This document shows, piece after piece, positions 1-64,000 of a stretch of 64,000 nt of DNA. The notes beneath the pieces were generated by a model. It worked only from the letters and a program-made list of their open reading frames with translations, was not told the origin of the DNA and searched no databases. A program made the translations under genes and the position numbers. This stretch comes from Myxococcales bacterium. Its GTDB lineage: Bacteria; Myxococcota; B64-G9. How positions within the stretch are numbered: the first letter of the stretch is position 1; each line of letters opens with the position of its first letter. The DNA is taken from assembly GCA_012798435.1 (NCBI GenBank), contig JAAZNF010000056.1, positions 1-64,000 of the forward strand, written 5' to 3'.

Positions 1-1
1 C

Positions 2-1894
2 GAGCCCGCGCAGCCGGCGGCCGCCCCGGCTCCCGCGCCCGCGCCCAAGGCTCCCGTGGCCCCGGTGCCCATCGAGGAGTACTTCAAGATCCACCGGGTC
101 GGGTACGCCGCCTTCACCCACGACGAGAAGCAGGTGGCCTTCGTCAGCGATCAGGGCGGGCGGCTGGACCCGTGGATCGCCCCGGTCTCGGGCGGCGAGG
201 CCCGGCAACTCACGCGCGTCCAGGGCTTCGTGCACAACTTCGAGTTCTCGCCCACGGCGGACGTGCTGGTGTACGAGGCCGACGTGGGTGGCAGCGAGCT
301 GGCCCACCTCTACCTGACCGACGCGAGCGGCAAGGCGCCGGTCGACCTGTGCGCCGACTACCCGCCCAGCGCCCGCACCCAGTTCATTGGATTTTCCGAG
401 GATGGCAAGACCTTCCTGTACCTGTCCAGCCAGCGCGATGCCAGCGCCTTGGACCTTCGGGAATACGATCTCCGTCGCAAGCAATCGAAGATCCTGTGGC
501 AGGCGTCCGGCGCCATGGCCTTCGCCCTGGCCAGCCGCGACCACAAGCGCTTTATCCTCGTCGAGACCCTCTCGGACGTGAACAGCAACATGTACCTGCT
601 CGAGCGGAGCGCGAAGAAGCCGGTCCTGCTCACGCCCCACCAGGGCGACGTCAGCTTCGGGCCCACCGCGTTCTCCAAAGACGGCCGCACGCTCTACTTC
701 ACCTCCGACGAGGCCGGCGAGTTCTCCGCGCTCTACGCCATGGATCTCAAGACCAAGAAATCCACGCCGGTCCTCGCGGCCGACTGGGACGTGGAATTCG
801 GCGGCTTCTCCAGGGGGTTTCGGTACTTCTATACCCTGATCAACGAGGACGGCACCGCGAAGGTCGCCCTCGCCGACGCCAAGACGAAGGCCCCGGTGGC
901 GCTGCCTACGCTTGGCGGCCCGGGCGGGTTCTACCCGATCAACTTCTCCAAATCGGACCGGTACCTGGCGGCCACCCTGCTCACCGACCAGGCCCCGCCA
1001 GAGATGTTCGTGCTGGACCTTGCGCAGAACCGTCCCGTGCGGCTCACCGAGGTCCTGCCGCCCACCCTCCGGGGTCAGGCCATGGTCGCCGGCGAGAGCG
1101 TGCGCATCCCATCCTTCGACGGGCGGAACGTGCCGGCCTTCCTGTACCGGCCGGCCGGCGCCGGGCCGCACCCGGCGGTCATCCAGGTGCACGGGGGCCC
1201 CACCGCGCAGTCGCGCCGGCGCTTCGACGCCTTCGTGCAGTACCTGGTCTCCAAGGGCTACGTGGTGCTGGTGCCCAACGTGCGCGGCTCCACCGGCTAC
1301 GGCAAGAGCTACACCAAGCTCGACAACCTGGACCTGGGCGGCGGGCCGCTCCAGGACGTGGTGGCCTGCAAGAAGTGGCTGGCCGAGAACGCCAGCGTCG
1401 ACGCGGAGCGGGTGGTGGTCCTGGGCGGCAGCTACGGCGGCTACATGGCGCTGGCCGCGGCCGCCTTCACCCCCAGCGAGTTCGCGGCGCTGGTGGACTA
1501 CTTCGGCCCGTCGGATCTCAAGACGCTGGTGGAGAGCTTCCCGCCGTACTGGGCGGCCTTCGCCAGCTACATCTACGCCAAGTTCGGCGACCCCAAGAAC
1601 CCCGCGCACGAGAAGTACCAGCACGACCGCTCGCCCATCCACTTCGCCGAGCGCATCGTCCGCCCGCTCCTGGTGGTGCAAGGGAAGAACGACGTCCGCG
1701 TGCGGGAGGACCAGTCCGATCGCATCGTGCAGGCGCTGCGGGCGCGCAACGTCCCGGTGGAGTACCTGGTGCTCCCCGACGAGGGCCACGGATTTTCCAA
1801 GGAGGAGTCGCGCCTGCGGGTGTACCGGCTCACCGATCGTTTCCTGGACCGCTACCTCTTCGGCGACACCTCGGTGGCGGTGACGGCGGACTGA
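2..1894 (+). CDS. S9 family serine peptidase (prolyl oligopeptidase type), 5' partial
   Basis: Probable secreted or periplasmic peptidase of the S9 family (acylaminoacyl/dipeptidyl peptidase type) that cleaves short peptides. The frame is already open at base 2 and begins with a Pro/Ala-rich run, so the real start and probably a signal peptide lie upstream of the window; the GTG at 56 is only the first start codon inside it. Numbered from 56, about 340 residues form a beta-propeller-like part with repeated 'YFTSDEAGEFS'-type blades. An alpha/beta-hydrolase domain follows, with nucleophile Ser459 (GGSYGGY), Asp546 (GKNDVRV) and His578 (DEGHGF). All three catalytic residues are in the usual order and spacing. 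The gene ends 15 bases before the convergent gene at 1910. Family call is firm, substrate unknown. Confidence 0.93.
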   Translation, partial: EPAQPAAAPAPAPAPKAPVAPVPIEEYFKIHRVGYAAFTHDEKQVAFVSDQGGRLDPWIAPVSGGEARQLTRVQGFVHNFEFSPTADVLVYEADVGGSELAHLYLTDASGKAPVDLCADYPPSARTQFIGFSEDGKTFLYLSSQRDASALDLREYDLRRKQSKILWQASGAMAFALASRDHKRFILVETLSDVNSNMYLLERSAKKPVLLTPHQGDVSFGPTAFSKDGRTLYFTSDEAGEFSALYAMDLKTKKSTPVLAADWDVEFGGFSRGFRYFYTLINEDGTAKVALADAKTKAPVALPTLGGPGGFYPINFSKSDRYLAATLLTDQAPPEMFVLDLAQNRPVRLTEVLPPTLRGQAMVAGESVRIPSFDGRNVPAFLYRPAGAGPHPAVIQVHGGPTAQSRRRFDAFVQYLVSKGYVVLVPNVRGSTGYGKSYTKLDNLDLGGGPLQDVVACKKWLAENASVDAERVVVLGGSYGGYMALAAAAFTPSEFAALVDYFGPSDLKTLVESFPPYWAAFASYIYAKFGDPKNPAHEKYQHDRSPIHFAERIVRPLLVVQGKNDVRVREDQSDRIVQALRARNVPVEYLVLPDEGHGFSKEESRLRVYRLTDRFLDRYLFGDTSVAVTAD

Positions 1895-1909
1895 GCGGCG
1901 GCCTCTGGC

Positions 1910-2647
1910 TCAGAAGACGCGGGACAGGGTGAAGGTGATGGGCCAGGACCACTCGTTGTACTTATCGAAGTCGCCGACGTAGCGGTAGCTGGGGGCGTCG
2001 ACCTCGAACATCCAGCCGCTGTCGAAGCGGTACCCCAGGCCGATGATGTCGCAGCCGAGGACGGTGTAGACGTCGTCGTTGGGGGTGTTGAGGGCCACCA
2101 CGCCCAAGCGCAGGCGCACCGGCCAGTACAGGTGCTCGTTGATGGCGAACAGGCCGCCGATGCCGGTGGTGACGCTCAGGATGGGATCGCCGTAATCGAA
2201 GGTGGGGATCCACATGGCGAGCTCGACCGACAGCTCGAAACGGCCCCACAGCACGGCGGTGCGCACCCCCACCAGGAAGGTGCCGTCCACGTCGCCGCCG
2301 TCGGGCAGGGCGGGTCCGATGCCGATGACGCCGCCCGTCGCCACGTGCCGGCCGGACCAAAGCCGGTTCTCGGGTCCCTGGGCGGCGGCCGCCTTGGTGA
2401 TGCAGCGGTTGTCGACGCACACCAGCACCGCGCCGCAGTCGGCGGTGGCGGTGCAGGGGGCGTTCTCCTTCTCGTCGTGGCAGGTGCCGTCCCGGCACAC
2501 CAGCCCTTGCTCGCACTGGGACGTCTCGCGGCACGACTCGCCGATGGAAGACAGGCGCGGGGTGGCATCTCCAGCCGGCTGGGCCAGCGCGAGAAGGGGG
2601 AGCGATAGCGCAAGCCACGTTGCAACGGCGCGCACGATCGGGAGCAT
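1910..2647 (-). CDS. Secreted Cys-rich protein with possible beta-barrel C-terminus
   Basis: I do not recognise a named family. The 245-residue product starts with a clear signal peptide (hydrophobic core at about 7-21, cut near ALAQ-PA). A short disulfide-type module follows (about residues 35-82, pattern C-x5-C-x5-C-x4-C), like the small 'Cys-rich, quality-word' modules common in myxobacterial secreted proteins. From about residue 95 to the end the chain alternates polar and hydrophobic residues, is rich in Gly/Tyr/Trp and ends in Phe, which suits a small outer-membrane beta-barrel. The ATG has a strong AAGGAGG about 8 bases upstream. It is divergent from the gene at 2778. The barrel idea is inference. 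Confidence 0.75.
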   Translation of the reverse strand: MLPIVRAVATWLALSLPLLALAQPAGDATPRLSSIGESCRETSQCEQGLVCRDGTCHDEKENAPCTATADCGAVLVCVDNRCITKAAAAQGPENRLWSGRHVATGGVIGIGPALPDGGDVDGTFLVGVRTAVLWGRFELSVELAMWIPTFDYGDPILSVTTGIGGLFAINEHLYWPVRLRLGVVALNTPNDDVYTVLGCDIIGLGYRFDSGWMFEVDAPSYRYVGDFDKYNEWSWPITFTLSRVF

Positions 2648-2777
2648 GAATTAGCCCTCCTTGTAGATGGTTGGGATTCTCTGGGATGTCTCAGTATCAC
2701 AGCCGGCATGTCGGGCGCAGTCAGGAAACCGCGGGAACACTTGTGCGCGGGATCTCCTCCGGGATACGGTATGGCAC

Positions 2778-3581
2778 ATGAACCGCACACTGTTCGCTCT
2801 CGCTCCGTTCGCCTTGGTCTGCGCTTCGTTCGCGCCCGGTCTTCTCCCACCCTCGGCGGCTGCGGCCGAATCGGGCCCGCGTTACCTCCTGGGCCGGCTC
2901 ACCGAGCAACACGTCCGGGTGTGCGCCGGCGGGGAGGCGAGCTGGGAGCACGCGCACTTCGAGGCCGGGTTCGTGTGGCTGCTCCCGGAGCCCGGCGTGG
3001 ACCTTGCGCCGCTCGTGGGGAAGCCCGTGCTCCTCGAGGGAGAGCCCGCCGCGCCTCCCCCGGAGGCCCGCGAGCCGGATCCCCGCCAGTGCCCGCAGGT
3101 GCAGGCCCGCTCGGACTACGTCTTCGGCAAGGACGGTGTCCGGCTGCGGCGCGAGATGCCCGAGGCGTCCGCCCGAGCGGCCGCCTTCCGGGTGCGGGCG
3201 GCGCGCGCGCTCGGCGGGGTCACGCTCTCCCGCGCGGGCGACCGGCTGGTGGCGGCGTTCTCGAACGAGCTGCCCGTCGCGCTGGAGGGACTTTCGCTCC
3301 GGCTCCACTACGAGGGCTGCTACGGCAAGCCCGGCGCGCCGACCGAGAGCAAGTCCTTCTCCTCGCTCGCGCCGAAAAAGACGGCGCGCGCCGAGTTCCC
3401 GCTCACCGTGACACACGACTACGCCCGTGAGGGCAAGTGGGTGCCGAAGGGGAAGCTGCTGCACGTCCCCGCCTCGCTCCAGATCATTTGCGTCACGCCG
3501 CAGGTCATCTGCGACCTCGACCTCGCGGTGGCCCTGTTCGAGGGCGCCGCCATCGAGTGCCCGGACCGGGCCCGCCCGTGA
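2778..3581 (+). CDS. Secreted protein of unknown function
   Basis: A 267-residue protein of no family I can name. The ATG at 2778 is chosen because it opens a good Sec signal peptide (MNRTLFALAPFALVCASF, cut near AAAA-ES); the frame continues upstream but without signal-like sequence. The mature part has six scattered cysteines (for example CAGG, QCPQ, GCYG, ICVT, ICDL, ECPD), suggesting disulfides and a periplasmic or extracellular site. The middle section is Pro/Glu-rich. The ribosome site is weak. Codon use is GC3-rich like its neighbours. It stands alone between the divergent gene at 2647 and a 0.3-kb gap. Confidence 0.7.
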   Translation: MNRTLFALAPFALVCASFAPGLLPPSAAAAESGPRYLLGRLTEQHVRVCAGGEASWEHAHFEAGFVWLLPEPGVDLAPLVGKPVLLEGEPAAPPPEAREPDPRQCPQVQARSDYVFGKDGVRLRREMPEASARAAAFRVRAARALGGVTLSRAGDRLVAAFSNELPVALEGLSLRLHYEGCYGKPGAPTESKSFSSLAPKKTARAEFPLTVTHDYAREGKWVPKGKLLHVPASLQIICVTPQVICDLDLAVALFEGAAIECPDRARP

Positions 3582-3602
3582 GACGTTCCGCCCGTCTCGC
3601 GC

Positions 3603-3719
3603 TCAGCGGTCGTTGACAGGCCCAGGCGACTCCGGCAACCGGCTCTCCCGAGCCAACCCGGCGGCTCGCTTGAACTGCGCGACGAGCTCGGGGCTCACCA
3701 GATCGTCGGGGTCCGGCAT
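3603..3719 (-). CDS. Possible 38-residue small protein
   Basis: The 321-base gap between the genes ending at 3581 and starting at 3903 holds no large gene. On the minus strand it has a 38-codon frame with ATG at 3719 and a GGGAGG about 5 bases upstream. The peptide (MPDPDDLVSPELVAQF...) is acidic at the start, amphipathic in the middle, has no signal peptide and ends VNDR. It could be a real small protein, a remnant of a longer gene, or chance; the ribosome site is the main argument for it. Nothing else recognisable was seen in the gap. Confidence 0.3.
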   Translation of the reverse strand: MPDPDDLVSPELVAQFKRAAGLARESRLPESPGPVNDR

Positions 3720-3902
3720 GCCACCTCCCGTACTTTTCCCATGAATAGACCCACGCTCGAGATTGTGCAAACTCGAAGGAGGGCCGGTTGCCGATGGCGA
3801 GCCCGTGTGCTACGCATGGCCAGAATGGTTTCCCCAGCACCTCCCATCTGGCGCGGGAAAGAACCCATCAGGCGCTCTGGCGCAAGGCAGTCGTGGGTCG
3901 CG

Positions 3903-5486
3903 ATGTGGGGCGCGCTGGCTTTATCCGCGCTCACGCTGGCGAATATCACCGGGTGCGGCGCGGCGGACGGCGGCGTGCCGGAGCGGGTGGCGCGCTTTCC
4001 CGAGGCGCTTCCCTTCACGGTCGCGCGCGCGAGTCCTGGCCAGATCGATCCGCCGACAGCGGCGGAGGTGGACGCTTTCTCGCGGCGCCTGGTGCGCTTC
4101 TTCGCCGCCACCGAGTTCTTCCGCTGGACGCGCCGGCACTCCCACGGCCTGGCCGAGGACAACCCCTGGGGAGAGCCGCCCTACCTCTTCTGGTGGCAGG
4201 ACACCACCGCGGTCCGCGCGGGCTCTCTGGTGACCTTCCGGCACGCGGGCGGCGCCGACAACATGATGGCGCACACTGGGCGCATCTTCGGCCCGGTGGT
4301 TGGGGCGCACCTGGCGCGCATCAGCCCCGGCGAGCAGGAGGCGCTGCGCGAGCTGGTTCTGGGCTACATCCGCGGCGTCTCGGCCACCATGGACGGGAGC
4401 ATCTGGGCGGAGGAAGACCCGGTGGTGCCGACCATCATGGCGCGGGCCATCTTCCACCGCAACCACACCTGGGAGCTCGACGGTGGGCGGCGGGCCGCGG
4501 TGGACTACGAGCCCGAGCGCCGCGAGGAGTTCGAGCAGCGCCACGACACCCTGCACAACCCCGCCAACCCGACCTGGGGCGACATCTACGTACGCAACAA
4601 GCGCTCCAAGGACGACTTCCCCTGGATCTACCGCATGCAGGCGCACCTTTCGCGCATCCTGCACGGCCACCCGGACCGCGCCATGCATGAAGCCGCCTTG
4701 CGGCTCTACGATCAGTTGACGGCCTTCGCCGCCGACATCGTCGAGCACGGCTACCTGATCCGGGCCAAGGGGCCGCATGGCCAGGTCTTCATCCCCATGC
4801 TCGAGGGCACCGACACAGTGGACGACTTCGCCAGCCTGGTGTCGTACGAACCGTGGGTCCCCAACGCCGAGTGCAACGCGAAGCTCGGGGTGGCGCTGAT
4901 CGCCACCGGGATGAACCTGGGCAACGACTGCGGCGACGGCATCTCCGAGACCTATGAGGAGGTCGCCATGGCCCGCTATTACGGCCACACCTGGATGCAG
5001 TGGAACTTCCACGTCAGCGCCGTGGTCATGGCGCTTCTCTTCGGCGATCCGACGGCGCAGGAGCTGCTCTCGGGCCTGGGAAAGCGCATGGACGCGCTGC
5101 GGGTGCGCGACGACGAGATCTCGGCGGACCCCCGCTACCGGAGCGACGTGGCGCAGCTTCTGGTCCTCGGCGCCGCCTACGGCCTGCCGCTCACCAGCGA
5201 CGAGGCGCGCCAGGTCGTGGACGAGTACGCCGCCGCCGCCGACCACTACCAGGCCTTCGCACGCTGGGATCTGTGGAGCCCGGCGCTGGCCGACGGCGAG
5301 TACGACTACTTCCCCGCGCGCGAGTCGGACCTCGGCGGCGGCCAGACCCGGACCCACATCTGGATCCCCGAGATGGCGAACCTCTTCGAGTACTGCGCCT
5401 CGCCCGTGCGCGCCACGAGCGGCGCGCCGTTCATCAACTGCGACATCTTCAACGATCCCGCCGAGTGGGAAGCCGCGGCCCATTGA
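3903..5486 (+). CDS. Large lipoprotein of unknown function
   Basis: A 527-residue predicted lipoprotein. The ATG at 3903 is preferred because it starts a short signal peptide with a lipobox (I-T-G-C18); the frame extends upstream to an ATG at 3741 and one at 3816, which would give an unusually long, Arg-rich leader. The mature protein is mainly helical by composition, rich in Trp, His and acidic residues, with segments such as HTGRIFGP, EGTDTVDDFA and TRTHIWIPEM. It resembles an alpha/alpha-toroid protein in texture, but I see no catalytic signature and assign no function. It ends 31 bases before the four-Cys gene at 5518, so co-transcription is possible. Confidence 0.75.
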   Translation: MWGALALSALTLANITGCGAADGGVPERVARFPEALPFTVARASPGQIDPPTAAEVDAFSRRLVRFFAATEFFRWTRRHSHGLAEDNPWGEPPYLFWWQDTTAVRAGSLVTFRHAGGADNMMAHTGRIFGPVVGAHLARISPGEQEALRELVLGYIRGVSATMDGSIWAEEDPVVPTIMARAIFHRNHTWELDGGRRAAVDYEPERREEFEQRHDTLHNPANPTWGDIYVRNKRSKDDFPWIYRMQAHLSRILHGHPDRAMHEAALRLYDQLTAFAADIVEHGYLIRAKGPHGQVFIPMLEGTDTVDDFASLVSYEPWVPNAECNAKLGVALIATGMNLGNDCGDGISETYEEVAMARYYGHTWMQWNFHVSAVVMALLFGDPTAQELLSGLGKRMDALRVRDDEISADPRYRSDVAQLLVLGAAYGLPLTSDEARQVVDEYAAAADHYQAFARWDLWSPALADGEYDYFPARESDLGGGQTRTHIWIPEMANLFEYCASPVRATSGAPFINCDIFNDPAEWEAAAH

Positions 5487-5517
5487 CGCCGTGGCCGAGC
5501 AGCGGTACAAGGTCCTC

Positions 5518-5733
5518 ATGGCTTCCAAACAGTGCCCCCACGCCGCCGATTGCCCATTGTTTGCGGCGTTCCAGGTGCGCGCCTTCCTACGCATCTGGCA
5601 GATGAACTACTGCGACGCCACCTTCGAGCGCTGCGTTCGCTACCAGCGGATCGTCGAGGGAAAGGAAGTCCCCCTCTCGCTCATGCCCAACGGAAAACAA
5701 CTCCCCGACCTGGGCGCGCCGAAAAAGGAATGA
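5518..5733 (+). CDS. Small four-Cys protein, first gene of the YeeE-like trio
   Basis: A 71-residue cytoplasmic protein with no signal peptide. Its four cysteines form two pairs, C6-x5-C12 and C32-x6-C39, joined by an aromatic/basic helix-like stretch (CPLFAAF...NYCDATFERC). This C-P-x-F ... Y-C ... C arrangement suggests metal or cluster binding. I recall similar short motifs in uncharacterised deltaproteobacterial proteins but cannot name a family. Its stop overlaps the next start (ATGA at 5730-5733), so it is probably translationally coupled to the transporter half at 5730. By context it may bind or relay the sulfur compound moved by that transporter; this is inference. Confidence 0.7.
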   Translation: MASKQCPHAADCPLFAAFQVRAFLRIWQMNYCDATFERCVRYQRIVEGKEVPLSLMPNGKQLPDLGAPKKE

Positions 5734-6362
5734 GCCTTCTCGAAGAGTACTGGCCCGCCGGGCTCGGCGCCCTGGCGCTGGCGGCGGTTTCGCTGGGGAC
5801 GTACCTCGGCACGGGGCGGCTGCTGGGCGTCTCGGGGATGCTCGCGCGGCTGCTACGCCCGCGCGAGACGATGCGGCTTGCGCGCTCCGAGCGCGGGCTC
5901 ACGGATACCGAGGCGCTGGCGCGGGCCCTGGAGGCCGCCACCCGGGCCGAGTTCGGTGGAGGGTGCGACGCGGTGCCCTTGCCCCCGCCGCCCGGCGTTA
6001 CCGCGGCGGGCCGCCCGCTCCCCGCCTCCATTCCCCGGCCCCCCTGGGCCGCCCTGGCGGTGTTCGCCGCCTGCACGGCGCTGGGTGGGCTACTCTCCGC
6101 CACGCTCTCGGGAACGCTCTCCTTCCACTGGGACCTCGGTCCGGTCCACGGGCGCCTGTTCTCCGAGGGGCCGACGTCGTGGGTGATCCTGCTCTTGGGC
6201 GGGGTGCTGGTGGGCTTCGGCACCCAGATGGCAGGCGGCTGCACCTCGGGCCACGGGTTGTCGGGGTGCTCACGTCTCCAGCCGGCCTCCCTGCTCGCGA
6301 CCGTGTGTTTCTTCGGCACGGCGGTGCTGCTCTCGCTGCTGCTCGCGAGGATCATGGCATGA
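5730..6362 (+). CDS. YeeE/YedE family sulfur-compound transporter, first half
   Basis: A 210-residue membrane protein of the YeeE/YedE (TsuA-like, thiosulfate or sulfur-compound permease) family. One N-terminal membrane segment (about 8-30) is followed by a soluble stretch (about 40-105), then three more membrane segments. The family hallmark GGCTSGHG is at 169-176 with Cys171, the residue expected to handle the sulfur substrate. It overlaps the four-Cys gene by 4 bases and the second half by 4 bases (ATGA at 6359-6362). The pair together approximates one full-length YeeE protein, as in split PmpA/PmpB-type systems. The long soluble insert after the first helix is unusual for half-size members. 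Confidence 0.88.
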   Translation: MSLLEEYWPAGLGALALAAVSLGTYLGTGRLLGVSGMLARLLRPRETMRLARSERGLTDTEALARALEAATRAEFGGGCDAVPLPPPPGVTAAGRPLPASIPRPPWAALAVFAACTALGGLLSATLSGTLSFHWDLGPVHGRLFSEGPTSWVILLLGGVLVGFGTQMAGGCTSGHGLSGCSRLQPASLLATVCFFGTAVLLSLLLARIMA

Positions 6363-6769
6363 AGACCACCCTGGTCCTCGGCGCCGGCGGCCTGCTGCTC
6401 GGTTTCTCGCTGTCGCGCATCGGTTTTACCGACTACGGTGAGCTTCACGGCATGTTCATCTTCGCTGATCTGCGCATGCTGTGGGTGTTCGCCGGGGCGA
6501 TGGGCCTGTGCATGCTCGGATTTCTCCTCATCGATCGCCGGCTGTTCCGCCCTACCCGCCGTGTCCACCCCGGGGTGGTGCCGGGCGGGATCTTGTTCGG
6601 CGCCGGCTGGGCGCTGTGCGGCGCCTGCCCGGTGGTTCCGCTGGTCCAGCTCGGCGAGGGAAAGCTGGCTGCATTGTTTACCTTGCTGGGTGTCGCGGTG
6701 GGGACCCTTCTCTACCGCCCCCTCCACGCGCGCATCTTCCGCTGGGACACCGGCACCTGCGACAGCTGA
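6359..6769 (+). CDS. YeeE/YedE family sulfur-compound transporter, second half
   Basis: A 136-residue membrane protein with four predicted helices, the partner of the gene just upstream. It carries the second family hallmark, GWALCGACP, with Cys87 and Cys90, matching the C-terminal half motif of YeeE/YedE proteins. Its start lies inside the stop of the preceding gene, so the two halves are probably made in equal amounts and pair in the inner membrane. It ends 71 bases before the convergent lipoprotein gene at 6841. No sulfurtransferase (rhodanese, TusA-like) gene is next to it, which often accompanies the family. The substrate (thiosulfate or another reduced sulfur species) is not certain. 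Confidence 0.87.
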   Translation: MKTTLVLGAGGLLLGFSLSRIGFTDYGELHGMFIFADLRMLWVFAGAMGLCMLGFLLIDRRLFRPTRRVHPGVVPGGILFGAGWALCGACPVVPLVQLGEGKLAALFTLLGVAVGTLLYRPLHARIFRWDTGTCDS

Positions 6770-6840
6770 TGAGAAATGGCGTCTGGGCGTGCTGGCTCTT
6801 TCGGCGTCGCGACCAGACGACGCGGCATCGCTGAGAGGCC

Positions 6841-7350
6841 CTACAGCTTGTGCCCGGTCACGTCGTAGGTGGCGGTGCAGTCCACCGTGGTGCCGTTCAC
6901 GTTCCCCTCGGCGTGGGTGCGGCTCTGGGCGGTGACGCTGCCGTCCTGCGCCAGGATTCCCTTGGCCCGGTTGGTGATCTCGATGGCCCCGGAGAGCTGC
7001 GTGCCGTAGCCCCCCACGTCGAAGCTCCCGTCGGCGTTGAGCCCGCCGACCATGCGCGTGACCAGCAGATCTTGGGAGTCGATCTGGATGCGGCCGTCGC
7101 TCTGGGTGAGGGTCACCTCGGCCTCGTCGCGAAAACCCACGTCGCAGGTGGACAGGGTAGAGAGACCCACGTTGACCAAGGGACAGGTGCCGCTGCACTT
7201 CGAGACGTACAGATCGAAGGTGTAGAGCCCGCTGGCGGCAGTGCCGGTAGCGTTCCCGGGGGGGATGTTCGTCACCTCGTCGCGGTCGAGATCGCTCCCG
7301 CCGCCGCAGCCGGCGCACAAGAGCAGGACGGACAGCATCGTACGCTTCAT
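6841..7350 (-). CDS. Small lipoprotein of unknown function
   Basis: A 169-residue predicted lipoprotein, start at 7350 chosen for its signal peptide MKRTMLSVLLLCAGC with lipobox Cys15; the frame extends further upstream without signal character. The mature part is Gly/Thr/Asp-rich beta-type sequence with cysteine pairs (SKCSGTC, STCDVG, TVDCTA) and alternating hydrophobic residues, like a small beta-sandwich (for example LTQSDGRIQIDSQDLL). I recognise no family. It is divergent from signal peptidase I at 7499. The start is followed upstream by a run of Gs that may hamper or tune translation. Confidence 0.72.
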   Translation of the reverse strand: MKRTMLSVLLLCAGCGGGSDLDRDEVTNIPPGNATGTAASGLYTFDLYVSKCSGTCPLVNVGLSTLSTCDVGFRDEAEVTLTQSDGRIQIDSQDLLVTRMVGGLNADGSFDVGGYGTQLSGAIEITNRAKGILAQDGSVTAQSRTHAEGNVNGTTVDCTATYDVTGHKL

Positions 7351-7498
7351 GACGGCGCCCTTTCGTATCCCCCCCCCAACCAGCGAATGTATATCCCCCA
7401 CCAGGCTTTCGCAACGGGGCATGTTTCGACCGCACGCCGGGAATATTTTACCCGCGCTCCGGTTCCATGGTCGTTCGCCATGTGAGGAGGAGAACGCC

Positions 7499-8134
7499 AT
7501 GACGGTGATGCTCGGGATTTCCGTTCGGTCGGCATCGCAGAGGCGCAAGAAGCTCCTGCGCGAGACGCTGACACTCGCCGGCCTGGTGCTGGTCCTGCTT
7601 TCGGCGCGTTCCTCCCTGGCCGACCACAACGTGGTGCCATCTTCCTCCATGTGGCCGACATTGGAGATTGGAGATCACATCCTGGTAGACAAGCGGGCCT
7701 ACGGCCTGCGCTTGCCGTTCTCCCACTGGTACCTCACGCAGGCCTCAGGGCCGGCGCGTGGGGACGTGGTGGTGCTGGACTCGCCGGTCGACGGGACCCG
7801 TCTGGTGAAGCGGGTAGTGGCCATCCCGGGGGACCGAGTGGAGGTGCGCGCGGGTCGCCTGTGGCTGAACTGGCAGGAGACGGAGACGCGACTGGCGCCC
7901 GGCGGCTTCGAGGAGGTGCTGGACGGGCGCGCACACCGGCTGAGCCTCGAGGCGGGCGGCGGGCCGGACTGCGGGCCGCGCACTCTGGGCGCCGATCGCT
8001 ACCTGGTGCTGGGGGACAACCGCGGCAACTCGGCCGACGGGCGGACCTTCGGCGACGTGCCGCGCGAGCGCATCCTGGGACGGGTCCTGGGGGTGTTTTT
8101 ACGCCAGGGAAATTTCACCTGGATCCCGCTGTAG
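7499..8134 (+). CDS. lepB: Signal peptidase I
   Basis: Leader peptidase of 211 residues that removes Sec/Tat signal peptides at the periplasmic face. A single N-terminal membrane anchor (about 22-40) is followed by the catalytic domain: nucleophile Ser50 in PSSSMWPT, general base Lys104 in RLVKRVVAIPGD, and the conserved box LGDNRGNSADGR near residues 170-182. The ATG at 7499 has GAGGAGGA about 9 bases upstream. It is shorter than the E. coli enzyme and lacks its large second domain, which is normal for minimal family members. The many secreted proteins nearby make it functionally apt, but it is not in an operon with them; corA follows 68 bases later. Confidence 0.95.
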   Translation: MTVMLGISVRSASQRRKKLLRETLTLAGLVLVLLSARSSLADHNVVPSSSMWPTLEIGDHILVDKRAYGLRLPFSHWYLTQASGPARGDVVVLDSPVDGTRLVKRVVAIPGDRVEVRAGRLWLNWQETETRLAPGGFEEVLDGRAHRLSLEAGGGPDCGPRTLGADRYLVLGDNRGNSADGRTFGDVPRERILGRVLGVFLRQGNFTWIPL

Positions 8135-8202
8135 AATGTGGCCGGCGACACGATGCCGCAAGGGTCGGCTGGCGCTGGACAGATCCACGGCGAATTTCCC
8201 GC

Positions 8203-9408
8203 ATGCCGTTGAAAAAAATGATCTCCGGGGTTATGAGCAAGGGCATGGCCGCCACCTCCCGCCCCGGTGAGATTTGGGTGCCGCGCCTGCGGCGGCGCCG
8301 GGTGAAGAAACCGACCCCGGGCTCGCCGCCGGGGACGCTGAATCTTCCCGAGGGCAGCGCCCCCGCCCGCATGCATCGTTTCCAGTTCGACGAGAATTCG
8401 ATCGAGGAGGGCCCGGTGGTCGAAGACGAGCTCGCGCGGGCCCTGGCCCCGGTCCCCGGACGCACCCTGTGGCTGGACATCCAGGGGCTCCCTCGGCCAG
8501 AGGTCCTGGAGCGGCTGGGACAGCTCCTCGGGCTCAGCCCGCTCACTCTGGAGGACATCCTCCATATCAACCAGCGGCCCAAGCTGGAGGAGTTCGACGG
8601 GTACCTTTTCCTGGTCATCCGCCAGCTGCGCCTGCTGTCTGCGGGCGAGGTCGAGAACGAGCAGATGAGCTTTGTCCTGCGACCGGGGCTGCTGGTCACC
8701 ATCCAAGAGTTCACCGGCGACGACTTCGAGCCCATCCGAAAGCGGCTGCGCGACGGCAAGGGCGCGCTGCGAAAAAGCGGCGCCGACTACCTGGCCTATG
8801 CGTTGATGGACGCGGCCATCGACACGGCCTTTCCGGTGCTGGAGGCCTTCGGCGAGGCCATGGACGCCATCGAGGAGGCGGTGTGGAACCGGGCCGGGCC
8901 CGAGACCTACGCCGCCATCCACCGCATGCGCCGCGAGCTGCGCCAGATGCGCCGGGTGGTATGGCCTATGCGCGACGTGGCCGCCGCGCTGAGCCGCACG
9001 GGCATCGAGGCCATCGGCGGGGCCTCGCGCGACGCCTTCCGTGACTGCCACGATCACGTCCTCCAGGTAGCCGACTTTTTGGAGACCAGCCAGGAGCGCA
9101 CCGCGGAGCTCTCCGACCTCAACCTGGCGGTGGTGTCCGAGCGCACCAACCAGGTGATCAAGGTGCTCACCATCATCGGCACCATCTTCATGCCGCTCAC
9201 CTTTTTGTGCGGGGTGTACGGTATGAACTTCGACACCTCGGCCTCGCCGCTCAACATGCCCGAGCTCACCTGGCGCTACGGCTACCTGGCCTTCTGGGCC
9301 GTGACGCTGCTCATCGTGGGCGGCATGCTGGTTTTCTTCTGGCGCAAGGGCTGGTTGGGACACCGACGGCGCGCCCGCCTCTCGGCGGCCGGTCGCAAGA
9401 GACCGTGA
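8203..9408 (+). CDS. corA: CorA-type magnesium/cobalt transporter
   Basis: A 401-residue member of the CorA metal-ion transporter family that forms a pentameric channel for Mg2+ or Co2+ in the inner membrane. The cytoplasmic N-terminal domain includes LTLEDILHINQRPKLEEF, typical of the family, and a long helical stretch. Two C-terminal membrane helices follow, the first ending in the YGMNF signature (Gly340-Met341-Asn342) that forms the pore mouth. A basic C-terminal tail follows. The start is uncertain: ATGs at 8203, 8218 and 8233 are in frame and none has a strong ribosome site; the first was taken. The basic N-terminal extension of about 40 residues is longer than usual. Confidence 0.94.
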   Translation: MPLKKMISGVMSKGMAATSRPGEIWVPRLRRRRVKKPTPGSPPGTLNLPEGSAPARMHRFQFDENSIEEGPVVEDELARALAPVPGRTLWLDIQGLPRPEVLERLGQLLGLSPLTLEDILHINQRPKLEEFDGYLFLVIRQLRLLSAGEVENEQMSFVLRPGLLVTIQEFTGDDFEPIRKRLRDGKGALRKSGADYLAYALMDAAIDTAFPVLEAFGEAMDAIEEAVWNRAGPETYAAIHRMRRELRQMRRVVWPMRDVAAALSRTGIEAIGGASRDAFRDCHDHVLQVADFLETSQERTAELSDLNLAVVSERTNQVIKVLTIIGTIFMPLTFLCGVYGMNFDTSASPLNMPELTWRYGYLAFWAVTLLIVGGMLVFFWRKGWLGHRRRARLSAAGRKRP

Positions 9409-9490
9409 GCGGACGGTCTGGGGGGCTTGACCGGAATCGGCCAATCCCCGACACTCGTCTGCGTACCCCGATGGATGAAAGGATGAGCCG

Positions 9491-10672
9491 ATGAGAACCA
9501 CCTGTCTCTGGCCAATCATGATCCTTGCGGGACTCTCGGCCTGGGCGGTGGGGTGCCAGAGCTACTCCACCCTCCCGGCCGACGGCGGCGCCGACGCCCC
9601 CGATGGATCTCCTAGCGACGCCGACGGTGTGGCAAACGACGGCGACGGAACGACATTCGACGCCGGTGGGGACCGCAAGCCCGACGGGGATCGGCCCGAC
9701 GCCGGGCGCGACGGTGGCCCGGACGGGGGCGACGATGGGGGGATCACCCGCTGCCCGCTCTTCATCGGCGCGCTGGCCGAGTGCGCCTTCCAGTACCTGA
9801 CCCGGCCGGCGCCGGGATCCTGTCCGGAGACGCTCTGCGAGCAGCGCCCCTGCAAGACTGACACCGATTGCCCGCAGGCGAACGCTCTGGAGCTCGGGCC
9901 GTACTGCGTCACGGGCGACTGCGTGTACTGCTGGAACGACACCGGCTGCCCGGCGGGCTCGATATGCCGCGCTGGCCGCTGCGTGGAGCCCATCGTGGGC
10001 TGCCCGCCGGCACCGCCCTGCACCGATTCGCGCTGCTTCCGGGTGGCCGTCTCGGAGGCCTCCTGCCCGGTGTGCGTGTGCGACACCATCTTCGACAAAC
10101 CCTGTGCAAGCGACGAGGCTTGCCTGGTCTACAGCAGTCACTACTACCCGCGCTGCGTGTACGGGCGCTGTGCCGATTGCCGCCATGATGCCGACTGTCC
10201 GACGGGCACCCGGTGCCTGCATCCCGGCTGGTGCGCGGTGGTGGACCTGCACCCGTCGATCCTGTATGGCACCTGGGTGGTCGGCATATCGGCCGGACTG
10301 GAGCACCGATCCTACATTCGCTTCGAGCCCGGGGGCGTGCTGCGACGCGGGAGCTACACCTCCGACGGCATCACCGTTGACGACATCCCACCGTTCCCCT
10401 GCACCCCGGCCGGCGGTATCCCCGCGGTGACCACCGGCACCTGGGAAGTGGATATGGTGCAGAGCACCTGGCTGGTCATTCGCGCCAGCCTCAACATCGC
10501 TTGCGACAGCGGCGCCGGCTGGACCGGGCGGTACCGGGTGACCCGGGACTCCTCGGGCAGCCGCCTCATCTTCCAGGACATCGACTCCGGGTTGTCGCTC
10601 GACGCCTGGCGGGCACGCCCGGGCGCCTGCCGCGATGACATGGCAAGCTGCGAGCTTCCCCGGATGCCCTAG
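9491..10672 (+). CDS. Asp-rich-linker, Cys-rich lipoprotein
   Basis: A 393-residue predicted lipoprotein. Signal peptide with lipobox Cys22 (WAVGC), then an Asp/Gly/Ala linker (about 30-85), then a Cys-rich region (about 88-250) of repeated 'C-x-x-D-x-D-C-P-x-G' modules such as CKTDTDCPQ, CWNDTGCPAG and CRHDADCPTG, and a C-terminal beta-rich domain (about 255-393) resembling a small lipocalin-like or beta-sandwich fold (LYGTWVVGISAG). The linker and Cys-module layout is a recurrent myxobacterial surface-protein style. AGGATGA precedes the ATG. It is followed after 10 bases by a second Asp-rich lipoprotein, so the two are probably one operon. Function unknown. Confidence 0.8.
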   Translation: MRTTCLWPIMILAGLSAWAVGCQSYSTLPADGGADAPDGSPSDADGVANDGDGTTFDAGGDRKPDGDRPDAGRDGGPDGGDDGGITRCPLFIGALAECAFQYLTRPAPGSCPETLCEQRPCKTDTDCPQANALELGPYCVTGDCVYCWNDTGCPAGSICRAGRCVEPIVGCPPAPPCTDSRCFRVAVSEASCPVCVCDTIFDKPCASDEACLVYSSHYYPRCVYGRCADCRHDADCPTGTRCLHPGWCAVVDLHPSILYGTWVVGISAGLEHRSYIRFEPGGVLRRGSYTSDGITVDDIPPFPCTPAGGIPAVTTGTWEVDMVQSTWLVIRASLNIACDSGAGWTGRYRVTRDSSGSRLIFQDIDSGLSLDAWRARPGACRDDMASCELPRMP

Positions 10673-10682
10673 GATGAATGAG

Positions 10683-11330
10683 ATGACCAATCCGACACGG
10701 ACGCTCCTCCCGACCTTGATACTCGGCATACTCGGTTCTCTGGCGTCTTCGCTGGCAAGTGGCTGCAAGAGCGGCGAAGCCTCGCCTGACGGCGGTGACG
10801 GTGGGCCGGACGCCGCCGACGGCGCGACGACCGATGACGGCGACGACACGGTCGCGGGCGACGTTGACTTGCTCGACTCGTGCGTGGCGGGGGTCGCGCC
10901 GGACAACAACTGGGGGTTTCTCGTCATCCAGGACTTTCGCGAGCGGGACGGCGAAGGCCGGTTGCGCATCGTGCTGGAACCCGGCGAGGGCAGCGTGGTG
11001 GGCGAGACCATCCCCTACCACCTCACCCGCTTCGCTCTCGAGCGCGGCGGCGAGAGTTTTTGCATCCGCGAGAAGGCGGACCTGTCCTGGGAGAACGGCC
11101 ACCACAACTGGAACGACACCGGCCGCGCCCGCCGCCAGGGGACCGAGTACGTGTTGCGCCTGGTGCTCGAAAACATGGGCCCCAACCAATGGAAGGACAC
11201 GCTCGAGGCCCGGGCCGAGTCGAGCGGCGCCACGCTCTTCGGGCCGCTGAACCTCAAGGACGCCGGCTGTCGCACCGTCCCACCCGGAAACCCCAACGCC
11301 TGCCTGTTCCGCACCCGGATCGATCAATAA
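10683..11330 (+). CDS. Asp-rich-linker lipoprotein
   Basis: A 215-residue predicted lipoprotein, second gene of a pair with 9491. The ATG at 10683 is chosen over 10674 because AGGA at 10671 sits 8 bases before it. Signal peptide with lipobox L-A-S-G-C28, a short Asp/Gly linker (about 34-62), then a single globular domain (about 65-215) with four cysteines (DSCVAG, FCIRE, GCRTV, ACLFR) and segments like NWGFLVIQDFRERDGEGRLRI cut short at NWGFLVIQDF, rich in charged beta strands. I recognise no family. Probably exposed on the cell surface or in the periplasm. Confidence 0.78.
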   Translation: MTNPTRTLLPTLILGILGSLASSLASGCKSGEASPDGGDGGPDAADGATTDDGDDTVAGDVDLLDSCVAGVAPDNNWGFLVIQDFRERDGEGRLRIVLEPGEGSVVGETIPYHLTRFALERGGESFCIREKADLSWENGHHNWNDTGRARRQGTEYVLRLVLENMGPNQWKDTLEARAESSGATLFGPLNLKDAGCRTVPPGNPNACLFRTRIDQ

Positions 11331-11570
11331 TTCAGTAATTCATCACCCCGAACGGAAGACCGGACAGAACGTATAAACGCAAGAGACGCGGGGACAGGCC
11401 CTGGCTTTGTTGTTGTTTTTCAAACCATTACAGCTTGCGACAAAATAATCCATTATTATCAACAAATTATGTTGTCATTGGCTAAGTTCCATTTTATTTA
11501 CAGGTTGTTACGCGGGGGCTGTCCCCCTGGTTCCTGTGTTATCCGAAGCCCCAAAAAGGCGACCTGATTT
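11331..11570. other. AT-rich gene-free patch with inverted GGGGACAG words
   Basis: This 240-base gap differs strongly in base composition: about 11401-11510 is AT-rich (poly-T runs, TTATTATC, TTTTATTTA) inside a roughly 70% GC region. GGGGACAG at 11390-11397 and its complement CTGTCCCC at 11519-11526 flank the AT-rich core, each next to further C or G runs. No reading frame of note was found. It may be a foreign scrap, a remnant of a small mobile or REP-like element, or a regulatory region between the convergent genes ending at 11330 and 11571. Confidence 0.5.
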
Positions 11571-12938
11571 TCAATATGCCGTTTCGCAGGGGTGGAGATC
11601 CGCGAACGCGCGCAGGGAGGCGGGGTTCCAGGGGAACGAGGAGTCGTTGAAGGCCCAGGCCAGGGTGCCCCCGTACCCCAGGCGCCACATGTCCGCGGAA
11701 TACTGCTCCGGTGTCCGGGCCGGCAGGTCCCCCACCGCGCTCAGGCCCTGGATGGGGTACTCGCCGATGACCACCGCCTTGCCTGTCAGCCCGATGGAGG
11801 CCGGGGTCACCGTCTCGTAGGGGTACCACTGGTACACCCAGTCGTAGTAGTGCAGCGAGTAGAAGTCCTGGTCCACGTCCTTCCAGGCCGTGCCCCACTT
11901 GATGGCCGCGCCACCCACGGTGAGCAGCGCCTCGGGGGTCTCCTGGCGCAGCACCGCGGCCAGCTCGTCGAGGAAGGCCTTCATCTGGGCGTGCGTCACC
12001 GCCTCGCACTCGCCGTTTGGCGAGAAGTCCTCGCCCCCGTTCGGGTTGGGCCCGCTCATGGCCCACTCCGGCTCGTTGATCATGTCCCAGGCGATGAGGC
12101 GGCGCCGGTACGGGCTGGCCTGGACGGCCCGCGCCACCGGCCGGACCAGGTTGTCGAGCAGGCGCCGCCGCTGGTCGGCGTCGATCACCATGGGCCGGAT
12201 GCCGCGGGAGCGGATGCCCGCCTCGTCGCGCGTTGGATAGAAGTTGTCGAACGAGAACGGCGTGAGCATGAGATAGACGTCTTGCTCCTCGGCCAGCGCC
12301 AGCGCTGCCTGGATGTCGGCCGCGAGCGTCCCGGCGATGCCGCTCGGGGTGTCGTCGGGGTTCCACTGGATGCTGTCGGTGAGGAAGCGCGGGAACATCC
12401 ACCAGCGGATGACGTTCACCCCGGCGGATTTCATGGCCGCCATGTCGGCCGAAAACGCTTGCCGGTCCGCGGCCACGCCCGGAAAGTTCCAGGCGGAGAT
12501 CCCGCCGAAATCGCCGCACCAGCGCTTCCAGGCCCAGTTGACGCCGTACAAGAACCGCCGCTGGCAGCCGAAGATCACGCCCGGCGCGAACGGGCAGGGG
12601 TCCACGCAGCCGGGATCGCCGCCACCGTCCATCGCGTCCGCCCCGCCGTCGCCGCCATCCGAGGAGCTCCCATCGTCGTCCGGGCCCGGATCGGCACCCG
12701 CGTCCGGCGCGGTATCGGCACCGGGATCCGCCCCGGCATCCGCCCCAGGATCTCCGCTGTAATCGGCGCCCGGATCGGCCCCGGCGTCTTCACCGGCGTC
12801 GGCAACACCGTCCGCTCCGGCGTCGCCCGGCCCCCCGCCGACGGTCCCGGCACAACCTGCCACCAGCAAACACCACCAGAGCCGCCACGCTCCCGCGATA
12901 TAGGACAGGCCGACCCACCGGGAAAAAACCCTCGTCAT
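11571..12938 (-). CDS. GH5-like glycoside hydrolase lipoprotein
   Basis: A 455-residue predicted lipoprotein with a (beta/alpha)8 glycosidase domain related to family GH5 (cellulase/mannanase clan). Signal peptide with lipobox VAGC29, an Asp/Gly/Ala/Pro linker (about 35-105) built from short DAGADPG-like repeats, a Cys pair, then the catalytic domain (about 120-450). The acid/base is probably Glu289 in WDMINEPEW and the nucleophile Glu393 in VVIGEYP, each in the expected motif; FLYGVNWAWKRW and VIRWWMFPRF fit the first strands. Likely a surface enzyme acting on beta-linked polysaccharide. It shares the linker style with 9491 and 34159. The exact GH subfamily and substrate cannot be told by eye. 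Confidence 0.85.
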   Translation of the reverse strand: MTRVFSRWVGLSYIAGAWRLWWCLLVAGCAGTVGGGPGDAGADGVADAGEDAGADPGADYSGDPGADAGADPGADTAPDAGADPGPDDDGSSSDGGDGGADAMDGGGDPGCVDPCPFAPGVIFGCQRRFLYGVNWAWKRWCGDFGGISAWNFPGVAADRQAFSADMAAMKSAGVNVIRWWMFPRFLTDSIQWNPDDTPSGIAGTLAADIQAALALAEEQDVYLMLTPFSFDNFYPTRDEAGIRSRGIRPMVIDADQRRRLLDNLVRPVARAVQASPYRRRLIAWDMINEPEWAMSGPNPNGGEDFSPNGECEAVTHAQMKAFLDELAAVLRQETPEALLTVGGAAIKWGTAWKDVDQDFYSLHYYDWVYQWYPYETVTPASIGLTGKAVVIGEYPIQGLSAVGDLPARTPEQYSADMWRLGYGGTLAWAFNDSSFPWNPASLRAFADLHPCETAY

Positions 12939-12969
12939 GAACGCTCCAATGCCGGCTTCCGCGTGCCGG

Positions 12970-13179
12970 CTACTCCTTGACCAGCAAGACGTTCACCGCC
13001 TTGACCAGGATGCGCGCCCGGTCGCCCTTCTTGAGGCCGAGCTCGCGCAGGGAGTCCAACGTCATCACCGACTCCATCTGGCCCTTGCCGACCAGATCGA
13101 GTTTCACCTGGCACATCACCGAGCCCTTCTTGATCTGCCGCACTTTCCCGACCAGCTGGTTCCTCGCGCCGACTTTCAT
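12970..13179 (-). CDS. Molbindin (Mop domain protein)
   Basis: A 69-residue single Mop/TOBE-like domain, the small oxyanion (molybdate or tungstate) storage protein type. It has the typical start (SARNQL-like: GARNQLVGKV), KKGSVMCQVKLDL, and SVMTLDSLRELGLKKGD, close to the family consensus throughout. AGGAGA precedes the ATG at 13179. No molybdate ABC transporter, ModE or molybdoenzyme is nearby, so it is an orphan mop; the GH5-like gene follows 31 bases downstream on the same strand and may be co-transcribed, though no functional link is evident. Confidence 0.9.
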   Translation of the reverse strand: MKVGARNQLVGKVRQIKKGSVMCQVKLDLVGKGQMESVMTLDSLRELGLKKGDRARILVKAVNVLLVKE

Positions 13180-13405
13180 GTTTCGTCTCCTTTCCTGGCT
13201 CCCCATACAATTTCTGCTGACAGGGACTGGCCACTCCACACCGCTCTCGACCTGGCTCGAACGTACATCCCCTGCGCCACCCATGCGGGCCGTGCCACCG
13301 ATCATCAAGAGAACCCAGTTGCCACACGGCACCGGAATTCCAACCCAGGCAGCATACGACCACCGCGGGAAAAGGGGAAGAGACGAGTCCCACCGTGGCG
13401 CGGGT

Positions 13406-14827
13406 CTAGAACTGGTAGGAGAAGCCGAAGCCCACCGACCAGTCGTTGATGCCCTGGTAGGTGCCGAAGGTGTCGCTGTTCGGGTCCTCGTCGAGCTTCC
13501 AGATGCGCCAGAACTGGCCCACCAGGTAGAGGAAGCTGTTGATCTGGTACTTGGCCTCGACCAGAAAGAGGCTCTTCTCGTCGAAGGTGAAGGCCTGGTC
13601 CGCGCCCTCGAAGTTGTGCTTGTAGTAGTAGGCACCGAACTTGAAAACCTCGAGCGCCGGCACGTTGAGGTAGATGCGCAGGTTGGAGTTGTACAGGCCG
13701 TCGTAGTCGTCGTAGCTGGCGCCGAGCTGCACAAGGCCCAAGAAGTCGAAGATCAGCTCGGCGTAGTAGCCGTTGAGACCCTTATCGCCCAAATGTTCCA
13801 GGGCCGCGCGCTTGGGGAACTCGGCGTCCTGGTTGGTGGCGACGTCGCGCACCGGGTAGGCGAACTTCTGGATCTCATAGAAGGAGTCGAAGTAGGCCGG
13901 GATGTAGTCGGCGCTGAAGTAGCGGTACTCGATGCGGGCCGAGAGATCCAGGCTGATCACCGGGAGGTGGAAGGTGTTGAGGATCCCCACGTGCAGGCCC
14001 GCGCCCGCCTCCAGGATGCCGTTCATGTCGATGTACGGGGTGAGGGTGATGAGGTCGTTGTGCAACAGGCGGAACTCGATGTCCCCGCCCATGGCGGTGG
14101 CGGCCTTGGCCTCGGCCACCTTGGGCAGGTTGTCCTCCACGATGGGCACGGCCGGGGTCTGGGTGGTGTCGTAGGCCAGCGCATACGGAGCGGTCACGTC
14201 GGTGACCAGGGTGAACCCGACCGCCAGGTTGTTCAGATACGAGTCGGGGTCGACGAAGGACCAGGGCCGGATGTAGGCCCGCGCCCCGAACAGGTTGAAC
14301 TGCGCCACGCCGTTCACCAGGGTCTCCACGCCACCGTAGTCGGTGTTGAGGTCGAGCTGCAGGCCCATCTTGTAGTGGTTGAGGTCGCTGTTGTTGTAGT
14401 AGCGGTTGACGATGGTCCCGTGTCCCAGCACCGCCCCCGGCAGATCCCCCACCTGGGCGAAGATGAAGTCGCCCTTGTGGCCGAAGCGGAAGAAGCGGAT
14501 GATCTTGAGGTAGTCTGAGAACTCGTCCCAGTCCTCCTCTCGCAGGAGGCCGCCGATGGCCGAGTTCTCCGGATCGTTGTCGATGACCAGAAAGTGCAGC
14601 GGGGCCTGGATGCCGAAGGCCACCTTGCCGAGATCGAGGGTGAAGGTGGCGTTGAGGGTGGCGTACCAGTCCTCCCCGATCTGGCCGAAGTTGAGATCGC
14701 CGGCGACCTGCCCCTTGCTGTCCGCGCGCGGGGCGCCCACCGCCGCCTTGATCGAGTCCGCGTCCTGCGCCAGGGCCCAGGGGGCCAACAGCAGCCCGGC
14801 GCACACTCCCGCCAGGATGGTCTTCAT
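13406..14827 (-). CDS. Outer-membrane beta-barrel protein, last gene of the ECF operon
   Basis: A 473-residue secreted protein. Clear signal peptide (cut near ALAQ-DA), then alternating hydrophobic/polar strands with many aromatic residues and short turns through the whole length, ending in FGFSYQF; the C-terminal Phe is typical of BAM-inserted barrels. It is probably a 16-strand-class porin or porin-like protein, substrate unknown. The start overlaps the stop of the preceding gene (ATGA, 14824-14827) and has AAGGAG upstream. As last gene of the sigma / anti-sigma / periplasmic protein operon it could be the surface input or the output of that signalling unit. I do not recognise a specific porin family. 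Confidence 0.82.
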   Translation of the reverse strand: MKTILAGVCAGLLLAPWALAQDADSIKAAVGAPRADSKGQVAGDLNFGQIGEDWYATLNATFTLDLGKVAFGIQAPLHFLVIDNDPENSAIGGLLREEDWDEFSDYLKIIRFFRFGHKGDFIFAQVGDLPGAVLGHGTIVNRYYNNSDLNHYKMGLQLDLNTDYGGVETLVNGVAQFNLFGARAYIRPWSFVDPDSYLNNLAVGFTLVTDVTAPYALAYDTTQTPAVPIVEDNLPKVAEAKAATAMGGDIEFRLLHNDLITLTPYIDMNGILEAGAGLHVGILNTFHLPVISLDLSARIEYRYFSADYIPAYFDSFYEIQKFAYPVRDVATNQDAEFPKRAALEHLGDKGLNGYYAELIFDFLGLVQLGASYDDYDGLYNSNLRIYLNVPALEVFKFGAYYYKHNFEGADQAFTFDEKSLFLVEAKYQINSFLYLVGQFWRIWKLDEDPNSDTFGTYQGINDWSVGFGFSYQF

Positions 14828-15309
14828 TTATCCTTCTCCTTGTCGCGGCCGGCCGGCAGGGGCTCGCCGCCCTCCAGGCGGGCCGAGACGTCGAAGATCA
14901 GCGTACCGTCCAGGTAGGGTGGGCCCATGAGCAGGGTGCGCCCGCCGTCGGTGACCCTGAGCTCAATCTTGAGCACGGGTTTCAGGTGCAGCTCCAGAGA
15001 GAGCATGCGTTTTCCGGTGCGAAGATCGATCCCGCGGAACGCCACCGCGATGTACTGGCGGTTGGCGAACTGCAGCTCCACGCTGGCGTTCAGCCCGGCG
15101 CTGGTTTCCAGCCGGTCCAGCAGGCGGAACTTGGAAAACGGCAACTCCGAGAGCTCCGAGCGGATGTCGTCCAGGGCAGGGTCGATGCTCTTGACCTCGT
15201 CCTTGAGCGCGTAGATGACCCGGATGCCGATGCGGGCCGACTGGTCATCGGCGGCGTACACAGCGCCGAACAGCATCACACACAGGATCAGGCACAGGGC
15301 GCGGGTCAT
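14824..15309 (-). CDS. Periplasmic protein of unknown function in ECF operon
   Basis: A 161-residue protein with signal peptide (MTRALCLILCVMLFGAVYA, cut near VYA-AD). The mature chain is a mix of helix (LDDIRSELSELPFSKF) and beta strands (VELQFANRQYIAVAF, LELHLKPVLKIELRV), ending in a charged tail DKEKDK. I know no family name, but size and context suggest a periplasmic ligand or barrel-associated partner. It overlaps its upstream neighbour (anti-sigma, 15306-15309) and downstream neighbour (barrel, 14824-14827) by ATGA, so all are made from one message. GGGAGA precedes the ATG. Confidence 0.78.
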   Translation of the reverse strand: MTRALCLILCVMLFGAVYAADDQSARIGIRVIYALKDEVKSIDPALDDIRSELSELPFSKFRLLDRLETSAGLNASVELQFANRQYIAVAFRGIDLRTGKRMLSLELHLKPVLKIELRVTDGGRTLLMGPPYLDGTLIFDVSARLEGGEPLPAGRDKEKDK

Positions 15310-15887
15310 AGTTCGTCTCCCTCGCTCTTTCCGGGATGCACGCGGTTCATGTCGTACAACCAGATGACGGTCGTGTTGTTGCGAGACACCGAGAAGATCA
15401 TGGAACGCTCGCCGGCGTACTCCATGCGATCGATGATCACCTGGGGGGCCTCCGCCGGTGGTGAATCGCCGTTGGCCACGGTCGGCGGTGGTGCCTTCTC
15501 GCCCGGAAGCTCGTTCGTGGGCACGGCCGGCCACAAGGCGATGAGCAGCACCGCGGCCGCGGCGGCGGCAGCCGAAACCAGCCACACCGGCCGGTACACC
15601 CGCAGCGTCTCCCCCAGCCACAGGCGCAGCCGCTCCCCGAACGGCAGCGGCCGTTCGCGGGACACGCCCTGCATCACCCGCTCGGTGAAGCCGGAGAAGT
15701 CCACCTCCCGGCACTCGCTCTCCAGCGCCTCGCGCAGCTCCCGTCCCAGCGCTGAGATGCGCGAAAGCTCGGCCATGCAGGCGGGGCAGGCGGCCAGGTG
15801 GCGCTCCACCCGGGCGCGCGCGCGCCGGGAAAGCTCCCCGTCGTGGAAGCGATCCAGCAGAGGTCGGAGGTCTTCGCAGGGGGACAT
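15306..15887 (-). CDS. Zinc-finger anti-sigma factor
   Basis: A 193-residue single-pass membrane protein that probably holds the adjacent ECF sigma factor inactive. Residues 1-40 form a zf-HC2 anti-sigma domain with the H-x3-C-x2-C motif (His30, Cys34, Cys37). A membrane helix spans about 101-119, and a periplasmic C-terminal part of about 75 residues (Pro/Glu-rich then beta-like, VIIDRMEYAGERSMIF) would sense the signal. It starts 3 bases after the sigma gene ends and has GGGAG upstream. Release could involve proteolysis or direct sensing; neither is visible here. Confidence 0.88.
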   Translation of the reverse strand: MSPCEDLRPLLDRFHDGELSRRARARVERHLAACPACMAELSRISALGRELREALESECREVDFSGFTERVMQGVSRERPLPFGERLRLWLGETLRVYRPVWLVSAAAAAAAVLLIALWPAVPTNELPGEKAPPPTVANGDSPPAEAPQVIIDRMEYAGERSMIFSVSRNNTTVIWLYDMNRVHPGKSEGDEL

Positions 15888-15890
15888 GGC

Positions 15891-16547
15891 TCAGGCTCCC
15901 GAGACGGAGTCGGCGCGCACCGCGGCCTCCTCCGGCTCCTTGGGTTCCGGAATGGGCTCCCCCCGCTCCCGCAAATACTGCTGCAAGGCCAGCTGGGCAT
16001 AGCGCCGGGCGTGGAACAGACGCGACATCACCGTGCCCTTGTGGATGCGCAGCACCCGGGCCATCTCCTCGTAGCTCAGGCCCTCCACCTCGCGCAGCAA
16101 GAGCACCGCGCGGTGTTTCTCGCTCAGCGAGCCGATCACCTTGTTGAGCCGCTCGGCCATCTCCTTGCGCTCCAGGGCCTTCTGCGGGTTCTGGTGCAAA
16201 GTCGAGGGCACGATCTCGGCCTCGGCCCCGTCCGCCTCGCGGCGCAGCGCCGTGTCGTCGTAATCCAAATTTTCGTGACGGCCTTCCTTGCGCAGGTGGT
16301 CGATGGTGAGGTTCACCACCAGCCGGTACAGCCAGGTGTAGAAGCTGGAGTTGCCCTGGAAGGTGTCGAGGTAGCGGTGCACTTTGAGGAAGGCCTCCTG
16401 GGAGATGTCCAGGGCCGTGTCCCGGTTGCGCACCATGCCGAAGGCGATGGCGTACACGCGGTGTTTGTAGCGCTCGACCAGCATGCGAAAGGCCTCGTCG
16501 TCGCCGCGCCGCGCGCGTCGCACCAACTTGAGATCATCGGTGTCCAT
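15891..16547 (-). CDS. ECF-type RNA polymerase sigma factor
   Basis: A 218-residue sigma-70 family factor of the extracytoplasmic-function group. Region 2 covers about 15-85 (DISQEAFLKVHRYLDTF, then WLYRLVVNLTIDHLRK) and region 4 about 130-190 (LSYEEMARVLRIHKGTV, SRLFHARR). An acidic linker and an acidic C-terminal tail are present. The ATG at 16547 is chosen over an in-frame TTG at 16571 because GGAG lies 9 bases before it. It heads a four-gene operon with its anti-sigma factor, a periplasmic protein and an outer-membrane barrel, and so probably governs an envelope response. Confidence 0.92.
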   Translation of the reverse strand: MDTDDLKLVRRARRGDDEAFRMLVERYKHRVYAIAFGMVRNRDTALDISQEAFLKVHRYLDTFQGNSSFYTWLYRLVVNLTIDHLRKEGRHENLDYDDTALRREADGAEAEIVPSTLHQNPQKALERKEMAERLNKVIGSLSEKHRAVLLLREVEGLSYEEMARVLRIHKGTVMSRLFHARRYAQLALQQYLRERGEPIPEPKEPEEAAVRADSVSGA

Positions 16548-16623
16548 GCGCGCGCGCGCTCCGAAAGACAAAGACGGCTGGTTTTGCCTTGATATTCATG
16601 GTTTTCCGACTCTCGCAGGGTTT

Positions 16624-16653
16624 ATCCTACAAGCAGGGTGCGATGATTTTCAA
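16624..16653 (-). promoter_or_regulatory. Candidate housekeeping promoter of the ECF operon
   Basis: On the minus strand, TTGAAA (16648-16653) and TAGGAT (16624-16629) are separated by 18 bases and sit about 75 bases before the sigma-factor ATG. Five and four of six bases match sigma-70 consensus. No convincing ECF-type (GGAAC / TC-rich) autoregulatory promoter was seen in the same gap. Confidence 0.45.
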
Positions 16654-16704
16654 GCGAAAACACCCCGGTCCCGGCTTGTCCTTTCACCCCTCCAACATTT
16701 TGGA

Positions 16705-17925
16705 TTATTTGGAGATCCTCGGCGGGGTGTAGTTCTTCTTCGGATCCAGCGGCTGCGTGTAGGGGCTATTCCAGTCGCGCTCGAAGAGCGTTCTGAGCGA
16801 AGAGGCGAAGGTCGGGCTCTTCACCCACAGGCCGACGTTGCGGGCCGAGTAGAAGTAGCTCTTCTCCCAGTTGTTGCTGCCGACCCAGCCGTAGCGCCCG
16901 TCGATGGTCATGGTCTTGGCGTGCAGCACTCGTGCGAAGGAGATGAAGCGGTTCGGCACCTGGGGGATGGTGATGAAACGCACAGTGAGGTTTTCGACCC
17001 CGTAAAGACGCTTGATGTAGTCGATGGCCGGCTTGCGAAAACTCCAGTCGGAGAGCAACAGGCGCACCTTGACCCCGCGCGCCGCCGCGTCCCGCAGAGC
17101 CTGGTCGAGCTCGCTCCAGGTCTCGCGGCCCTCCCCGGCCAGCGAGTAGGTGAGCAGCTCCACCGTGATCTCTTTCTTCGCGCGCCGGATGCCCGAGAGC
17201 ATCTTCTGGAGATCCCAGGCGCTGCGCGAGGGGTTCAGCCCTTCGGGTGAAGAGAGGGGTTTTACCAGGATCTCTTCCCCACCGAGCCGCATGCGCACGG
17301 GTTTGTGGCCAGACCGCGACTCGGCCATGCGCGAGAGCTTCGCCGGGTCCGGGTTCTTGGCGAGCTCCCAGTCGGTCTCGAACACCCGGGCGAAATACCC
17401 GGCCACCTCACCGTTCTTGACCCGCACCCCGATCTCGCGCACGTGGGAGAGCGAGCGCCAGTCGAAGTTCTGGCTGCCCAGGAACACCTGCTCCCCGTCC
17501 ACCACGAAGAACTTGGCGTGCTGGATGCCGCGACCCATGAGCGCCGGCACGTCCAGCAAGCGGGCCTCGATGCCCTTCTCGGCGCGCAGCCGATCGAGGG
17601 GTTTTATGTACTTTTTGGTGAAGCCCTTGTCCAATACGATGCGCACCCGCACCCCGCGCCGGGCGGCCTGGAGGATGGCCTCCAGGATCGGTTCCAGCGC
17701 CTCGCCCTTCCTGCTCGCGATGTAGAACTGCTCGATATCCAGGGTCTTTTTTGCCTCGCCGATCATCTCCAGCCACACCTCGGGGGCGTTTCGCACCTCT
17801 GGGGTATCGAGCTCGGTCCCTTGCGGGACCGATTCCACCAGCTCGAATTCGGGCCAGGGCGTCTGTGCCGCCACGGGCAAGAAACCGAGCCAGATCCACA
17901 ACACGATGACGAGCTGCGCGCGCAT
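16705..17925 (-). CDS. Secreted phospholipase D-family protein with two HKD motifs
   Basis: A 406-residue exported protein of the phospholipase D superfamily. Signal peptide to about residue 21 (VAAQ-TP). Two catalytic HxK(x4)D motifs are intact: His136-Ala-Lys with VVDGEQVFLGSQNFD, and His335-Ala-Lys with TIDGRYGWVGSNN, giving the two-half active site of phospholipase D, cardiolipin-synthase or nuclease members. The ATG at 17925 has GGGAGG upstream and starts the signal peptide. It is divergent from the gene at 18045. Secretion and lack of membrane helices suggest a phosphodiesterase acting on lipids or nucleic acid outside the cytoplasm; the substrate cannot be decided. Confidence 0.88.
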   Translation of the reverse strand: MRAQLVIVLWIWLGFLPVAAQTPWPEFELVESVPQGTELDTPEVRNAPEVWLEMIGEAKKTLDIEQFYIASRKGEALEPILEAILQAARRGVRVRIVLDKGFTKKYIKPLDRLRAEKGIEARLLDVPALMGRGIQHAKFFVVDGEQVFLGSQNFDWRSLSHVREIGVRVKNGEVAGYFARVFETDWELAKNPDPAKLSRMAESRSGHKPVRMRLGGEEILVKPLSSPEGLNPSRSAWDLQKMLSGIRRAKKEITVELLTYSLAGEGRETWSELDQALRDAAARGVKVRLLLSDWSFRKPAIDYIKRLYGVENLTVRFITIPQVPNRFISFARVLHAKTMTIDGRYGWVGSNNWEKSYFYSARNVGLWVKSPTFASSLRTLFERDWNSPYTQPLDPKKNYTPPRISK

Positions 17926-18044
17926 GCCGTTCGCCTCCCTGCTTTTCGAACCTTGGCGCAAAACCGGACAGGGCGCAAGCTCGAACGATTCGGCGTTGCG
18001 CGGCCATCCGGCCTGCGCTACACTCTGGCCGACTCGAGGAAGGC

Positions 18045-20231
18045 ATGGCCGATCCCAATCAATGGAAGAGCCTGGTCCGGGAGTTCAAGATCCTCCAGGC
18101 CCGCAAGCAAGCCTCCGGAACCGGACGGCTGCCCAAGAAGGACGAGGAGCGCCTGGCCTTCCTGGCCGAGCACCTGGGCGAGGCCCAGGAGGAAAAGCGG
18201 ATCGAGATCTCGGAGAGCGAAGACAAGGGCCCCAAGGTCAAGACCTCCGACGACCACTACGCCACCGAGATTGGCAAGGAGACCCTCGAGAAGGCCGCCG
18301 CCTACGAGCCCGAAAAGCGCTGGGTGAAGCAAGAGCGCGAGCAGCGCGCGTTTGAAGCGCGCGACTCGCGCCAGGGCAAGGCCACCTTCCGCCAGCAGGG
18401 CCTGTCGCAGTTCGCCGTGGAGCTCTCCGAGGATCTCAAGGGCGGCGAGCTGGGCATCAGCGATGCACCGCAGGAGGAAGAGGCTCAGGCCCGTCGCGAC
18501 TCCCACCGCGCCATCATGGTCAACGACGAGGTGGACAAGTTCATCAAGAAGTCGGATGGCCCCAAGCCCAACCCCTTCGCCATCGAGCTGGACGACGGGC
18601 TGGCCCGGGCGCTCGGCAAGGCCAAGACCTTCGACCAGTCGGCAGTGCCGGACACCGCGGCCAAGAGTTTCGAGGTGGACCTGCCCGAGGAGGAGGCCGA
18701 GGCCATCACGGCGGCAGGAAGGCCGGCGCAGCGGGCCGAGGAGATATCCGAGGAGCTACAGGGGCTGCTGAACAAGAGCTACGACCTGCCCGCGGAGAAG
18801 AAAAAGGCCCTCTCCCTGGGCGAGGCCACCACCCACGAGGCGGCGGAGGACGAGGAGGCCAACCTGGACCTGGACCTCATGCGCCAGGCGGTCCAGTACG
18901 CGGAAAAGAAGAAGCTGGTCGAGAAGGATCAATCGTCCTGGGCCGTGGACGAGGACGGCAACGAGATCGAGGCCAAGGAGCCCGAGGACGAGGCCGGCGC
19001 CATCCTGTCGCCGGTCATTCCGGCGGCCGACAAGCCCCGGCCACGCTTCTCCGATGGCAAGCCCACCCAGCCGTTCGCCTACGCCGAGCCGGGCTCGGGC
19101 GAGCTGGAGCTGCCGTTGCCGGACGCCGGTTCCGGAGAGGCGGCGGTCGAGCTGGAGATCTCGGCGGAGAAGGAATCGCCCACGCTCACCCGCAACAAGC
19201 CCTCGATCGAGTACCGGCCCGAGGATCTACCGCCGCCGCCTGCGAGCAGCGCCGGCGTGGACAATGTACCGGACCTCTCGGAGGGCTCCGACCCCGGCGC
19301 GCGGGACTTCGGCCAGGGGCCAGCGACTGTGGCACCCCCGACCAATGCGTCAGCTGCCACCGGTGGCGACGCGCTGGACGCTTTCTGGGGGCTATCGGGA
19401 GAGCAAACGCAGAGCGCGCCCCAGCCTCCCCCGCCCGCGAAACCGCCAACGCCGGCGCCCGCGCGCTGGGGAGGGGCCTCGACCCGGCCCACCGTGCCCA
19501 CCCAGCCGGCCGCGCGAGCGCAGTCGGAGCCGGTTTCGCTGGACGAGCTGACCGTCCCCGAGCCCGCCCCGGCACCGCCGAAACCCGGTCGGGTGCTGCC
19601 GGCCCTGGGCGCCAAACGGGCCCCGGCCGCCGCGCCGCGCCCGGCCGAGGCGCCCGCCGCCGAGCCACCGAGGCGGCGCTCGCTCCTGGGACCGTCCAGC
19701 GATGGCTCGGGCTCGCTGGTCGATTCGCTCTTTGGCGAGGAACCCGCAGCAACCACGGAGGCCGAGGTGACGCTGCCCCAGGGCCGTCGCCGGGCAGCCG
19801 CGGCCGCTCCGGTGCCGTCGCGCGGCGTTGTGGTAGCGGCGCGTGGGGCGAAGAACGACCTCAAGGGCTCGCGGCGCGCCACGGTCCACTTCAAGGACGG
19901 CGTCACCCGCCGGGGCACCGTCGGCGAGATCGACCTCGACGCCGCCAGCATCCAACTCACCCCGCAGGACGGCGGCGCCCCGGAGAGCTTCAACGCGCTG
20001 GCATTGAAGACCATCTTTTTGCTGCTCCCGCCCGGCGCGGCCTACCCGGAGAAGCAGGGCCAGCGGGTGCGCGTGGTGCTGATCGACGGCCGGACGCTGC
20101 AAGGCTCATCGACCGACTACCACCCCAACCGCAACGCCTTCACCCTGTTCCCCGCCGAGGACCGCGGCAACATCGAGCGCATCATCGTGTTCAACGGCGC
20201 GGTGAAGAACATCTGGTTCGAGGAAGCCTGA
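18045..20231 (+). CDS. Large acidic disordered protein with C-terminal SH3/LSm-like region
   Basis: A 728-residue protein without signal peptide or membrane helix. Residues 1-45 are basic-amphipathic (NQWKSLVREFKILQARK), 46-350 are charged and acidic with repeated short segments of the type FAVELSEDL / FAIELDDGL / FEVDLPEEE. Residues 350-600 are Pro/Ala/Glu-rich and probably disordered. From about 610 a small beta-rich domain occurs, apparently two related halves (ATVHFKDGVTRRGTVGEIDL and VRVVLIDGRTLQGSSTDY), like tandem SH3/LSm-type barrels; I recall similar C-termini in myxobacterial proteins (DUF6982-like), but that name is from memory. Cytoplasmic scaffold or regulator is a guess. Confidence 0.75.
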   Translation: MADPNQWKSLVREFKILQARKQASGTGRLPKKDEERLAFLAEHLGEAQEEKRIEISESEDKGPKVKTSDDHYATEIGKETLEKAAAYEPEKRWVKQEREQRAFEARDSRQGKATFRQQGLSQFAVELSEDLKGGELGISDAPQEEEAQARRDSHRAIMVNDEVDKFIKKSDGPKPNPFAIELDDGLARALGKAKTFDQSAVPDTAAKSFEVDLPEEEAEAITAAGRPAQRAEEISEELQGLLNKSYDLPAEKKKALSLGEATTHEAAEDEEANLDLDLMRQAVQYAEKKKLVEKDQSSWAVDEDGNEIEAKEPEDEAGAILSPVIPAADKPRPRFSDGKPTQPFAYAEPGSGELELPLPDAGSGEAAVELEISAEKESPTLTRNKPSIEYRPEDLPPPPASSAGVDNVPDLSEGSDPGARDFGQGPATVAPPTNASAATGGDALDAFWGLSGEQTQSAPQPPPPAKPPTPAPARWGGASTRPTVPTQPAARAQSEPVSLDELTVPEPAPAPPKPGRVLPALGAKRAPAAAPRPAEAPAAEPPRRRSLLGPSSDGSGSLVDSLFGEEPAATTEAEVTLPQGRRRAAAAAPVPSRGVVVAARGAKNDLKGSRRATVHFKDGVTRRGTVGEIDLDAASIQLTPQDGGAPESFNALALKTIFLLLPPGAAYPEKQGQRVRVVLIDGRTLQGSSTDYHPNRNAFTLFPAEDRGNIERIIVFNGAVKNIWFEEA

Positions 20232-20267
20232 CCGGCCGGCGAGCGCGGCCAGACACGATCTGGAAGG

Positions 20268-21563
20268 TCAGCCGAAAAACAGCCGGGTGAACAACACCGC
20301 GGCGCAGATGCCGCCCAGGTCGGCCAAAAGCCCCGCGGCCAGGGCGTGTCGTACCTTGCCGATCTGCACCGAGCCGAAGTACACCGCCAGGATGTACAGG
20401 GTGGTGTCGGTGCTGCCTTGCATCACCGAGGCCATGTTCCCCACCAGCGAGTCCGGGCCGTACTGTTGCAGCAGGCCGGTCATGTAGGCGAACGAGCCGC
20501 TGCCCGACAGCGGCCGCAGGAAGGCCTGGGGCAGGACCTCCACCGGCATCCCCAGGGCCGAGGTGACCACGCCGACGCTCTGCGCCAGAAGCTCCATGGC
20601 GCCGGAGGCCCGGAACATCCCCACCGCCACGATCACCGCCACCAGGTAGGGGATGATGCGCACCGCGATCTGGAACCCCTCCTTGCCGCCCTCGATCAGC
20701 GACTCGTAGACCTTGACCCGCCGCGAGAGCCCGAAGAGCACCAGCCCGCCCATGAGCGCCGGCAGGGCCCACCAGGAGAAGAACTCCTTCACCAGCGCGC
20801 CGGCGGGTGCCGTACCGGCCGAGCGCGCGAAGTGCAGCACGGCGGCGGCCGCCCAGGCCAGCAGGCACCCCCACACCAGCAGCCGCACGAAAAGACCCGC
20901 CTTTTCCGGCGGAGGCGGCATGGCCGTCTCGACGGCAGGCGCGGCTGCATCTCCCGAGGGCCCCCCCGCCGGCGCCGGGGGGCGGAAGCGCCGCAGGCGC
21001 GAGAGCAACTTCGCGGCCACGATGGCGCACAGCACCGAGGTCATCCCCGACAGGATGGTGGGCAACCAGATGCCGGCCGGATCCTGCGAGCCGGCCATGG
21101 CGCGCACGTTGATGGTGCCGGTGGGGAAAAGCGCCAACCCTGCGGTGTTGATGGCCAAGAAGAGGCACATGGCGTTGGTGGCCGTGCCCGGGTGGGGGTT
21201 GAGGCGTTGCAGGTCGGCCATGGCCTTGAGCCCCATGGGGGTGGCGGCATTGCCCAGGCCCAGCATGTTGGCGCCGATGGTGAGGATCATGCCGCTCATG
21301 GCCGGGTGCTCCGCCGGCACGTCCGGGAACAGCCAGCGCATGGGGCGCCGCAGCAACCGCGCCAGGTGGTGCAGCAGGCCCCCGTCCTGGGCGATGCGCA
21401 TCAGCCCCAGCCACAGGGTCATCACCCCCACCAGTTTCAGGGCGAGCTGGACCGCCTCCTGGGCCGACTGGAACGAGGCCTGGGTGAGCGCCTCCATGCG
21501 CCCGGTGAACCCGGCGCACAGGATGGCCGATACCATCAGGCCCAGCCAGACCCAGTTCATCAT
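20268..21563 (-). CDS. Fused SpmA-SpmB-type nucleoside-recognition membrane protein
   Basis: A 431-residue multi-pass membrane protein in which the N-terminal half (about 1-195) matches spore maturation protein A and the C-terminal half (about 210-431) spore maturation protein B, both 'Gate' domain proteins. Landmarks are LGLGNAATPMGLKAM and NAMCLFLAINTAGLALFPT in the first half, and LRPLSGSGSFA and VMQGSTDTTLYILAVYFGSV in the second. In Bacillus the two are separate genes of poorly known function in spore core dehydration; outside spore formers the role is unknown, possibly transport. ATGATG at 21563 has AAGGAG upstream. It is divergent from 21690. Confidence 0.9.
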   Translation of the reverse strand: MMNWVWLGLMVSAILCAGFTGRMEALTQASFQSAQEAVQLALKLVGVMTLWLGLMRIAQDGGLLHHLARLLRRPMRWLFPDVPAEHPAMSGMILTIGANMLGLGNAATPMGLKAMADLQRLNPHPGTATNAMCLFLAINTAGLALFPTGTINVRAMAGSQDPAGIWLPTILSGMTSVLCAIVAAKLLSRLRRFRPPAPAGGPSGDAAAPAVETAMPPPPEKAGLFVRLLVWGCLLAWAAAAVLHFARSAGTAPAGALVKEFFSWWALPALMGGLVLFGLSRRVKVYESLIEGGKEGFQIAVRIIPYLVAVIVAVGMFRASGAMELLAQSVGVVTSALGMPVEVLPQAFLRPLSGSGSFAYMTGLLQQYGPDSLVGNMASVMQGSTDTTLYILAVYFGSVQIGKVRHALAAGLLADLGGICAAVLFTRLFFG

Positions 21564-21689
21564 ACGGGCTCGCTCCTTGCCGTGGTCCGGCGCAATATGT
21601 GCCAGGATCCGCCGCGCTGTCAAACGGGCCGCGGTGGGCCTTTCACGCCGGGATTGCGTGCGGGCGGTGGCGGTGCTACCAAGGACCCC

Positions 21690-24176
21690 ATGCACGACGA
21701 GACCCATCCGGCTGGCGACACGCCCGCCCCGTCCCGGTCGCACCCCGGCACGCTCCTTCTCCTTGGCGTCATGTTCACCTTGACCGGCGGCAGCGCCTTG
21801 GTGGTGGAGCAGGTGTTCGAGAAGTTCCTGTCCACGGTGGTGGGCGCCTCTACCCCCGCCGCCACGGTGGTGCTGTCGGTGTTCTTCGCGGGGCTCTTTG
21901 CGGGCGGCCTGCTCTACAAGCGTCTGCGGCGCCGGGCGGGGAACCCGTTGCGCCTGTACGCGCTGCTGGAAGGCGGGGTGGGGCTGTTCGCCCTGCTGCT
22001 GGCCTTCACCTTCGGCTGGGCCCAGGAGATCTCGAGCCGCATCGTGGCCCTGGGTGGCGAGAACGCCCCGGCGGTGTTTGTGCTGCGCCTGCTGGTCGCC
22101 GCGGTGTGGATCCTGCCGCCCACCCTGGCCATGGGGGCCACCTTCCCCGCGGTGGCCGGAGTGCTGCGCGAGGCCGGCCTCCCCGAGACGACCCAGAAGC
22201 GGCTCACCAGCCGCTTCTACTCGCAGAACCTGCTGGGCGCGGTGGCCGGCTCCTTCCTGGCTCCGTACCTCATGTTTCCCTGGCTCGGCCTCACCGGCAC
22301 CTTGCTGTTGCTCGCCGGGGTACAGCTTGCGGTGGGCGTGGCCGCCGGGTGGCTGGCCCGTCGCCGCCCGACCGACCCGCAGGACGCCGCGGCGCTCCCC
22401 GACCTGGCCCGCTCCCTGCGTGGCCTGTGGGCCCACCCCGCCCGTCGCCTGCTGATGCTCATCTCGCTGACCTCGGGGTTCGTGATCTTCTCGACCGAGG
22501 TGGTCTGGATCCACCTCATCGGCGTCGTGCTGGGCATGTCGGTGTACGCCTTCGCGGTCATGCTGGGGGTGGTACTGCTCGGGCTCTTCATCGGCAGTTT
22601 CGTGGTGGCCTCGCTGCGCCGCCACGAGCACCTGGCCGAAGGACTGATGATCTTCCTGCTGTGCGCCGCCGGCCTGTGCGGCCTGCTGTTTGCCAGCCTG
22701 TGGGACCGCGCCCCGCTGCTGCTGCTCTCCTGGGGCCAGGAGGTGGCAGGCTTCTGGGACGGGGAGTTATTGCGCCTAGCGGCGGCCTTCCTGCTCATGC
22801 TGCTGCCCGCGGTCCTGCTCGGCATGGTGTACCCGCTCATCTTCCGCCTGCCGGCCTTCCCGGCCCAGGACGCGGACGGCGCGGCCGGCGTGCTGGGCGC
22901 CATCAACGCCGCCGGCAGCATCCTGGGGGCGCTGCTCACCGGCTTTGTGCTCATCCCCGCCCTCGGCTCGGAGAACACCCTGATCTCGCTCGCGTTGATC
23001 CCCATCCTCATCGGACTTGCCCTGGGCGCGCGCATGCTGCGCGCCGGGCCGCGGCTGCGCCTGGGCGCCCTGCTCGCCCTCGGCGCGGCGCTGCCGGGGC
23101 TGTGGATCGCCGTCCGACCGGCCTGGGACCGGCTGCTGCTCACCTCCGGCATCAACGTGTACTTCGCGCCGCTCCACGTGACCGCGCGCTCGCGGCTGCG
23201 GTTCTTCCACGAGGACACCTACGGCGGCATCACCACGGTGGTGGAGAATCCCATCCAGCGCGGGGTGGAGCGGGTGCTGCTCACCAACGGGAAATTCCAG
23301 GGGAACGACGCCAACGAGGCAGCGGCCCAGATCGGCATTGCGCTCGTGCCGACCCTGCTCGCCGCCGAGCTGGACGAGGCGCTGGTGGTCGGCCTGGGCA
23401 CCGGACACAGCGCCGCCATCTTGCGGGCGGCCGGTGTGCGTCATCTGGAGATCGCCGAGATCTCGCCGGGCATCGTCCAGGCTTCGCGCGAGCACTTCGC
23501 CGATATCAACGATGGCCTGCTCACCCGAGCCGATGTGCACCTCGTGCTCGAGGACGGGCGCAACCACCTGCTGCGCACGGATCGGCGCTACTCGCTCGTC
23601 TCCATGGAGCTCTCCAGCGTGTGGTTCGCGGGCGTGAGCAACCTGTACTCGCGGGAGTTCTACCGGCTGGTGCGAACGCGCCTCCGCCCCGGCGGGGTGT
23701 TCCAGCAGTGGGTGCAGCTTCACCACATGGGCGTGCCGGAGTTTCTGTCCATGGTGGCCACGCTGCGGGAGGAATTCCCGTACGTGTCGCTGTGGCTGCT
23801 GGGCGGGCAGGGTGTGCTGGCCGCCAGCGAAGGCCCGCAATCCATCCCGGCGGGGCGGCGGGAGACTCTCGCGGCGCGCGCCGAGATGGCGCCGCACCTT
23901 ACGCGCCTGCAAGAGATCACCGGCTTTACGCTCGCCGACATCGAGGGGGGCCGGCTGCTCGATCCCGACGACGTCGATCGCCTGGCGCGCGCGGCGCGGG
24001 AGCGCAAGCTGCCACTCAACAGCGACGGCAACCGCTTCCTGGAGTACGCCACCCCGCGCTACAACCTGGTGCGCCGCGACACCCGCCGGGATATCCTGCG
24101 CGCCCTGCTCGAGTTCGTGCCACCGGAGCTACGCCTGGAGCGCGCCGGGAAAGTCGGCCTGCCGCTCGAGCCGTAA
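21690..24176 (+). CDS. Membrane-anchored spermidine-synthase-like protein
   Basis: An 828-residue protein. Residues 20-470 contain about 12 membrane helices of MFS-like texture; residues 490-828 form a soluble spermidine-synthase-like (Rossmann methyltransferase-fold) domain with YGGITTVVEN, LTNGKFQGND, EALVVGLGTGHSA and LEIAEISPGIVQASREHF. Such fusions are widespread in Proteobacteria. The aminopropyl-transferase residues cannot be confirmed by eye: the usual spermidine-synthase DG..Q..DE..YHE stretch appears altered to HEDTYGG. The enzymatic reaction is thus uncertain. AAGGA precedes the ATG. The GNAT gene follows 63 bases later. Confidence 0.85.
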   Translation: MHDETHPAGDTPAPSRSHPGTLLLLGVMFTLTGGSALVVEQVFEKFLSTVVGASTPAATVVLSVFFAGLFAGGLLYKRLRRRAGNPLRLYALLEGGVGLFALLLAFTFGWAQEISSRIVALGGENAPAVFVLRLLVAAVWILPPTLAMGATFPAVAGVLREAGLPETTQKRLTSRFYSQNLLGAVAGSFLAPYLMFPWLGLTGTLLLLAGVQLAVGVAAGWLARRRPTDPQDAAALPDLARSLRGLWAHPARRLLMLISLTSGFVIFSTEVVWIHLIGVVLGMSVYAFAVMLGVVLLGLFIGSFVVASLRRHEHLAEGLMIFLLCAAGLCGLLFASLWDRAPLLLLSWGQEVAGFWDGELLRLAAAFLLMLLPAVLLGMVYPLIFRLPAFPAQDADGAAGVLGAINAAGSILGALLTGFVLIPALGSENTLISLALIPILIGLALGARMLRAGPRLRLGALLALGAALPGLWIAVRPAWDRLLLTSGINVYFAPLHVTARSRLRFFHEDTYGGITTVVENPIQRGVERVLLTNGKFQGNDANEAAAQIGIALVPTLLAAELDEALVVGLGTGHSAAILRAAGVRHLEIAEISPGIVQASREHFADINDGLLTRADVHLVLEDGRNHLLRTDRRYSLVSMELSSVWFAGVSNLYSREFYRLVRTRLRPGGVFQQWVQLHHMGVPEFLSMVATLREEFPYVSLWLLGGQGVLAASEGPQSIPAGRRETLAARAEMAPHLTRLQEITGFTLADIEGGRLLDPDDVDRLARAARERKLPLNSDGNRFLEYATPRYNLVRRDTRRDILRALLEFVPPELRLERAGKVGLPLEP

Positions 24177-24239
24177 AGAATCCGGCGCGGATTGACAGCC
24201 GGGCGGCGCCGGGTTGTAATGCCGCGCGGGAGGAGAGCC

Positions 24240-24872
24240 ATGAGCGAACCTGCGGACCTGATGGACTTTCACGAGTACCCCAAGACCGTCACCATCGGCG
24301 ACGGGCAGAAGGTGACCCTGCGGCCCATGCGGGCCGACGACCGCGACCGGTTGTTCGCCTTCTTCAAGCGCATCCCGGCGGAGGAGCGACGCGCCTTCAA
24401 GCACGACGTGAGCCAGCGCGAGGTCATCACCAACTGGTGCCGCGCTCTCGACTATGACCGCGTGCTGCCTATCCTGGCGCTCTCCGGCGAGGGCGACAAG
24501 GAGCGGGTGGTGGCCGACGGCACCCTGCACACCGAGCGTCACGGCTGGGACACCCACGTGGCCCGGCTGCGGCTGACGGTGGATCCCGAGCTGCGCAAGC
24601 GTGGCCTGGGCCAGGTGATGCTGCGCGAGCTGTACCACCGGGCCAGCCTGCGCGGCATCGAGAAGGTCCAGGTGGAGGTGCGCGCCGACAACGCCCACGC
24701 CATCTCGCTGCTGCAGAAGCTCGGCTACAAGCAAGAGGCGGTGTTCGTGCACCACGCCCTGGATCTCGAGGGCAAGAAGCACGACGTGATCATCTTCTAC
24801 AACGACATGAACGAGCTATGGCAGAAGATGGCCGACCTCAACATCGACTCGGACTTCTTCCTCATCCCCTAG
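24240..24872 (+). CDS. GNAT family N-acetyltransferase
   Basis: A 210-residue acetyltransferase of the GNAT fold that transfers acetyl from acetyl-CoA to an amine. The acetyl-CoA loop is visible as RLTVDPELRKRGLGQVML (R-x-x-G-x-G type), followed by VRADNAHAISLLQKLGYKQEAVF, the usual C-terminal half. The N-terminal part (LRPMRADDRDRLFAFFKRIP) matches RimI/RimJ-like members. A tail of about 30 residues ends in DFFLIP. GGAGGAGA precedes the ATG. It converges with the Omp85 gene 3 bases away. The substrate, protein or small molecule, is unknown. Confidence 0.9.
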   Translation: MSEPADLMDFHEYPKTVTIGDGQKVTLRPMRADDRDRLFAFFKRIPAEERRAFKHDVSQREVITNWCRALDYDRVLPILALSGEGDKERVVADGTLHTERHGWDTHVARLRLTVDPELRKRGLGQVMLRELYHRASLRGIEKVQVEVRADNAHAISLLQKLGYKQEAVFVHHALDLEGKKHDVIIFYNDMNELWQKMADLNIDSDFFLIP

Positions 24873-24875
24873 CGG

Positions 24876-27800
24876 CTAGAACTCGCCGATGTTGAAGTGC
24901 AGGTTCCAGGTGTCCTCGCGCCGGGCGGAGTCCGGGTCCAGGTTGAAGCCGAAGTCGAAGGCCACCGGCCCCACCGGCGTCACCCAGCGCAACCCGAAGC
25001 CGGCGGTGGGCCGGATCTCGAAGGGGTCCAGGTGCCCGGGGTCGGTCCACAGGTTGCCGCCGTCCGAGAACACGGCCGCCTCCAGGCGCCCCGGCACCAG
25101 CGGAAAGCGCAGCTCGATCTTGGCGTTCATATAGGCGTTGCCGCCGGGGGAGATGCACTCCGTCTGGTTTTCGCTGCCGGGGATCTCGATGCACGGTGGG
25201 GAGAGGTCGGCGGGGATGAGGGCGTCCTCGCGAAAGCCGCGCACGCTGTTGCGGCCGCCCAGGAAGAAGAGCTTGTGCGAGGGCGTCTTGGAGCCGGAGA
25301 CGAGCTGCAAGATGGCGCCTCCGCGCAGGGAGATCGCCAGGGTCACGTCGCGGGCCAGCGGGAAGTACACTGAGGCCAAAAAGTCCAGCCGGGTGAAGAA
25401 GGCCTCGCGCGAGGAGGACAGGCTCTTGTCGATCTCCGGGCGGAAGGAGAGCAGCGTGCCGCGCCGGGGCCGGAAGGGGTTGTCCCGGCGGTCCCACACG
25501 ATCTCCGGCCGGAAGCCGGCCAAAAAAAGGCTGCCCTGGTCGTAGCGGTTCCAGCGGTCGCCGGCGGCGGCACCGCAGGACTGGTTGGCCACCGTGCAGT
25601 CGAAGCCGATGCGCTCGAGATCGAACTGCAGCGTGAGATCGACGCCGGACGAAAGGTGCAGATCCAGGCCCGGGGTCAGGGAGAAACGGGTCAGGTCGAA
25701 GGAGGCGGCGTGCTCCTGGACCGCCGCCACGTCCAGCCGCACGCCCGCGTTGGGCCCGAGCCACCAGGCGCGCGGCCAGTGCAGGCCCGCCAGGGCGAAG
25801 CCTTCCAGCCCCTCGACGAAGGACATGTCCTGGTAGCGCTCCTCCAACCCTGGAGGCATCAGCGGGTAGAACACCGGGCGGTTGACGCGCAGGCGGGTGG
25901 CGAGCTCCAGCGCGCGTCCGAACAGGTTGAGCCGGGTGTAGCCGATCTCGATGCGCACGCCTTCGGCGGAGGAGATGCCGGGGATGAGCGTCAGGTTGTG
26001 GGCCGGCCGCTCGCGTACGAACACCAGCACGTCCTTCTGCTCCTCGGCCCGATCGGGATCCAGCAGCCGGATGTCGGTGCCGGAGAAGATCCCCAGCGAC
26101 AGCAGGTTGTCGGTGCTCTGCGAGACCCGCTGCGGGGTGTAGCGTCCGCCGCGGCGCAGCGCCAGCGAGCGGTCGAACACCACGCGGGCGGTGCGCCGGT
26201 TGCCGGACAGCAGGATGCGGCGCACCTCGATCCGCGGGCCCTCCTGGACCGCCAGGGTGACGTCGGCGAGCTGGCGGTCGGCCGAGAACTGCACGCGGGA
26301 CTCGATGTTGGCAAAGGCGAACCCGCGATCGGCGTAGTTCTTCAGCAGGCGGCGGCGCAGGTTCTCCAGCGCGTTGGGGTCGAAGGGCCCGCCCGGACGG
26401 ACCGCGGCGGCCTCGCTCTCGGCGAGGCGCAGCAAGTCCGAGGCGTCGATGCTCTCGTTGCCCTCGAAGGCAAGCGCCCCGATCAGCGTCTGGGGCCCCT
26501 CCTCCACGGGGATGGCCACATGGAGTCGGGACGGGTTCTTCTGCCATACCAGTTGCGCCGGGCCGGCGCGCGCCGTGAGGAACCCCCGCGAGCGGTACAG
26601 GTCGGCGATGCGCTCCAGCCCCTTCTGGTAGGCCTCGGGTAGATACACGCGCTCCGGCACCAGCTCGAACCAGAAGCCCTCCGGGCGATCGGGCCGGCGT
26701 GCCTGCCCGCGCCGCGGCTGGGGCCCGCCGAAGACGTCCATGTCGCCCGGATCCACCGCCTGCCCCAGCAGGGGCTGCGGCAACTCCTCGGCCAGGGTGT
26801 CCTCGATGATCAGTACGAGCTCCCGGGAAGGAATCGACCGGTTGCCGAAAAAATCCAGCCTCTCCACCCGCACCCGCGGTCCCTCCTGTACCCGGAACAG
26901 CAGGCGGCGGGTTCTTCCGGGGCGGCGCTCCTCCAGCTCGGCCGCGACCCGAACCTGCGCGTACCCCTGGCGCAGGTAGAGGTCGCGAACGATCTCCTCG
27001 AGCTCGGCCAAAGTCGCTCCGTCCAGGCGCAGCTCTCGATCCAGCGGCAGCGCGGCCCTAAGCTGCCGCGCGGACAGGACGTGGTTTCCAGAAAAGTCGA
27101 TGCGCAGTATCTCCCCGGCAGAGATGTCGACGGCCACTACCTCCCACATGGCCTGCAACCCCGCGTCGATGCGCGGGGCGCTCACCCGGGCCTCCAGGTA
27201 ACCCTGCCGGTGGTAGAAACGGCGCAGGCGCTCCAGGGCCGCCGACAGCCAGCCCTCGTCCAGCACCTGGCCCGGCACATACTCCATCACCTCGAGCAGG
27301 CGGGGCGTGGGAAAGCGCGCGTCCCCACGGATGAAGACGCGAGACACGCGGGTGGGCGGCCCCTCCTGCACGAACAGCTTGACCCGCACGTCCTCGCTGG
27401 CGCTTCCCTCTTCGCGGGCGATGACCTGGGCGCGGCGGAAACCTCGCCGGGCGTAGCGCTTCTCGATCTCGGTGGCCGCCTCACTGAGCCGCAAGCGGTC
27501 GAACTCCTCTCCCGGCGACAACCGGATCCAGCGACGCAGCTCCGCGTCCGAGAACACCGAGTTGCCGAAGAACTCGAGCGAGCGGACCCGCCGCACCCCG
27601 AGGAGCTCGAAAGTCAGCACCACCCCCCGCGGCCCCGGCTCGGCGAAGGCACGCACCTGGCCGAAGATCCCCAGGTGGAAGAGCAGCTTCACCGTCCGGC
27701 GCACCTCGGCCAGGTTCAAGGGGTCGCCCGGCCGAAGCTCCACGACCGAGCGCACGTCCTCCTGGCCGCTGGCGGCGCCGAGGAAGCGGATCTCGGTAAT

Positions 27801-27890
27801 GGGGCGGCCCTCCAACTCCTGGGGGGCCTGGGCCCCGGCCGAGCGGGCCGCGAACCAGACCAGCGCCAGAATGAGAAGGCGCGCCGCCAT
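24876..27890 (-). CDS. Omp85/TamA-like outer-membrane assembly protein with seven POTRA domains
   Basis: A 1004-residue Omp85-superfamily protein. Signal peptide to about 20. I count seven POTRA-like repeats over residues 22-640, each ending in a phrase such as VQEGPPTRV, VQEGPRVRV, VEEGPQTLI, VQEGPRIEV or VRERPAHNL, then a 16-strand D15-type barrel (about 650-1004) with LFFLGGRNSVRGFREDAL (the (V/I)RGF lid-lock motif) and PVGPVAFDFGFNLD near the end. E. coli TamA has three POTRAs and BamA five. It lies 1 base downstream of a TamB-like gene, so it is most probably the barrel partner of TamB in envelope assembly or lipid transport, though a BamA role cannot be excluded. Confidence 0.9.
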   Translation of the reverse strand: MAARLLILALVWFAARSAGAQAPQELEGRPITEIRFLGAASGQEDVRSVVELRPGDPLNLAEVRRTVKLLFHLGIFGQVRAFAEPGPRGVVLTFELLGVRRVRSLEFFGNSVFSDAELRRWIRLSPGEEFDRLRLSEAATEIEKRYARRGFRRAQVIAREEGSASEDVRVKLFVQEGPPTRVSRVFIRGDARFPTPRLLEVMEYVPGQVLDEGWLSAALERLRRFYHRQGYLEARVSAPRIDAGLQAMWEVVAVDISAGEILRIDFSGNHVLSARQLRAALPLDRELRLDGATLAELEEIVRDLYLRQGYAQVRVAAELEERRPGRTRRLLFRVQEGPRVRVERLDFFGNRSIPSRELVLIIEDTLAEELPQPLLGQAVDPGDMDVFGGPQPRRGQARRPDRPEGFWFELVPERVYLPEAYQKGLERIADLYRSRGFLTARAGPAQLVWQKNPSRLHVAIPVEEGPQTLIGALAFEGNESIDASDLLRLAESEAAAVRPGGPFDPNALENLRRRLLKNYADRGFAFANIESRVQFSADRQLADVTLAVQEGPRIEVRRILLSGNRRTARVVFDRSLALRRGGRYTPQRVSQSTDNLLSLGIFSGTDIRLLDPDRAEEQKDVLVFVRERPAHNLTLIPGISSAEGVRIEIGYTRLNLFGRALELATRLRVNRPVFYPLMPPGLEERYQDMSFVEGLEGFALAGLHWPRAWWLGPNAGVRLDVAAVQEHAASFDLTRFSLTPGLDLHLSSGVDLTLQFDLERIGFDCTVANQSCGAAAGDRWNRYDQGSLFLAGFRPEIVWDRRDNPFRPRRGTLLSFRPEIDKSLSSSREAFFTRLDFLASVYFPLARDVTLAISLRGGAILQLVSGSKTPSHKLFFLGGRNSVRGFREDALIPADLSPPCIEIPGSENQTECISPGGNAYMNAKIELRFPLVPGRLEAAVFSDGGNLWTDPGHLDPFEIRPTAGFGLRWVTPVGPVAFDFGFNLDPDSARREDTWNLHFNIGEF

Positions 27891-27891
27891 G

Positions 27892-30800
27892 CTACCACTC
27901 CCAGTGGAGCTTGAGGTCCAGGCCGGTGTCCCCCAGCGGGGTCCGCGGCACGTTCTCCCAGCGCAAGCGGGTGGAGATCCCCTCGCCCAGGCGGTAGTTC
28001 ATCTCCAGAGTCTGATCGGTGTCGTCGAACAGCGCCCGGCTGTAGTCCAGATCCAGGTTCTCGCTGATCACCGGCAGCTTGATGCCGGTCTCCAGGCGCG
28101 GGGCCGTGGTCTGGGTCTTGGGCGAGAAGCGGCTCTGCACCCGCAGGTACTTGGGGCGCACCACCCGGGACGGGAAGGGGAACACCCGGCTGAGCCGCTC
28201 GTCCAGCTTGATCGAGCGCAGCACGATCTCGCCGCCCAGGCCCACCAGATCCTCGCTGGAGAAGGCCTTGATGTCCCGGCTGGTGACCCCCAGCGAGAGC
28301 AGGGTCACGATGTCGGCCTCGTCCAGCGGCGGCTCGGAGCGCAGGCTCACCGAGAAGTCATCCCCCTCCCCCACCAGGCGGAGCTCCACCCGGTACTCGG
28401 TCTCGCCGCCGCGGTCTCCGCGATCCACCACCTCGCTGCGGCTGGCGGCGAGCTCGATGCGCGGGTGCACCGAAAAGGCGTCGGAGAACCCCACCCGCGT
28501 GTTCTGCACCAGGAAGTCCTTGCTGAGATACGAGAGCGTCCCCTCGATGGCGCTGACCTCTCCCAGCAGGCCCAGCCTTTGGTTGGTCCCCAGCAGGCGC
28601 AGCTCGCCACGCATCTCGGCCAAAAAGTTGATGAGCTCCAGGTTGTACGAGGCGCGGAAACCCTCGGGGATGCTCAGGCGCAGATCGAACTCCACCATCT
28701 CGCGTTCGGGATCGTACGCCGGCGGCTGAGCGCTGCGCCGCCGGAAGGCGCCGCTGCTCTGAGGCACAAGCGACACCGACTGACGGAACTCCCCCTCGGC
28801 GACCCGCAGCGCGCCCCCGAGCTGCAGCCGCTTGCCGGCGATGCCGGACAGGGACAGCGTCCCCGAGCAGCGCCCCCACAGGCCGCTCATGACGTCGTAG
28901 CGCACGCCGTCCACGCCGAGGTTCAAGGCCAGCCGCGGACCGTCCGCGAAGGTGATCCGCCCCCCGACCCAGAACGTCCCTCCCGCGGCGCGGCCGCCGA
29001 CCTCGAGGAACTGCAAGGCCTCGGGGGTGAAGCGCAGCCGGCCGCGCGCCTCCTCCAGCGCGAAAGGCAAGAACGAGAACTGCAGCCGCGGCGAGGCGAA
29101 CGAGGCCACGCCCATCACCACCGGCTGGCGGAAGGGGCCGCTGATGTCGAGCTTCACCTCGGCCCGGCCTTCGGTGCGGCTCAACAAGTCGGTCAGTTGG
29201 CGCAGCAGGCCCAGCTCGAAGCGGCCTTCCAGGGAGAGGGCCAGCCCTTTCTCGAGCCCCGCGCTCCCGCTCAGTCGCAGCGAGGTCTGTCCGCCCCCGA
29301 TCTCGCAGCGCTGGCAGGATACGCCGAGGTTCTCCAGGCGAACCTCCCAGGGTGCCGTGGGCTTGAGACGGAGCGGATCGGCCTCGAGATCCAGGCGATC
29401 GAGTCGAAGCCAGCCGCTCCATGATGAGGGGCGGAGGGCCTCCCCGGCCGCCTCCAGCCGTCCCCGCAGCGCCAGCGACCCCACGGCGCGCGGGCCGGAA
29501 GCCCACAGGAAACGCTCCGCCCGTGGCACGTCGAGCTGCGCCGAGAGCTCGAAGGGCAGGCCGGTATCCAGCCGGCTCTCCCCCGAGAACACCAGCAGGT
29601 TGCCCGCGCCGCGACCGCGGAAGGTCACCCGGTCCCCGGCGAGCTCGGCCGAGAAGAACGAGTCCGCCAGCGCCTCGCCCCGAAGGCGGGCATCGTACAC
29701 CTTGAGCCATCCCTCCAGCGCGGGAGAACGGGGCTCACCGCGGATGGTGACGTGCGTGTCCAGGCGAAAATCGAGCGGCAGCCCGAGACCGGCCAGGGCA
29801 TCGAAGGAGCTGGCCCGAAGCCCGGTGGAGTACAGCGACACATCCATCGGTCCCGCAGCCGGCAGCCGGCCCTCGGCATACACCCAGCCGCTGCCCAGGC
29901 GAGCCTCGAGGATGTCGAGGCGCAGCCCGTCCGCGTCGTAGCCGCCCGCCAGGCCACCCTCGGGTACTTTCTGGCCGGCGATTGCGACACCGTAGAAACC
30001 CAGCCGAAAGGTCGCGTTGGGACGGATCAGGGTCCCCAACAGCTCCAGCTCGCCGGAAGCGAACCCCGACTCCAGGATCGGCACGGGGTGGCCCAGCGCC
30101 GTCCCGACCGTCTGCGGCAACGATAAACTGTCGAAGCTCGCCTTGGCATGGAGCTCCTGGCTCGAACGCTCCAGGGTTCCCGCGAGCTGCAGCGTGCCCG
30201 TCCCCGGCTGGATCAGCAACCGGTCCAGCGTCAGGCGGTCGGGGGTGAGCAACGCCCGCCCGGAGATCGTTCCCAGCCGGCGGTCGGCGATGACGATGTC
30301 GCGCCCGTCCAGCCGAACGTCCACGGTCCAGCGCGGGAGCCGTCCACCCGCCACCAGCGCGGCCGAGAAGCGACCGGCCAGCGCCACCGGGGCGAACGAC
30401 GGCAGCTCGTCCAGGACCACGTCGGAGAGGGCCGCCTGCAAGGAGAGCTCGCCGGTGTCGAGCTGGAAAAATCCCTGGGCGGCCAGGCTGCCTTCGGGGA
30501 GTTCCAACCGGCACGAGGCCAGGCGCAAGCGGCGCCGGGTGGCGGCCAGCTGGAAGGCCAGGCTGGCCGAGGAAGCCCCGTACCGGACCGCGCCTTCCGG
30601 GCCACTCCACTGCGCGCTCTCCAGGGAGAGTCGCCCATCCACGATGGCGGAGAGCCCGTTCTTGCCGGCGAGCTTCCCGGTGAAGCCGAGCCGGGCGCCG
30701 AGCCGTCCGGTGAGGCCGGCCTCCAGGTTGACCGATCGCAGGATGGCCGCCAGATCCCCGTTGCGCAGCCAGAGCTGTCCGCTGAAGGGCCCCTCGCCGG

Positions 30801-31821
30801 CCCAGGCCAGCTTTCCCTTGCCACCGAGCGCGAGCGCCCCACCCGCGAGCTCGACTTCGTCCACGGCAAGGGTCTCCTCGTCGAGGCGAAAAGCCACCCG
30901 GCCCGACAATGGCGCCGTCCCGGCCACTGCCGCCGCGTTCAGCGAGAGGACCCCCGCCAACGCCGGCGCACCGGTGCCATCCAGGGTCAGGCTGCCCTCG
31001 AAGGCCGCCTGGCCGTTGAAAGCGGGAAGGTCGGCAAAGAACGCCGAGAGCAGGGAGAGCGGGGCACTGGCCTTCAACGACAGGCCGGCCGGCCCCGCGG
31101 CCCCCGCGGACAGCGGCATGGTGCCCTCCGCCTGTAGCGTGGCCCCGCCCAGGGCGGCCTCGAATCGCAGCAGCTGGAACTTGTCGCTCCGCACGCTGCC
31201 GCGCAGCAGGAGTTTCTCCAGCGCCATCGAGCGGGAGGCGCCGCTGGCGAGATCCAAGCCTCCGCCGCGGGCCTGCAGCGAGAGGCGCACCTCGTTCGAG
31301 CCGGTGCGCCGCATGGCGACGGTCAGGCCGCGAATCCCGAGCAGCGCGTTGGGGGCGGCCACCAGGTCGATGCGCCCATCCCTGGCGTCGATCCCGCGCG
31401 GGAGCCAGTCGGGGAGCGCGAACGGCTTCTCCGCCTCGCCAGACGGCCCTGACGTCTCGGACAGCGAGGCCAGGTTGAGGTGGACCCGCGGGGCCTCGAG
31501 CTCCACGGCGTCGACCTGGATGCGGCCCGTGAGCAGCGGCAACGTCTCCAGCTCGACTCGGGCCCGCCCCACCGAGAGAGGAGCCCCCCCCGCCGCGTCC
31601 ACGAGCGAAAGTCCGTCGACCTCGATGGCCGGCGGGAGCAGGCCGATACCGCAGCGCTCGGTGTGCATGGAGAGCCCGGTCTTGTCGCGCACCAGATCGC
31701 TCAAGCGCTGGCACAGGAGCCGTGCCGCGGAGTCGGAGCGGAGGTAGATCACGCCCCCCACCAGAAGGGCGAGGAGCGCAAGCACCGTCACCGCCAAGAG
31801 GATTCCGGCCGTGCGCCGCAC
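27892..31821 (-). CDS. tamB: TamB/AsmA-like translocation and assembly protein
   Basis: A 1309-residue member of the TamB (DUF490) family, long periplasmic beta-groove proteins anchored in the inner membrane that bridge to an Omp85 partner and help outer-membrane protein insertion or phospholipid movement. One N-terminal anchor (about 7-27), then an extended series of alternating beta strands, and a recognisable DUF490-type C-terminus (about 900-1309; LLGEVSAIEGTLSYLSKDF, EPPLDEADIVTLLSLGVT). The start is GTG at 31821: AGGAG lies 7 bases before it and it opens the anchor helix. It is followed after 1 base by the Omp85 gene. Family call is firm. Confidence 0.9.
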   Translation of the reverse strand: MRRTAGILLAVTVLALLALLVGGVIYLRSDSAARLLCQRLSDLVRDKTGLSMHTERCGIGLLPPAIEVDGLSLVDAAGGAPLSVGRARVELETLPLLTGRIQVDAVELEAPRVHLNLASLSETSGPSGEAEKPFALPDWLPRGIDARDGRIDLVAAPNALLGIRGLTVAMRRTGSNEVRLSLQARGGGLDLASGASRSMALEKLLLRGSVRSDKFQLLRFEAALGGATLQAEGTMPLSAGAAGPAGLSLKASAPLSLLSAFFADLPAFNGQAAFEGSLTLDGTGAPALAGVLSLNAAAVAGTAPLSGRVAFRLDEETLAVDEVELAGGALALGGKGKLAWAGEGPFSGQLWLRNGDLAAILRSVNLEAGLTGRLGARLGFTGKLAGKNGLSAIVDGRLSLESAQWSGPEGAVRYGASSASLAFQLAATRRRLRLASCRLELPEGSLAAQGFFQLDTGELSLQAALSDVVLDELPSFAPVALAGRFSAALVAGGRLPRWTVDVRLDGRDIVIADRRLGTISGRALLTPDRLTLDRLLIQPGTGTLQLAGTLERSSQELHAKASFDSLSLPQTVGTALGHPVPILESGFASGELELLGTLIRPNATFRLGFYGVAIAGQKVPEGGLAGGYDADGLRLDILEARLGSGWVYAEGRLPAAGPMDVSLYSTGLRASSFDALAGLGLPLDFRLDTHVTIRGEPRSPALEGWLKVYDARLRGEALADSFFSAELAGDRVTFRGRGAGNLLVFSGESRLDTGLPFELSAQLDVPRAERFLWASGPRAVGSLALRGRLEAAGEALRPSSWSGWLRLDRLDLEADPLRLKPTAPWEVRLENLGVSCQRCEIGGGQTSLRLSGSAGLEKGLALSLEGRFELGLLRQLTDLLSRTEGRAEVKLDISGPFRQPVVMGVASFASPRLQFSFLPFALEEARGRLRFTPEALQFLEVGGRAAGGTFWVGGRITFADGPRLALNLGVDGVRYDVMSGLWGRCSGTLSLSGIAGKRLQLGGALRVAEGEFRQSVSLVPQSSGAFRRRSAQPPAYDPEREMVEFDLRLSIPEGFRASYNLELINFLAEMRGELRLLGTNQRLGLLGEVSAIEGTLSYLSKDFLVQNTRVGFSDAFSVHPRIELAASRSEVVDRGDRGGETEYRVELRLVGEGDDFSVSLRSEPPLDEADIVTLLSLGVTSRDIKAFSSEDLVGLGGEIVLRSIKLDERLSRVFPFPSRVVRPKYLRVQSRFSPKTQTTAPRLETGIKLPVISENLDLDYSRALFDDTDQTLEMNYRLGEGISTRLRWENVPRTPLGDTGLDLKLHWEW

Positions 31822-31932
31822 GCGGCATCTCCTAACCGGTCGCAGAAGAAGCCCGCCCGCGGGCCTTCTCCGCTCGCGCAGTCCGCGGCACGTTCATGTC
31901 TCGCATGGTAGACCGCTTTTCGACGGCCGGCC

Positions 31933-31969
31933 AAAAAAATCCTCGACCCCACGGGCGGCGGTCGAGGAT
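31933..31969 (-). terminator. Rho-independent terminator after tRNA-Gly
   Basis: On the minus strand a 10-base-pair stem (ATCCTCGACC at 31939-31948 in plus orientation with its complement at 31960-31969) closes an 11-base loop and is followed by a run of seven Ts (31933-31939). It lies 15 bases beyond the 3' end of the tRNA and before the TamB gene start, so it ends the tRNA transcript. Confidence 0.9.
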
Positions 31970-31983
31970 CGGGAGAGCGAGTA

Positions 31984-32055
31984 AGCGGGTGATGGGAGTC
32001 GAACCCACAACGTCAAGCTTGGGAAGCTTGCATTCTACCGCTGAATTACACCCGC
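31984..32055 (-). tRNA. tRNA-Gly (anticodon CCC)
   Basis: A 72-base cloverleaf on the minus strand: acceptor stem GCGGGTG/CACCCGC, D arm ATTC/GAAT, anticodon arm CAAGC-TTCCCAA-GCTTG, and T arm with GTTCGAC. The seven-base anticodon loop TTCCCAA places CCC at positions 34-36, so it reads GGG codons. The discriminator base is T and CCA is not encoded. A terminator follows and a TTGACA box precedes, so it is a single-gene transcript. Confidence 0.96.
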
Positions 32056-32066
32056 ACAAGGGGAGG

Positions 32067-32095
32067 TTTTCGCCCGAAACTCGGCGCCTTGTCAA
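32067..32095 (-). promoter_or_regulatory. Candidate promoter of tRNA-Gly
   Basis: A perfect TTGACA (minus strand, 32090-32095) lies 17 bases before CGAAAA (32067-32072), a poor -10. Placement would start transcription about 5-8 bases before the tRNA 5' end, which fits a short tRNA leader. The -35 is the only strong element. Confidence 0.4.
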
Positions 32096-32171
32096 GAAAA
32101 AGCGGCGAAGGCGGACCCCACCCCGCCCCTGCCACCAAGAGCGATCCCCCGCATACCCGTTATCGCGACCC

Positions 32172-32675
32172 TCAATCCACCTGGCGGAACTTGTCCTTCT
32201 TGGCCCCGCACACCGGGCACTCGTCGGGGGCCGAACCGTCCTGCACGTAGCCGCACACCTGGCACACGAAGTAGGGGGATTCCTTCTCCGCCACCATGTG
32301 ATCGATGGCGTTCTTGTAGAGCTTGGCGTGGAAACTTTCCGCGTCGCGCGCGTGCGAGAAACCGATGGCCGCGGCGCGCTGCCCCTCCTCCTCGGCGGCC
32401 TGGACCATGGGCGGGTAGGCGTTCTCGGAGACGCTGTTCTCGCTCTCGAAGGCGGCCTGGAGGTTCTCCTCGGTGGAGCGGATGACGTCGAGCTGGCGCA
32501 GGTGGCGCAGCCCGTGCACCCGCTCGGCCTCGGCGATGGCGCGGAACAACCGGGCCATCTGGGGGTAGCCCTCGCGGTCGGCCTGCTCGGCGTACCCCAG
32601 CAGGCGCAGGTGGGCCTTGGCCTCGCCCACGAAGGCCGCCTTGAGGTTCTCGCGGGTGCGTTCGGCAGCGGCCAT
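32172..32675 (-). CDS. Rubrerythrin
   Basis: A 167-residue rubrerythrin, a non-haem di-iron peroxidase that removes hydrogen peroxide in anaerobic or microaerobic cells. An N-terminal four-helix ferritin-like domain carries the iron ligands (Glu18 in VGEAKAH, EAERVH near 49-54, and EEEGQ and ESFH in the second half). The C-terminal rubredoxin-like domain has two Cys pairs, Cys138/Cys141 (CQVCG) and Cys153/Cys156 (CPVCG). It is complete. AAGGA precedes the ATG at 32675. The OFA transporter gene ends 10 bases upstream on the same strand, so the two are probably co-transcribed. Confidence 0.95.
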   Translation of the reverse strand: MAAAERTRENLKAAFVGEAKAHLRLLGYAEQADREGYPQMARLFRAIAEAERVHGLRHLRQLDVIRSTEENLQAAFESENSVSENAYPPMVQAAEEEGQRAAAIGFSHARDAESFHAKLYKNAIDHMVAEKESPYFVCQVCGYVQDGSAPDECPVCGAKKDKFRQVD

Positions 32676-32685
32676 GCGCTATTCC

Positions 32686-34023
32686 TTACTGGGCCTGCGC
32701 CGGGGCGGCAGCTTTGCGCTGCGGCGGCTTTACCGCCAGCATGATGGCGGCACCCAGCAAGCAGGCGATGCCCGCGGGCAGGAAGGCCCACAGCCAGGCG
32801 TTGGCGTCGCCCATGAGGCCTCCCAGGATGGGGCCCACCACGCCACCCACGCCGTAGGACATGAACACCCAGGGGTAGTTGGTGCCCACATTCTTGTTGC
32901 CGAAGAAGTCGGCGGTGGCCGCGGGGAAGAGCGCGAAGTTGCCGCCGAAGTTGAAACCGATGATGGTGGCGCCGATGTACAGCCCCACTTCGCTGCCGCC
33001 GATGAAGTAGAACGCGATCATCATGACACCCTGCAGCGCGCTCATGGCCACGATGGCCGCCTTGCGGCCGGTGCGATCCGAGATCCAGCCCCAGATGATG
33101 CGGCCCAGGCCGTTGAACAGAGCGTAGAACAGCCCCATGGCGGTGCCGGTGATGATCGAGGCCTGGTCCGTGGTCACCCCACCCTGCTTCAAGGCGTCCA
33201 TGCCGAAGAGCTTGATGATCCCGATCACCATCAAACCGGAGGTGGCTCCGAACATGAAGGTGACAAACAGCGACCAGAACTGCGGAGTGCGCACCATCTC
33301 GGAGGCGCTGAAGTCCACGCCGCCGCTGGCGGTGGTGCTGCCCGGCACGGGCGGGTTCCAGCCGGCGGGCTTGAAGCCGGCGGGTGGGTTGACCAGGACC
33401 AGCGAGGCCACCAGCACCAGCGCGGCGAACAGAACGCCGTACAGCAAGAACACGTCGGCCACGCTCCAGCCGGAGCCCCACAGGCCGGTCCAACCCGGCG
33501 ACAAGTTGATGGGTCCGAACTTGAAGCCCTCGGTGAGCTTAACCCAGATGAGGGCGCCGAAACCAAAGCCGGCCACCGCCAACCCGGTGATCAGGCCCTT
33601 CTTGTCCGGGAACCACTTGACGCAGGTGGCGATGGGGCACACGTAGGCAAGACCGATGCCGGCGCCGCCCAGGAACCCGACGCCGATCAGGATGCCCCAG
33701 AAGTTGTTCAACAGCGCGGCCAGCACATAGCCCAGCCCCATCACGATGCCGCCGGTGATGGCCACGATGCGCGGCCCCACCTTGGCCTGCCACTTGCCGG
33801 CGATCAGCGCCATGATCACGGCGAACGAGAGCAGCCCGACCGAAAAGATGATCTGGGTCTCGGTCTTGGTGAAGTGGAACGGTCCGTCGGCGGCGGTGAG
33901 CTTACCGGTGAAGGCCGACCAGGCGTAGATGGCGCCCAAGCACAGCTGCACCACGATGGCACCGATGACGACGATCCAGCGGTTCATGACCTTGGCGGGG
34001 GCTGCTGGGCTAGCGGATTCCAT
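32686..34023 (-). CDS. OFA-type MFS transporter
   Basis: A 445-residue major facilitator with 12 predicted helices, most like the oxalate/formate antiporter (OFA) group. Typical features are MNRWIVVIGAIVVQLCLGAIYAWS cut to the OFA phrase QLCLGAIYAWSAF in helix 1, WFPDKKGLITGLAVAGFGFGA in the centre, and GLGRIIWGWISDRTGRK between helices 8 and 9. The ATG at 34023 has AGGAGG upstream and excludes 19 non-signal residues of the longer frame. The substrate (monocarboxylate or dicarboxylate) is unknown. Rubrerythrin follows 10 bases downstream. Confidence 0.9.
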   Translation of the reverse strand: MESASPAAPAKVMNRWIVVIGAIVVQLCLGAIYAWSAFTGKLTAADGPFHFTKTETQIIFSVGLLSFAVIMALIAGKWQAKVGPRIVAITGGIVMGLGYVLAALLNNFWGILIGVGFLGGAGIGLAYVCPIATCVKWFPDKKGLITGLAVAGFGFGALIWVKLTEGFKFGPINLSPGWTGLWGSGWSVADVFLLYGVLFAALVLVASLVLVNPPAGFKPAGWNPPVPGSTTASGGVDFSASEMVRTPQFWSLFVTFMFGATSGLMVIGIIKLFGMDALKQGGVTTDQASIITGTAMGLFYALFNGLGRIIWGWISDRTGRKAAIVAMSALQGVMMIAFYFIGGSEVGLYIGATIIGFNFGGNFALFPAATADFFGNKNVGTNYPWVFMSYGVGGVVGPILGGLMGDANAWLWAFLPAGIACLLGAAIMLAVKPPQRKAAAPAQAQ

Positions 34024-34070
34024 GGGTTTTTCCTCCTGAAGCTGGAGTCTGCAAGCGGTTTTGACGGGCA

Positions 34071-34099
34071 GCGATACCACCAGCGGCGAGGGGAGTCAA
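34071..34099 (-). promoter_or_regulatory. Candidate promoter of the transporter-rubrerythrin operon
   Basis: TTGACT (minus strand, 34094-34099), a 17-base spacer and TATCGC (34071-34076) lie about 48 bases before the MFS start. Five of six and three of six bases match consensus. It sits in the divergent gap with the metalloprotease gene at 34159. Confidence 0.45.
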
Positions 34100-34158
34100 G
34101 GACAGGATTCGGCACGCTTTTCGTGGTATGCTGCGGCCGCACACTGCGGGAGGTTCCC

Positions 34159-35547
34159 ATGCGCGCTCGACGAGATCATGCGCCGTTGGTGCTTGTCCTG
34201 CTGGCGCTTTCGGGGCTCTGCCCATCCCCGGCCGGGGCCGCCGAGGTGGCGCTGGTCGAGGACGCCGACGGCAGCATCAACAACGCCATCGTCACCCCCA
34301 ACGTCTACCTGTCCAAGGCGGCCTGCGCCTTCTACCAGAGCCACCCCGACCGCTACGACGCCCTGTTCGTGTTCACCTCCATCCCGCAGAACTTCATGAC
34401 CAACGTGCAACAGGGCTGGACGGTGAAACAGTACCAGCAGGGCATCGGCCGCGTCGCCTACGATCAGACCGCGGCCTTCTGCTCGGGCTCCGGGCGGCTG
34501 CGCATGACGGTGAAGATGGGGGATCTCAACATCCTGCCGGCCGACCCCGACGACCGCTACACCGGCATCCCCTTCTACGCCCTGAGCGGCATCCAGCTCA
34601 TGGGCCACGAGTTCGGCCACCACTGGCTGGCGGCGGTGACTTTCCAGAAGGAAGACGGGATCCGCCACTGCCTGCTGCGCGGTTTCGAGCCCAGCGGCGA
34701 ACCGCAATCCGGCGACTGTGACGGCTACCAGCCGGGGAGCTTCAACCAGCACTGGTCATACTATTTCAACTCCGGCTCGCTGATGTACGGCAGCATGATC
34801 GAGGACCAGGGCGGCGGCAGTTTCCGCCTCACCTACGCAAACCCCAAGTACAGTCCGCTCGACCAGTACCTCATGGGGCTGCGCGCTCCGGAGGAGGTGG
34901 GGCCGCTCTTTCTGGTGGACACCGGCGACCTCAGCGGCTCCGCTTCGCTGCCCATCCAGCCGGGGCAGAGCGCCACCGTGCAGGGCGTGCGGGTGGACTT
35001 TACGGTGCAAGACATCATCCGGGCCGAGGGCCCGCGGGTGCCGGAGCGCGAGCCGTGCCACTGGAAGGCGGCCTTCCTCATCGTTCACGCGGCCGGCACG
35101 CCGCCCAGCGCCGCCGACATCGAGCGGGTGGAGCGCTACCGGCTGCGCTGGGAGCGGTTCTACGACGAGGCCACCGACCAGCGCGGCTCGTTCGACACCA
35201 CGCTCGCGGGCACCGGTGCCGGCACGCCCACCTGCCCCGCGGGCGAGACGCCGGACGGCGGGCTCGATGGCGGCTACGACGGCGCCGCGGATGCCGGAGA
35301 TGACGCCGGCGCCGACGCGGCAGACGGCGGAGCCGACGCCGGCGCCGACCCGGGGAGCGACGCCAGCGTGGACGGCGGGGCGGACGCCGGCCGGGACGCC
35401 GGGGAGGACGCGGGCTCCGATGCCGGCCTGGACGCGGGTGGTGACAGCGGTGCCGGCAGCGGTTCGGGGTGCGGTTGCGGCAGCGTTGGCGGTCCGGCGG
35501 GGCTCCTCTCACTCGGCCTGCTGCTCGGGCTCAGGAGGCGGCGATGA
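34159..35547 (+). CDS. Secreted metalloprotease-like protein with Asp-rich stalk and MYXO-CTERM tail
   Basis: A 462-residue surface protein. Signal peptide (cut near AGAA-EV), a catalytic-type domain with a zinc motif His150-Glu151-Phe-Gly-His154 (GHEFGHHW), then SPLDQYLMGLR about 85 residues later, a region often seen downstream of HExxH in such myxobacterial proteins. An Asp/Gly/Ala stalk covers about 358-428, and a sorting tail GSGCGCGS plus hydrophobic helix plus Arg4 ends the protein, matching the MYXO-CTERM pattern that retains proteins at the cell surface. The third zinc ligand cannot be fixed by eye. Its stop overlaps the next start by ATGA (35544-35547). Probably an anchored protease; substrates unknown. 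Confidence 0.85.
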   Translation: MRARRDHAPLVLVLLALSGLCPSPAGAAEVALVEDADGSINNAIVTPNVYLSKAACAFYQSHPDRYDALFVFTSIPQNFMTNVQQGWTVKQYQQGIGRVAYDQTAAFCSGSGRLRMTVKMGDLNILPADPDDRYTGIPFYALSGIQLMGHEFGHHWLAAVTFQKEDGIRHCLLRGFEPSGEPQSGDCDGYQPGSFNQHWSYYFNSGSLMYGSMIEDQGGGSFRLTYANPKYSPLDQYLMGLRAPEEVGPLFLVDTGDLSGSASLPIQPGQSATVQGVRVDFTVQDIIRAEGPRVPEREPCHWKAAFLIVHAAGTPPSAADIERVERYRLRWERFYDEATDQRGSFDTTLAGTGAGTPTCPAGETPDGGLDGGYDGAADAGDDAGADAADGGADAGADPGSDASVDGGADAGRDAGEDAGSDAGLDAGGDSGAGSGSGCGCGSVGGPAGLLSLGLLLGLRRRR

Positions 35548-36503
35548 GACGACAACGGGTTGCCGCTCTTCTGGTGTGCGCGGCGCTGTCGGCCTGCCGG
35601 ACGGAGGAGAAGCCGGCGTCGCAGGCTCCGTCCCCCGCCCCGGCGACGGTCCCCGCCTCGCCCAACCCCGACCTGGGCATAAAGATCGTCAAGGCCGGCG
35701 ACAACCCGGCGCGCGCGCCCGGCCCCAAGGGCATCATGGTGGACATGGGCATGACCGAGGTGCGCGTCCTGCTGTTGAACCCCGCGGGGGCGGCGGCCGA
35801 GGCGGGTTTCGCGCCCGGGGACGTCATCCTGGCCGCGGACGGCAAGGACGTCGACTCCGAGGAGGCGCTGCAGCGCATCCTGCAAGACGCCGCCGGCCGC
35901 GAGCTGGTGTACGAGGTGCGTCACGGGGAGGAGCTCCTCACCCTGCGCATGGCCACGCGCGACCCCGGCTGGCTGGTGCTCTCTGGCGACACCTTCCGCG
36001 GGTTCCTCATCTCGCGGCTCCAGCAGAAGTCGATGGACGCCGAGCTGCCGCCGGGGAAACACGCCCCCGAGCTCGAGCTGCCGGGCTTCGACCACGACGT
36101 CTTCCGCCTGAGCGCGCTGCGCGAGCGCCCGGCCGCGCTCATCTTCTTCGGCACCTTCTCCGAGCCCTGCTACGCCCACTTGCAGGAACTCTCCAAGGTG
36201 TGCCGCGCCCGGCCCGAGCTGGCCTGCGCCGCGGTGGACACCATGGAGATCTTCACCGCGGTGGGAAAGACCGCGGCCTTCGCCAAGGAGCTTCTCCGGG
36301 TGCGGAAAGAGATGTGGCCGGAGCTCCCGCTCGGCGTCGACCTGTTCTCGGAGGGCGAGCGGCGCTTCGGGGTGCGGCGGCTACCGGCGATCTTGCTACT
36401 GCGCGCCGGCGGGCAGGTGGCCGAGCGCTTCGACGGGCCGCTCGCCGATCCCCCGGCACAGCTTCGCGGAGCCGTGGCGCGGCTGCTCGAAGAGAAGAAC
36501 TGA
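35544..36503 (+). CDS. PDZ and thioredoxin-like lipoprotein
   Basis: A 319-residue predicted lipoprotein (lipobox L-S-A-C18). A Pro/Ala linker is followed by a PDZ domain at about 62-135 (VRVLLLNPAGAAAEAGFAPGDVILAADGKDV), here cited as GFAPGDVILAADGKDV, and a thioredoxin/AhpC-TSA-like fold at about 172-310 (GKHAPELELPGFD, AALIFFGTFSEPC, RRLPAILLLRAGG with the cis-Pro). The active-site CxxC is replaced by Ser206-Glu-Pro-Cys209, so normal dithiol chemistry is unlikely; binding or monothiol roles are possible. It overlaps the metalloprotease gene by 4 bases, suggesting joint function, perhaps substrate handling or folding for the protease. Confidence 0.82.
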   Translation: MRRQRVAALLVCAALSACRTEEKPASQAPSPAPATVPASPNPDLGIKIVKAGDNPARAPGPKGIMVDMGMTEVRVLLLNPAGAAAEAGFAPGDVILAADGKDVDSEEALQRILQDAAGRELVYEVRHGEELLTLRMATRDPGWLVLSGDTFRGFLISRLQQKSMDAELPPGKHAPELELPGFDHDVFRLSALRERPAALIFFGTFSEPCYAHLQELSKVCRARPELACAAVDTMEIFTAVGKTAAFAKELLRVRKEMWPELPLGVDLFSEGERRFGVRRLPAILLLRAGGQVAERFDGPLADPPAQLRGAVARLLEEKN

Positions 36504-36531
36504 CGAGCCATCAAAAAACTGCACGCAAATC

Positions 36532-36573
36532 GCGTCTGACCGCGCTTGCTCTGGCGGCATCGCGGTCAGACGC
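36532..36573. repeat. 13-base-pair perfect inverted repeat
   Basis: GCGTCTGACCGCG at 36532-36544 and its exact complement at 36561-36573 enclose a 16-base loop. It lies between convergent genes (ends at 36503 and 36754). Neither strand has a T-run next to the stem, so it is not a standard terminator, although a Rho-independent-like or protein-binding role remains possible. The rest of this 250-base gap holds the dispersed repeat described separately. Confidence 0.7.
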
Positions 36574-36618
36574 ACTTTCAGGACGCGAGGGTACTCCTGG
36601 GATAACCAGAGCATGCCT

Positions 36619-36693
36619 GCATGCTCTTCATATCAGCGGACGTTGCCGAAGCTCGGCCACTGTCAAAGCGAGCGCAGCGAGTCACGGGGTGAC
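36619..36693 (+). repeat. Dispersed imperfect repeat, copy 1
   Basis: About 70 bases shared with the reverse complement of 42256-42322. The first 22 bases (starting GCATGCTCTTCATATCAG) are identical, followed by TGCCGAAGCTCGG and GCGAGCGCAGCGAGTC, also identical, separated by short variable stretches. It is non-coding and sits in the gap between convergent genes. Confidence 0.8.
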
Positions 36694-36753
36694 CGAAGGA
36701 CCAGACCGCCAGAGCCGCGCGGAGGCTACGCACGGCCAGGTGCAGGCGGGAGG

Positions 36754-37758
36754 TTACTTCCCGGCGGGATGGATGTCGGCCTCGAGATCGAAGTCGGTGG
36801 CGACGTTCTGGGTCTGTCCCCCGGCCTTGACGGTCATGGCCATGGAAGTCTTCATGCTCATCTTGGAGGTCGGCACCAGCTGACCCAGATCGATGCCCAT
36901 GGTCCCGCTGCCCGCGCTCTTGAGGTAGCTCAAGTTGACCTCGGCCTCGGCGGGCAGGTTGGGGGCCCGCATGGCCTGGGCCGGGGCGTTCTGGGTGATG
37001 GACACCTCCATGGAGAGCTTGTCACCGTCGCGCTGCTTGAGGGTGTAGGTGGCCACCTGGGACATGGAGATGGCGGTGGTGCGCACCGGCATGGTCACCT
37101 CCCAGCGCGCGCCCAGGCCCACCGGCTCCTCGGGGAACGGCGCGCACATCTGGCGCACCTGCTGACGCACGTCCTCGACCATCTGGGAGATCTGCGCGGG
37201 CGCTCCGGCGGGCATCTCGACGTCGGCGTCCAGCACCATGCCGCGCGGATCCACCACCGCGAACCCGTGCATGCCCACCACCTTGTTGATCTCCTGGGTC
37301 ACGGAGCTCTCCACCTGCGGCAGCACGTTGGCGGTAGGCAGGGTCTTCGCCCCCTCCAGCTTGAACTCGTAGCGCAGCGCGCCATTCTCCTGGATGCTCT
37401 TGTGGTCGATGCTCATGCTCATGGAGATGCCGGGGAGCTTGATCTGCGGAGTGGCGGTGTCGCCCATGGTCATGTTCATGGCCATGCGCATGACCATCTC
37501 CAGGTCCGAGCGTTTGCCGGCGGCGAAGCGGTAGCGCAGCTTCTCGCGGGGCTCGGCGCCCGGGTCCAGCACCTTGACCGTCACCGCCGCCGGTTGCGGC
37601 GCCGGCGCGGCGTCGCCCAGCGCGGCCTTCTCCGGTCCGGCCGGCGCGGGGACCGGGGCGGGGGCAGGCTGTGAGGAAACCGGCTCCTTCTCCTTGCATG
37701 AGCAGGCCAGGACCAACGAAAGCGTCATCAGGACGGAAAGAAAGAGCGACTGTTTCAT
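36754..37758 (-). CDS. Met-rich lipoprotein of unknown function
   Basis: A 334-residue predicted lipoprotein. ATG at 37758 is preferred for its AAGGAG ribosome site and signal peptide with lipobox V-L-A-C19; the frame extends upstream without these. A Pro/Ala linker (about 22-60) leads to a beta-rich domain with many Met residues, including MVMRMAMNMTMGD, ISMSMSIDH and MSMKTSMAMTV. This texture is like the DUF6263 group of lipoproteins as I remember it; no function is known. One cysteine pair only (SCK, MCAPF). It is divergent from the beta-helix lipoprotein at 37878. Confidence 0.78.
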   Translation of the reverse strand: MKQSLFLSVLMTLSLVLACSCKEKEPVSSQPAPAPVPAPAGPEKAALGDAAPAPQPAAVTVKVLDPGAEPREKLRYRFAAGKRSDLEMVMRMAMNMTMGDTATPQIKLPGISMSMSIDHKSIQENGALRYEFKLEGAKTLPTANVLPQVESSVTQEINKVVGMHGFAVVDPRGMVLDADVEMPAGAPAQISQMVEDVRQQVRQMCAPFPEEPVGLGARWEVTMPVRTTAISMSQVATYTLKQRDGDKLSMEVSITQNAPAQAMRAPNLPAEAEVNLSYLKSAGSGTMGIDLGQLVPTSKMSMKTSMAMTVKAGGQTQNVATDFDLEADIHPAGK

Positions 37759-37877
37759 CCATGTCTCCTTGAAGGGATTTCTTTCGGGTACGGCCGCTCC
37801 GTACCACGCCTTGGGACGGAAGACAAACTCTGTTTTCAGGTTTGCTCGGTCCCCAAAGGTTGAATACACTGGCCCTG

Positions 37878-39773
37878 GTGAAACCCGCTTCAGGCCACCG
37901 TGCGATCCTCGCGTTGCTCATGCTGAGCCTGGCCGGTTGCACGACGGATTTTGCGCTCGGGCCACCGTACCTCCCCTGCGCCCCGGACGGGTCCTGCCGA
38001 AGCGGTTGCCATTGTCTGGACGGGAAGGTGTGCGTGCCGCAGGATCCCTTCGCCGGCCCCGAGGCCTGCGCCGATCCCGATCGCATCCGTTGCCAGGAGA
38101 ACCGTGATTGCCTCGCGGTCGGCTGCACCTGCCGCGGCGGGTATTGCGAGCCGGGCGTGCCCGGGGCCGATCCGGCGCTATGCCAGCCGGGAGAACCGCC
38201 GTTCTCCTGCGTCGAGCCCGGCGAGATCATCCTGGTGGACAGCGAGCTGGATGGCGTGCAGGCGGGCAACGCCACCACCCTGCGCCGCGCCCTGGAGATG
38301 GCCGCGGCCCGCCCCGGCCCGCGCCGGATCGCCTTCTCCCAGACGGTGCAAGAGATCCTTGTGAACTCGGCGCTGCCACCCGTGCCCTCGCTGTGCGTGC
38401 TCGACGGGTACAACAGCCACGAGGCCACCCCGGTCATCATCCAGCCCTCCTCGGCGACGGGGGCCGAGTTCGACGGCCTGACCATCGACGGCGCCGGGAT
38501 CATCGTCCTCCACCTGCGCGTCCAGGGCTTCAACGGAGCGGGCGTGCGCGTGCGGCCGGGAAGCGACGGCGTGCACCTGTACCGGCTGGATCTGCGCGAA
38601 AACGGCCTGGGCCTCTCGGTGGGCGGGCCCGAGGCCAAGACCACGCGCGTGTATCTCTCTCGTCTGCTCGAGATCCCGTCGGGGTCCTGCCTGCCCGAGG
38701 AGATCCACGATGGTAGCGAGGCTGCCGCGCTCTACGACGTCCACCGGGTGGTAGCGAACCGTCAGGGCGGCGTCCGCATCGAAAACGCCGACGACGTCCT
38801 CATCGAGGGCGCCTGGGTGGGGTTTTCCAACCTGCCGGCCGACCTCGACGGGTGGCACAACCCCGCCCTGGGCAACGGCGGTGACGGGATCCTCCTCGAC
38901 GGCGTGCACCGGGCCCACCTGGGCGCGCTCCACCTTCCCGAGCAGGCAGCGCAGCGTCTCCTGTGGGACGGGCCCTCGTCGCTGGCGGCGGGGCGCGCGG
39001 GCGAGGCAGCCATCCACCTCGTTCGCAGCGGAGACATCCGCCTGCATGGCGTGCAAGTCAACGACACCCCGGTGTTCGATCCCTACGACGAGTCCGGCGG
39101 GCCGGGGCTGGTCATCGAGGAGAACGACGGCTCGGTGTGGTACGGCGGGACCGCCGCCGATCGCGACGCCGCCGGCTGGCAGCTCAACATCGTCCACACC
39201 GAGACCACCACCGGGATCCTGGTGAGAAATCCCGGGGCGCCGGTGTGGCTGCGCGGCATCCAGGTCCAGTGCTACTGGGGGTTCTGCAACCTACCCGCGC
39301 TCGATTTCGTGGCGCCGCAAGGGCAGGTCACGCTGGCGCACTTCTCCGTGGTGGGGGAGTTCCGTGTGCCGCCGCTGCGGGCCTCCGGCCCGGGCGGGAT
39401 GTCGGCGACGAACTGCCTGTTCAAGAACGACCTCTCCGGGTCCGAGGCGAGCGACACGCTGGTCCAGGTGGAGGGCGACGTCCAGGTGGCGTTTCAAAGC
39501 CTGGTGCGCTGGAATCTGCCAGAGCTGTGCACCGGATTCTCCTGCGGCAACGTCACGGTCTCGAAAGACATGATCTTCTTCAATGCCGCTCCCGGCTGTT
39601 TCACGGTCAACAACAGCGCCGCCTGGCCCGACACACCGCAGTGTCCGGGCGTGGACATCGGCCAGGACTTGGGGCTGGACCTCAACGGCATCGGCGACGG
39701 TGACTTCGTGTGCGCTCCGGACGTCGGCTGCTTCGAGTGTCAGAGCACCGCCTGCCGGGCGGCCTGTCCCTGA
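37878..39773 (+). CDS. Lipoprotein with predicted right-handed beta-helix
   Basis: A 631-residue predicted lipoprotein. GTG at 37878 is chosen because it opens the signal peptide directly (lipobox S-L-A-G-C21); an in-frame TTG at 37842 is the alternative. A Cys-rich N-terminal region (about 22-105) with 'CRSGCHCLDGKVC' type modules precedes a long region of short repeated strands (about 115-560), such as GAGIIVLHLRVQGFNGAGV, VHLYRLDLRENGLGLSV and NAIG-like turns, typical of a pectate-lyase-like parallel beta-helix. The C-terminus has another Cys cluster (CFECQSTACRAAC). No catalytic residues are recognisable; polysaccharide binding or cleavage is a guess. Confidence 0.78.
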   Translation: MKPASGHRAILALLMLSLAGCTTDFALGPPYLPCAPDGSCRSGCHCLDGKVCVPQDPFAGPEACADPDRIRCQENRDCLAVGCTCRGGYCEPGVPGADPALCQPGEPPFSCVEPGEIILVDSELDGVQAGNATTLRRALEMAAARPGPRRIAFSQTVQEILVNSALPPVPSLCVLDGYNSHEATPVIIQPSSATGAEFDGLTIDGAGIIVLHLRVQGFNGAGVRVRPGSDGVHLYRLDLRENGLGLSVGGPEAKTTRVYLSRLLEIPSGSCLPEEIHDGSEAAALYDVHRVVANRQGGVRIENADDVLIEGAWVGFSNLPADLDGWHNPALGNGGDGILLDGVHRAHLGALHLPEQAAQRLLWDGPSSLAAGRAGEAAIHLVRSGDIRLHGVQVNDTPVFDPYDESGGPGLVIEENDGSVWYGGTAADRDAAGWQLNIVHTETTTGILVRNPGAPVWLRGIQVQCYWGFCNLPALDFVAPQGQVTLAHFSVVGEFRVPPLRASGPGGMSATNCLFKNDLSGSEASDTLVQVEGDVQVAFQSLVRWNLPELCTGFSCGNVTVSKDMIFFNAAPGCFTVNNSAAWPDTPQCPGVDIGQDLGLDLNGIGDGDFVCAPDVGCFECQSTACRAACP

Positions 39774-39844
39774 ACCCGCGACCCGTTCGCGAAGAAAAGG
39801 CACTCGACCCCACATTCCGCCGCTGGCTTTCGGAGGTTTTCATC

Positions 39845-40213
39845 ATGACGAGGAACTTGTTGTTGATGTCATCCCTTGTCCTGGGATTCCTGGTTGGATT
39901 TTTCGCCGGTCGAGCGTTCGAGAGTCGGGAGAGTCGGTATCAACGGCAGGTCTTGGAGGAGGACGGCTGGAATCGGATCCCGATCGTGGTTGTCAACCGG
40001 GACGTGGAACGGGGACGGGAGATCGAGGTGGAGATGCTGGCCCAGTACGAGGTCCCTGAGCGATTCCTCACCGAGAACGTCATCACCTCGGATCGGGCAA
40101 CGGAATTCGTCGGACGACGCCTCAGGGGATCGTTGCGCCGCGGAGACTTCCTGCGCGAGAGCGACCTCGAACCGGCGGAGAAAGCGCCACAAGCATCGCC
40201 TGGCGCTCCATGA
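39845..40213 (+). CDS. Small SAF-domain membrane protein (CpaB-like)
   Basis: A 122-residue protein with one N-terminal membrane helix or uncleaved signal (LLLMSSLVLGFLVGFFAG) and a single SAF domain (about 45-110): IPIVVVNRDVERGREI, EMLAQYEVPERFL, and GRRLRGSLRRGDFL. SAF domains occur in FlgA and pilus-assembly CpaB. The domain is intact but short, with none of the C-terminal parts of CpaB. No pilus or flagellar genes are adjacent. GGAGG lies 9 bases before the ATG. A periplasmic carbohydrate- or peptidoglycan-contact role would fit the family, but this is inference. Confidence 0.82.
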   Translation: MTRNLLLMSSLVLGFLVGFFAGRAFESRESRYQRQVLEEDGWNRIPIVVVNRDVERGREIEVEMLAQYEVPERFLTENVITSDRATEFVGRRLRGSLRRGDFLRESDLEPAEKAPQASPGAP

Positions 40214-40308
40214 GCGGCATGCCCGCAATGTGGCGCGAGGCGGTTGCCCTCGAGGCCGGTTGATTGTCCGGCGCCCAGACCGTATCCTGATGGTGGATGG
40301 AGGAAGCC

Positions 40309-42099
40309 ATGCGCAGGAACTGCCTTTGTGTTTTTATGTGCCTGGGGCTCGTGTCGGCCTGTGGCGGCGGCGGGACCTCGCCGGACAAGTGTCAGAATGT
40401 CAAATGCAACACCCCGCCGGGCGCCACCTGCGACGGCAAGCAGCGGCTGACCTACGCTCCGACCGGCACCTGCGTCGACGGCGGCTGCGTGTACGATCCC
40501 CGGCCCGAGCTGTGCGCGGTCGCCTGCCGCGACGGGGAGTGCGTGAGCGATCTGTGCGCGGGCGTGAGCTGCGACGTCCCCCCCAAGCCATCCTGCGAGG
40601 GCGACACGCTGGTGAGCTACGCCCAGCCGGGGACCTGCGATCCCGCCACGGGTTTTTGCAGCTACAGCGCCTCGCGCGAGGCTTGCCCGGCCGCCTGCCA
40701 GGACGGCGCTTGCACCGGCTGCACCCGCGACGACGATTGTCCCGCCGACCCGCCGCGCTGCCTGGACGGCACCCTGCTCGAGACCAGCACTCCCCGCTGC
40801 CAGGCGGGCGTGTGCTCGCAGGTGACGCAGAAGACCGACTGCGCCGCCTCCAACCGGCTGTGCCAGAACGGCGCCTGCGCCGGGAGTTCACTGCGCGCGC
40901 CGCGGGCCGGCGAGGTGATCGTGAGCGAGTTTCTGGCCAACCCGCAGGCGGTGGCCGACAACCTGGGCGAGTGGTTCGAGGTCCGCTCGCTGGCCGCGGT
41001 CACCTTGGAGATGTCCGGGGTGCGCGTCGGCGACGAGGGCACCTCCGGCTTCACCGTCTCGCCGGCGGCCAGCCTGCCGCTCGCCCCGGGCGGGATCCTG
41101 GTGCTGGGCATCAACGGCGATCTGGCCACGAACGGCGGCGTCACCGTGGACTACGACTACGCCTCTTTCGCGCTCGCGAACGGGAGCGACAGCGTCCGCC
41201 TCATCGCCCCCGACGGCACCCTCATCGACGCCGTGCGCTACGACACGGCCGCCGGCTGGAGCATCTCCGCCGGCCGCTCGCTCCGCCTGGACGAGGAGTT
41301 GCTGGACGCCGAGCTCAACGACGATCCGGCGGCCTGGTGCCCGGTGCTCGAGAGCTACGGCCTCGGCGACGGGGGCACGCCTGGCGCGCCTGGCGGCACC
41401 TGCCTGGAGTGCCAGACCGCCGCCGACTGCGAGAGCGTCTCGCCCCAGTGTCAGGACAGCCTGCACCTGCTGCAGTTTACGGCCCGCTGCGACGCCGGGG
41501 CGTGCCGCCAAGACGTGACGACGGTGGATTGCAGCGAGAGCGGGCGGGTGTGCCAGGGCGGTGCCTGCGTCAGTCCCTACCGGCCGCCGGCGGCCGGGGA
41601 GCTCGTGGTGAGCGAGTTCATGGCCGATCCCTCGAAGGTGAACGACGCGGTGGGGGAGTGGTTCGAGCTCGCCAACCTCACCGACGAGCGGCTCACCTTG
41701 GCGGGCCTGACGGTGCACGACGACGGCTCGAACCGCTTCAGCGTGCCGGCCGACTCGCAGCTCACCATCGGCCCGCGCGCGCGGCTGGTCTTCGCCATCA
41801 ACGGCGACTTCGCGCAAAACGGCGGGCTCAAGCCGGACTACGTGTACTCGAGCTTCACCCTGGCCAACAGCGCCGACGCCATCGTGCTCGAACTCCCCGA
41901 CGTCGGAGTGATCGATGCCGTGCGCTACAGCGTCTCCGGCGGCTGGGCCATCGCGGCGGGGAAGTCGCTCCAGCTTCGCGAGAACTTCCTCGACGCGAAC
42001 GCCAACGACGACCCGACGCACTGGTGCCAGACCACCCTCAGCTACGGCGCCGGCGACCTCGGCACCCCGGGCGCACTGAACACGAGCTGCGCCAACTGA
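40309..42099 (+). CDS. Cys-rich lipoprotein with two lamin-tail domains
   Basis: A 596-residue predicted lipoprotein. ATG at 40309 has GGAGG six bases upstream; the ATG at 40297 is ignored. Lipobox V-S-A-C18. A Cys-rich region (about 25-195) with repeated C-x-N-V-x-C and C-x-D-G-x-C modules precedes two lamin-tail (LTD) domains (about 198-365 and 425-590). They share the phrases GEVIVSEFLANP / GELVVSEFMADP, GEWFEV / GEWFEL, VLGINGDLATNGG / VFAINGDFAQNGG and IDAVRY, clearly a duplication. LTD domains in bacteria occur in surface and nuclease-linked proteins. Function is unknown; adhesion or structural display is plausible. Confidence 0.85.
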   Translation: MRRNCLCVFMCLGLVSACGGGGTSPDKCQNVKCNTPPGATCDGKQRLTYAPTGTCVDGGCVYDPRPELCAVACRDGECVSDLCAGVSCDVPPKPSCEGDTLVSYAQPGTCDPATGFCSYSASREACPAACQDGACTGCTRDDDCPADPPRCLDGTLLETSTPRCQAGVCSQVTQKTDCAASNRLCQNGACAGSSLRAPRAGEVIVSEFLANPQAVADNLGEWFEVRSLAAVTLEMSGVRVGDEGTSGFTVSPAASLPLAPGGILVLGINGDLATNGGVTVDYDYASFALANGSDSVRLIAPDGTLIDAVRYDTAAGWSISAGRSLRLDEELLDAELNDDPAAWCPVLESYGLGDGGTPGAPGGTCLECQTAADCESVSPQCQDSLHLLQFTARCDAGACRQDVTTVDCSESGRVCQGGACVSPYRPPAAGELVVSEFMADPSKVNDAVGEWFELANLTDERLTLAGLTVHDDGSNRFSVPADSQLTIGPRARLVFAINGDFAQNGGLKPDYVYSSFTLANSADAIVLELPDVGVIDAVRYSVSGGWAIAAGKSLQLRENFLDANANDDPTHWCQTTLSYGAGDLGTPGALNTSCAN

Positions 42100-42255
42100 C
42101 GTCCCTGCCGGACGCGAGTGCGGGCGGACGCCACATTCCAACTCGTCGCGCACACACGAGGCTTTTGAGCCTGAGCCTTCGCGCGCGATCTCGGATTCTA
42201 CGCCCTCGAGCAGCCTTCGCTCGGCCTGCGCCGTCAAGAGCCTACGGTCGCTTTG

Positions 42256-42322
42256 CGACTCGCTGCGCTCGCCCTGGACGGCAACCGAGCTTCGGCAGAA
42301 TCCGCTGATATGAAGAGCATGC
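42256..42322 (-). repeat. Dispersed imperfect repeat, copy 2, in a 357-base gap
   Basis: Reverse-complement copy of the repeat at 36619-36693. It lies inside 42100-42456, a 357-base gap between convergent genes. No gene was seen in the gap: frames there are short and lack ribosome sites. Other than the repeat, the gap holds a short AGGCTTTTGAGCCT hairpin near 42160. Confidence 0.78.
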
Positions 42323-42456
42323 GGACATGTTCTTCCTGCTCCGGAAGAACCCTTTTCATTCTGTCGAACGCCTGGCCGCAAGGCCCCTGCCCCCATCGCG
42401 CCCAGGCGAATGTGCGTTCTGTGAGGGTCTTCCCGTGATGCCGAAAGAGCGAGAGC

Positions 42457-42873
42457 CTACTTGATGCCCAGGACGGCCCGCAGCTCCTTGACCTTCTCGA
42501 AGTACTCGTCGCGCGTGTACGGCTGGTTGAGGATGCAGAAGTCGCGGCGTCCCAGCCCCACGCAGCCGAAGCAGTAGGTGCAGTCGATGCAGTTCTCGCA
42601 CAGCTCGAGGTAGGAGCTGCCGCTGCAGTTTGTGCACTCCCGGCAATAGGCGCAGTGGTGGCAGTGGCGGCAGTTCTTCGAGTGCGTCACGTGCGAGCAC
42701 TCCTGGCAGGCCTTGGCGTGGGTGCAGCGGTAGCAGCGCTCGCAGTCCTCGCAGAACATGCAGCTCGAGCACTGCACGCAGCGCTTGCTCTCGAACGAGC
42801 CGGGGTTGGAGGCCTCCTGCGAGAACTCCTTGCGCAAGCGGTCCAGCGCCCGCTGGAAATCCTGCCGGTTCAT
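42457..42873 (-). CDS. Cys-rich CxxC-ladder protein
   Basis: A 138-residue cytoplasmic protein with 21 cysteines and several histidines between residues 32 and 113, most of them spaced exactly three apart (C-x2-C repeated: CVQCSSCMFCEDCERC, then CRHCHHCAYCRECTNC and CENCIDCTYCFGC). The N-terminal 25 residues and the C-terminal tail (YTRDEYFEKVKELRAVLG) are charged helices. I recall similar deltaproteobacterial proteins mislabelled as 'Caib/baif family'. No signal peptide is present, so a metal-binding (zinc or iron-sulfur) or storage role is plausible. It is in the same direction as 42910 with a 36-base gap. Confidence 0.83.
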   Translation of the reverse strand: MNRQDFQRALDRLRKEFSQEASNPGSFESKRCVQCSSCMFCEDCERCYRCTHAKACQECSHVTHSKNCRHCHHCAYCRECTNCSGSSYLELCENCIDCTYCFGCVGLGRRDFCILNQPYTRDEYFEKVKELRAVLGIK

Positions 42874-42909
42874 GCCGTCTCCCTTCCTGTGCCGTCGTTG
42901 CCCGGCGGC

Positions 42910-43713
42910 TCAACCCTCGGGGTTGACCACCTCGGAGATGCAACAGTCCGGATAGCGCTTGCCAGGATACACGCTCAGGATCTGGATGGCCAGAAACGTC
43001 GCGGCCGTCCCCTCGGGCAGCTCGAACTTGGGCAAGGCCAGCTCCTGAAAGCCGTTCTGGTCGGCCAGCTCGGCCTCGCCCCGGGCCAGCACCCGGATGC
43101 CAGAAAAACCGGTGCCGTACTGGTGAGCCAGCGCCTTCTCGGCCGCGAGCACCCACAGCGCCACCTTGCGCGGCCGGGCGTTGGCGGCGAACAGGGCCGG
43201 GGATTTCCCGAGCCCCGTCCAGATCGAGATCGATCGGGAGACGTCCACCTTCACCAGCACCACCTCACCGGCACCCGTGCCTTTGACGCCCTCGCACCAG
43301 GCGGTCTCGACCTTGCCGTCGAAGGCCTTGTCCGCGGCGTACATGCAGCTCCACTCGTCGCGGCGCCAGGCGGCCTCGTTGAGCTCATCGTCCTCGCCGG
43401 GCGCGGGCGTCGCCGCCGGCATCTTTCCGCTGGCCGCCAGCGTGGAGGTGGCCCAGGCGGAGAAGGCCCCGGTGAGCGACTGATCCAGCGAGCCGAGATC
43501 CTGACCGACCTCGAGCTTGGCCAGCGCGGGGTTGCCCTTGGTGGTGCAGGGCTTTCCCTCGTAGGCCTGCCCGAACGCCACAGAGAAATCGCCCAACACG
43601 AACAGCGCGAAAACCATGGCCGGGCCACTTCCCAGGCAAAGCCGTCTCGCGGTTCGCGATCCACATCTCTGCCGCTGAACAACACGCTCGCATGACCCGC
43701 GAGTTCGCACCAT
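42910..43713 (-). CDS. Secreted protein with NADase-type glycan-binding domain
   Basis: A 267-residue exported protein. The ATG at 43713 is preferred because AGGAGG lies 8 bases upstream, giving a long basic leader before the hydrophobic core (MVFALFVLGDFSVAFGQA); the internal ATG at 43617 is the other option. The C-terminal region (about 115-265) fits the discoidin-like 'NADase-type glycan-binding' domain: AFDGKVETAWCEGVKGTGAGE, cited here as AFDGKVETAWCEG, and a beta sandwich with KVALWVLA and PDCCISEV. It probably binds carbohydrate at the surface or outside the cell. It lies between the Cys-ladder and FTCD genes, all on the minus strand. Confidence 0.8.
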   Translation of the reverse strand: MVRTRGSCERVVQRQRCGSRTARRLCLGSGPAMVFALFVLGDFSVAFGQAYEGKPCTTKGNPALAKLEVGQDLGSLDQSLTGAFSAWATSTLAASGKMPAATPAPGEDDELNEAAWRRDEWSCMYAADKAFDGKVETAWCEGVKGTGAGEVVLVKVDVSRSISIWTGLGKSPALFAANARPRKVALWVLAAEKALAHQYGTGFSGIRVLARGEAELADQNGFQELALPKFELPEGTAATFLAIQILSVYPGKRYPDCCISEVVNPEG

Positions 43714-43731
43714 GAATGCGGCCCTCCTGGC

Positions 43732-45414
43732 TCAAGTCTTGTCGAGCGCTGAAAGCAACCGGCCCTCGATCTCGGAGAGGAGCGCCGCGGCGCGGGCCCG
43801 CGTCTCCTCGATGCAACGCTTGGCCTCGGCCCGGATGCGCGCTTTCTCTTCGGCGTCGGGGAGCGAGGGCAGGTTGATGAGCACGTTCTGATAGGCCCCC
43901 TCGGCCGCGGCCCGGGCGCAGGCCACCGCGGTGCCCGCGTCGGAGAGCGAGTTCTGGTTGCCCGCCGCGGCCCGCCGGGCGAGCTCGAGCGCCTCCCCGG
44001 TCAGCGCCAGCACCCGGCGCGGGACCTCCAGCGCGCCCCGGGCGGCCTCGGCCATGGCGCGTTCGCGTGCGGCCTTCTGCTCCGGGGTGCCCTTGGGCAG
44101 CTTGGCGGCCGCCATCACCGCGTTGAAGGCCGCGGTGTCCTCGTCCACCGCGTAGAGCAGCCGGTCCTTGAGCGGCTGCGCCTCCTCGGCGAGCCTCTTC
44201 ATCTCGTCCTGGACGGCCTCGTAACCCTTCTTGCCCACCGTGAGCTGGGCCACCATGGCCGCGAGCGCCGCCGCCAGCGAGCCGGCGAGCGCGGCGACGC
44301 TGCCCCCGCCCGGCGCCGGCGAGTCCGAGGAAAGTTCGTCGGCGAAGTCGCGCACGCTCAGCGAGATGAGCGGGCGCGCATCGGGGATGCGGTAGTCGAT
44401 GATCTTCTTTTGCGGGTCGAAGGGCGCGAGCTCGGCCAGCCCCAGCGACTGCACCGCCACGCGGATGAGCTCCTTCTCGGGTACCCCGGCGCTCTTGCCC
44501 GCCTTGCGCAGGAAGTGCCGCCCGGCCTCGAGCAGGCAAGCCTTGGGGGCCAGCCCCACCAGCTCCGAGCCGGTGCAGCGCACCCCGCGCGCCTCGGCCT
44601 GGCGGCACACCTCGTCGAACACCGGCCCGAGCGGGGTCTGCTTGTAGTCGGTGAGGTTCATGGAGATCTGGGCGCAGCTGTAGTCGGGGATGTACCAGCC
44701 TACCGCCTTGACGTGCCGGAACTTGCCCGGGCGCATGACGGTCTTGCCGTTCTCGTCCTTCAGGGTCTCGCCGCGCTCGTTCTTGGCCGCCCGGCCGGCC
44801 TCGCGGATCTCCAGGGCGATGTCGTGGGCGATCTTCTGGTCGCGGGTGTTCAGGTTGAAGTTGTAGGCGATGAGGAACTCGCGCGCCCCGATCACGGTGG
44901 CCCCGCTCTTTTCGCAAAAGCGCGCCGGGCCGAAGTCCGGGGCCCAGGCGGGGTCGGCGAGCTTCGCGGCCAGCCCCTCGTACTCGCCCTTGCGGATGTC
45001 GGAGAGGCTGCGCCGCTCGGGGCGGCTGGCGGCCGCCTCGTACAGGTACACCGGGATGCCCAGCTCCTCCCCCACCCGCCGGCCGAGGCGGCGGGCCAGC
45101 TCGGCGCACTCCTCCATGGTCACGCCGGCCACCGGCACGAACGGACACACGTCGGTGGCGCCCATGCGCGGGTGGGCGCCCTGGTGCCGCCGCATGTCGA
45201 TGCGCTCGGCCGCCCGGGCGATGGCTCGGAAGGCCGCCTCCAGCGCGGCCTCGGGCGGACCGATGAAGGTCACCACGGTGCGGTTGGTGTCCCGGCCGGG
45301 GTCCACGTCCAGGAGCTCCACGCCCTCGGTGGCCCGGATGGCCTCGGCGATGGCGTCGATCACCGCGCGCTCGCGGCCCTCGGAGAAGTTCGGCACGCAC
45401 TCCACGATGCGCAT
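43732..45414 (-). CDS. Bifunctional glutamate formimidoyltransferase / formiminotetrahydrofolate cyclodeaminase
   Basis: A 560-residue FTCD. The N-terminal part (about 1-330) matches glutamate formimidoyltransferase, which moves the formimino group of formiminoglutamate to tetrahydrofolate in histidine degradation: start MRIVECVPNFSEGR, DPGRDTNRTVVTF, HQGAHPRMGATDVCPFVPV. The C-terminal part (about 360-560) matches the cyclodeaminase (SDSPAPGGGSVAALAGSLAAAL), which releases ammonia to give methenyl-tetrahydrofolate. The ATG at 45414 has GGGAGG upstream; the longer frame is not needed. Other hut genes are not in the window. Length and domain order equal the animal enzyme, a fusion also known in bacteria. 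Confidence 0.96.
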   Translation of the reverse strand: MRIVECVPNFSEGRERAVIDAIAEAIRATEGVELLDVDPGRDTNRTVVTFIGPPEAALEAAFRAIARAAERIDMRRHQGAHPRMGATDVCPFVPVAGVTMEECAELARRLGRRVGEELGIPVYLYEAAASRPERRSLSDIRKGEYEGLAAKLADPAWAPDFGPARFCEKSGATVIGAREFLIAYNFNLNTRDQKIAHDIALEIREAGRAAKNERGETLKDENGKTVMRPGKFRHVKAVGWYIPDYSCAQISMNLTDYKQTPLGPVFDEVCRQAEARGVRCTGSELVGLAPKACLLEAGRHFLRKAGKSAGVPEKELIRVAVQSLGLAELAPFDPQKKIIDYRIPDARPLISLSVRDFADELSSDSPAPGGGSVAALAGSLAAALAAMVAQLTVGKKGYEAVQDEMKRLAEEAQPLKDRLLYAVDEDTAAFNAVMAAAKLPKGTPEQKAARERAMAEAARGALEVPRRVLALTGEALELARRAAAGNQNSLSDAGTAVACARAAAEGAYQNVLINLPSLPDAEEKARIRAEAKRCIEETRARAAALLSEIEGRLLSALDKT

Positions 45415-45540
45415 GTCTGCCTCCCGCGCTATACCCGGCGCGAACTTATCCGGACGTATTGCCACGGTCAAGCCGGGATGCAACTCACCGTACCTCACTT
45501 TTTTCCCGACCATATTCTCTTTCTTTGGCGCGGCTGCTTT

Positions 45541-45600
45541 GCGGCGGGTCCTCCTAACTGCTCGCCGCAAAAGCCGGCTCCGCTGCATGGAGGACCCGCC
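45541..45600. repeat. 12-base-pair inverted repeat in the 332-base gap before FTCD
   Basis: GGCGGGTCCTCC (45543-45554) and its exact complement (45589-45600) could pair; a second stem, GCGGCG (45541-45546) with CGCCGC (45563-45568), would compete. The element lies about 130-190 bases upstream of the FTCD start, inside 45415-45746, which otherwise holds no convincing gene. A structured leader, a dispersed repeat or chance are the options. Confidence 0.5.
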
Positions 45601-45746
45601 TGGCGCGCCGCGCTACAACAAGTTCCATGATGGCGCAATCGAATTGCAGGATTGGAGAGGTACGGTCAGGGAATGCGACGACGGGCCGCGACGCCACCCT
45701 CGCCCTCGAAAAACTCGGCCGCGCCTCCTGCCCCTTCGTTTCACCC

Positions 45747-47018
45747 TCAGGGCAAGCGGCTGTTGGCCGGGGGCAGATCGGCGATCACCGCCCCGCCGGG
45801 CGGGGTGACGAAGTCCACCGTGCCGAGCGGCCGGGGCGTGCCACCCTGGCGGGCGGCGAAGGCGAGCTGGTCGGGGCAGGCGGGTAGACCCGCCACCAGG
45901 AAGTAGCCGTTGTCGGAGGTGTCGCTCCGGGCCAGATCGGGGATGAGGGTGCCGCCGTCGGCGAAGTAGGCCACCCGCCCGGGTGACGGCGGCGGGAGGG
46001 CCAGGCCGATCACTCCGTGGACGATGGGGCGGGGCGTCGGCTGGGCGCAGTCCACCATGCGTCCCAACAAGATGCCGCGGCGCTCGTCCCAGGGCGACAT
46101 GACGGCGGAGTAGCTCTCGAACAGCGAGCGGGAGAGCACGGAGATGTTGCGTGCGGAGCTACCGTCGGCGCAGGCGTCGGCGCGCAGGACGAAACCCGCG
46201 TTCTGCGTGGTCACCGTCGCCCCGCCCCCGACGAGGGTTCCGGCGCTGACCTCGATGAGGAGCGGCGTGTTGGTGGGGACGCTATCGAAGGCGTAGCGCG
46301 CGTAGCCGTTGTCGCCGGGATCGCTCACGGCGCTGGTGGTGAGCGGCGCAAACCCCGCGAGACCGGGAGCGGTGAGGATCACCGAGAGCCCCGCGGTCTT
46401 GTCGCTGGGGATCGACGGAAACAGGTTGACCCGGCCCGAGAGCGAGCAGCTCTCGGGCGTCGCCGGCGGCGCAACGATGGAGAAGAAACAGTTGAGGCTG
46501 GAGCTGGACAGGTCCGGGGCGGTGGCATCGGTCCGGGGATCGGCCACGCAGGTCTTGTCCTGGCACGTCCCGCCCGGGCAGGCGCTCGCCACACATTTCT
46601 TGAGCGCGGGCCGGCACAGGCCGGTGCCGGTGTCGCACATCTCCTCGCCACCACAGTCGTCAGGGGAGTCGCACGGCCCGCTGCACACGGCCGCGTCGGG
46701 GTTGCACACCTCGGGCGAGGCGCACACCTCGCTCACAGTGGAGGACAAGCCATCCTGCGCGCACGCCTCCACCCATGCCCCTGCTTCCGGGCAGAAGAAC
46801 GCCGCGGGGCAGGCCGGCGCCTCGCGCACCCTGTAACAGCGGCCCGCCGCCTCGGCCGGCGAGATCGGCCGGGTGACGCACAGGTAGCCGGAGGGGCAGG
46901 CATGCGTCCCGTCGCAGCGCTTGCCGGAGAAATCCAGGTCCGACACCGCGCAGCCGGCCGCGAGCCAGGCGACCATCCACCACCACCCACAGCGCAGCAG
47001 AAATTCCACGGCGCCCAT
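45747..47018 (-). CDS. Cys-rich lipoprotein, paralogue of 47221
   Basis: A 423-residue predicted lipoprotein. ATG at 47018 starts a signal peptide with Cys23 lipobox (LAAGC) and has GGTGGAG upstream. A Cys-rich region (about 24-190) contains 'SDLDFSGKRC...CPSGYLC' and further modules (CDSPDDCGGEEMCDTGTGLC), then a beta-rich domain (about 200-423) with a repeat-like ending. It is clearly related to the next gene upstream (47221): both begin C-x-x-SDL-x(5)-GK-x-C-x(5)-CPSGY-x-C and share a PDL-containing C-terminal half. Last gene of a three-gene operon with a TPR protein. Function unknown; outer-membrane surface location likely. Confidence 0.8.
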   Translation of the reverse strand: MGAVEFLLRCGWWWMVAWLAAGCAVSDLDFSGKRCDGTHACPSGYLCVTRPISPAEAAGRCYRVREAPACPAAFFCPEAGAWVEACAQDGLSSTVSEVCASPEVCNPDAAVCSGPCDSPDDCGGEEMCDTGTGLCRPALKKCVASACPGGTCQDKTCVADPRTDATAPDLSSSSLNCFFSIVAPPATPESCSLSGRVNLFPSIPSDKTAGLSVILTAPGLAGFAPLTTSAVSDPGDNGYARYAFDSVPTNTPLLIEVSAGTLVGGGATVTTQNAGFVLRADACADGSSARNISVLSRSLFESYSAVMSPWDERRGILLGRMVDCAQPTPRPIVHGVIGLALPPPSPGRVAYFADGGTLIPDLARSDTSDNGYFLVAGLPACPDQLAFAARQGGTPRPLGTVDFVTPPGGAVIADLPPANSRLP

Positions 47019-47220
47019 CGAAGACTCCACCTCAGCGTCACCGGCCCGCCCAGGCGGCGCCGCGGCAAGGCGCGCCCGGCCGCGCTGGCTGTGGCGGCCC
47101 CGCGTCCGGGCGCGAAGAGATCTGCATGGTGAGTTGGGCGACTCCATCGGCACCACGCGACGAATGAATTTTTCCACAACCGGTTCCCGTTCCTTGGAAC
47201 ACTCGCCGAGATATCTTTCG

Positions 47221-48759
47221 TCACGGCAGGCGCGGCGCCTGGGGCTTCTCGAAGACGATCACGCTCACCTTCCCGGCGAAGGCCCGGAAGGGGATGGTCC
47301 CCAGCGAGCGCGAGTCGGCGCTCCCCTTGACCTTCACCGACACCGAGGCCACCCCGCGGATGGGCGGCACGTTGGCCGCGCAGAACAGGCCCTGCAACTG
47401 CGTCCCGGCGGCGGCCAGGTCCGGCATCCAGCCGGACTTGAGGTAATAGAGCAGCGCGTCGACCGGCGAGCCGTTGAGCTGGGACAGGCCGGCGGTGGCG
47501 TTCTGGATGTTCATACCCATGCAGTCCTGGACCAGCCCGAACACCAGCCCGCGGTCGGAGCGCACGGGCAGCCCGCTGTCTCCGGGCGAGGCGTAGGTGC
47601 TGAAGTTCGCCTGGTAGAACGAGTAGGCGTCCTGCTGGAGCTTTCCTCCGGCCAGCTCGCACTCGTCGGTTCGTAGGTACACGGGGAAGGTGAAGGTCTC
47701 GACGGTCTGGCTGCCCCCGCTGCCGCCGCTCTCCACCATGAGCACCAGCGCCGTGTTGGTGGGGAGCGCGTGCTGCGCGTCGAAATGGAAGCGCGGGACG
47801 GCGCTGGGGCCGGAGCCGAACAAGGTGATGGGCACGGTCGTCAGGGGGGTCTGAAGCTCGTTGTCCAGCACGTCCTGCATGGCGTAGGCCCGCACCAGCT
47901 TTCCTTCCAGCGAGACGGGCTTTTCGAAGAACGGGGTGATGACGTCACCCTCTAGCTCGCAAGCCTCGGGTGGCGGCGCCGGCGGATTGGCCGGCGGCGC
48001 GTCGTAGCAGGTGAGCGCAGGAGCGCCGCTGCTGATCAGCGGATCGGTGCCCGGCCGGACCACGCAGGCCCCGAGCACGCACTCCTGGCCGCCGCACTCC
48101 TGGCTGGTCACGCACAGGCCGAGCGGGACGCAGTGGCGCTCCAACGGGTTGCAGCTGGTGCCGGCGTACTGGGCGCAGGTGGTATCATCGTCGCACAGGT
48201 CCCTGCAGCTCGGGGCGTAGAAGTCGCAGTACTGCGTCGCGCCGCAGGTCTGCTGCTCGAGCCATTGCAGCGACTCGCTGTCGCAGCGTTGCAAGATGCG
48301 CCCGGTGGGATCGCAGCGAAGAGCGTCGGGCGGGTTGCAGGTGCCCTTCATCTCGCAACGCTGGTCGTGGCACCAGTAGCCGGCCGGACAATCGGCCGAG
48401 GTGTTGCAGGCGGTGCCCCCGCACAGCGCGCTGCCCGGCTCGCCCGAGCAGGACATCCCCGACGGGCAGTTCGAGCGCTGCCAGGCTCCGCCAACGCAGG
48501 TCTCGATGACCTCCGGCGAGCCGAACACGCAACGCTTGTCTCCGGCATTGCAGGCCGGCGTGTCCCCGCCGTCGCTTCCGCCATCGGCCGGACCGCGCAG
48601 GCACACCCCGCCGCCGTCCCCCACGAGAGAGCACTGGTACCCGCTCGGGCAGGGGTGAGCGGAGTTGCAGCCCTTGCCTTCCACCTCCAGGTCGGAGAAC
48701 ACACAGCCGCCGCAGAGCGCCGCCACCGACAGCAACCTCCATGGGCGAACCGCGCGCAT
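47221..48759 (-). CDS. Cys-rich lipoprotein, paralogue of 45747
   Basis: A 512-residue predicted lipoprotein. ATG at 48759 opens the signal peptide with Cys19 lipobox (LCGGC) and has GAGGT upstream. The Cys-rich part (about 20-260) holds many short disulfide modules (CPSGYQCSLVGDGGGVC, CNTSADCPAGYWCHDQRC, CDDDTTCAQYAGTSCNPLERHC shown shortened as CDDDTTCAQYAGTSC). The C-terminal half (about 265-512) is beta-rich and resembles that of 45747 (WMPDLAAAGTQLQGLFCAANVP against LIPDLARSDTSDNGYFLVAGLP, first words cited). It lies 8 bases after the TPR gene. The pair probably arose by tandem duplication. Confidence 0.82.
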   Translation of the reverse strand: MRAVRPWRLLSVAALCGGCVFSDLEVEGKGCNSAHPCPSGYQCSLVGDGGGVCLRGPADGGSDGGDTPACNAGDKRCVFGSPEVIETCVGGAWQRSNCPSGMSCSGEPGSALCGGTACNTSADCPAGYWCHDQRCEMKGTCNPPDALRCDPTGRILQRCDSESLQWLEQQTCGATQYCDFYAPSCRDLCDDDTTCAQYAGTSCNPLERHCVPLGLCVTSQECGGQECVLGACVVRPGTDPLISSGAPALTCYDAPPANPPAPPPEACELEGDVITPFFEKPVSLEGKLVRAYAMQDVLDNELQTPLTTVPITLFGSGPSAVPRFHFDAQHALPTNTALVLMVESGGSGGSQTVETFTFPVYLRTDECELAGGKLQQDAYSFYQANFSTYASPGDSGLPVRSDRGLVFGLVQDCMGMNIQNATAGLSQLNGSPVDALLYYLKSGWMPDLAAAGTQLQGLFCAANVPPIRGVASVSVKVKGSADSRSLGTIPFRAFAGKVSVIVFEKPQAPRLP

Positions 48760-48767
48760 GCGAAACC

Positions 48768-49541
48768 TCAGAAACGCACCGTGGCGAGAAATCCCGCCGG
48801 GCCCGCGCTCACCTCGACCGCCGAGCGGGTGGCCGGCGCGCCCTCGCCCTCCACGAAGAACAGGACCACGGCCGTGGCCAGCAGGCCGCCGCCCACCCCG
48901 AACAGGATGTTGGCGGCGAGCGCGCGGGACTCGGCGGTCTCTTTGAGCGACTGCGCCTTGTCCGCCCAGACCTCCTTGTCGAAGTCGGTCTTGGCCTGGC
49001 TGGCCAGGTAACCGAACGTCCCGCCCGCGATGAGGGCCGCGCCGCCCGCCCCCGCGGCGATCCAGGTCCACAGGCGGCCGCGCGCGGGCTGGACCGGCGG
49101 CGTGGGCCCGGGCCCGGGACCGGGGCCGGGGCCCGGCGGCGTCACCCGGTCGTCCGGTTTCTTCGGTGGCGGGATGGTCTTCTTCACCGCCTCGAACACC
49201 GTCACGATCTTCGGCGCCGTGTCCGGCGGCGGGAGGCAGTCGTAGTGCGCCTTGATGGCCTCGGCGAACTCACGCTCGGCCCCCGGCCGGTCTCCCAGGG
49301 TGAACCGGGTGAGCCCCAGGTAGAGGTGAGCCCGGGCCTTCTCCTCGGCGCTGATGCCCTCGGTCGTCAGGGCCTTCTCCAGCAGGCGCAGCGCCTCCTG
49401 GAACTCGAAGGCCTCATAGGCCGCCACGCCCTTCTGCAACTGCGGGTTCTCGGCGTAAGAAACCGTCGGAAGGGCCAACCAGAGGACGGCCGCCGCCGCG
49501 GCCAACACCCCGATTCGATTGACGTTCGTCCTGGTTCTCAT
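48768..49541 (-). CDS. TPR-like periplasmic or membrane protein
   Basis: A 257-residue protein. A signal peptide (VLAAAAAVLWLALPTVSYA) precedes TPR-like helices (about 32-115: GVAAYEAFEFQEALRLLEKAL, ARAHLYLGLTRFTLGDRPGAEREF), a Pro/Gly-rich linker with a run of PG repeats (about 140-160) and one or two membrane helices (about 170-190 and 218-240). This layout is common in myxobacterial proteins with a cytoplasmic or periplasmic TPR and a membrane tail. ATG at 49541 chosen for the signal peptide. It heads the operon with the two Cys-rich lipoproteins and could be their membrane partner. Confidence 0.8.
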   Translation of the reverse strand: MRTRTNVNRIGVLAAAAAVLWLALPTVSYAENPQLQKGVAAYEAFEFQEALRLLEKALTTEGISAEEKARAHLYLGLTRFTLGDRPGAEREFAEAIKAHYDCLPPPDTAPKIVTVFEAVKKTIPPPKKPDDRVTPPGPGPGPGPGPTPPVQPARGRLWTWIAAGAGGAALIAGGTFGYLASQAKTDFDKEVWADKAQSLKETAESRALAANILFGVGGGLLATAVVLFFVEGEGAPATRSAVEVSAGPAGFLATVRF

Positions 49542-49626
49542 TGGCCCATACCTAACACGACGTTGCCGCATTGACAAGCTCATCCAGGCATGGCGAGATC
49601 ACGGCGTCTGCCGCGGAGGTCGGATC

Positions 49627-50748
49627 GTGCCCCGCCTGGACATGTGGGTTGCGGCGTCTTTGACCATCCTGCTCGGCCTGGCCGGTTGCGCCGAGGAGGT
49701 GCCGCCCGAGCTTCGCGACCTTCCGCCGAGCGGGAGCGCGGCGCTCGACCCGGCGCGCCTGCCGCTCGGCCCGGCGGCGGACGGCGAGCTTTCGCTCTCG
49801 CGCATCCTGGTCGCCTGGGACGGCAGTCATCCCCCGCGGCGCAGCCGCCTCTCGCACGCCCAGGCCCAGCGCCGGGCGGCCATCCTGTGCGCTCTCGCCC
49901 GCGCCGAGGGCGCCGACTTCGCATCCCTGGCCCGACGGTTCTCGGACGACACCCAGACCTCCGCCTCCGGCGGCGAGCTGGGCGTGGTGAGCGGTTGGTC
50001 CCTCCACCCCGACGTGGAGCGAGCGGCGCGCTCGTTGGCCCTGGGGCAGGTCTCCGACCCCATCGAGACCCCCGAGGGTTTCATCCTGCTCTTGCGGCAC
50101 GCGCCCAACTGGGCCCAGGCCGCCGAGGTGGTGGTGAGCTTCGAGGGGGCGGTTCGCTACACGCCCCGGGAGCGGCGCGATCGCGAGCGGGCCCGCGCGC
50201 TGGCCGAGGAGATCCGGCGGCGGGTGCTGGACGGCGCCTCGATCGAGGAGGAGGCGCTGCGCTTCTCCGACGCGCCGGAATTCGAGCGCGGCGGGATCGC
50301 CCCCCCCTTCGCCCGCGGCAGCCGCCATCCGGAGTTCGAGGCGGTGGTGTGGGCCCTCCCGCCGGGCGGGGTCTCCGAGGTGATCGAGACCCCCACCGGG
50401 TTCCACCTGGTGCGCCGCCTCCCCATCGAATACGCCCAGGTCCGGCGCATCGACGTGTTCTTTCAGCAGGCCAGCGAGGATCTCTCCTCCAACCATACCC
50501 GCGACGAGGCGCGCGCCCTGATCGAGGAGGCGCTGCGGCGCGCCCTGGCCCCGGGCGCCGATTTCGCCGCGCTGGCGGTGGAGCTGTCGGAAGGCCCCGA
50601 CGCCGGAAACGGTGGGCGGGTCGAGCCCTTTCCCCGGGGGTCGCAGCCGTATTCGCTCGAGCGGGTCGCGTTCCGGCTCGCCGAGGGTCAGGTCTCTGGA
50701 GTGCTGGAGCTTCCCACGGGCTTCACCATCTTGAAACGGATCCACTGA
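49627..50748 (+). CDS. Triple-parvulin lipoprotein (peptidyl-prolyl isomerase type)
   Basis: A 373-residue predicted lipoprotein. GTG at 49627 has GGAGG 8 bases upstream and gives signal peptide plus lipobox L-A-G-C21. Three parvulin (PpiC/SurA-like rotamase) domains follow at about 54-160, 165-265 and 270-373. Each shows the family's A(x)DFA(S/A)LA-FSD or -LSE motif and GG-x-V/GFHL-type ending: DFASLARRFSDDTQTSASGG, LDGASIEEEALRFSD, and DFAALAVELSEGPDAGNGG. Catalytic residues of all three cannot be verified by eye. It probably folds or holds secreted proteins in the periplasm; its stop overlaps the MG2 gene start. Confidence 0.88.
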   Translation: MPRLDMWVAASLTILLGLAGCAEEVPPELRDLPPSGSAALDPARLPLGPAADGELSLSRILVAWDGSHPPRRSRLSHAQAQRRAAILCALARAEGADFASLARRFSDDTQTSASGGELGVVSGWSLHPDVERAARSLALGQVSDPIETPEGFILLLRHAPNWAQAAEVVVSFEGAVRYTPRERRDRERARALAEEIRRRVLDGASIEEEALRFSDAPEFERGGIAPPFARGSRHPEFEAVVWALPPGGVSEVIETPTGFHLVRRLPIEYAQVRRIDVFFQQASEDLSSNHTRDEARALIEEALRRALAPGADFAALAVELSEGPDAGNGGRVEPFPRGSQPYSLERVAFRLAEGQVSGVLELPTGFTILKRIH

Positions 50749-53561
50749 TGCCGGTGCCTGGGTTCGACCCCACCCCGGACCGCCCCAACGCTGGCGGCCA
50801 GCACCATCGAAGCGCCCGGCTGCTCCTGCTGGCGCTGGTCCTCCTCTCGGCCGACCCGGCCTGGGCCGGCCGCCCCGAAGTGGATCTGTGGGTGTGGGGA
50901 CAGGATCAATGGGCCCCGGGAGAGGAGGCCTGGCTGCGGATCGTGGTGCGCCTGTCGACGAGCCTCTCCCAGAGCGCACCGCTCCCACTCGCCGCCATCG
51001 AGGTCGAGTTGGCGGGCCCGAACGGCGCGCACAAGCTGCTTTCGGCCCGCAGCGATCTGCTGGGCACGCTCGAGGCGCGCCTCCACGTCCCCGATGAGCC
51101 CGAGGGAGAGTACACCGTCGCGGTGCGTTGCCGGACACCCTTCGGCGATCGCAGCCTGACTCGCCCCGTGCGCCTGGTGCGGACCGTCCGAGCCCTGGCG
51201 ACGAGCGACAAGCGGGCCTACCGACCGGGCCAACCCATCCGCGTTCGGACGGTGCTGCTGGACGGAGCGACCGGCTCCCCGCGCGCAAACCAGGCGCTGG
51301 AAGTTGCGTTGCGAGACGCCCACGGCGTCGAGATCCAGCGCCAGGACGTGGCCACCGACGAGGCCGGCGTGGCGTTGGCCACCTTCGAACCGCTGCCCGC
51401 GGCGGCCGCCGGCCTCCTCCGCGCCCGGGTGCGCGTCCCTGGCCCCGGGATGCTCGTGCCGGAGATCCCCCTGTGGTTGCTCCCTGCGACGGCTCCCACC
51501 GGCGCGCCCGGCGACGACCCTCCACCGCCGGCAGCACCCCCCGCGGGCGGTTTCACCCTGGAGATCGAGCCGGAAGGTGAACGCCTGGTGGCGGGCGTGG
51601 AGAATCGCCTGCTGCTGCGCCTGCTGGGACCAAGGGGACAACCGGCGCGGGCCTCGCTGCGCCTGGTCCGGCCGGAGCGGGAGATGGGCCCGGCCGTCAT
51701 CGGGGCGGACGGGCGAGGCGAAATCAGAGTATTGGTCCCCGTGGACGAGCTGGCGTCCGGAGCCGCCCCCTACCCGGCGGTGGCCGCCAGCGGCCGGTTC
51801 GCCGTCCCCGAGGCCGCCCGCCGTGAACCTCCTCGGGTGTGGACGGCCCGGGCTGAGGCGGTGCTGCCTTCGGGGGAGAGTGTCCACCGGGAGCTGCTTT
51901 TTCCGGTCCAGCCCGAGCATGATCGCTTGCTGCTGCGCCTGGGCAAGAGCCGGTTGCGCCAGGGAGACGCCGTCGAGGTCAGCGTGCTCTCCCCGGAGGA
52001 TGGCGCCTGCTTCCTGGAGATCTTCCGGGAGGGCCAGGCCCTCGACGGTCGGGCGCTGCCGATCGTGCGGGGCCGGGGAGAATTTCGCTTCACCCCGGAC
52101 CGGGCGGGCCGCTACTGGATCCAGGCCTGGCGGCTGTACCCGGACGGCGGGCAGAACCACCACACCCTGCCCCTCTCGGTCGTCGCCGACGGCGCGCTGA
52201 AAATCGATATCGCCCGGGATCGGGCGCGCTACCAGCCGGGGCAGGAGGCCCGCCTGCGAATCCTGACTACGGACGAGGGCGGTCGGCCGATCCGGGCGGT
52301 GCTGGGATGGACGATCCTGCACGAGGCCCTGGACCCGGATGCAAGCCCGGCGACGCCGCGAGCGTTCGATCCGCTCGCCAGCATGGACGAGCCGTCGCAC
52401 CCCCCGCTCCTCTCCTTGTGGCAGAACCCCTTCGAGCAGCGCAAGCTCTCGGCCGAGGACGACCGCCGGGCCATCCAGAGCGCGCTGTACCGGCGGCTGG
52501 AGCGCTCCCTCCCCCTGGGCGAGCGCGGGCCCGACGGACGGTGGCGATACTTCCCCGACCTCTTCGCCGAGCTCGGTCGGGACAACTCGCTTCCCGAAGC
52601 GCATCGGCTCGACCCCTTCGGTGAGCCCTACGCCCCGCAGACCGTGGGGGAGCTGTGGCCGGAGCTCTCGGCCGGAGCCTTCTTGCCCTCTCAGGATCTC
52701 AACCGGCTGCTGGGCCTGCGCGCCACGCTGGTGGCGCGGCTCGTGGAACAAATCGCGCGGGAGCCGAAGCTGTCCGAGCCGCTGGGCGAGCGCCTGCGGC
52801 GCGAGCTTGCCGCCATCGTAGGCTCAGACGCCGGCGCGGAGTACCTGCACAGCGTCTCTGGGGAACCATACTCTTTGGATTGGATCGAGGAGGCCTTCGC
52901 GCCGGAGGAGCTGGCCCGCGACGTCCATGCCCCGCGCGCGCAGGCGGTGTTTTTGGCGCTGGCGCAATACCTGGCGGAGTCCGAACGCTGGTATCGCTCT
53001 TCGGCCTGTCCGGCGTCAGGCGCCTGTCGGCTCCCGGCCGACGTGCTGGACCGGCTGCTCATGCGAGGCCTGCTGGAGGCCGACCAGGCGCGGGACGCGT
53101 GGGGCCGCCCCTTTCGCATCCAACCCGATCCCGCCGGCCGCCCGTTCCCGGCGCAGCCCCGGCTGGGCGGGATCGCCTTGCTCTCGGACGGAGAGGATGG
53201 CGTGGCAGGCACCACGGACGACGTCCGACTCGATCCCTTCCCGCTGGACGGCGGGTTGCGCTCGCTCTCGCGCCGGCTCGGACTGGTGGACCCCGCGCCC
53301 GCCGCGCCGCCCGGGAACGGAGCAGCGGCGGCACCGACCACCGCCATCTCCCCGGACGATGCCCCGGCGGAAGCCGACGCCGAGGTCGTGGAGTACACGG
53401 CCGAAAATCTCGTCGACGAGCGCGGCGCCGAGATCCGTGTGCGCCTGCCGGAGCAACGGGCGCGAGTTCGCATGATTTTTTTGGCCCACGACGGGCGCGG
53501 CCTGTACGCCGCGGCGGTGCACTACATCGACATCGATGCGCCGGTACGCGCCGAACGTTGA
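50748..53561 (+). CDS. Macroglobulin-like (MG2 domain) secreted protein without thioester
   Basis: A 937-residue exported protein. Signal peptide to about 41, then beta-sandwich macroglobulin-type domains: Asp154-centred DKRAYRPGQPIRVR and, near 485, DRARYQPGQEARLR are MG2 'P-G-Q' signatures seen in bacterial alpha-2-macroglobulins (YfaS/YfhM). There is no thioester motif (CGEQ-like) and the chain ends at about half the length of those proteins, so it cannot trap proteases by thioester. The end has EDGVAGTTDDVRLDPF, a phrase like calcium-binding tails of type II secretion pseudopilins. It starts with TGATG overlap after the parvulin gene, which suggests joint translation and folding help. Confidence 0.82.
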   Translation: MPVPGFDPTPDRPNAGGQHHRSARLLLLALVLLSADPAWAGRPEVDLWVWGQDQWAPGEEAWLRIVVRLSTSLSQSAPLPLAAIEVELAGPNGAHKLLSARSDLLGTLEARLHVPDEPEGEYTVAVRCRTPFGDRSLTRPVRLVRTVRALATSDKRAYRPGQPIRVRTVLLDGATGSPRANQALEVALRDAHGVEIQRQDVATDEAGVALATFEPLPAAAAGLLRARVRVPGPGMLVPEIPLWLLPATAPTGAPGDDPPPPAAPPAGGFTLEIEPEGERLVAGVENRLLLRLLGPRGQPARASLRLVRPEREMGPAVIGADGRGEIRVLVPVDELASGAAPYPAVAASGRFAVPEAARREPPRVWTARAEAVLPSGESVHRELLFPVQPEHDRLLLRLGKSRLRQGDAVEVSVLSPEDGACFLEIFREGQALDGRALPIVRGRGEFRFTPDRAGRYWIQAWRLYPDGGQNHHTLPLSVVADGALKIDIARDRARYQPGQEARLRILTTDEGGRPIRAVLGWTILHEALDPDASPATPRAFDPLASMDEPSHPPLLSLWQNPFEQRKLSAEDDRRAIQSALYRRLERSLPLGERGPDGRWRYFPDLFAELGRDNSLPEAHRLDPFGEPYAPQTVGELWPELSAGAFLPSQDLNRLLGLRATLVARLVEQIAREPKLSEPLGERLRRELAAIVGSDAGAEYLHSVSGEPYSLDWIEEAFAPEELARDVHAPRAQAVFLALAQYLAESERWYRSSACPASGACRLPADVLDRLLMRGLLEADQARDAWGRPFRIQPDPAGRPFPAQPRLGGIALLSDGEDGVAGTTDDVRLDPFPLDGGLRSLSRRLGLVDPAPAAPPGNGAAAAPTTAISPDDAPAEADAEVVEYTAENLVDERGAEIRVRLPEQRARVRMIFLAHDGRGLYAAAVHYIDIDAPVRAER

Positions 53562-53592
53562 CACTGCCTTCCTACGATGCTACCAACGGCCG

Positions 53593-54591
53593 ATGGCTCA
53601 GGCTCTCCCTCCCCTCGACCACCCCACGCCGCCGCCCGCGGCGCTGGCCCTGGCGCAGCGCCTCACGGCCCGCCCGGCGGCCGAGGTCGAGGACATCCTG
53701 GAGGGCGTAATGCGCTCGCCGGTGGAGCTCATCCCGGAGGTGTCGCATCACCTCATCGGCGCCGGAGGCAAGCGCGTCCGGCCGCTCCTGCTCCTGCTGT
53801 GCGAGCAGGCGTGCGGCGGCGCCGGGCGCGGGGTCCCGCTGGCCGCGGCCGCGGAGCTCATCCACAGCGCTACGCTGCTCCACGACGACGTGGTGGATCG
53901 CGGACACCTGCGCCGGGGGGTAGCCGCCGCGCCACGGGTGTTCGGAAACTCGGCCAGCGTGCTGGTGGGCGATTATCTGCTGGCCCGGGCCTATGACCTG
54001 GTCATCCGCAACGCCTCGCGCGACCTCTTGCTGGAGCTCAGCCGGGTGCTCTCGGGAATGGCCGAGGGCGAGATCCTGCAGCTGGTGCGATCGGGGCGGG
54101 CAACCCTGTCGCAGACCGAGTACGTACGCATCATCTCCGGCAAGACCGCCGGGCTGTTCTCCTGGTGTGCCCGGGCTGGCGCATCGCTGGGAACCCTGGC
54201 GCCGGTCGAGGCGGCCGCGGCCTTCGGCCTGGCCTTCGGCATGGCCTTCCAGATCGGCGATGACATCCTGGACTGCGTCGCCGATCCCGCGCAGAGCGGC
54301 AAGGACCTGGCCAACGATCTGGTCCAGGGCAAGATCACCCTGCCGCTGCTACTGGCCTGCGAGGAGGACGCGGCGCTGCTGCCCAGGGTCGAAGACGCGG
54401 CCCGGCACCCCGACGAGGAGGCGGCCCGGGCCATCCTCCAGAGCATGTTCGCAACCCGAGCCATCGTGCGGGCCCGCCAGGAAGTGGCGCGCTACACGGA
54501 CGAGGCGCGAGAGTATTTGCTGCGTCTTCCCGCCACCCCCGAGCGCGAGGCCCTGGAGGCCCTGGCCCGCTTTCTCGTCGAGCGCGTCTAG
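53593..54591 (+). CDS. Polyprenyl diphosphate synthase
   Basis: A 332-residue trans-prenyltransferase of the IspB/IspA superfamily making the isoprenoid chain for quinones or lipid carrier. First Asp-rich motif LLHDDVVDRG at Asp98-Asp99-x2-Asp102 and the second, QIGDDILDC, at Asp223-Asp224-x2-Asp227; GGKRVRPLLLLL is the substrate-binding start. Bulky residues before the first motif (IHSATLL) suggest a medium or long chain product. The ATG at 53593 is taken as start; the longer frame overlaps the previous gene. It follows the MG2 gene by 31 bases in the same direction, but a functional link is unlikely. Confidence 0.93.
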   Translation: MAQALPPLDHPTPPPAALALAQRLTARPAAEVEDILEGVMRSPVELIPEVSHHLIGAGGKRVRPLLLLLCEQACGGAGRGVPLAAAAELIHSATLLHDDVVDRGHLRRGVAAAPRVFGNSASVLVGDYLLARAYDLVIRNASRDLLLELSRVLSGMAEGEILQLVRSGRATLSQTEYVRIISGKTAGLFSWCARAGASLGTLAPVEAAAAFGLAFGMAFQIGDDILDCVADPAQSGKDLANDLVQGKITLPLLLACEEDAALLPRVEDAARHPDEEAARAILQSMFATRAIVRARQEVARYTDEAREYLLRLPATPEREALEALARFLVERV

Positions 54592-54774
54592 GAGAACCCG
54601 CGGTCAAGCAGCCGCGCCACTCGCAGAATATACGCGGCGCACCGCTTGCCGCACTGCATAAAAGCCCTTGATCTTTTCTTCTCCCGGGTCTACCCTGCCG
54701 CTCAACCAAGAACCGCCCCGGGAGTTCTCCGGCCCATGGCCGGTGCGACGGGCCCGGGGAAAAAGGAGGAAGGT

Positions 54775-55299
54775 ATGAAAGCGTTCGCTCTGATCGTCGG
54801 CATGCTGCTCGTCACCCTGTCCGCCTGTAACAAGGAAAAGGCTCCCGAGACGCCGCCGCCCGCTCCCACAGAGCCCGCCAAGGCCCCCGAGGCGCCCAAG
54901 CCGGCCGAGCCCGCCGCGGCTCCGGCCGCTCCTGCCCCGGTGGCGGCCGCCCCGGCCGGCGACGCCCCCGAATTCATCAAGAAGTCCATCGACCACCTCA
55001 AGGCGGTCAACGCCCTGGTGAAGGACAACATGGGCGACTGCGGCAAGGCCGTCGCCGCCGTGGAGAAGTACATGGAGGAGCACAAGGCCGACCTCGAGGC
55101 CATCAACAAGGCCAGCCAGGAGGCCATGACCAAGATGAGCGACGAGGACAAGGCCAAGATGGCGCAGCAGGCCATGGGTTTGATGATGCCGGTCATGCAG
55201 GAGCTCACCGAGGTCCAGACGGCCTTCTCCCAGAAGTGCCAGAAGGAAGTGGCCAAGCTCTCCGAGGCCATGGGCAAGTTCTCCGCCAAGACCAAGTAA
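54775..55299 (+). CDS. Small helical lipoprotein
   Basis: A 174-residue predicted lipoprotein (lipobox L-S-A-C18). A Pro/Ala/Lys linker of about 45 residues precedes a helical domain (about 65-174) rich in Lys, Glu and Met, with two cysteines (GDCGKAV, KCQKEV) that might form a disulfide. The helices (KSIDHLKAVNALVKDNM, KMSDEDKAKMAQQAMGLM) look amphipathic, like a small helical-bundle protein. GGAGGA sits just before the ATG. No family is recognised. It stands alone with 180 bases before it. Confidence 0.8.
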   Translation: MKAFALIVGMLLVTLSACNKEKAPETPPPAPTEPAKAPEAPKPAEPAAAPAAPAPVAAAPAGDAPEFIKKSIDHLKAVNALVKDNMGDCGKAVAAVEKYMEEHKADLEAINKASQEAMTKMSDEDKAKMAQQAMGLMMPVMQELTEVQTAFSQKCQKEVAKLSEAMGKFSAKTK

Positions 55300-55478
55300 G
55301 CGCCCGCGCCTTCCCGACCGCTCTCCCCGAACCAACCACAGGCTACTCGCCGCCTGGCCGCGGGCCCCAGAGAGCCTGCGCAGCCGGGCTCGTCGTCGAA
55401 CCTTGCGCAGCGTCCATGATCCCCCCAAAGGACTTGGCCCCACAGGGTCCGCGTCAGGTCTGATAAGCGAACGAGTGA

Positions 55479-55497
55479 CGCCGGGATGTCCCCGGCG
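55479..55497. other. GC-rich hairpin between convergent genes
   Basis: A 7-base-pair perfect stem CGCCGGG/CCCGGCG around the loop ATGTC lies in the 258-base gap (55300-55557) between the lipoprotein and ssb. No T-run follows on either strand, so it is not a classical terminator. Nothing else was seen in the gap. Confidence 0.4.
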
Positions 55498-55557
55498 AAC
55501 GATCTTTCAAAAAACCAATTGGGGAAGAGGCGGGGACTCGCTCGCGCTCAAGCTGGC

Positions 55558-56013
<456 letters not shown>

Positions 56014-56118
56014 GAGACACCTCCTTGCCGAAAGTAGCCGGCAGTACGCCATCTCCCGCGGTCCAAGTCAAGCGAAACACATCCATGACCCGCCTTTACA
56101 TCCGCCCTCGGTTGCCGG

Positions 56119-57543
56119 ATGCTGTGTCCCGTGCGCGCCCGGCTGCATGCCTTCCTGAACCACCCCGCCACCGACCTTTCGGTGGCCACGCTCATCCTGG
56201 TGTCGGTGGTCTTGCTGCTGACCGAGATCTTCGTCCCCGTCACCCACCCGGTCTTCGAGCCGGTGGAGATGGCCGGCCACGCGCTCACCGCCTTCTTCGC
56301 GCTGGAGCTTCTGTTGCGCCTGGTCGCCATGCCCTCGCGCCGGCGGTTCTTCGCCCTGTACTGGCTGGACGTGCTGTCGGTGCTGCCGCTGCTGCGGCCC
56401 TTCCGCCTGCTGCGGGTGCTGCGGCTGCTACGCCTGCTGCGGCTCGGCAACATCCTCAACCGGCGCATGGGCGTGCTCGGCGGCAGCCTGCGCCCGGTGC
56501 GCTTCGAGCTGCTGGCGCTGTTCTCCATGCTGGTCATCGTGGTGTTGGTGGGGGCCATCGGGCTGCACCTGGCCGAGCGGCACCAGGCACAGGAGTACCA
56601 GAGCCTCTCCGATGCCTTCTGGTGGAGCGTGTACTCACTGGTGGCGGTCCAGCCGGAGCCCGGGGTGCCCGCCACCGCCATGGGCCGGGCGGTGACGCTC
56701 CTGGTGATGCTGTGCGGAGTGGGCCTGCTGGCCACCTTCACCGGTATCGTGGCAGCGTCCATGGTCAACCGCCTGCGCGGCCGCATGGAGGAAAAGGACA
56801 TGTCGCTTGCGGAACTCACAGGCCACCTGGTGGTGTGTGGTTGGAACCGGATGGGCTACCAGGTGCTCTCCCAGCTGCGCGCCGACCCGGAGCTGTCGCG
56901 CCAGTACGTGGTGTTGGTCGTCGAGTCCGAGGAGCCGCCCAAGCCGCTACCCATTCCGACGGACCAGTTCTACCTGGTGAACGGCGACTTCACCCGGGTG
57001 GAGGTGCTGCGCCAGGCGGGAATCGAGCGCGCCGGGCGCGCCATCATCCTCGCCGACAAGACGGTCGCCCGCACCGATCAGGACCGCGACGCCCGCACCG
57101 TGCTGGCGGCGCTCACCATCGAAAAGCTCAACCACAACATCGTCACCTGCGTGGAGCTGCTCAACCGCGACAACCAGAGCCACCTCAAGCTGGCCGGGGT
57201 GGAGGAGGTCGTCGTCCCCGACGAGTACGGTGGAAAGATCCTGGCCCTGGCGGCGCGCCACCGCTGCCTGGTGGCCCTGCTCGACGAGATCCTCACCCGG
57301 GAGCGGGGCAACAACCTGCACCAGCTCCCACTGCCGCCCGCCTGGGCGGGCCAGCGCGTGGCCTTCGCCCACGCAAGGCTCAAGGAAAGATTCGGCGCCG
57401 TGCTGCTCGGGTTGGAGCGGGAGGCCGAGCGCGGCGCGAGGCGGCTCATGACCAATCCGCCGGCGAACGAGCCGCTCCAGGCCGGGGACCGGCTGCTGCT
57501 GCTCGCGCCCGGTTCGGCGCTCGATCTCTCCGAGGAGAGCTGA
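56119..57543 (+). CDS. Voltage-sensor and RCK-type potassium-channel homologue with altered filter
   Basis: A 474-residue six-helix ion channel. Helices S1-S4 span about 20-120; S4 has arginines at 93, 96, 99, 102, 105 and 108, the every-third pattern of voltage sensors. S5, a pore loop and S6 (about 132-222) follow, then an RCK/TrkA-N domain with LVVCGWNRMG (nucleotide-binding loop) and TrkA-C-like end. The pore loop reads WWSVYSLVAVQPEPGVPAT (about 168-186), so the usual TVGYGD selectivity filter is absent. Ion selectivity cannot be predicted: a divergent K+ channel, a non-selective one or a non-conducting sensor are options. It converges with pssA-like gene 3 bases away. Confidence 0.85.
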   Translation: MLCPVRARLHAFLNHPATDLSVATLILVSVVLLLTEIFVPVTHPVFEPVEMAGHALTAFFALELLLRLVAMPSRRRFFALYWLDVLSVLPLLRPFRLLRVLRLLRLLRLGNILNRRMGVLGGSLRPVRFELLALFSMLVIVVLVGAIGLHLAERHQAQEYQSLSDAFWWSVYSLVAVQPEPGVPATAMGRAVTLLVMLCGVGLLATFTGIVAASMVNRLRGRMEEKDMSLAELTGHLVVCGWNRMGYQVLSQLRADPELSRQYVVLVVESEEPPKPLPIPTDQFYLVNGDFTRVEVLRQAGIERAGRAIILADKTVARTDQDRDARTVLAALTIEKLNHNIVTCVELLNRDNQSHLKLAGVEEVVVPDEYGGKILALAARHRCLVALLDEILTRERGNNLHQLPLPPAWAGQRVAFAHARLKERFGAVLLGLEREAERGARRLMTNPPANEPLQAGDRLLLLAPGSALDLSEES

Positions 57544-57546
57544 ACC

Positions 57547-58377
57547 TCAGCCGTTGCGCTCCAGAAAGAACGGGGCGAGGGTGCGCGGCCGCCAGTCGGT
57601 CTGCTGGTGCACCAGCGGCAGGCGGAGCGGCTCGCCGCGGCGAAGCGCGCGCAAGCGCTCGATGTCCTGGTAGGGGATCTGGGTCCAGGCGAGACCCAGA
57701 TAGATGAAGAAGCAGAACAACAGATGATCGAAAAACATGCGCCCGTCGTGAAACATGACAAGGCTCAGCAAAAGCGCCAGCGGCGCTCCCAGCAAGAAGA
57801 CCCAGGCGCCGAGGCGCAACAGGGTCATGAAGCGCCGCTCGTGGTGGTTGACGAACGGGATCGAGGAGAGGTGCAGCAGCGAGCCACCCGCGATGAGCAG
57901 GGCCAGCAGGCCGTTCACCCAGGGCCGCGCCGCGCCGGTCCCCATGGCCACCAGGCTGCTGTTCAGCAACGCCAGGATGAACAGCGCCAGCACCGGCCGG
58001 GGAAGCCCGATCCAGTAGCAGGGGAACGAGAGCGGCCGGGCCTGCTGGCGCGCCTGGCGGATGGTCCCCAGGGCCGCCGGGAAGGCGCCCACGGCGGCGG
58101 CCAGCGGGGCGGGCCAGCCCACCTCGCGCCAGAAGAAGAAGAACACGACAAAAGACATGAAGATCGAGTTGGTGACGAAGTCGCAGACGCTATCCAGGAT
58201 CCCGCCGAAGGTGTCATGCTGCCGGGTGAGCCGGGCCACCAGCCCGTCCAGCACATCGAAGACGTAGGCCAGGCAGATGAGGTAGCAGGCGAGGTGGAAC
58301 TTCCCGTAGAACAGCACGATCACCGCGGCGAAGCCCGCAAGCAAGTTGCCCAGCGTGACGTAGTCCTTGAGTTTCAT
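57547..58377 (-). CDS. pssA: CDP-alcohol phosphatidyltransferase, probably phosphatidylserine synthase
   Basis: A 276-residue integral membrane enzyme that joins CDP-diacylglycerol and an alcohol. The family signature is complete: Asp41-x2-Asp44-Gly45-x2-Ala48-Arg49-x8-Gly58-x3-Asp62-x3-Asp66. About eight helices follow. The N-terminus KLKDYVTLGNLLAGF is like type II phosphatidylserine synthase. ATG at 58377 has AGGAGAGG 9 bases upstream; an in-frame GTG at 58410 is the alternative. Which alcohol (serine, inositol phosphate, glycerol phosphate) is inferred from the N-terminal similarity only. Confidence 0.85.
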   Translation of the reverse strand: MKLKDYVTLGNLLAGFAAVIVLFYGKFHLACYLICLAYVFDVLDGLVARLTRQHDTFGGILDSVCDFVTNSIFMSFVVFFFFWREVGWPAPLAAAVGAFPAALGTIRQARQQARPLSFPCYWIGLPRPVLALFILALLNSSLVAMGTGAARPWVNGLLALLIAGGSLLHLSSIPFVNHHERRFMTLLRLGAWVFLLGAPLALLLSLVMFHDGRMFFDHLLFCFFIYLGLAWTQIPYQDIERLRALRRGEPLRLPLVHQQTDWRPRTLAPFFLERNG

Positions 58378-58466
58378 GCCGCGCGACCTCTCCTGGCCCT
58401 CCCCTGGCACCAGCGGCCGCCTTCATGGCAGATTCCAGCGAGGCTGTCAAACAACACCCCTCCCCC

Positions 58467-58488
58467 GGTAGCCGCGCCTCCGGCTACC
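58467..58488. other. GC-rich hairpin in the M23-pssA gap
   Basis: GGTAGCCG (58467-58474) and CGGCTACC (58481-58488) form an 8-base-pair stem with a 6-base loop. It lies between the M23 gene and pssA, both on the minus strand. No T-run follows, so termination would need another factor. Confidence 0.4.
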
Positions 58489-58570
58489 CGCTCACGGTGC
58501 GCCACTCGTTCTGGTAGCGCCCTCGATCTTTTTGAAAAATGGCACCCGGGGCGGGATCGTCGCGCCGGGC

Positions 58571-59506
58571 TTACTCTTCCAGGATGAAGTCGGCAGGGTC
58601 CTCACATACGCCGTTGATCTCCACCTCGTAGTGGAGGTGGGGGCCGGTGCTGCGACCGCTGTTGCCAATCTTGCCGATCTGATCGCCGCGGTCCACCCGG
58701 TCGCCGACGCGCACGGTGGCCTCCGACAGGTGGGCGAAGCGGGTCTTGATGCCGAAGCCGTGATCGATCACCACCGTGCGACCGTAACCCTCGGAGGTCA
58801 CGCCGGAGGAAACCACCACGCCCTTGGCGGTGGCCACCACCGGCAATCCCAGCTGGTTGGCGATGTCCAGGCCAGTGTGCATGGTAGACTTGCCGGTGTA
58901 GGGGTCCGGCCGCATGCCGAAACCGGAGGTGACCCAACCCCGCGCCGGCCAGATGGAAGGCGTGGAGGCCAGCCGCACCTTCTGCGTGCGCAGGAAGGCC
59001 TCTTTGGAGCGCATCTCCTCCTCGGCCCGGCGCGCGTCTGCGGCCAACCGCTCGAGGTTGCTGCCCATGAGCTTCAGCGCCTGGTGGGGCTGCTCGCCGA
59101 TGGCGCGCACCAGCGGATCCACCGCGCCGCTGCCGTCGCCGGGGCCCTCACTGCTGCGCGACTCGAACGGCCCCATGGCCAGGTGGCGCTTGGGGTCGTG
59201 CAGCCCGGTGATGATTTGAAGCTTGGCCGAGTAACGCAGCGCGCGATCGACCGTTTGCCGCACCGCGCTCATCTGCTCGTGCAGCACCGCGAGCCGCGTC
59301 TTGAGCTCGACGTTCTCCTCCCGCAGGACGCGGTTCTGGGCCAGCCGGTCCTGCACCTTGAAGAACATCACCGTGCTGACCGCGACCGCGGCGATGAGCA
59401 ACACCACCAGGGCGCCGCCCACCCATAGGGTGGCGCGGGCCACGCGGAAACGCCTCACCCGTGAGGAGCGTTCCGGCACCACCATGATGGTATAGCGTCT
59501 GGTCAT
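58571..59506 (-). CDS. M23 family cell-wall endopeptidase
   Basis: A 311-residue LytM/M23 peptidase. An N-terminal membrane helix (about 28-49), a coiled-coil stretch (about 52-100) and a C-terminal M23 domain (about 195-300). Zinc ligands and catalytic residues are in place: His210 and Asp214 (HTGLDIAN), His259 (FAHL) and His292 (HLHYE). It probably cuts peptidoglycan cross-links in the periplasm, or is an activator of amidases like EnvC/NlpD types. TTGACA lies about 60 bases before the ATG. Neither neighbour (pssA, PP2C) is evidently linked. Confidence 0.93.
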   Translation of the reverse strand: MTRRYTIMVVPERSSRVRRFRVARATLWVGGALVVLLIAAVAVSTVMFFKVQDRLAQNRVLREENVELKTRLAVLHEQMSAVRQTVDRALRYSAKLQIITGLHDPKRHLAMGPFESRSSEGPGDGSGAVDPLVRAIGEQPHQALKLMGSNLERLAADARRAEEEMRSKEAFLRTQKVRLASTPSIWPARGWVTSGFGMRPDPYTGKSTMHTGLDIANQLGLPVVATAKGVVVSSGVTSEGYGRTVVIDHGFGIKTRFAHLSEATVRVGDRVDRGDQIGKIGNSGRSTGPHLHYEVEINGVCEDPADFILEE

Positions 59507-59536
59507 GTCTCGCCGGTCCTGAAGACTCGGGCGCCT

Positions 59537-59566
59537 AATGTCTCAAAGATGCCCTTTTCATGTCAA
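59537..59566 (-). promoter_or_regulatory. Candidate promoter of the M23 gene
   Basis: A perfect TTGACA on the minus strand (59561-59566), then 18 bases and GACATT (59537-59542), about 30 bases before the ATG at 59506. The -10 matches at three positions only. Confidence 0.4.
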
Positions 59567-59665
59567 CAAATTTTTCCAGCCGTCATTTCGGCCTCTCGCT
59601 AGCATCATGAGGGCTCACGGGCCCTCGTGCGCTCCAAACGCCGACCGGCCCTTGAGCGCCGGATC

Positions 59666-60511
59666 TCAACCACGGGCCCGCCTGGGCGGTTTGGCGCCCG
59701 TCATGCGGACCCGGAGAACCACCAGGGTGATGTTGTCGTCGCCGCCGCCCTGCTTGGCCAGGGCCACCAGCCGGGCCGGGGAGTCGGACAGGCGCGCCGC
59801 GCGCAGCTCGGCCGCGATGCTCTCGTCGCTGACCATGCTCGACAGGCCGTCCGAGCACAGGAGGAACACGTCCCCGTCCCGGAGCGGCAGGCTCAAGGTG
59901 TCGGCGGTCACCTCGCTCTCGAAGCCGACCGAGCGGGTGATGATGTTGCGAAACCGGCTCTGCTGGGCCTCGACGGCGGTCATGAACCCCGCCTTGACCT
60001 GCTCGTTGACCAGGGAGTGATCCTCGGTGAGCTGGGCGAACGAGCCGTTGCGCAGGCGGTACAGGCGGCTGTCGCCCACGTGGGCCACGTAGGCCCGCCG
60101 CCCGTGCGCGAGAAACAAGGTGAGCGTGGTCCCCATCCCGGAGAGCTCGGGCCGCTGGTTGGACTCCTCGAAGATGCGCGCGGAGGTCTCGGCGATGACC
60201 TTGACCAGAAAGTCGAACACCCGGGTGGACTCGACCTCGGAGGCCGCCCGGTCGAACAAGTCACCCGAGCGCCGGGCCGCCAGCACGGCGTCCCGCACGG
60301 CTTGCACGGCCATGCGCGAGGCGGTCCCGCCGCCGGCGTGTCCCCCCATGCCGTCGGCGACCAGGTACAGGCCCAGCGACGGCTCCACCAAAAAGCTGTC
60401 CTCGTTGGCTTCCCGCTTCAGCCCCACGTCGGTGGCCGCCCAGCAAGAGATCCGCGCCCAGGGGATTTCGTCGCGCCTGCTCTTTCGTTTTTTCCCCGGC
60501 CGGGAGCGCAT
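59666..60511 (-). CDS. PP2C-type serine/threonine protein phosphatase
   Basis: A 281-residue PP2C (PPM) phosphatase dependent on Mn2+ or Mg2+. Metal-binding Asp motifs are visible: ANEDSF (36-40), VADGMGGHAGG (51-61), AHVGDSRLYR, and GGGDDNITLVVL near the end, with SDGLSSMV between. A short basic N-terminus (MRSRPGKKRKSRRDE) is unusual. Such enzymes oppose Ser/Thr kinases; no kinase is adjacent. The ATG at 60511 is preferred over 60541. It follows recN on the same strand with a 58-base gap. Confidence 0.94.
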   Translation of the reverse strand: MRSRPGKKRKSRRDEIPWARISCWAATDVGLKREANEDSFLVEPSLGLYLVADGMGGHAGGGTASRMAVQAVRDAVLAARRSGDLFDRAASEVESTRVFDFLVKVIAETSARIFEESNQRPELSGMGTTLTLFLAHGRRAYVAHVGDSRLYRLRNGSFAQLTEDHSLVNEQVKAGFMTAVEAQQSRFRNIITRSVGFESEVTADTLSLPLRDGDVFLLCSDGLSSMVSDESIAAELRAARLSDSPARLVALAKQGGGDDNITLVVLRVRMTGAKPPRRARG

Positions 60512-60569
60512 GGTTTCCGTGTACCACAGGAACCGGCGCAAGGCAAAAAAAGCGTTTTTCGGCCGCCGA

Positions 60570-62252
60570 TTAACCCTGCGCCGGACGGGCGGAACTTCGC
60601 AAAAGCTCCCGGGCGTGGGCGCGGCCCGCCTCGGTGACGCGGCGCCCGCCCGCCATGCGGGCGATCTCGGCCACCCGCGCCTCGCCCTCCAACCGCTCGA
60701 CCTCCACCCGGGCGCGGCCCTGGCGGACCTCCTTCTTCACCCGGAAGTGCTCGTGGGCGAAGCAGGCGATCTGCGGCAGGTGGGTGACGCACAGGATCTG
60801 GCGGCTGTCGCTCACCCGCTGCAAAGTCCGCCCCAGCACCTCGGCGGTGGCCCCGCCCACGCCGGCGTCCACCTCGTCGAAGACGTAGCTGGCCACCGGA
60901 TCCACGCGCGACAGCACCACCTTGAGCCCCAGCAACACCCGGGAGAGTTCGCCGCCCGAGGCCACTCGCGAGAGCGGGCGCAGCGGCTCGCCGGGGTTGG
61001 CGCTGAACAAGAACGTGACGCGATCGAGGCCCCGCGGGGTCGGCCGCGGCAGGGAAAGCGGCGCGACCTCGATCTCCAGCCGGGCGGCGGGCATGGCCAG
61101 GCCGCGCAGCTCCTGCTGCAGCCGGCCGGCCAGATCGGCGGCCACCCGCGTCCGCGCCGAGGAGAGCTCCCGGCACAGATTCAGTGCCTCCGCCTCCCGC
61201 CGCTCCCGCTCCGCCCGGGCCACCTCGACCCGCCCCGCCAACCCCTCCAGGCCGGCCAGCTCTCCGGCCATGCGCTCGCGGGCCGCCAATACGTCCTCCA
61301 GGGTGGGGCCGTGGGCGCGCATGAGGTTGCGCAGGGCCGAGAGGCGCTCTTCGACCTCCTCCAGCCGGGCCGGATCGGACTCGAGCCGCCCGCGCTCGCG
61401 CTCGACCTCGCGCGAGAGCTCCTCCACCGCGGAGAGGATGCCGTCCAGCCGCTCCCGCTGCGCCTCGAAGGCAGGATCGAAACGCGCGATCCCCTGTAGG
61501 GCAGCGCGCGCCCGTCCCAGGAGCTCCACCGCCGCCGCGTCACCGCGGTACAACGCGTCCAGCGCCTGCTCCAGGCCCTCGGCGAGTTTTTCGGTGTTGC
61601 GCAGGCGGAGCCGGGCGGCCTCGAGCTCGCGGTCCTCACCCGGCGCAGGGTGCAGGGCGTCCATGCGCGAGAGCGTGAAGCGCAGATACTCCTCGCGCTC
61701 GGCGCGCTGCCGCTCCCGGCCGGAAAGCTCGTCCAGCTCCCGCTGCGCCTCCTCCAGCGCCGCGACCGCCCGGGCCACGCCCTCCCGCGCCGGCAGCAGA
61801 TCCCCATAGGCATCCAGGATGAAGAGCTGGGTCTCCTCGGTGGTCAGGGCCACGTGCTGGTGCTGGCCGGCGATGTCCAGAAGCCCGCGGGTGAGCTCGG
61901 CCAGGCTGGCCACGCCCACCGCCCGCTCGTTGACGAAGGCGCGGGCCCGGCCCGCCGGCGCCAGCACGCGGCGCAACCGCAGCGAGCGCCCGTCGGCCAG
62001 TCCCGCCTGCCGCAAGCGCTCCAGCACCGGCGAGCCCTCCGGGAGCAAAAACTCCCCCTCCACCTCGGCCGTCTCGCTGCCCGCCCGGATCAGCTCCGGA
62101 TCCGCCCGGGCCCCCATCAGCAGGGAGAGCGCGTTCACCAGGATGGACTTGCCCGCACCGGTTTCGCCGGTGAGCGCCGAAAAATTCGGCCCGAACTCGA
62201 CCTCGAGCCGGTCCACGATGGCCAGGTCCTGGATGCACAGCCGGCGCAGCAT
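60570..62252 (-). CDS. recN: DNA repair protein RecN
   Basis: A 560-residue SMC-like ATPase for double-strand break repair. Walker A is GETGAGKS (residues 29-36). A coiled-coil middle (about 155-365) and C-terminal signature RVASGGELSRVLLGLK with VFDEVDAGVGGATA, the ABC-type signature and Walker B of RecN, are present. It is full length. The start at 62252 is 4 bases after the nadK stop, and the order nadK-recN is conserved in many bacteria, so the two are probably one operon. Confidence 0.97.
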   Translation of the reverse strand: MLRRLCIQDLAIVDRLEVEFGPNFSALTGETGAGKSILVNALSLLMGARADPELIRAGSETAEVEGEFLLPEGSPVLERLRQAGLADGRSLRLRRVLAPAGRARAFVNERAVGVASLAELTRGLLDIAGQHQHVALTTEETQLFILDAYGDLLPAREGVARAVAALEEAQRELDELSGRERQRAEREEYLRFTLSRMDALHPAPGEDRELEAARLRLRNTEKLAEGLEQALDALYRGDAAAVELLGRARAALQGIARFDPAFEAQRERLDGILSAVEELSREVERERGRLESDPARLEEVEERLSALRNLMRAHGPTLEDVLAARERMAGELAGLEGLAGRVEVARAERERREAEALNLCRELSSARTRVAADLAGRLQQELRGLAMPAARLEIEVAPLSLPRPTPRGLDRVTFLFSANPGEPLRPLSRVASGGELSRVLLGLKVVLSRVDPVASYVFDEVDAGVGGATAEVLGRTLQRVSDSRQILCVTHLPQIACFAHEHFRVKKEVRQGRARVEVERLEGEARVAEIARMAGGRRVTEAGRAHARELLRSSARPAQG

Positions 62253-62256
62253 CGCT

Positions 62257-63108
62257 TCAGCGCTCTCCCCAGCGCAGGCGGGTGCGCAGGATCTCGAAGT
62301 GGCTGCGCGGGGGTTCGACCAGGGCCACCCGGCCGGGGGCGGCGCGGATCTCGAGGCGGTCGCCGGGTCCGAACGGCTCGGCCTGTTGACCGTCGAAGGT
62401 GGCCACGATGTCCTCGACCGCGCCGCGCACCTCCAGCTCGATGCGGCTCTCCTCGGGTACCACCAGCGGGCGCATGGTGAGCATGTGGGGGCAGATGGGG
62501 GTGAGCGCCAGCGCGCGGCAGTCTGGGGCCAGGATGGGCCCGCCGGCCGCCATGGAGTAGGCGGTGGACCCGGTGGGCGTGGCCACGATGAGGCCGTCGG
62601 CGCAGAACACGGTGAGCGGCGCGCCGTCGATGCGGGCCTCGATGTCGATGATGCGGCTGATGCTGCTCTTGTTCACCACCACGTCGTTGAGCACGCGGAA
62701 GGTCTTGCGGCCGCCGTCGGCGCGCGCCACGTCCGCCTGCAGGCGCAAGCGCTGCGAGGTGCGAAAGCGGCCGGCCAGCACCTCCCCGAGGCAGGCGACG
62801 GCCTCGGTGGCGGCGAAGCCGGTGAGGAACCCGAGCGAGCCCAGGTTGACGCCGAACACCGGCACCGCCCGCTCGTCGAGCAGCCGCACCACCCGGATCA
62901 GCGTGCCGTCCCCGCCCAGCACCACCGCCAGATCGCACAGGCGGGCCACCTCGAAGGACGGGAGCGCCCGCGCCCCCGCGGACGTCGCGCACAGCGGCTC
63001 CTCCAGCAGCACCTCGCGGCCCGCCCGCAGGGCCTGCGCCGCAAGCTCCCCGGCCAGGCGCGGGACCTCGGGGTGAGCCAGCTTTCCGAAGATGCCGACG
63101 GTGCGCAT
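62257..63108 (-). CDS. nadK: NAD kinase
   Basis: A 283-residue ATP- or polyphosphate-dependent NAD kinase making NADP. The GGDGTL motif is at 65-70, the NAD-binding NDVV (about 162) and PTGSTAYSMAAGGP follow; all family hallmarks are present. The ATG at 63108 is preferred over the longer frame. Stop and recN start are 4 bases apart. Sole obvious source of NADP in the window. Confidence 0.96.
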   Translation of the reverse strand: MRTVGIFGKLAHPEVPRLAGELAAQALRAGREVLLEEPLCATSAGARALPSFEVARLCDLAVVLGGDGTLIRVVRLLDERAVPVFGVNLGSLGFLTGFAATEAVACLGEVLAGRFRTSQRLRLQADVARADGGRKTFRVLNDVVVNKSSISRIIDIEARIDGAPLTVFCADGLIVATPTGSTAYSMAAGGPILAPDCRALALTPICPHMLTMRPLVVPEESRIELEVRGAVEDIVATFDGQQAEPFGPGDRLEIRAAPGRVALVEPPRSHFEILRTRLRWGER

Positions 63109-63292
63109 GGGCTCCCCATACCACAACGGCGCTCGTGATCCAACCGCCCGCGCCGGCGTCGACATCCGTCTTCCAAGCGGCCGTCCCGGATGCGCCGCCG
63201 GATCTCTGCCCCTTCATCCTTTTTTGCCCGCAAAACTCAGCACAACCATTTGAATAATAGATATTTTCTGGGTCTTTCCGGGGTGGGTGGCA

Positions 63293-63334
63293 CCGATCTT
63301 TTCCGATCTTTTGCCCGGTCTTTGCCGATCTCTG
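63293..63334 (+). repeat. Four tandem 10-base repeats upstream of moxR-like gene
   Basis: CCGATCTTTT occurs twice in a row (63293-63302, 63303-63312), followed by imperfect copies CCGGTCTTTG (63315-63324) and CCGATCTCTG (63325-63334). Period of about 10-12 bases is one helix turn. The array lies just before the -35 box at 63346. Confidence 0.65.
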
Positions 63335-63335
63335 C

Positions 63336-63374
63336 CAAGGCGGGCTTGACACCGCCTTGCCTCCGGTCGATGCT
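63336..63374 (+). promoter_or_regulatory. Candidate promoter of moxR-like gene with operator-like palindrome
   Basis: TTGACA (63346-63351), a 17-base spacer and GATGCT (63369-63374), 34 bases before the ATG. An 8-base inverted repeat CAAGGCGG (63336-63343) / CCGCCTTG (63352-63359) encloses the -35. The 299-base gap 63109-63407 contains no gene. Confidence 0.5.
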
Positions 63375-63407
63375 CCCGACTGGACCGGGGGAGCGGAGAG
63401 GACAGCC

Positions 63408-64000
<593 letters not shown>

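Follow-up and report, generated by a model that had tools for sequence, protein, structure and literature searches.

The channel gene and its surroundings

In the window (the whole 64,000-nucleotide stretch of DNA analysed here), positions 56119..57543 of the plus strand hold an uninterrupted reading frame of 474 amino acids, which we assign (by Pfam matches, an AlphaFold2 model with pLDDT 91.3 and the family alignments A1 and A2) to a six-transmembrane voltage-sensor/RCK channel with a GEP-type filter in its Gln variant. The gene stands alone between a divergent gene for a single-strand DNA-binding protein (ssb; 55558..56052, minus strand) and a convergent gene for a CDP-alcohol phosphatidyltransferase-like protein (57547..58410, minus strand), both recognised by reading of their sequences and both placed outside the channel system; a scan for promoters and terminators at the channel gene returned no match. 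Across the wider family described below, no neighbouring gene family was found to be conserved across phyla, and the idea of deriving a functional partner from the gene neighbourhood was dropped because recurrent neighbours were shared only between close relatives. Elsewhere in the window (49590-53561) lies an open reading frame of 1323 aa, the second half of which appears alpha-2-macroglobulin/MG-domain-like by reading of its translation.

The voltage sensor opens with S1-S3 (residues 16-90; 56164..56388, plus strand, as are all features of the gene given below), in which F60 and E63 (S2) together with D84 (S3) are the usual charge-transfer residues, and continues with S4 (residues 91-112, LLRPFRLLRVLRLLRLLRLGNI; 56389..56454), where six arginines (93, 96, 99, 102, 105 and 108) occupy every third place; these arginines and the acidic partners E63 and D84 place the protein in the 6TM voltage-gated superfamily. 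Further along come a pore helix (residues 163-176; 56605..56646, delimited by DSSP of the AlphaFold2 model) with the tryptophan pair W168 W169, a replaced selectivity filter (residues 176-182; 56644..56664), S6 (residues 187-218, CGVGLLATFTGIVAASM; 56677..56772), which follows the GGxxxFAxFTGxVSAxM-type pattern of the family, and an RCK gating domain (residues 235-470; 56821..57528) of the MthK/Slo type, with its H-x-V-x-C-G-W motif and the family-invariant D322-R323-D324-A325-R326. Pfam recognises the membrane part as Ion_trans (1.2e-16) and Ion_trans_2 (5.1e-7), both above their cut-offs, and the RCK part as TrkA_N (5.7e-13) and Slo-like_RCK (1e-11), together with a weak TrkA_C match (25.0 vs a cut-off of 27); no NCBIfam model was found to fit, the nearest being the Kch-type PRK10537 (54.7 bits vs a cut-off of 425). 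Pfam, the structural model and the pore profile agree on the S5-pore helix-S6 architecture of K+ channels, and, among proteins of solved structure, MthK and voltage-gated K+ channels are closest in sequence. The original prediction had described a textbook S4 with six arginines at every third place, a pore helix with WW, an RCK domain, and an open frame with otherwise intact family features, and all of these (voltage sensor, pore helices, S6 and RCK) were recovered here.

A substituted selectivity filter

The pore of the window protein reads W168 W169 S V Y S L V A176 V177 Q178 P179 E180 P181 G182 V P184 A T186, the codons at 56644-56664 being gcg gtc cag ccg gag ccc ggg, and the K+-channel loop TVGYGDxxP is represented by AVQPEPGVP. 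In what we take to be KcsA numbering, T75-V76-G77-Y78-G79 correspond to A-V-Q-P-E, residue for residue (T to A, V retained, G to Q, Y to P and G to E). As the pore-only family profile aligns with KvAP, MloK1 and KcsA without a gap within the filter, we consider TVGYG to have been substituted, and neither deleted nor frame-shifted. The predicted absence of the K+ filter therefore stands, with AVQPEPG aligned ungapped to the TVGYGD position; the reading of the filter as VAVQPEPG was right as regards the missing TVGYG, but the stretch is better parsed as AVQP-EPG, on the conserved motif [A/S]-G-[E/Q]-P (family consensus over residues 176-182: A/S-G-E-P-I-G-G). A CNG-type filter (presumably TIGET-P) was considered and set aside, as the family GE reaches the CNG GE only with a one-residue gap and the profile prefers the ungapped KvAP/KcsA alignment.

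A widely distributed channel family with a Glu/Gln-Pro filter

The GTDB genomes were scanned once with two RCK and S6 patterns from which the filter had been excluded, and this filter-blind scan returned 80 loci, hosted by Myxococcota/'Deltaproteobacteria', Cyanobacteria (Moorena, Symploca, Coleofasciculus, Leptolyngbya and Thermosynechococcus), Planctomycetota, Bdellovibrionota, Acidobacteriota, Riflebacteria, Cloacimonadota and a few genomes binned as Proteobacteria. Among the 76 loci with a readable pore, position 178 is occupied by E in 69, by Q in 6 and by S in 1 (i.e. E or Q in 75/76, with the filter consensus [A/S]-G-E-P), and TVGYG occurs in none (0/76). Because this absence is the rule across the whole family, it amounts to more than chance or a local error. 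The relatives within the host's own family of genomes (48-53% identity, the 53% one being the nearest relative found) read AGEP, SGEP or AGE at the filter, and those in a second family of the host phylum (38-40% identity) AGEP or ASEP. The step from the G-E-P of these sisters to V-Q-P requires in-frame substitutions and no indel. The window protein thus has the less common Gln form (VQP), seen again on separate branches: the Gln members of Planctomycetota read SLQP, SNQP or AVQP, the last being (in L082 and L160) the same four residues as in the window protein, acquired independently. The search for homologues with the same PEPG loop, suggested along with the original prediction, was rewarded by a large family with a related loop, PEPG itself being peculiar to the window protein; and what had been taken for a filter lost in an otherwise ordinary K+ channel is instead a Gln-variant member of an old clade with an [A/S]-G-E-P filter.

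In surveys of single phyla (counting full-family scores only, save for one fragment in the host-phylum set), the family was detected in 13/195 genomes of the host phylum, in about 5/339 of Cyanobacteria and in 23/343 of Planctomycetota. In the latter two surveys, every match of at least 490 bits has an E/Q-type filter, while TVG[Y/F]G is found in 11 of the 12 matches of at most 257 bits, and on account of this gap in score (257 vs 490 bits) we hold that the E/Q-type and TVGYG-type channels do not intergrade. We accordingly define the GEP-filter VSD-RCK family by a score of at least 490 bits to the A2 profile, an [E/Q]P filter and DRDAR in the RCK domain; the window protein scores 720 bits to the A1 profile and has Q178-P179 and D322-R323-D324-A325-R326. 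PF02254 and PF22614 are matched in all 54 members of the non-redundant alignment. No description of the family was found in the open-access literature that was searched (subscription papers and preprints being outside the scope of the search). Judged by these sequence features, we regard the window gene as a member of a widely spread and previously unnamed bacterial family of putative voltage-sensing, ligand-gated channels with a conserved Glu/Gln-Pro filter.

Ancestry, conservation and selection

In a careful tree the GEP family forms a clade apart from its TVGYG sisters (support 98/70), and it does so as well in a quick tree from which the filter columns were left out (96 SH-aLRT). These TVG[Y/F]G sisters (L113, L114, L115, L117 and L119) occur in the same or related genomes, have the same voltage sensor-pore-RCK order, score no higher than about 225 bits against the family profile and form a clade of their own. 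The window protein belongs to a clade of seven Myxococcota proteins (100/98), being the only one of them with Gln and the one on the longest branch (0.76 vs 0.21-0.62). Since E and Q have interchanged at least four times on the tree, the Gln can be viewed as a recurrent natural state. The notion that an extra acid nearby compensates for it was set aside, as an acid within the next six residues is present in 5/6 Q and 21/47 E members, which are too few. A further set of TVGYG channels (L132 from Moorena, L137, L138, L139 and L162) has little sequence before the pore and an RCK domain near that of the GEP family (183-257 bits), and these channels are a possible source of its RCK domain or of its canonical ancestor.

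Within the non-redundant alignment, F60, E63, D84, R99 and R105 are invariant (54/54), the S4 arginines R96 (51/53), R102 and R108 (51/54 each) are close to it, and in the pore W168 (53/54), P179 (49/53), P184 (49/54) and G189 (54/54) are conserved. Over residues 176-182 the mean information (2.69 bits) exceeds that of the pore helix (2.37) and comes close to that of S6 (2.79), and pairwise dN/dS is low (cyanobacterial pairs, 0.05-0.12; remaining computable lineages, 0.09-0.39), on which grounds we argue that the replacement loop has been selected for and is not debris. A relaxed or pseudogene state was ruled out by the open frames, the conserved voltage sensor, S6 and RCK domain, and the low dN/dS in relatives. 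The window protein deviates at 12 of 107 strongly conserved family positions (5-9 in its sisters), including E178Q and three sites in S6 (T202G, F204L and S212A), and by its sequence we would describe it as a somewhat faster-evolving family member.

Predicted structure and relation to known channels

Alignment to bacterial RCK channels and structure prediction had been proposed as checks, and both were carried out, the first giving MthK among the best solved relatives and the second a Slo/MthK-like subunit. In both of the monomer models that AlphaFold2 computed from the family alignment (window protein, pLDDT 91.3; a Glu member from Leptolyngbya, 89.0), S1-S6 and the two RCK lobes are present, the pore helix stops at the filter, and the loop there is short, as long as in K+ channels; S6 begins straight after the loop, and a second pore helix of the Nav kind is absent. 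Foldseek searches of the PDB returned MthK and Slo1/Slo2 as best structural matches. The window protein is thus confidently modelled as a Slo/MthK-like subunit, its pore helix, loop and S6 being arranged as they are in K+ channels.

The family shares with MthK and Slo (BK) a pore coupled to an RCK gating ring with the H-x-V-x-C-G-W motif (these being its best matches by sequence and fold) and with Slo the voltage sensor; MthK and Slo differ from it in being K+-selective with TVGYG, and Slo furthermore in having two RCK domains per subunit and an S0. The Ca2+ ligands of MthK, which we take to be D184, E210 and E212, have in the sequence alignment the counterparts D320 and E346 in the window protein, the third place being L348; D320 is not conserved in some family members. 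The prokaryotic 6TM RCK K+ channels (i.e. the TVG[Y/F]G sisters above) have the same domain order and differ by their canonical filter. In what we assume to be the correct correspondence, E177 of NavAb is a Glu at the same aligned place as the family filter Glu. BacNav and CavMr resemble the family in their six transmembrane segments, S4 and acidic filter ring (TLESW, TLEGW; PMC7041947), but lack an RCK domain and have a second pore helix after the filter and a TxEx-W motif; the window protein has neither a TxE[S/G]W filter nor that helix. NirBac, first found in Anaeromyxobacter (Myxococcota), likewise combines a K+-channel architecture with a replaced P-loop and is non-selective (PMC4607889), but is of the Kir type, with two transmembrane segments, a Kir domain, no voltage sensor, no RCK domain, unrelated P-loops and few members; the window protein is of the 6TM and RCK type, without the Kir cytoplasmic domain or 2TM layout. 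Finally, CASTOR/POLLUX/DMI1 are similarly RCK-gated, with an acidic filter residue and no TVGYG (PMC6697748), the filter being A-D-S/A-G-N-H-A in plants and D-A-G-T/N-M in bacterial relatives; they have two RCK domains, and no Arg-rich S4 was seen in the bacterial relatives, unlike in the GEP family. As the family filter acid lies, by manual alignment, two places off the equivalent of the CASTOR Asp, this analogy is a loose one.

Proposed function and alternative explanations

The selectivity of tetrameric cation channels is tied to TVGYG, and few departures from it exist. Here, a whole family over several phyla combines a Slo-type voltage sensor and RCK ring with a conserved filter that is differently built and of the same length. 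On the analysis as it stands we consider it probable that the window gene encodes a conducting voltage- and RCK-ligand-gated cation channel which is not K+-selective. The cation channel would be a homotetramer in which every subunit contributes a voltage sensor (S1-S4), a pore segment (S5-P-S6) and, at the C terminus, an RCK domain for the gating ring. At the level of the first filter glycine, where backbone carbonyls are stacked in K+ channels, the tetramer would present a ring of four Glu (four Gln, Q178, in the window protein, whose E180 lies two residues further out), each followed by Pro. P179 would kink the filter backbone and, with Y replaced by P and both glycines changed, the stacked carbonyl sites for K+ could presumably not form as they do in K+ channels; the pore would be wider, would not strip K+ of its water, and would either let cations through without selection or be open to Ca2+ or other divalents. 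Membrane voltage (via S4) and a cytosolic ligand (via the RCK ring) would jointly control its opening, as in Slo/BK.

There is precedent for both outcomes: in NirBac, unrelated P-loops still yield stable tetramers, through which Li, Na, K and Rb pass to the same extent (PMC4607889), CASTOR, an RCK channel that likewise lacks TVGYG, is Ca2+-selective (PMC6697748), and CavMr illustrates that a bacterial Glu-ring filter with an adjacent Gly can select Ca2+ (PMC7041947). The neutral Gln ring of the window protein would bind divalents less well, and in its case a non-selective pore that admits monovalent ions is the likeliest; perhaps, then, Glu members are Ca2+-permeable and Gln members such as the window protein more monovalent. 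A bolder proposal, which we put forward tentatively and hold to be rather doubtful, is that of a voltage- and ligand-gated Ca2+/divalent channel family on a Slo-like frame, in which the Glu-Pro ring selects Ca2+, the Gln members have gone over to monovalent ions and cytosolic signals are sensed by the RCK domain. If true, cyanobacteria, planctomycetes and myxobacteria would possess a Ca2+ entry route under voltage and ligand control, and Glu members passing Ca2+ would constitute a bacterial class of voltage- and ligand-gated Ca2+ channels not recognised before. The natural E/Q variants at one position offer a test of whether a single filter ring sets ion choice, for which the TVGYG sisters, alike in architecture and present in the same organisms, are ready controls.

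The same filter could be read in the opposite sense, its Pro-rich loop closing the pore and leaving a non-conducting sensor that reports voltage and RCK ligand by conformational change only. No conducting filter with such a sequence is known, a GYGD-to-GAGD change renders the related K+ channel SynK non-conducting (PMC2853561) and, of concern above all for the Gln members, neutralisation of the filter Asp of CASTOR (D265N) abolishes its current (PMC6697748), which is why the equally neutral Gln of the window protein might mean little or no conduction. We nevertheless regard such a sensor as unlikely, given that conservation of the replacement filter over at least seven phyla matches that of the remaining pore, that S6 and RCK are intact, that the neighbourhoods yielded no conserved partner gene to read out a sensor, and that unrelated P-loops do conduct in NirBac (PMC4607889); no feature of the sequence demands it. 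Of the two outcomes originally predicted, different ion selectivity thus remains the best reading, and the sensor is disfavoured by filter conservation across phyla, purifying selection and the examples of NirBac (PMC4607889) and CASTOR (PMC6697748). It is more improbable still that the unorthodox filter keeps a K+ preference, with voltage and RCK gating serving K+ homeostasis: the closest solved relatives by sequence and fold are K+ channels and the gene is the only Ion_trans_2 match in the 97%-complete host genome, but none of the residues whose backbone forms the K+ sites is retained (E/Q for G77, P for Y78, various residues for G79), sisters with TVGYG and an equal architecture are present in the same genomes or families (and K+ function need not rest on the GEP gene), and the host also encodes TrkH-type K+ uptake.

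Returning to the non-K+-selective channel as our preferred reading, two further objections carry very little weight. A sequencing or assembly error in an ordinary GEP-family or TVGYG gene might be suspected in a metagenome-type assembly of 129 contigs, the nearest relative found being 53% identical. However, an open, indel-free frame runs through the gene, TVGYG is equally missing from sisters of about 50% identity, E178Q and V177 recur elsewhere (AVQP in L082 and L160) and the substitutions are spread over the whole protein at normal density; such an error, to which we attach scarcely any probability as an account of the VQPEPG loop, appears unlikely in the case of the Gln and very unlikely in that of the family trait. 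Just as remote is the proposition that the family consists of bacterial CASTOR/POLLUX channels with a voltage sensor added. It was raised by PF06241 (Castor_Poll_mid), matched by 18/54 members, and by CASTOR and DMI1 as best PDB matches of the family RCK profile (106 and 92 bits, domains summed). The Pfam hint was abandoned after controls with outgroups, single domains and bacterial relatives: PF06241 is matched as often by TVGYG outgroups (7/17) and not by the window protein, MthK leads when single domains are scored (75 vs 65 bits), and in true bacterial CASTOR-like proteins there are two RCK domains, the voltage sensor is missing and the filter is D-A-G, while the window protein has one RCK domain and an [A/S]-G-[E/Q]-P-type filter instead of the two RCK domains and D-S/A-G of CASTOR/POLLUX.

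Variants within and around the family

Five Planctomycetota members with an ATEP filter (L088, L089, L093, L090 and L086) have 66-92 extra residues after window position 155, an insert with many charged residues that would form an extracellular turret between S5 and the pore helix. In three Thermosynechococcus members (L061, L062 and L064) S4 is degraded (in L064 it reads PPQWPLFRLLPLLRLPRAS, with three Arg and several Pro) while the filter, S6 and RCK domain are retained, and these may perhaps be family members that have lost voltage sensing. The member from Synechococcaceae SM2_3_1 (L096) is split across two reading frames (161 + 366 aa) by a frameshift or an assembly error. A further kind of TVGYG-less channel, with the pore ISGLDDSKEP or MSGYDIDKP, is represented by L014 (G023:C488), which has a very long branch in the tree, and L165 (G843:C110). 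The bacterial CASTOR/POLLUX-like proteins (L172-L191) are characterised by dual RCK domains, the lack of an Arg-rich S4 and a conserved L/A/F-D-A-G-T/N-M pore motif; PF06241 is matched in 38/189 genomes of the host phylum, and the genome to which the window belongs (G000) itself carries two CASTOR-like copies, on contig C11 at about 29039 (L176) and on contig C72 at about 80448.
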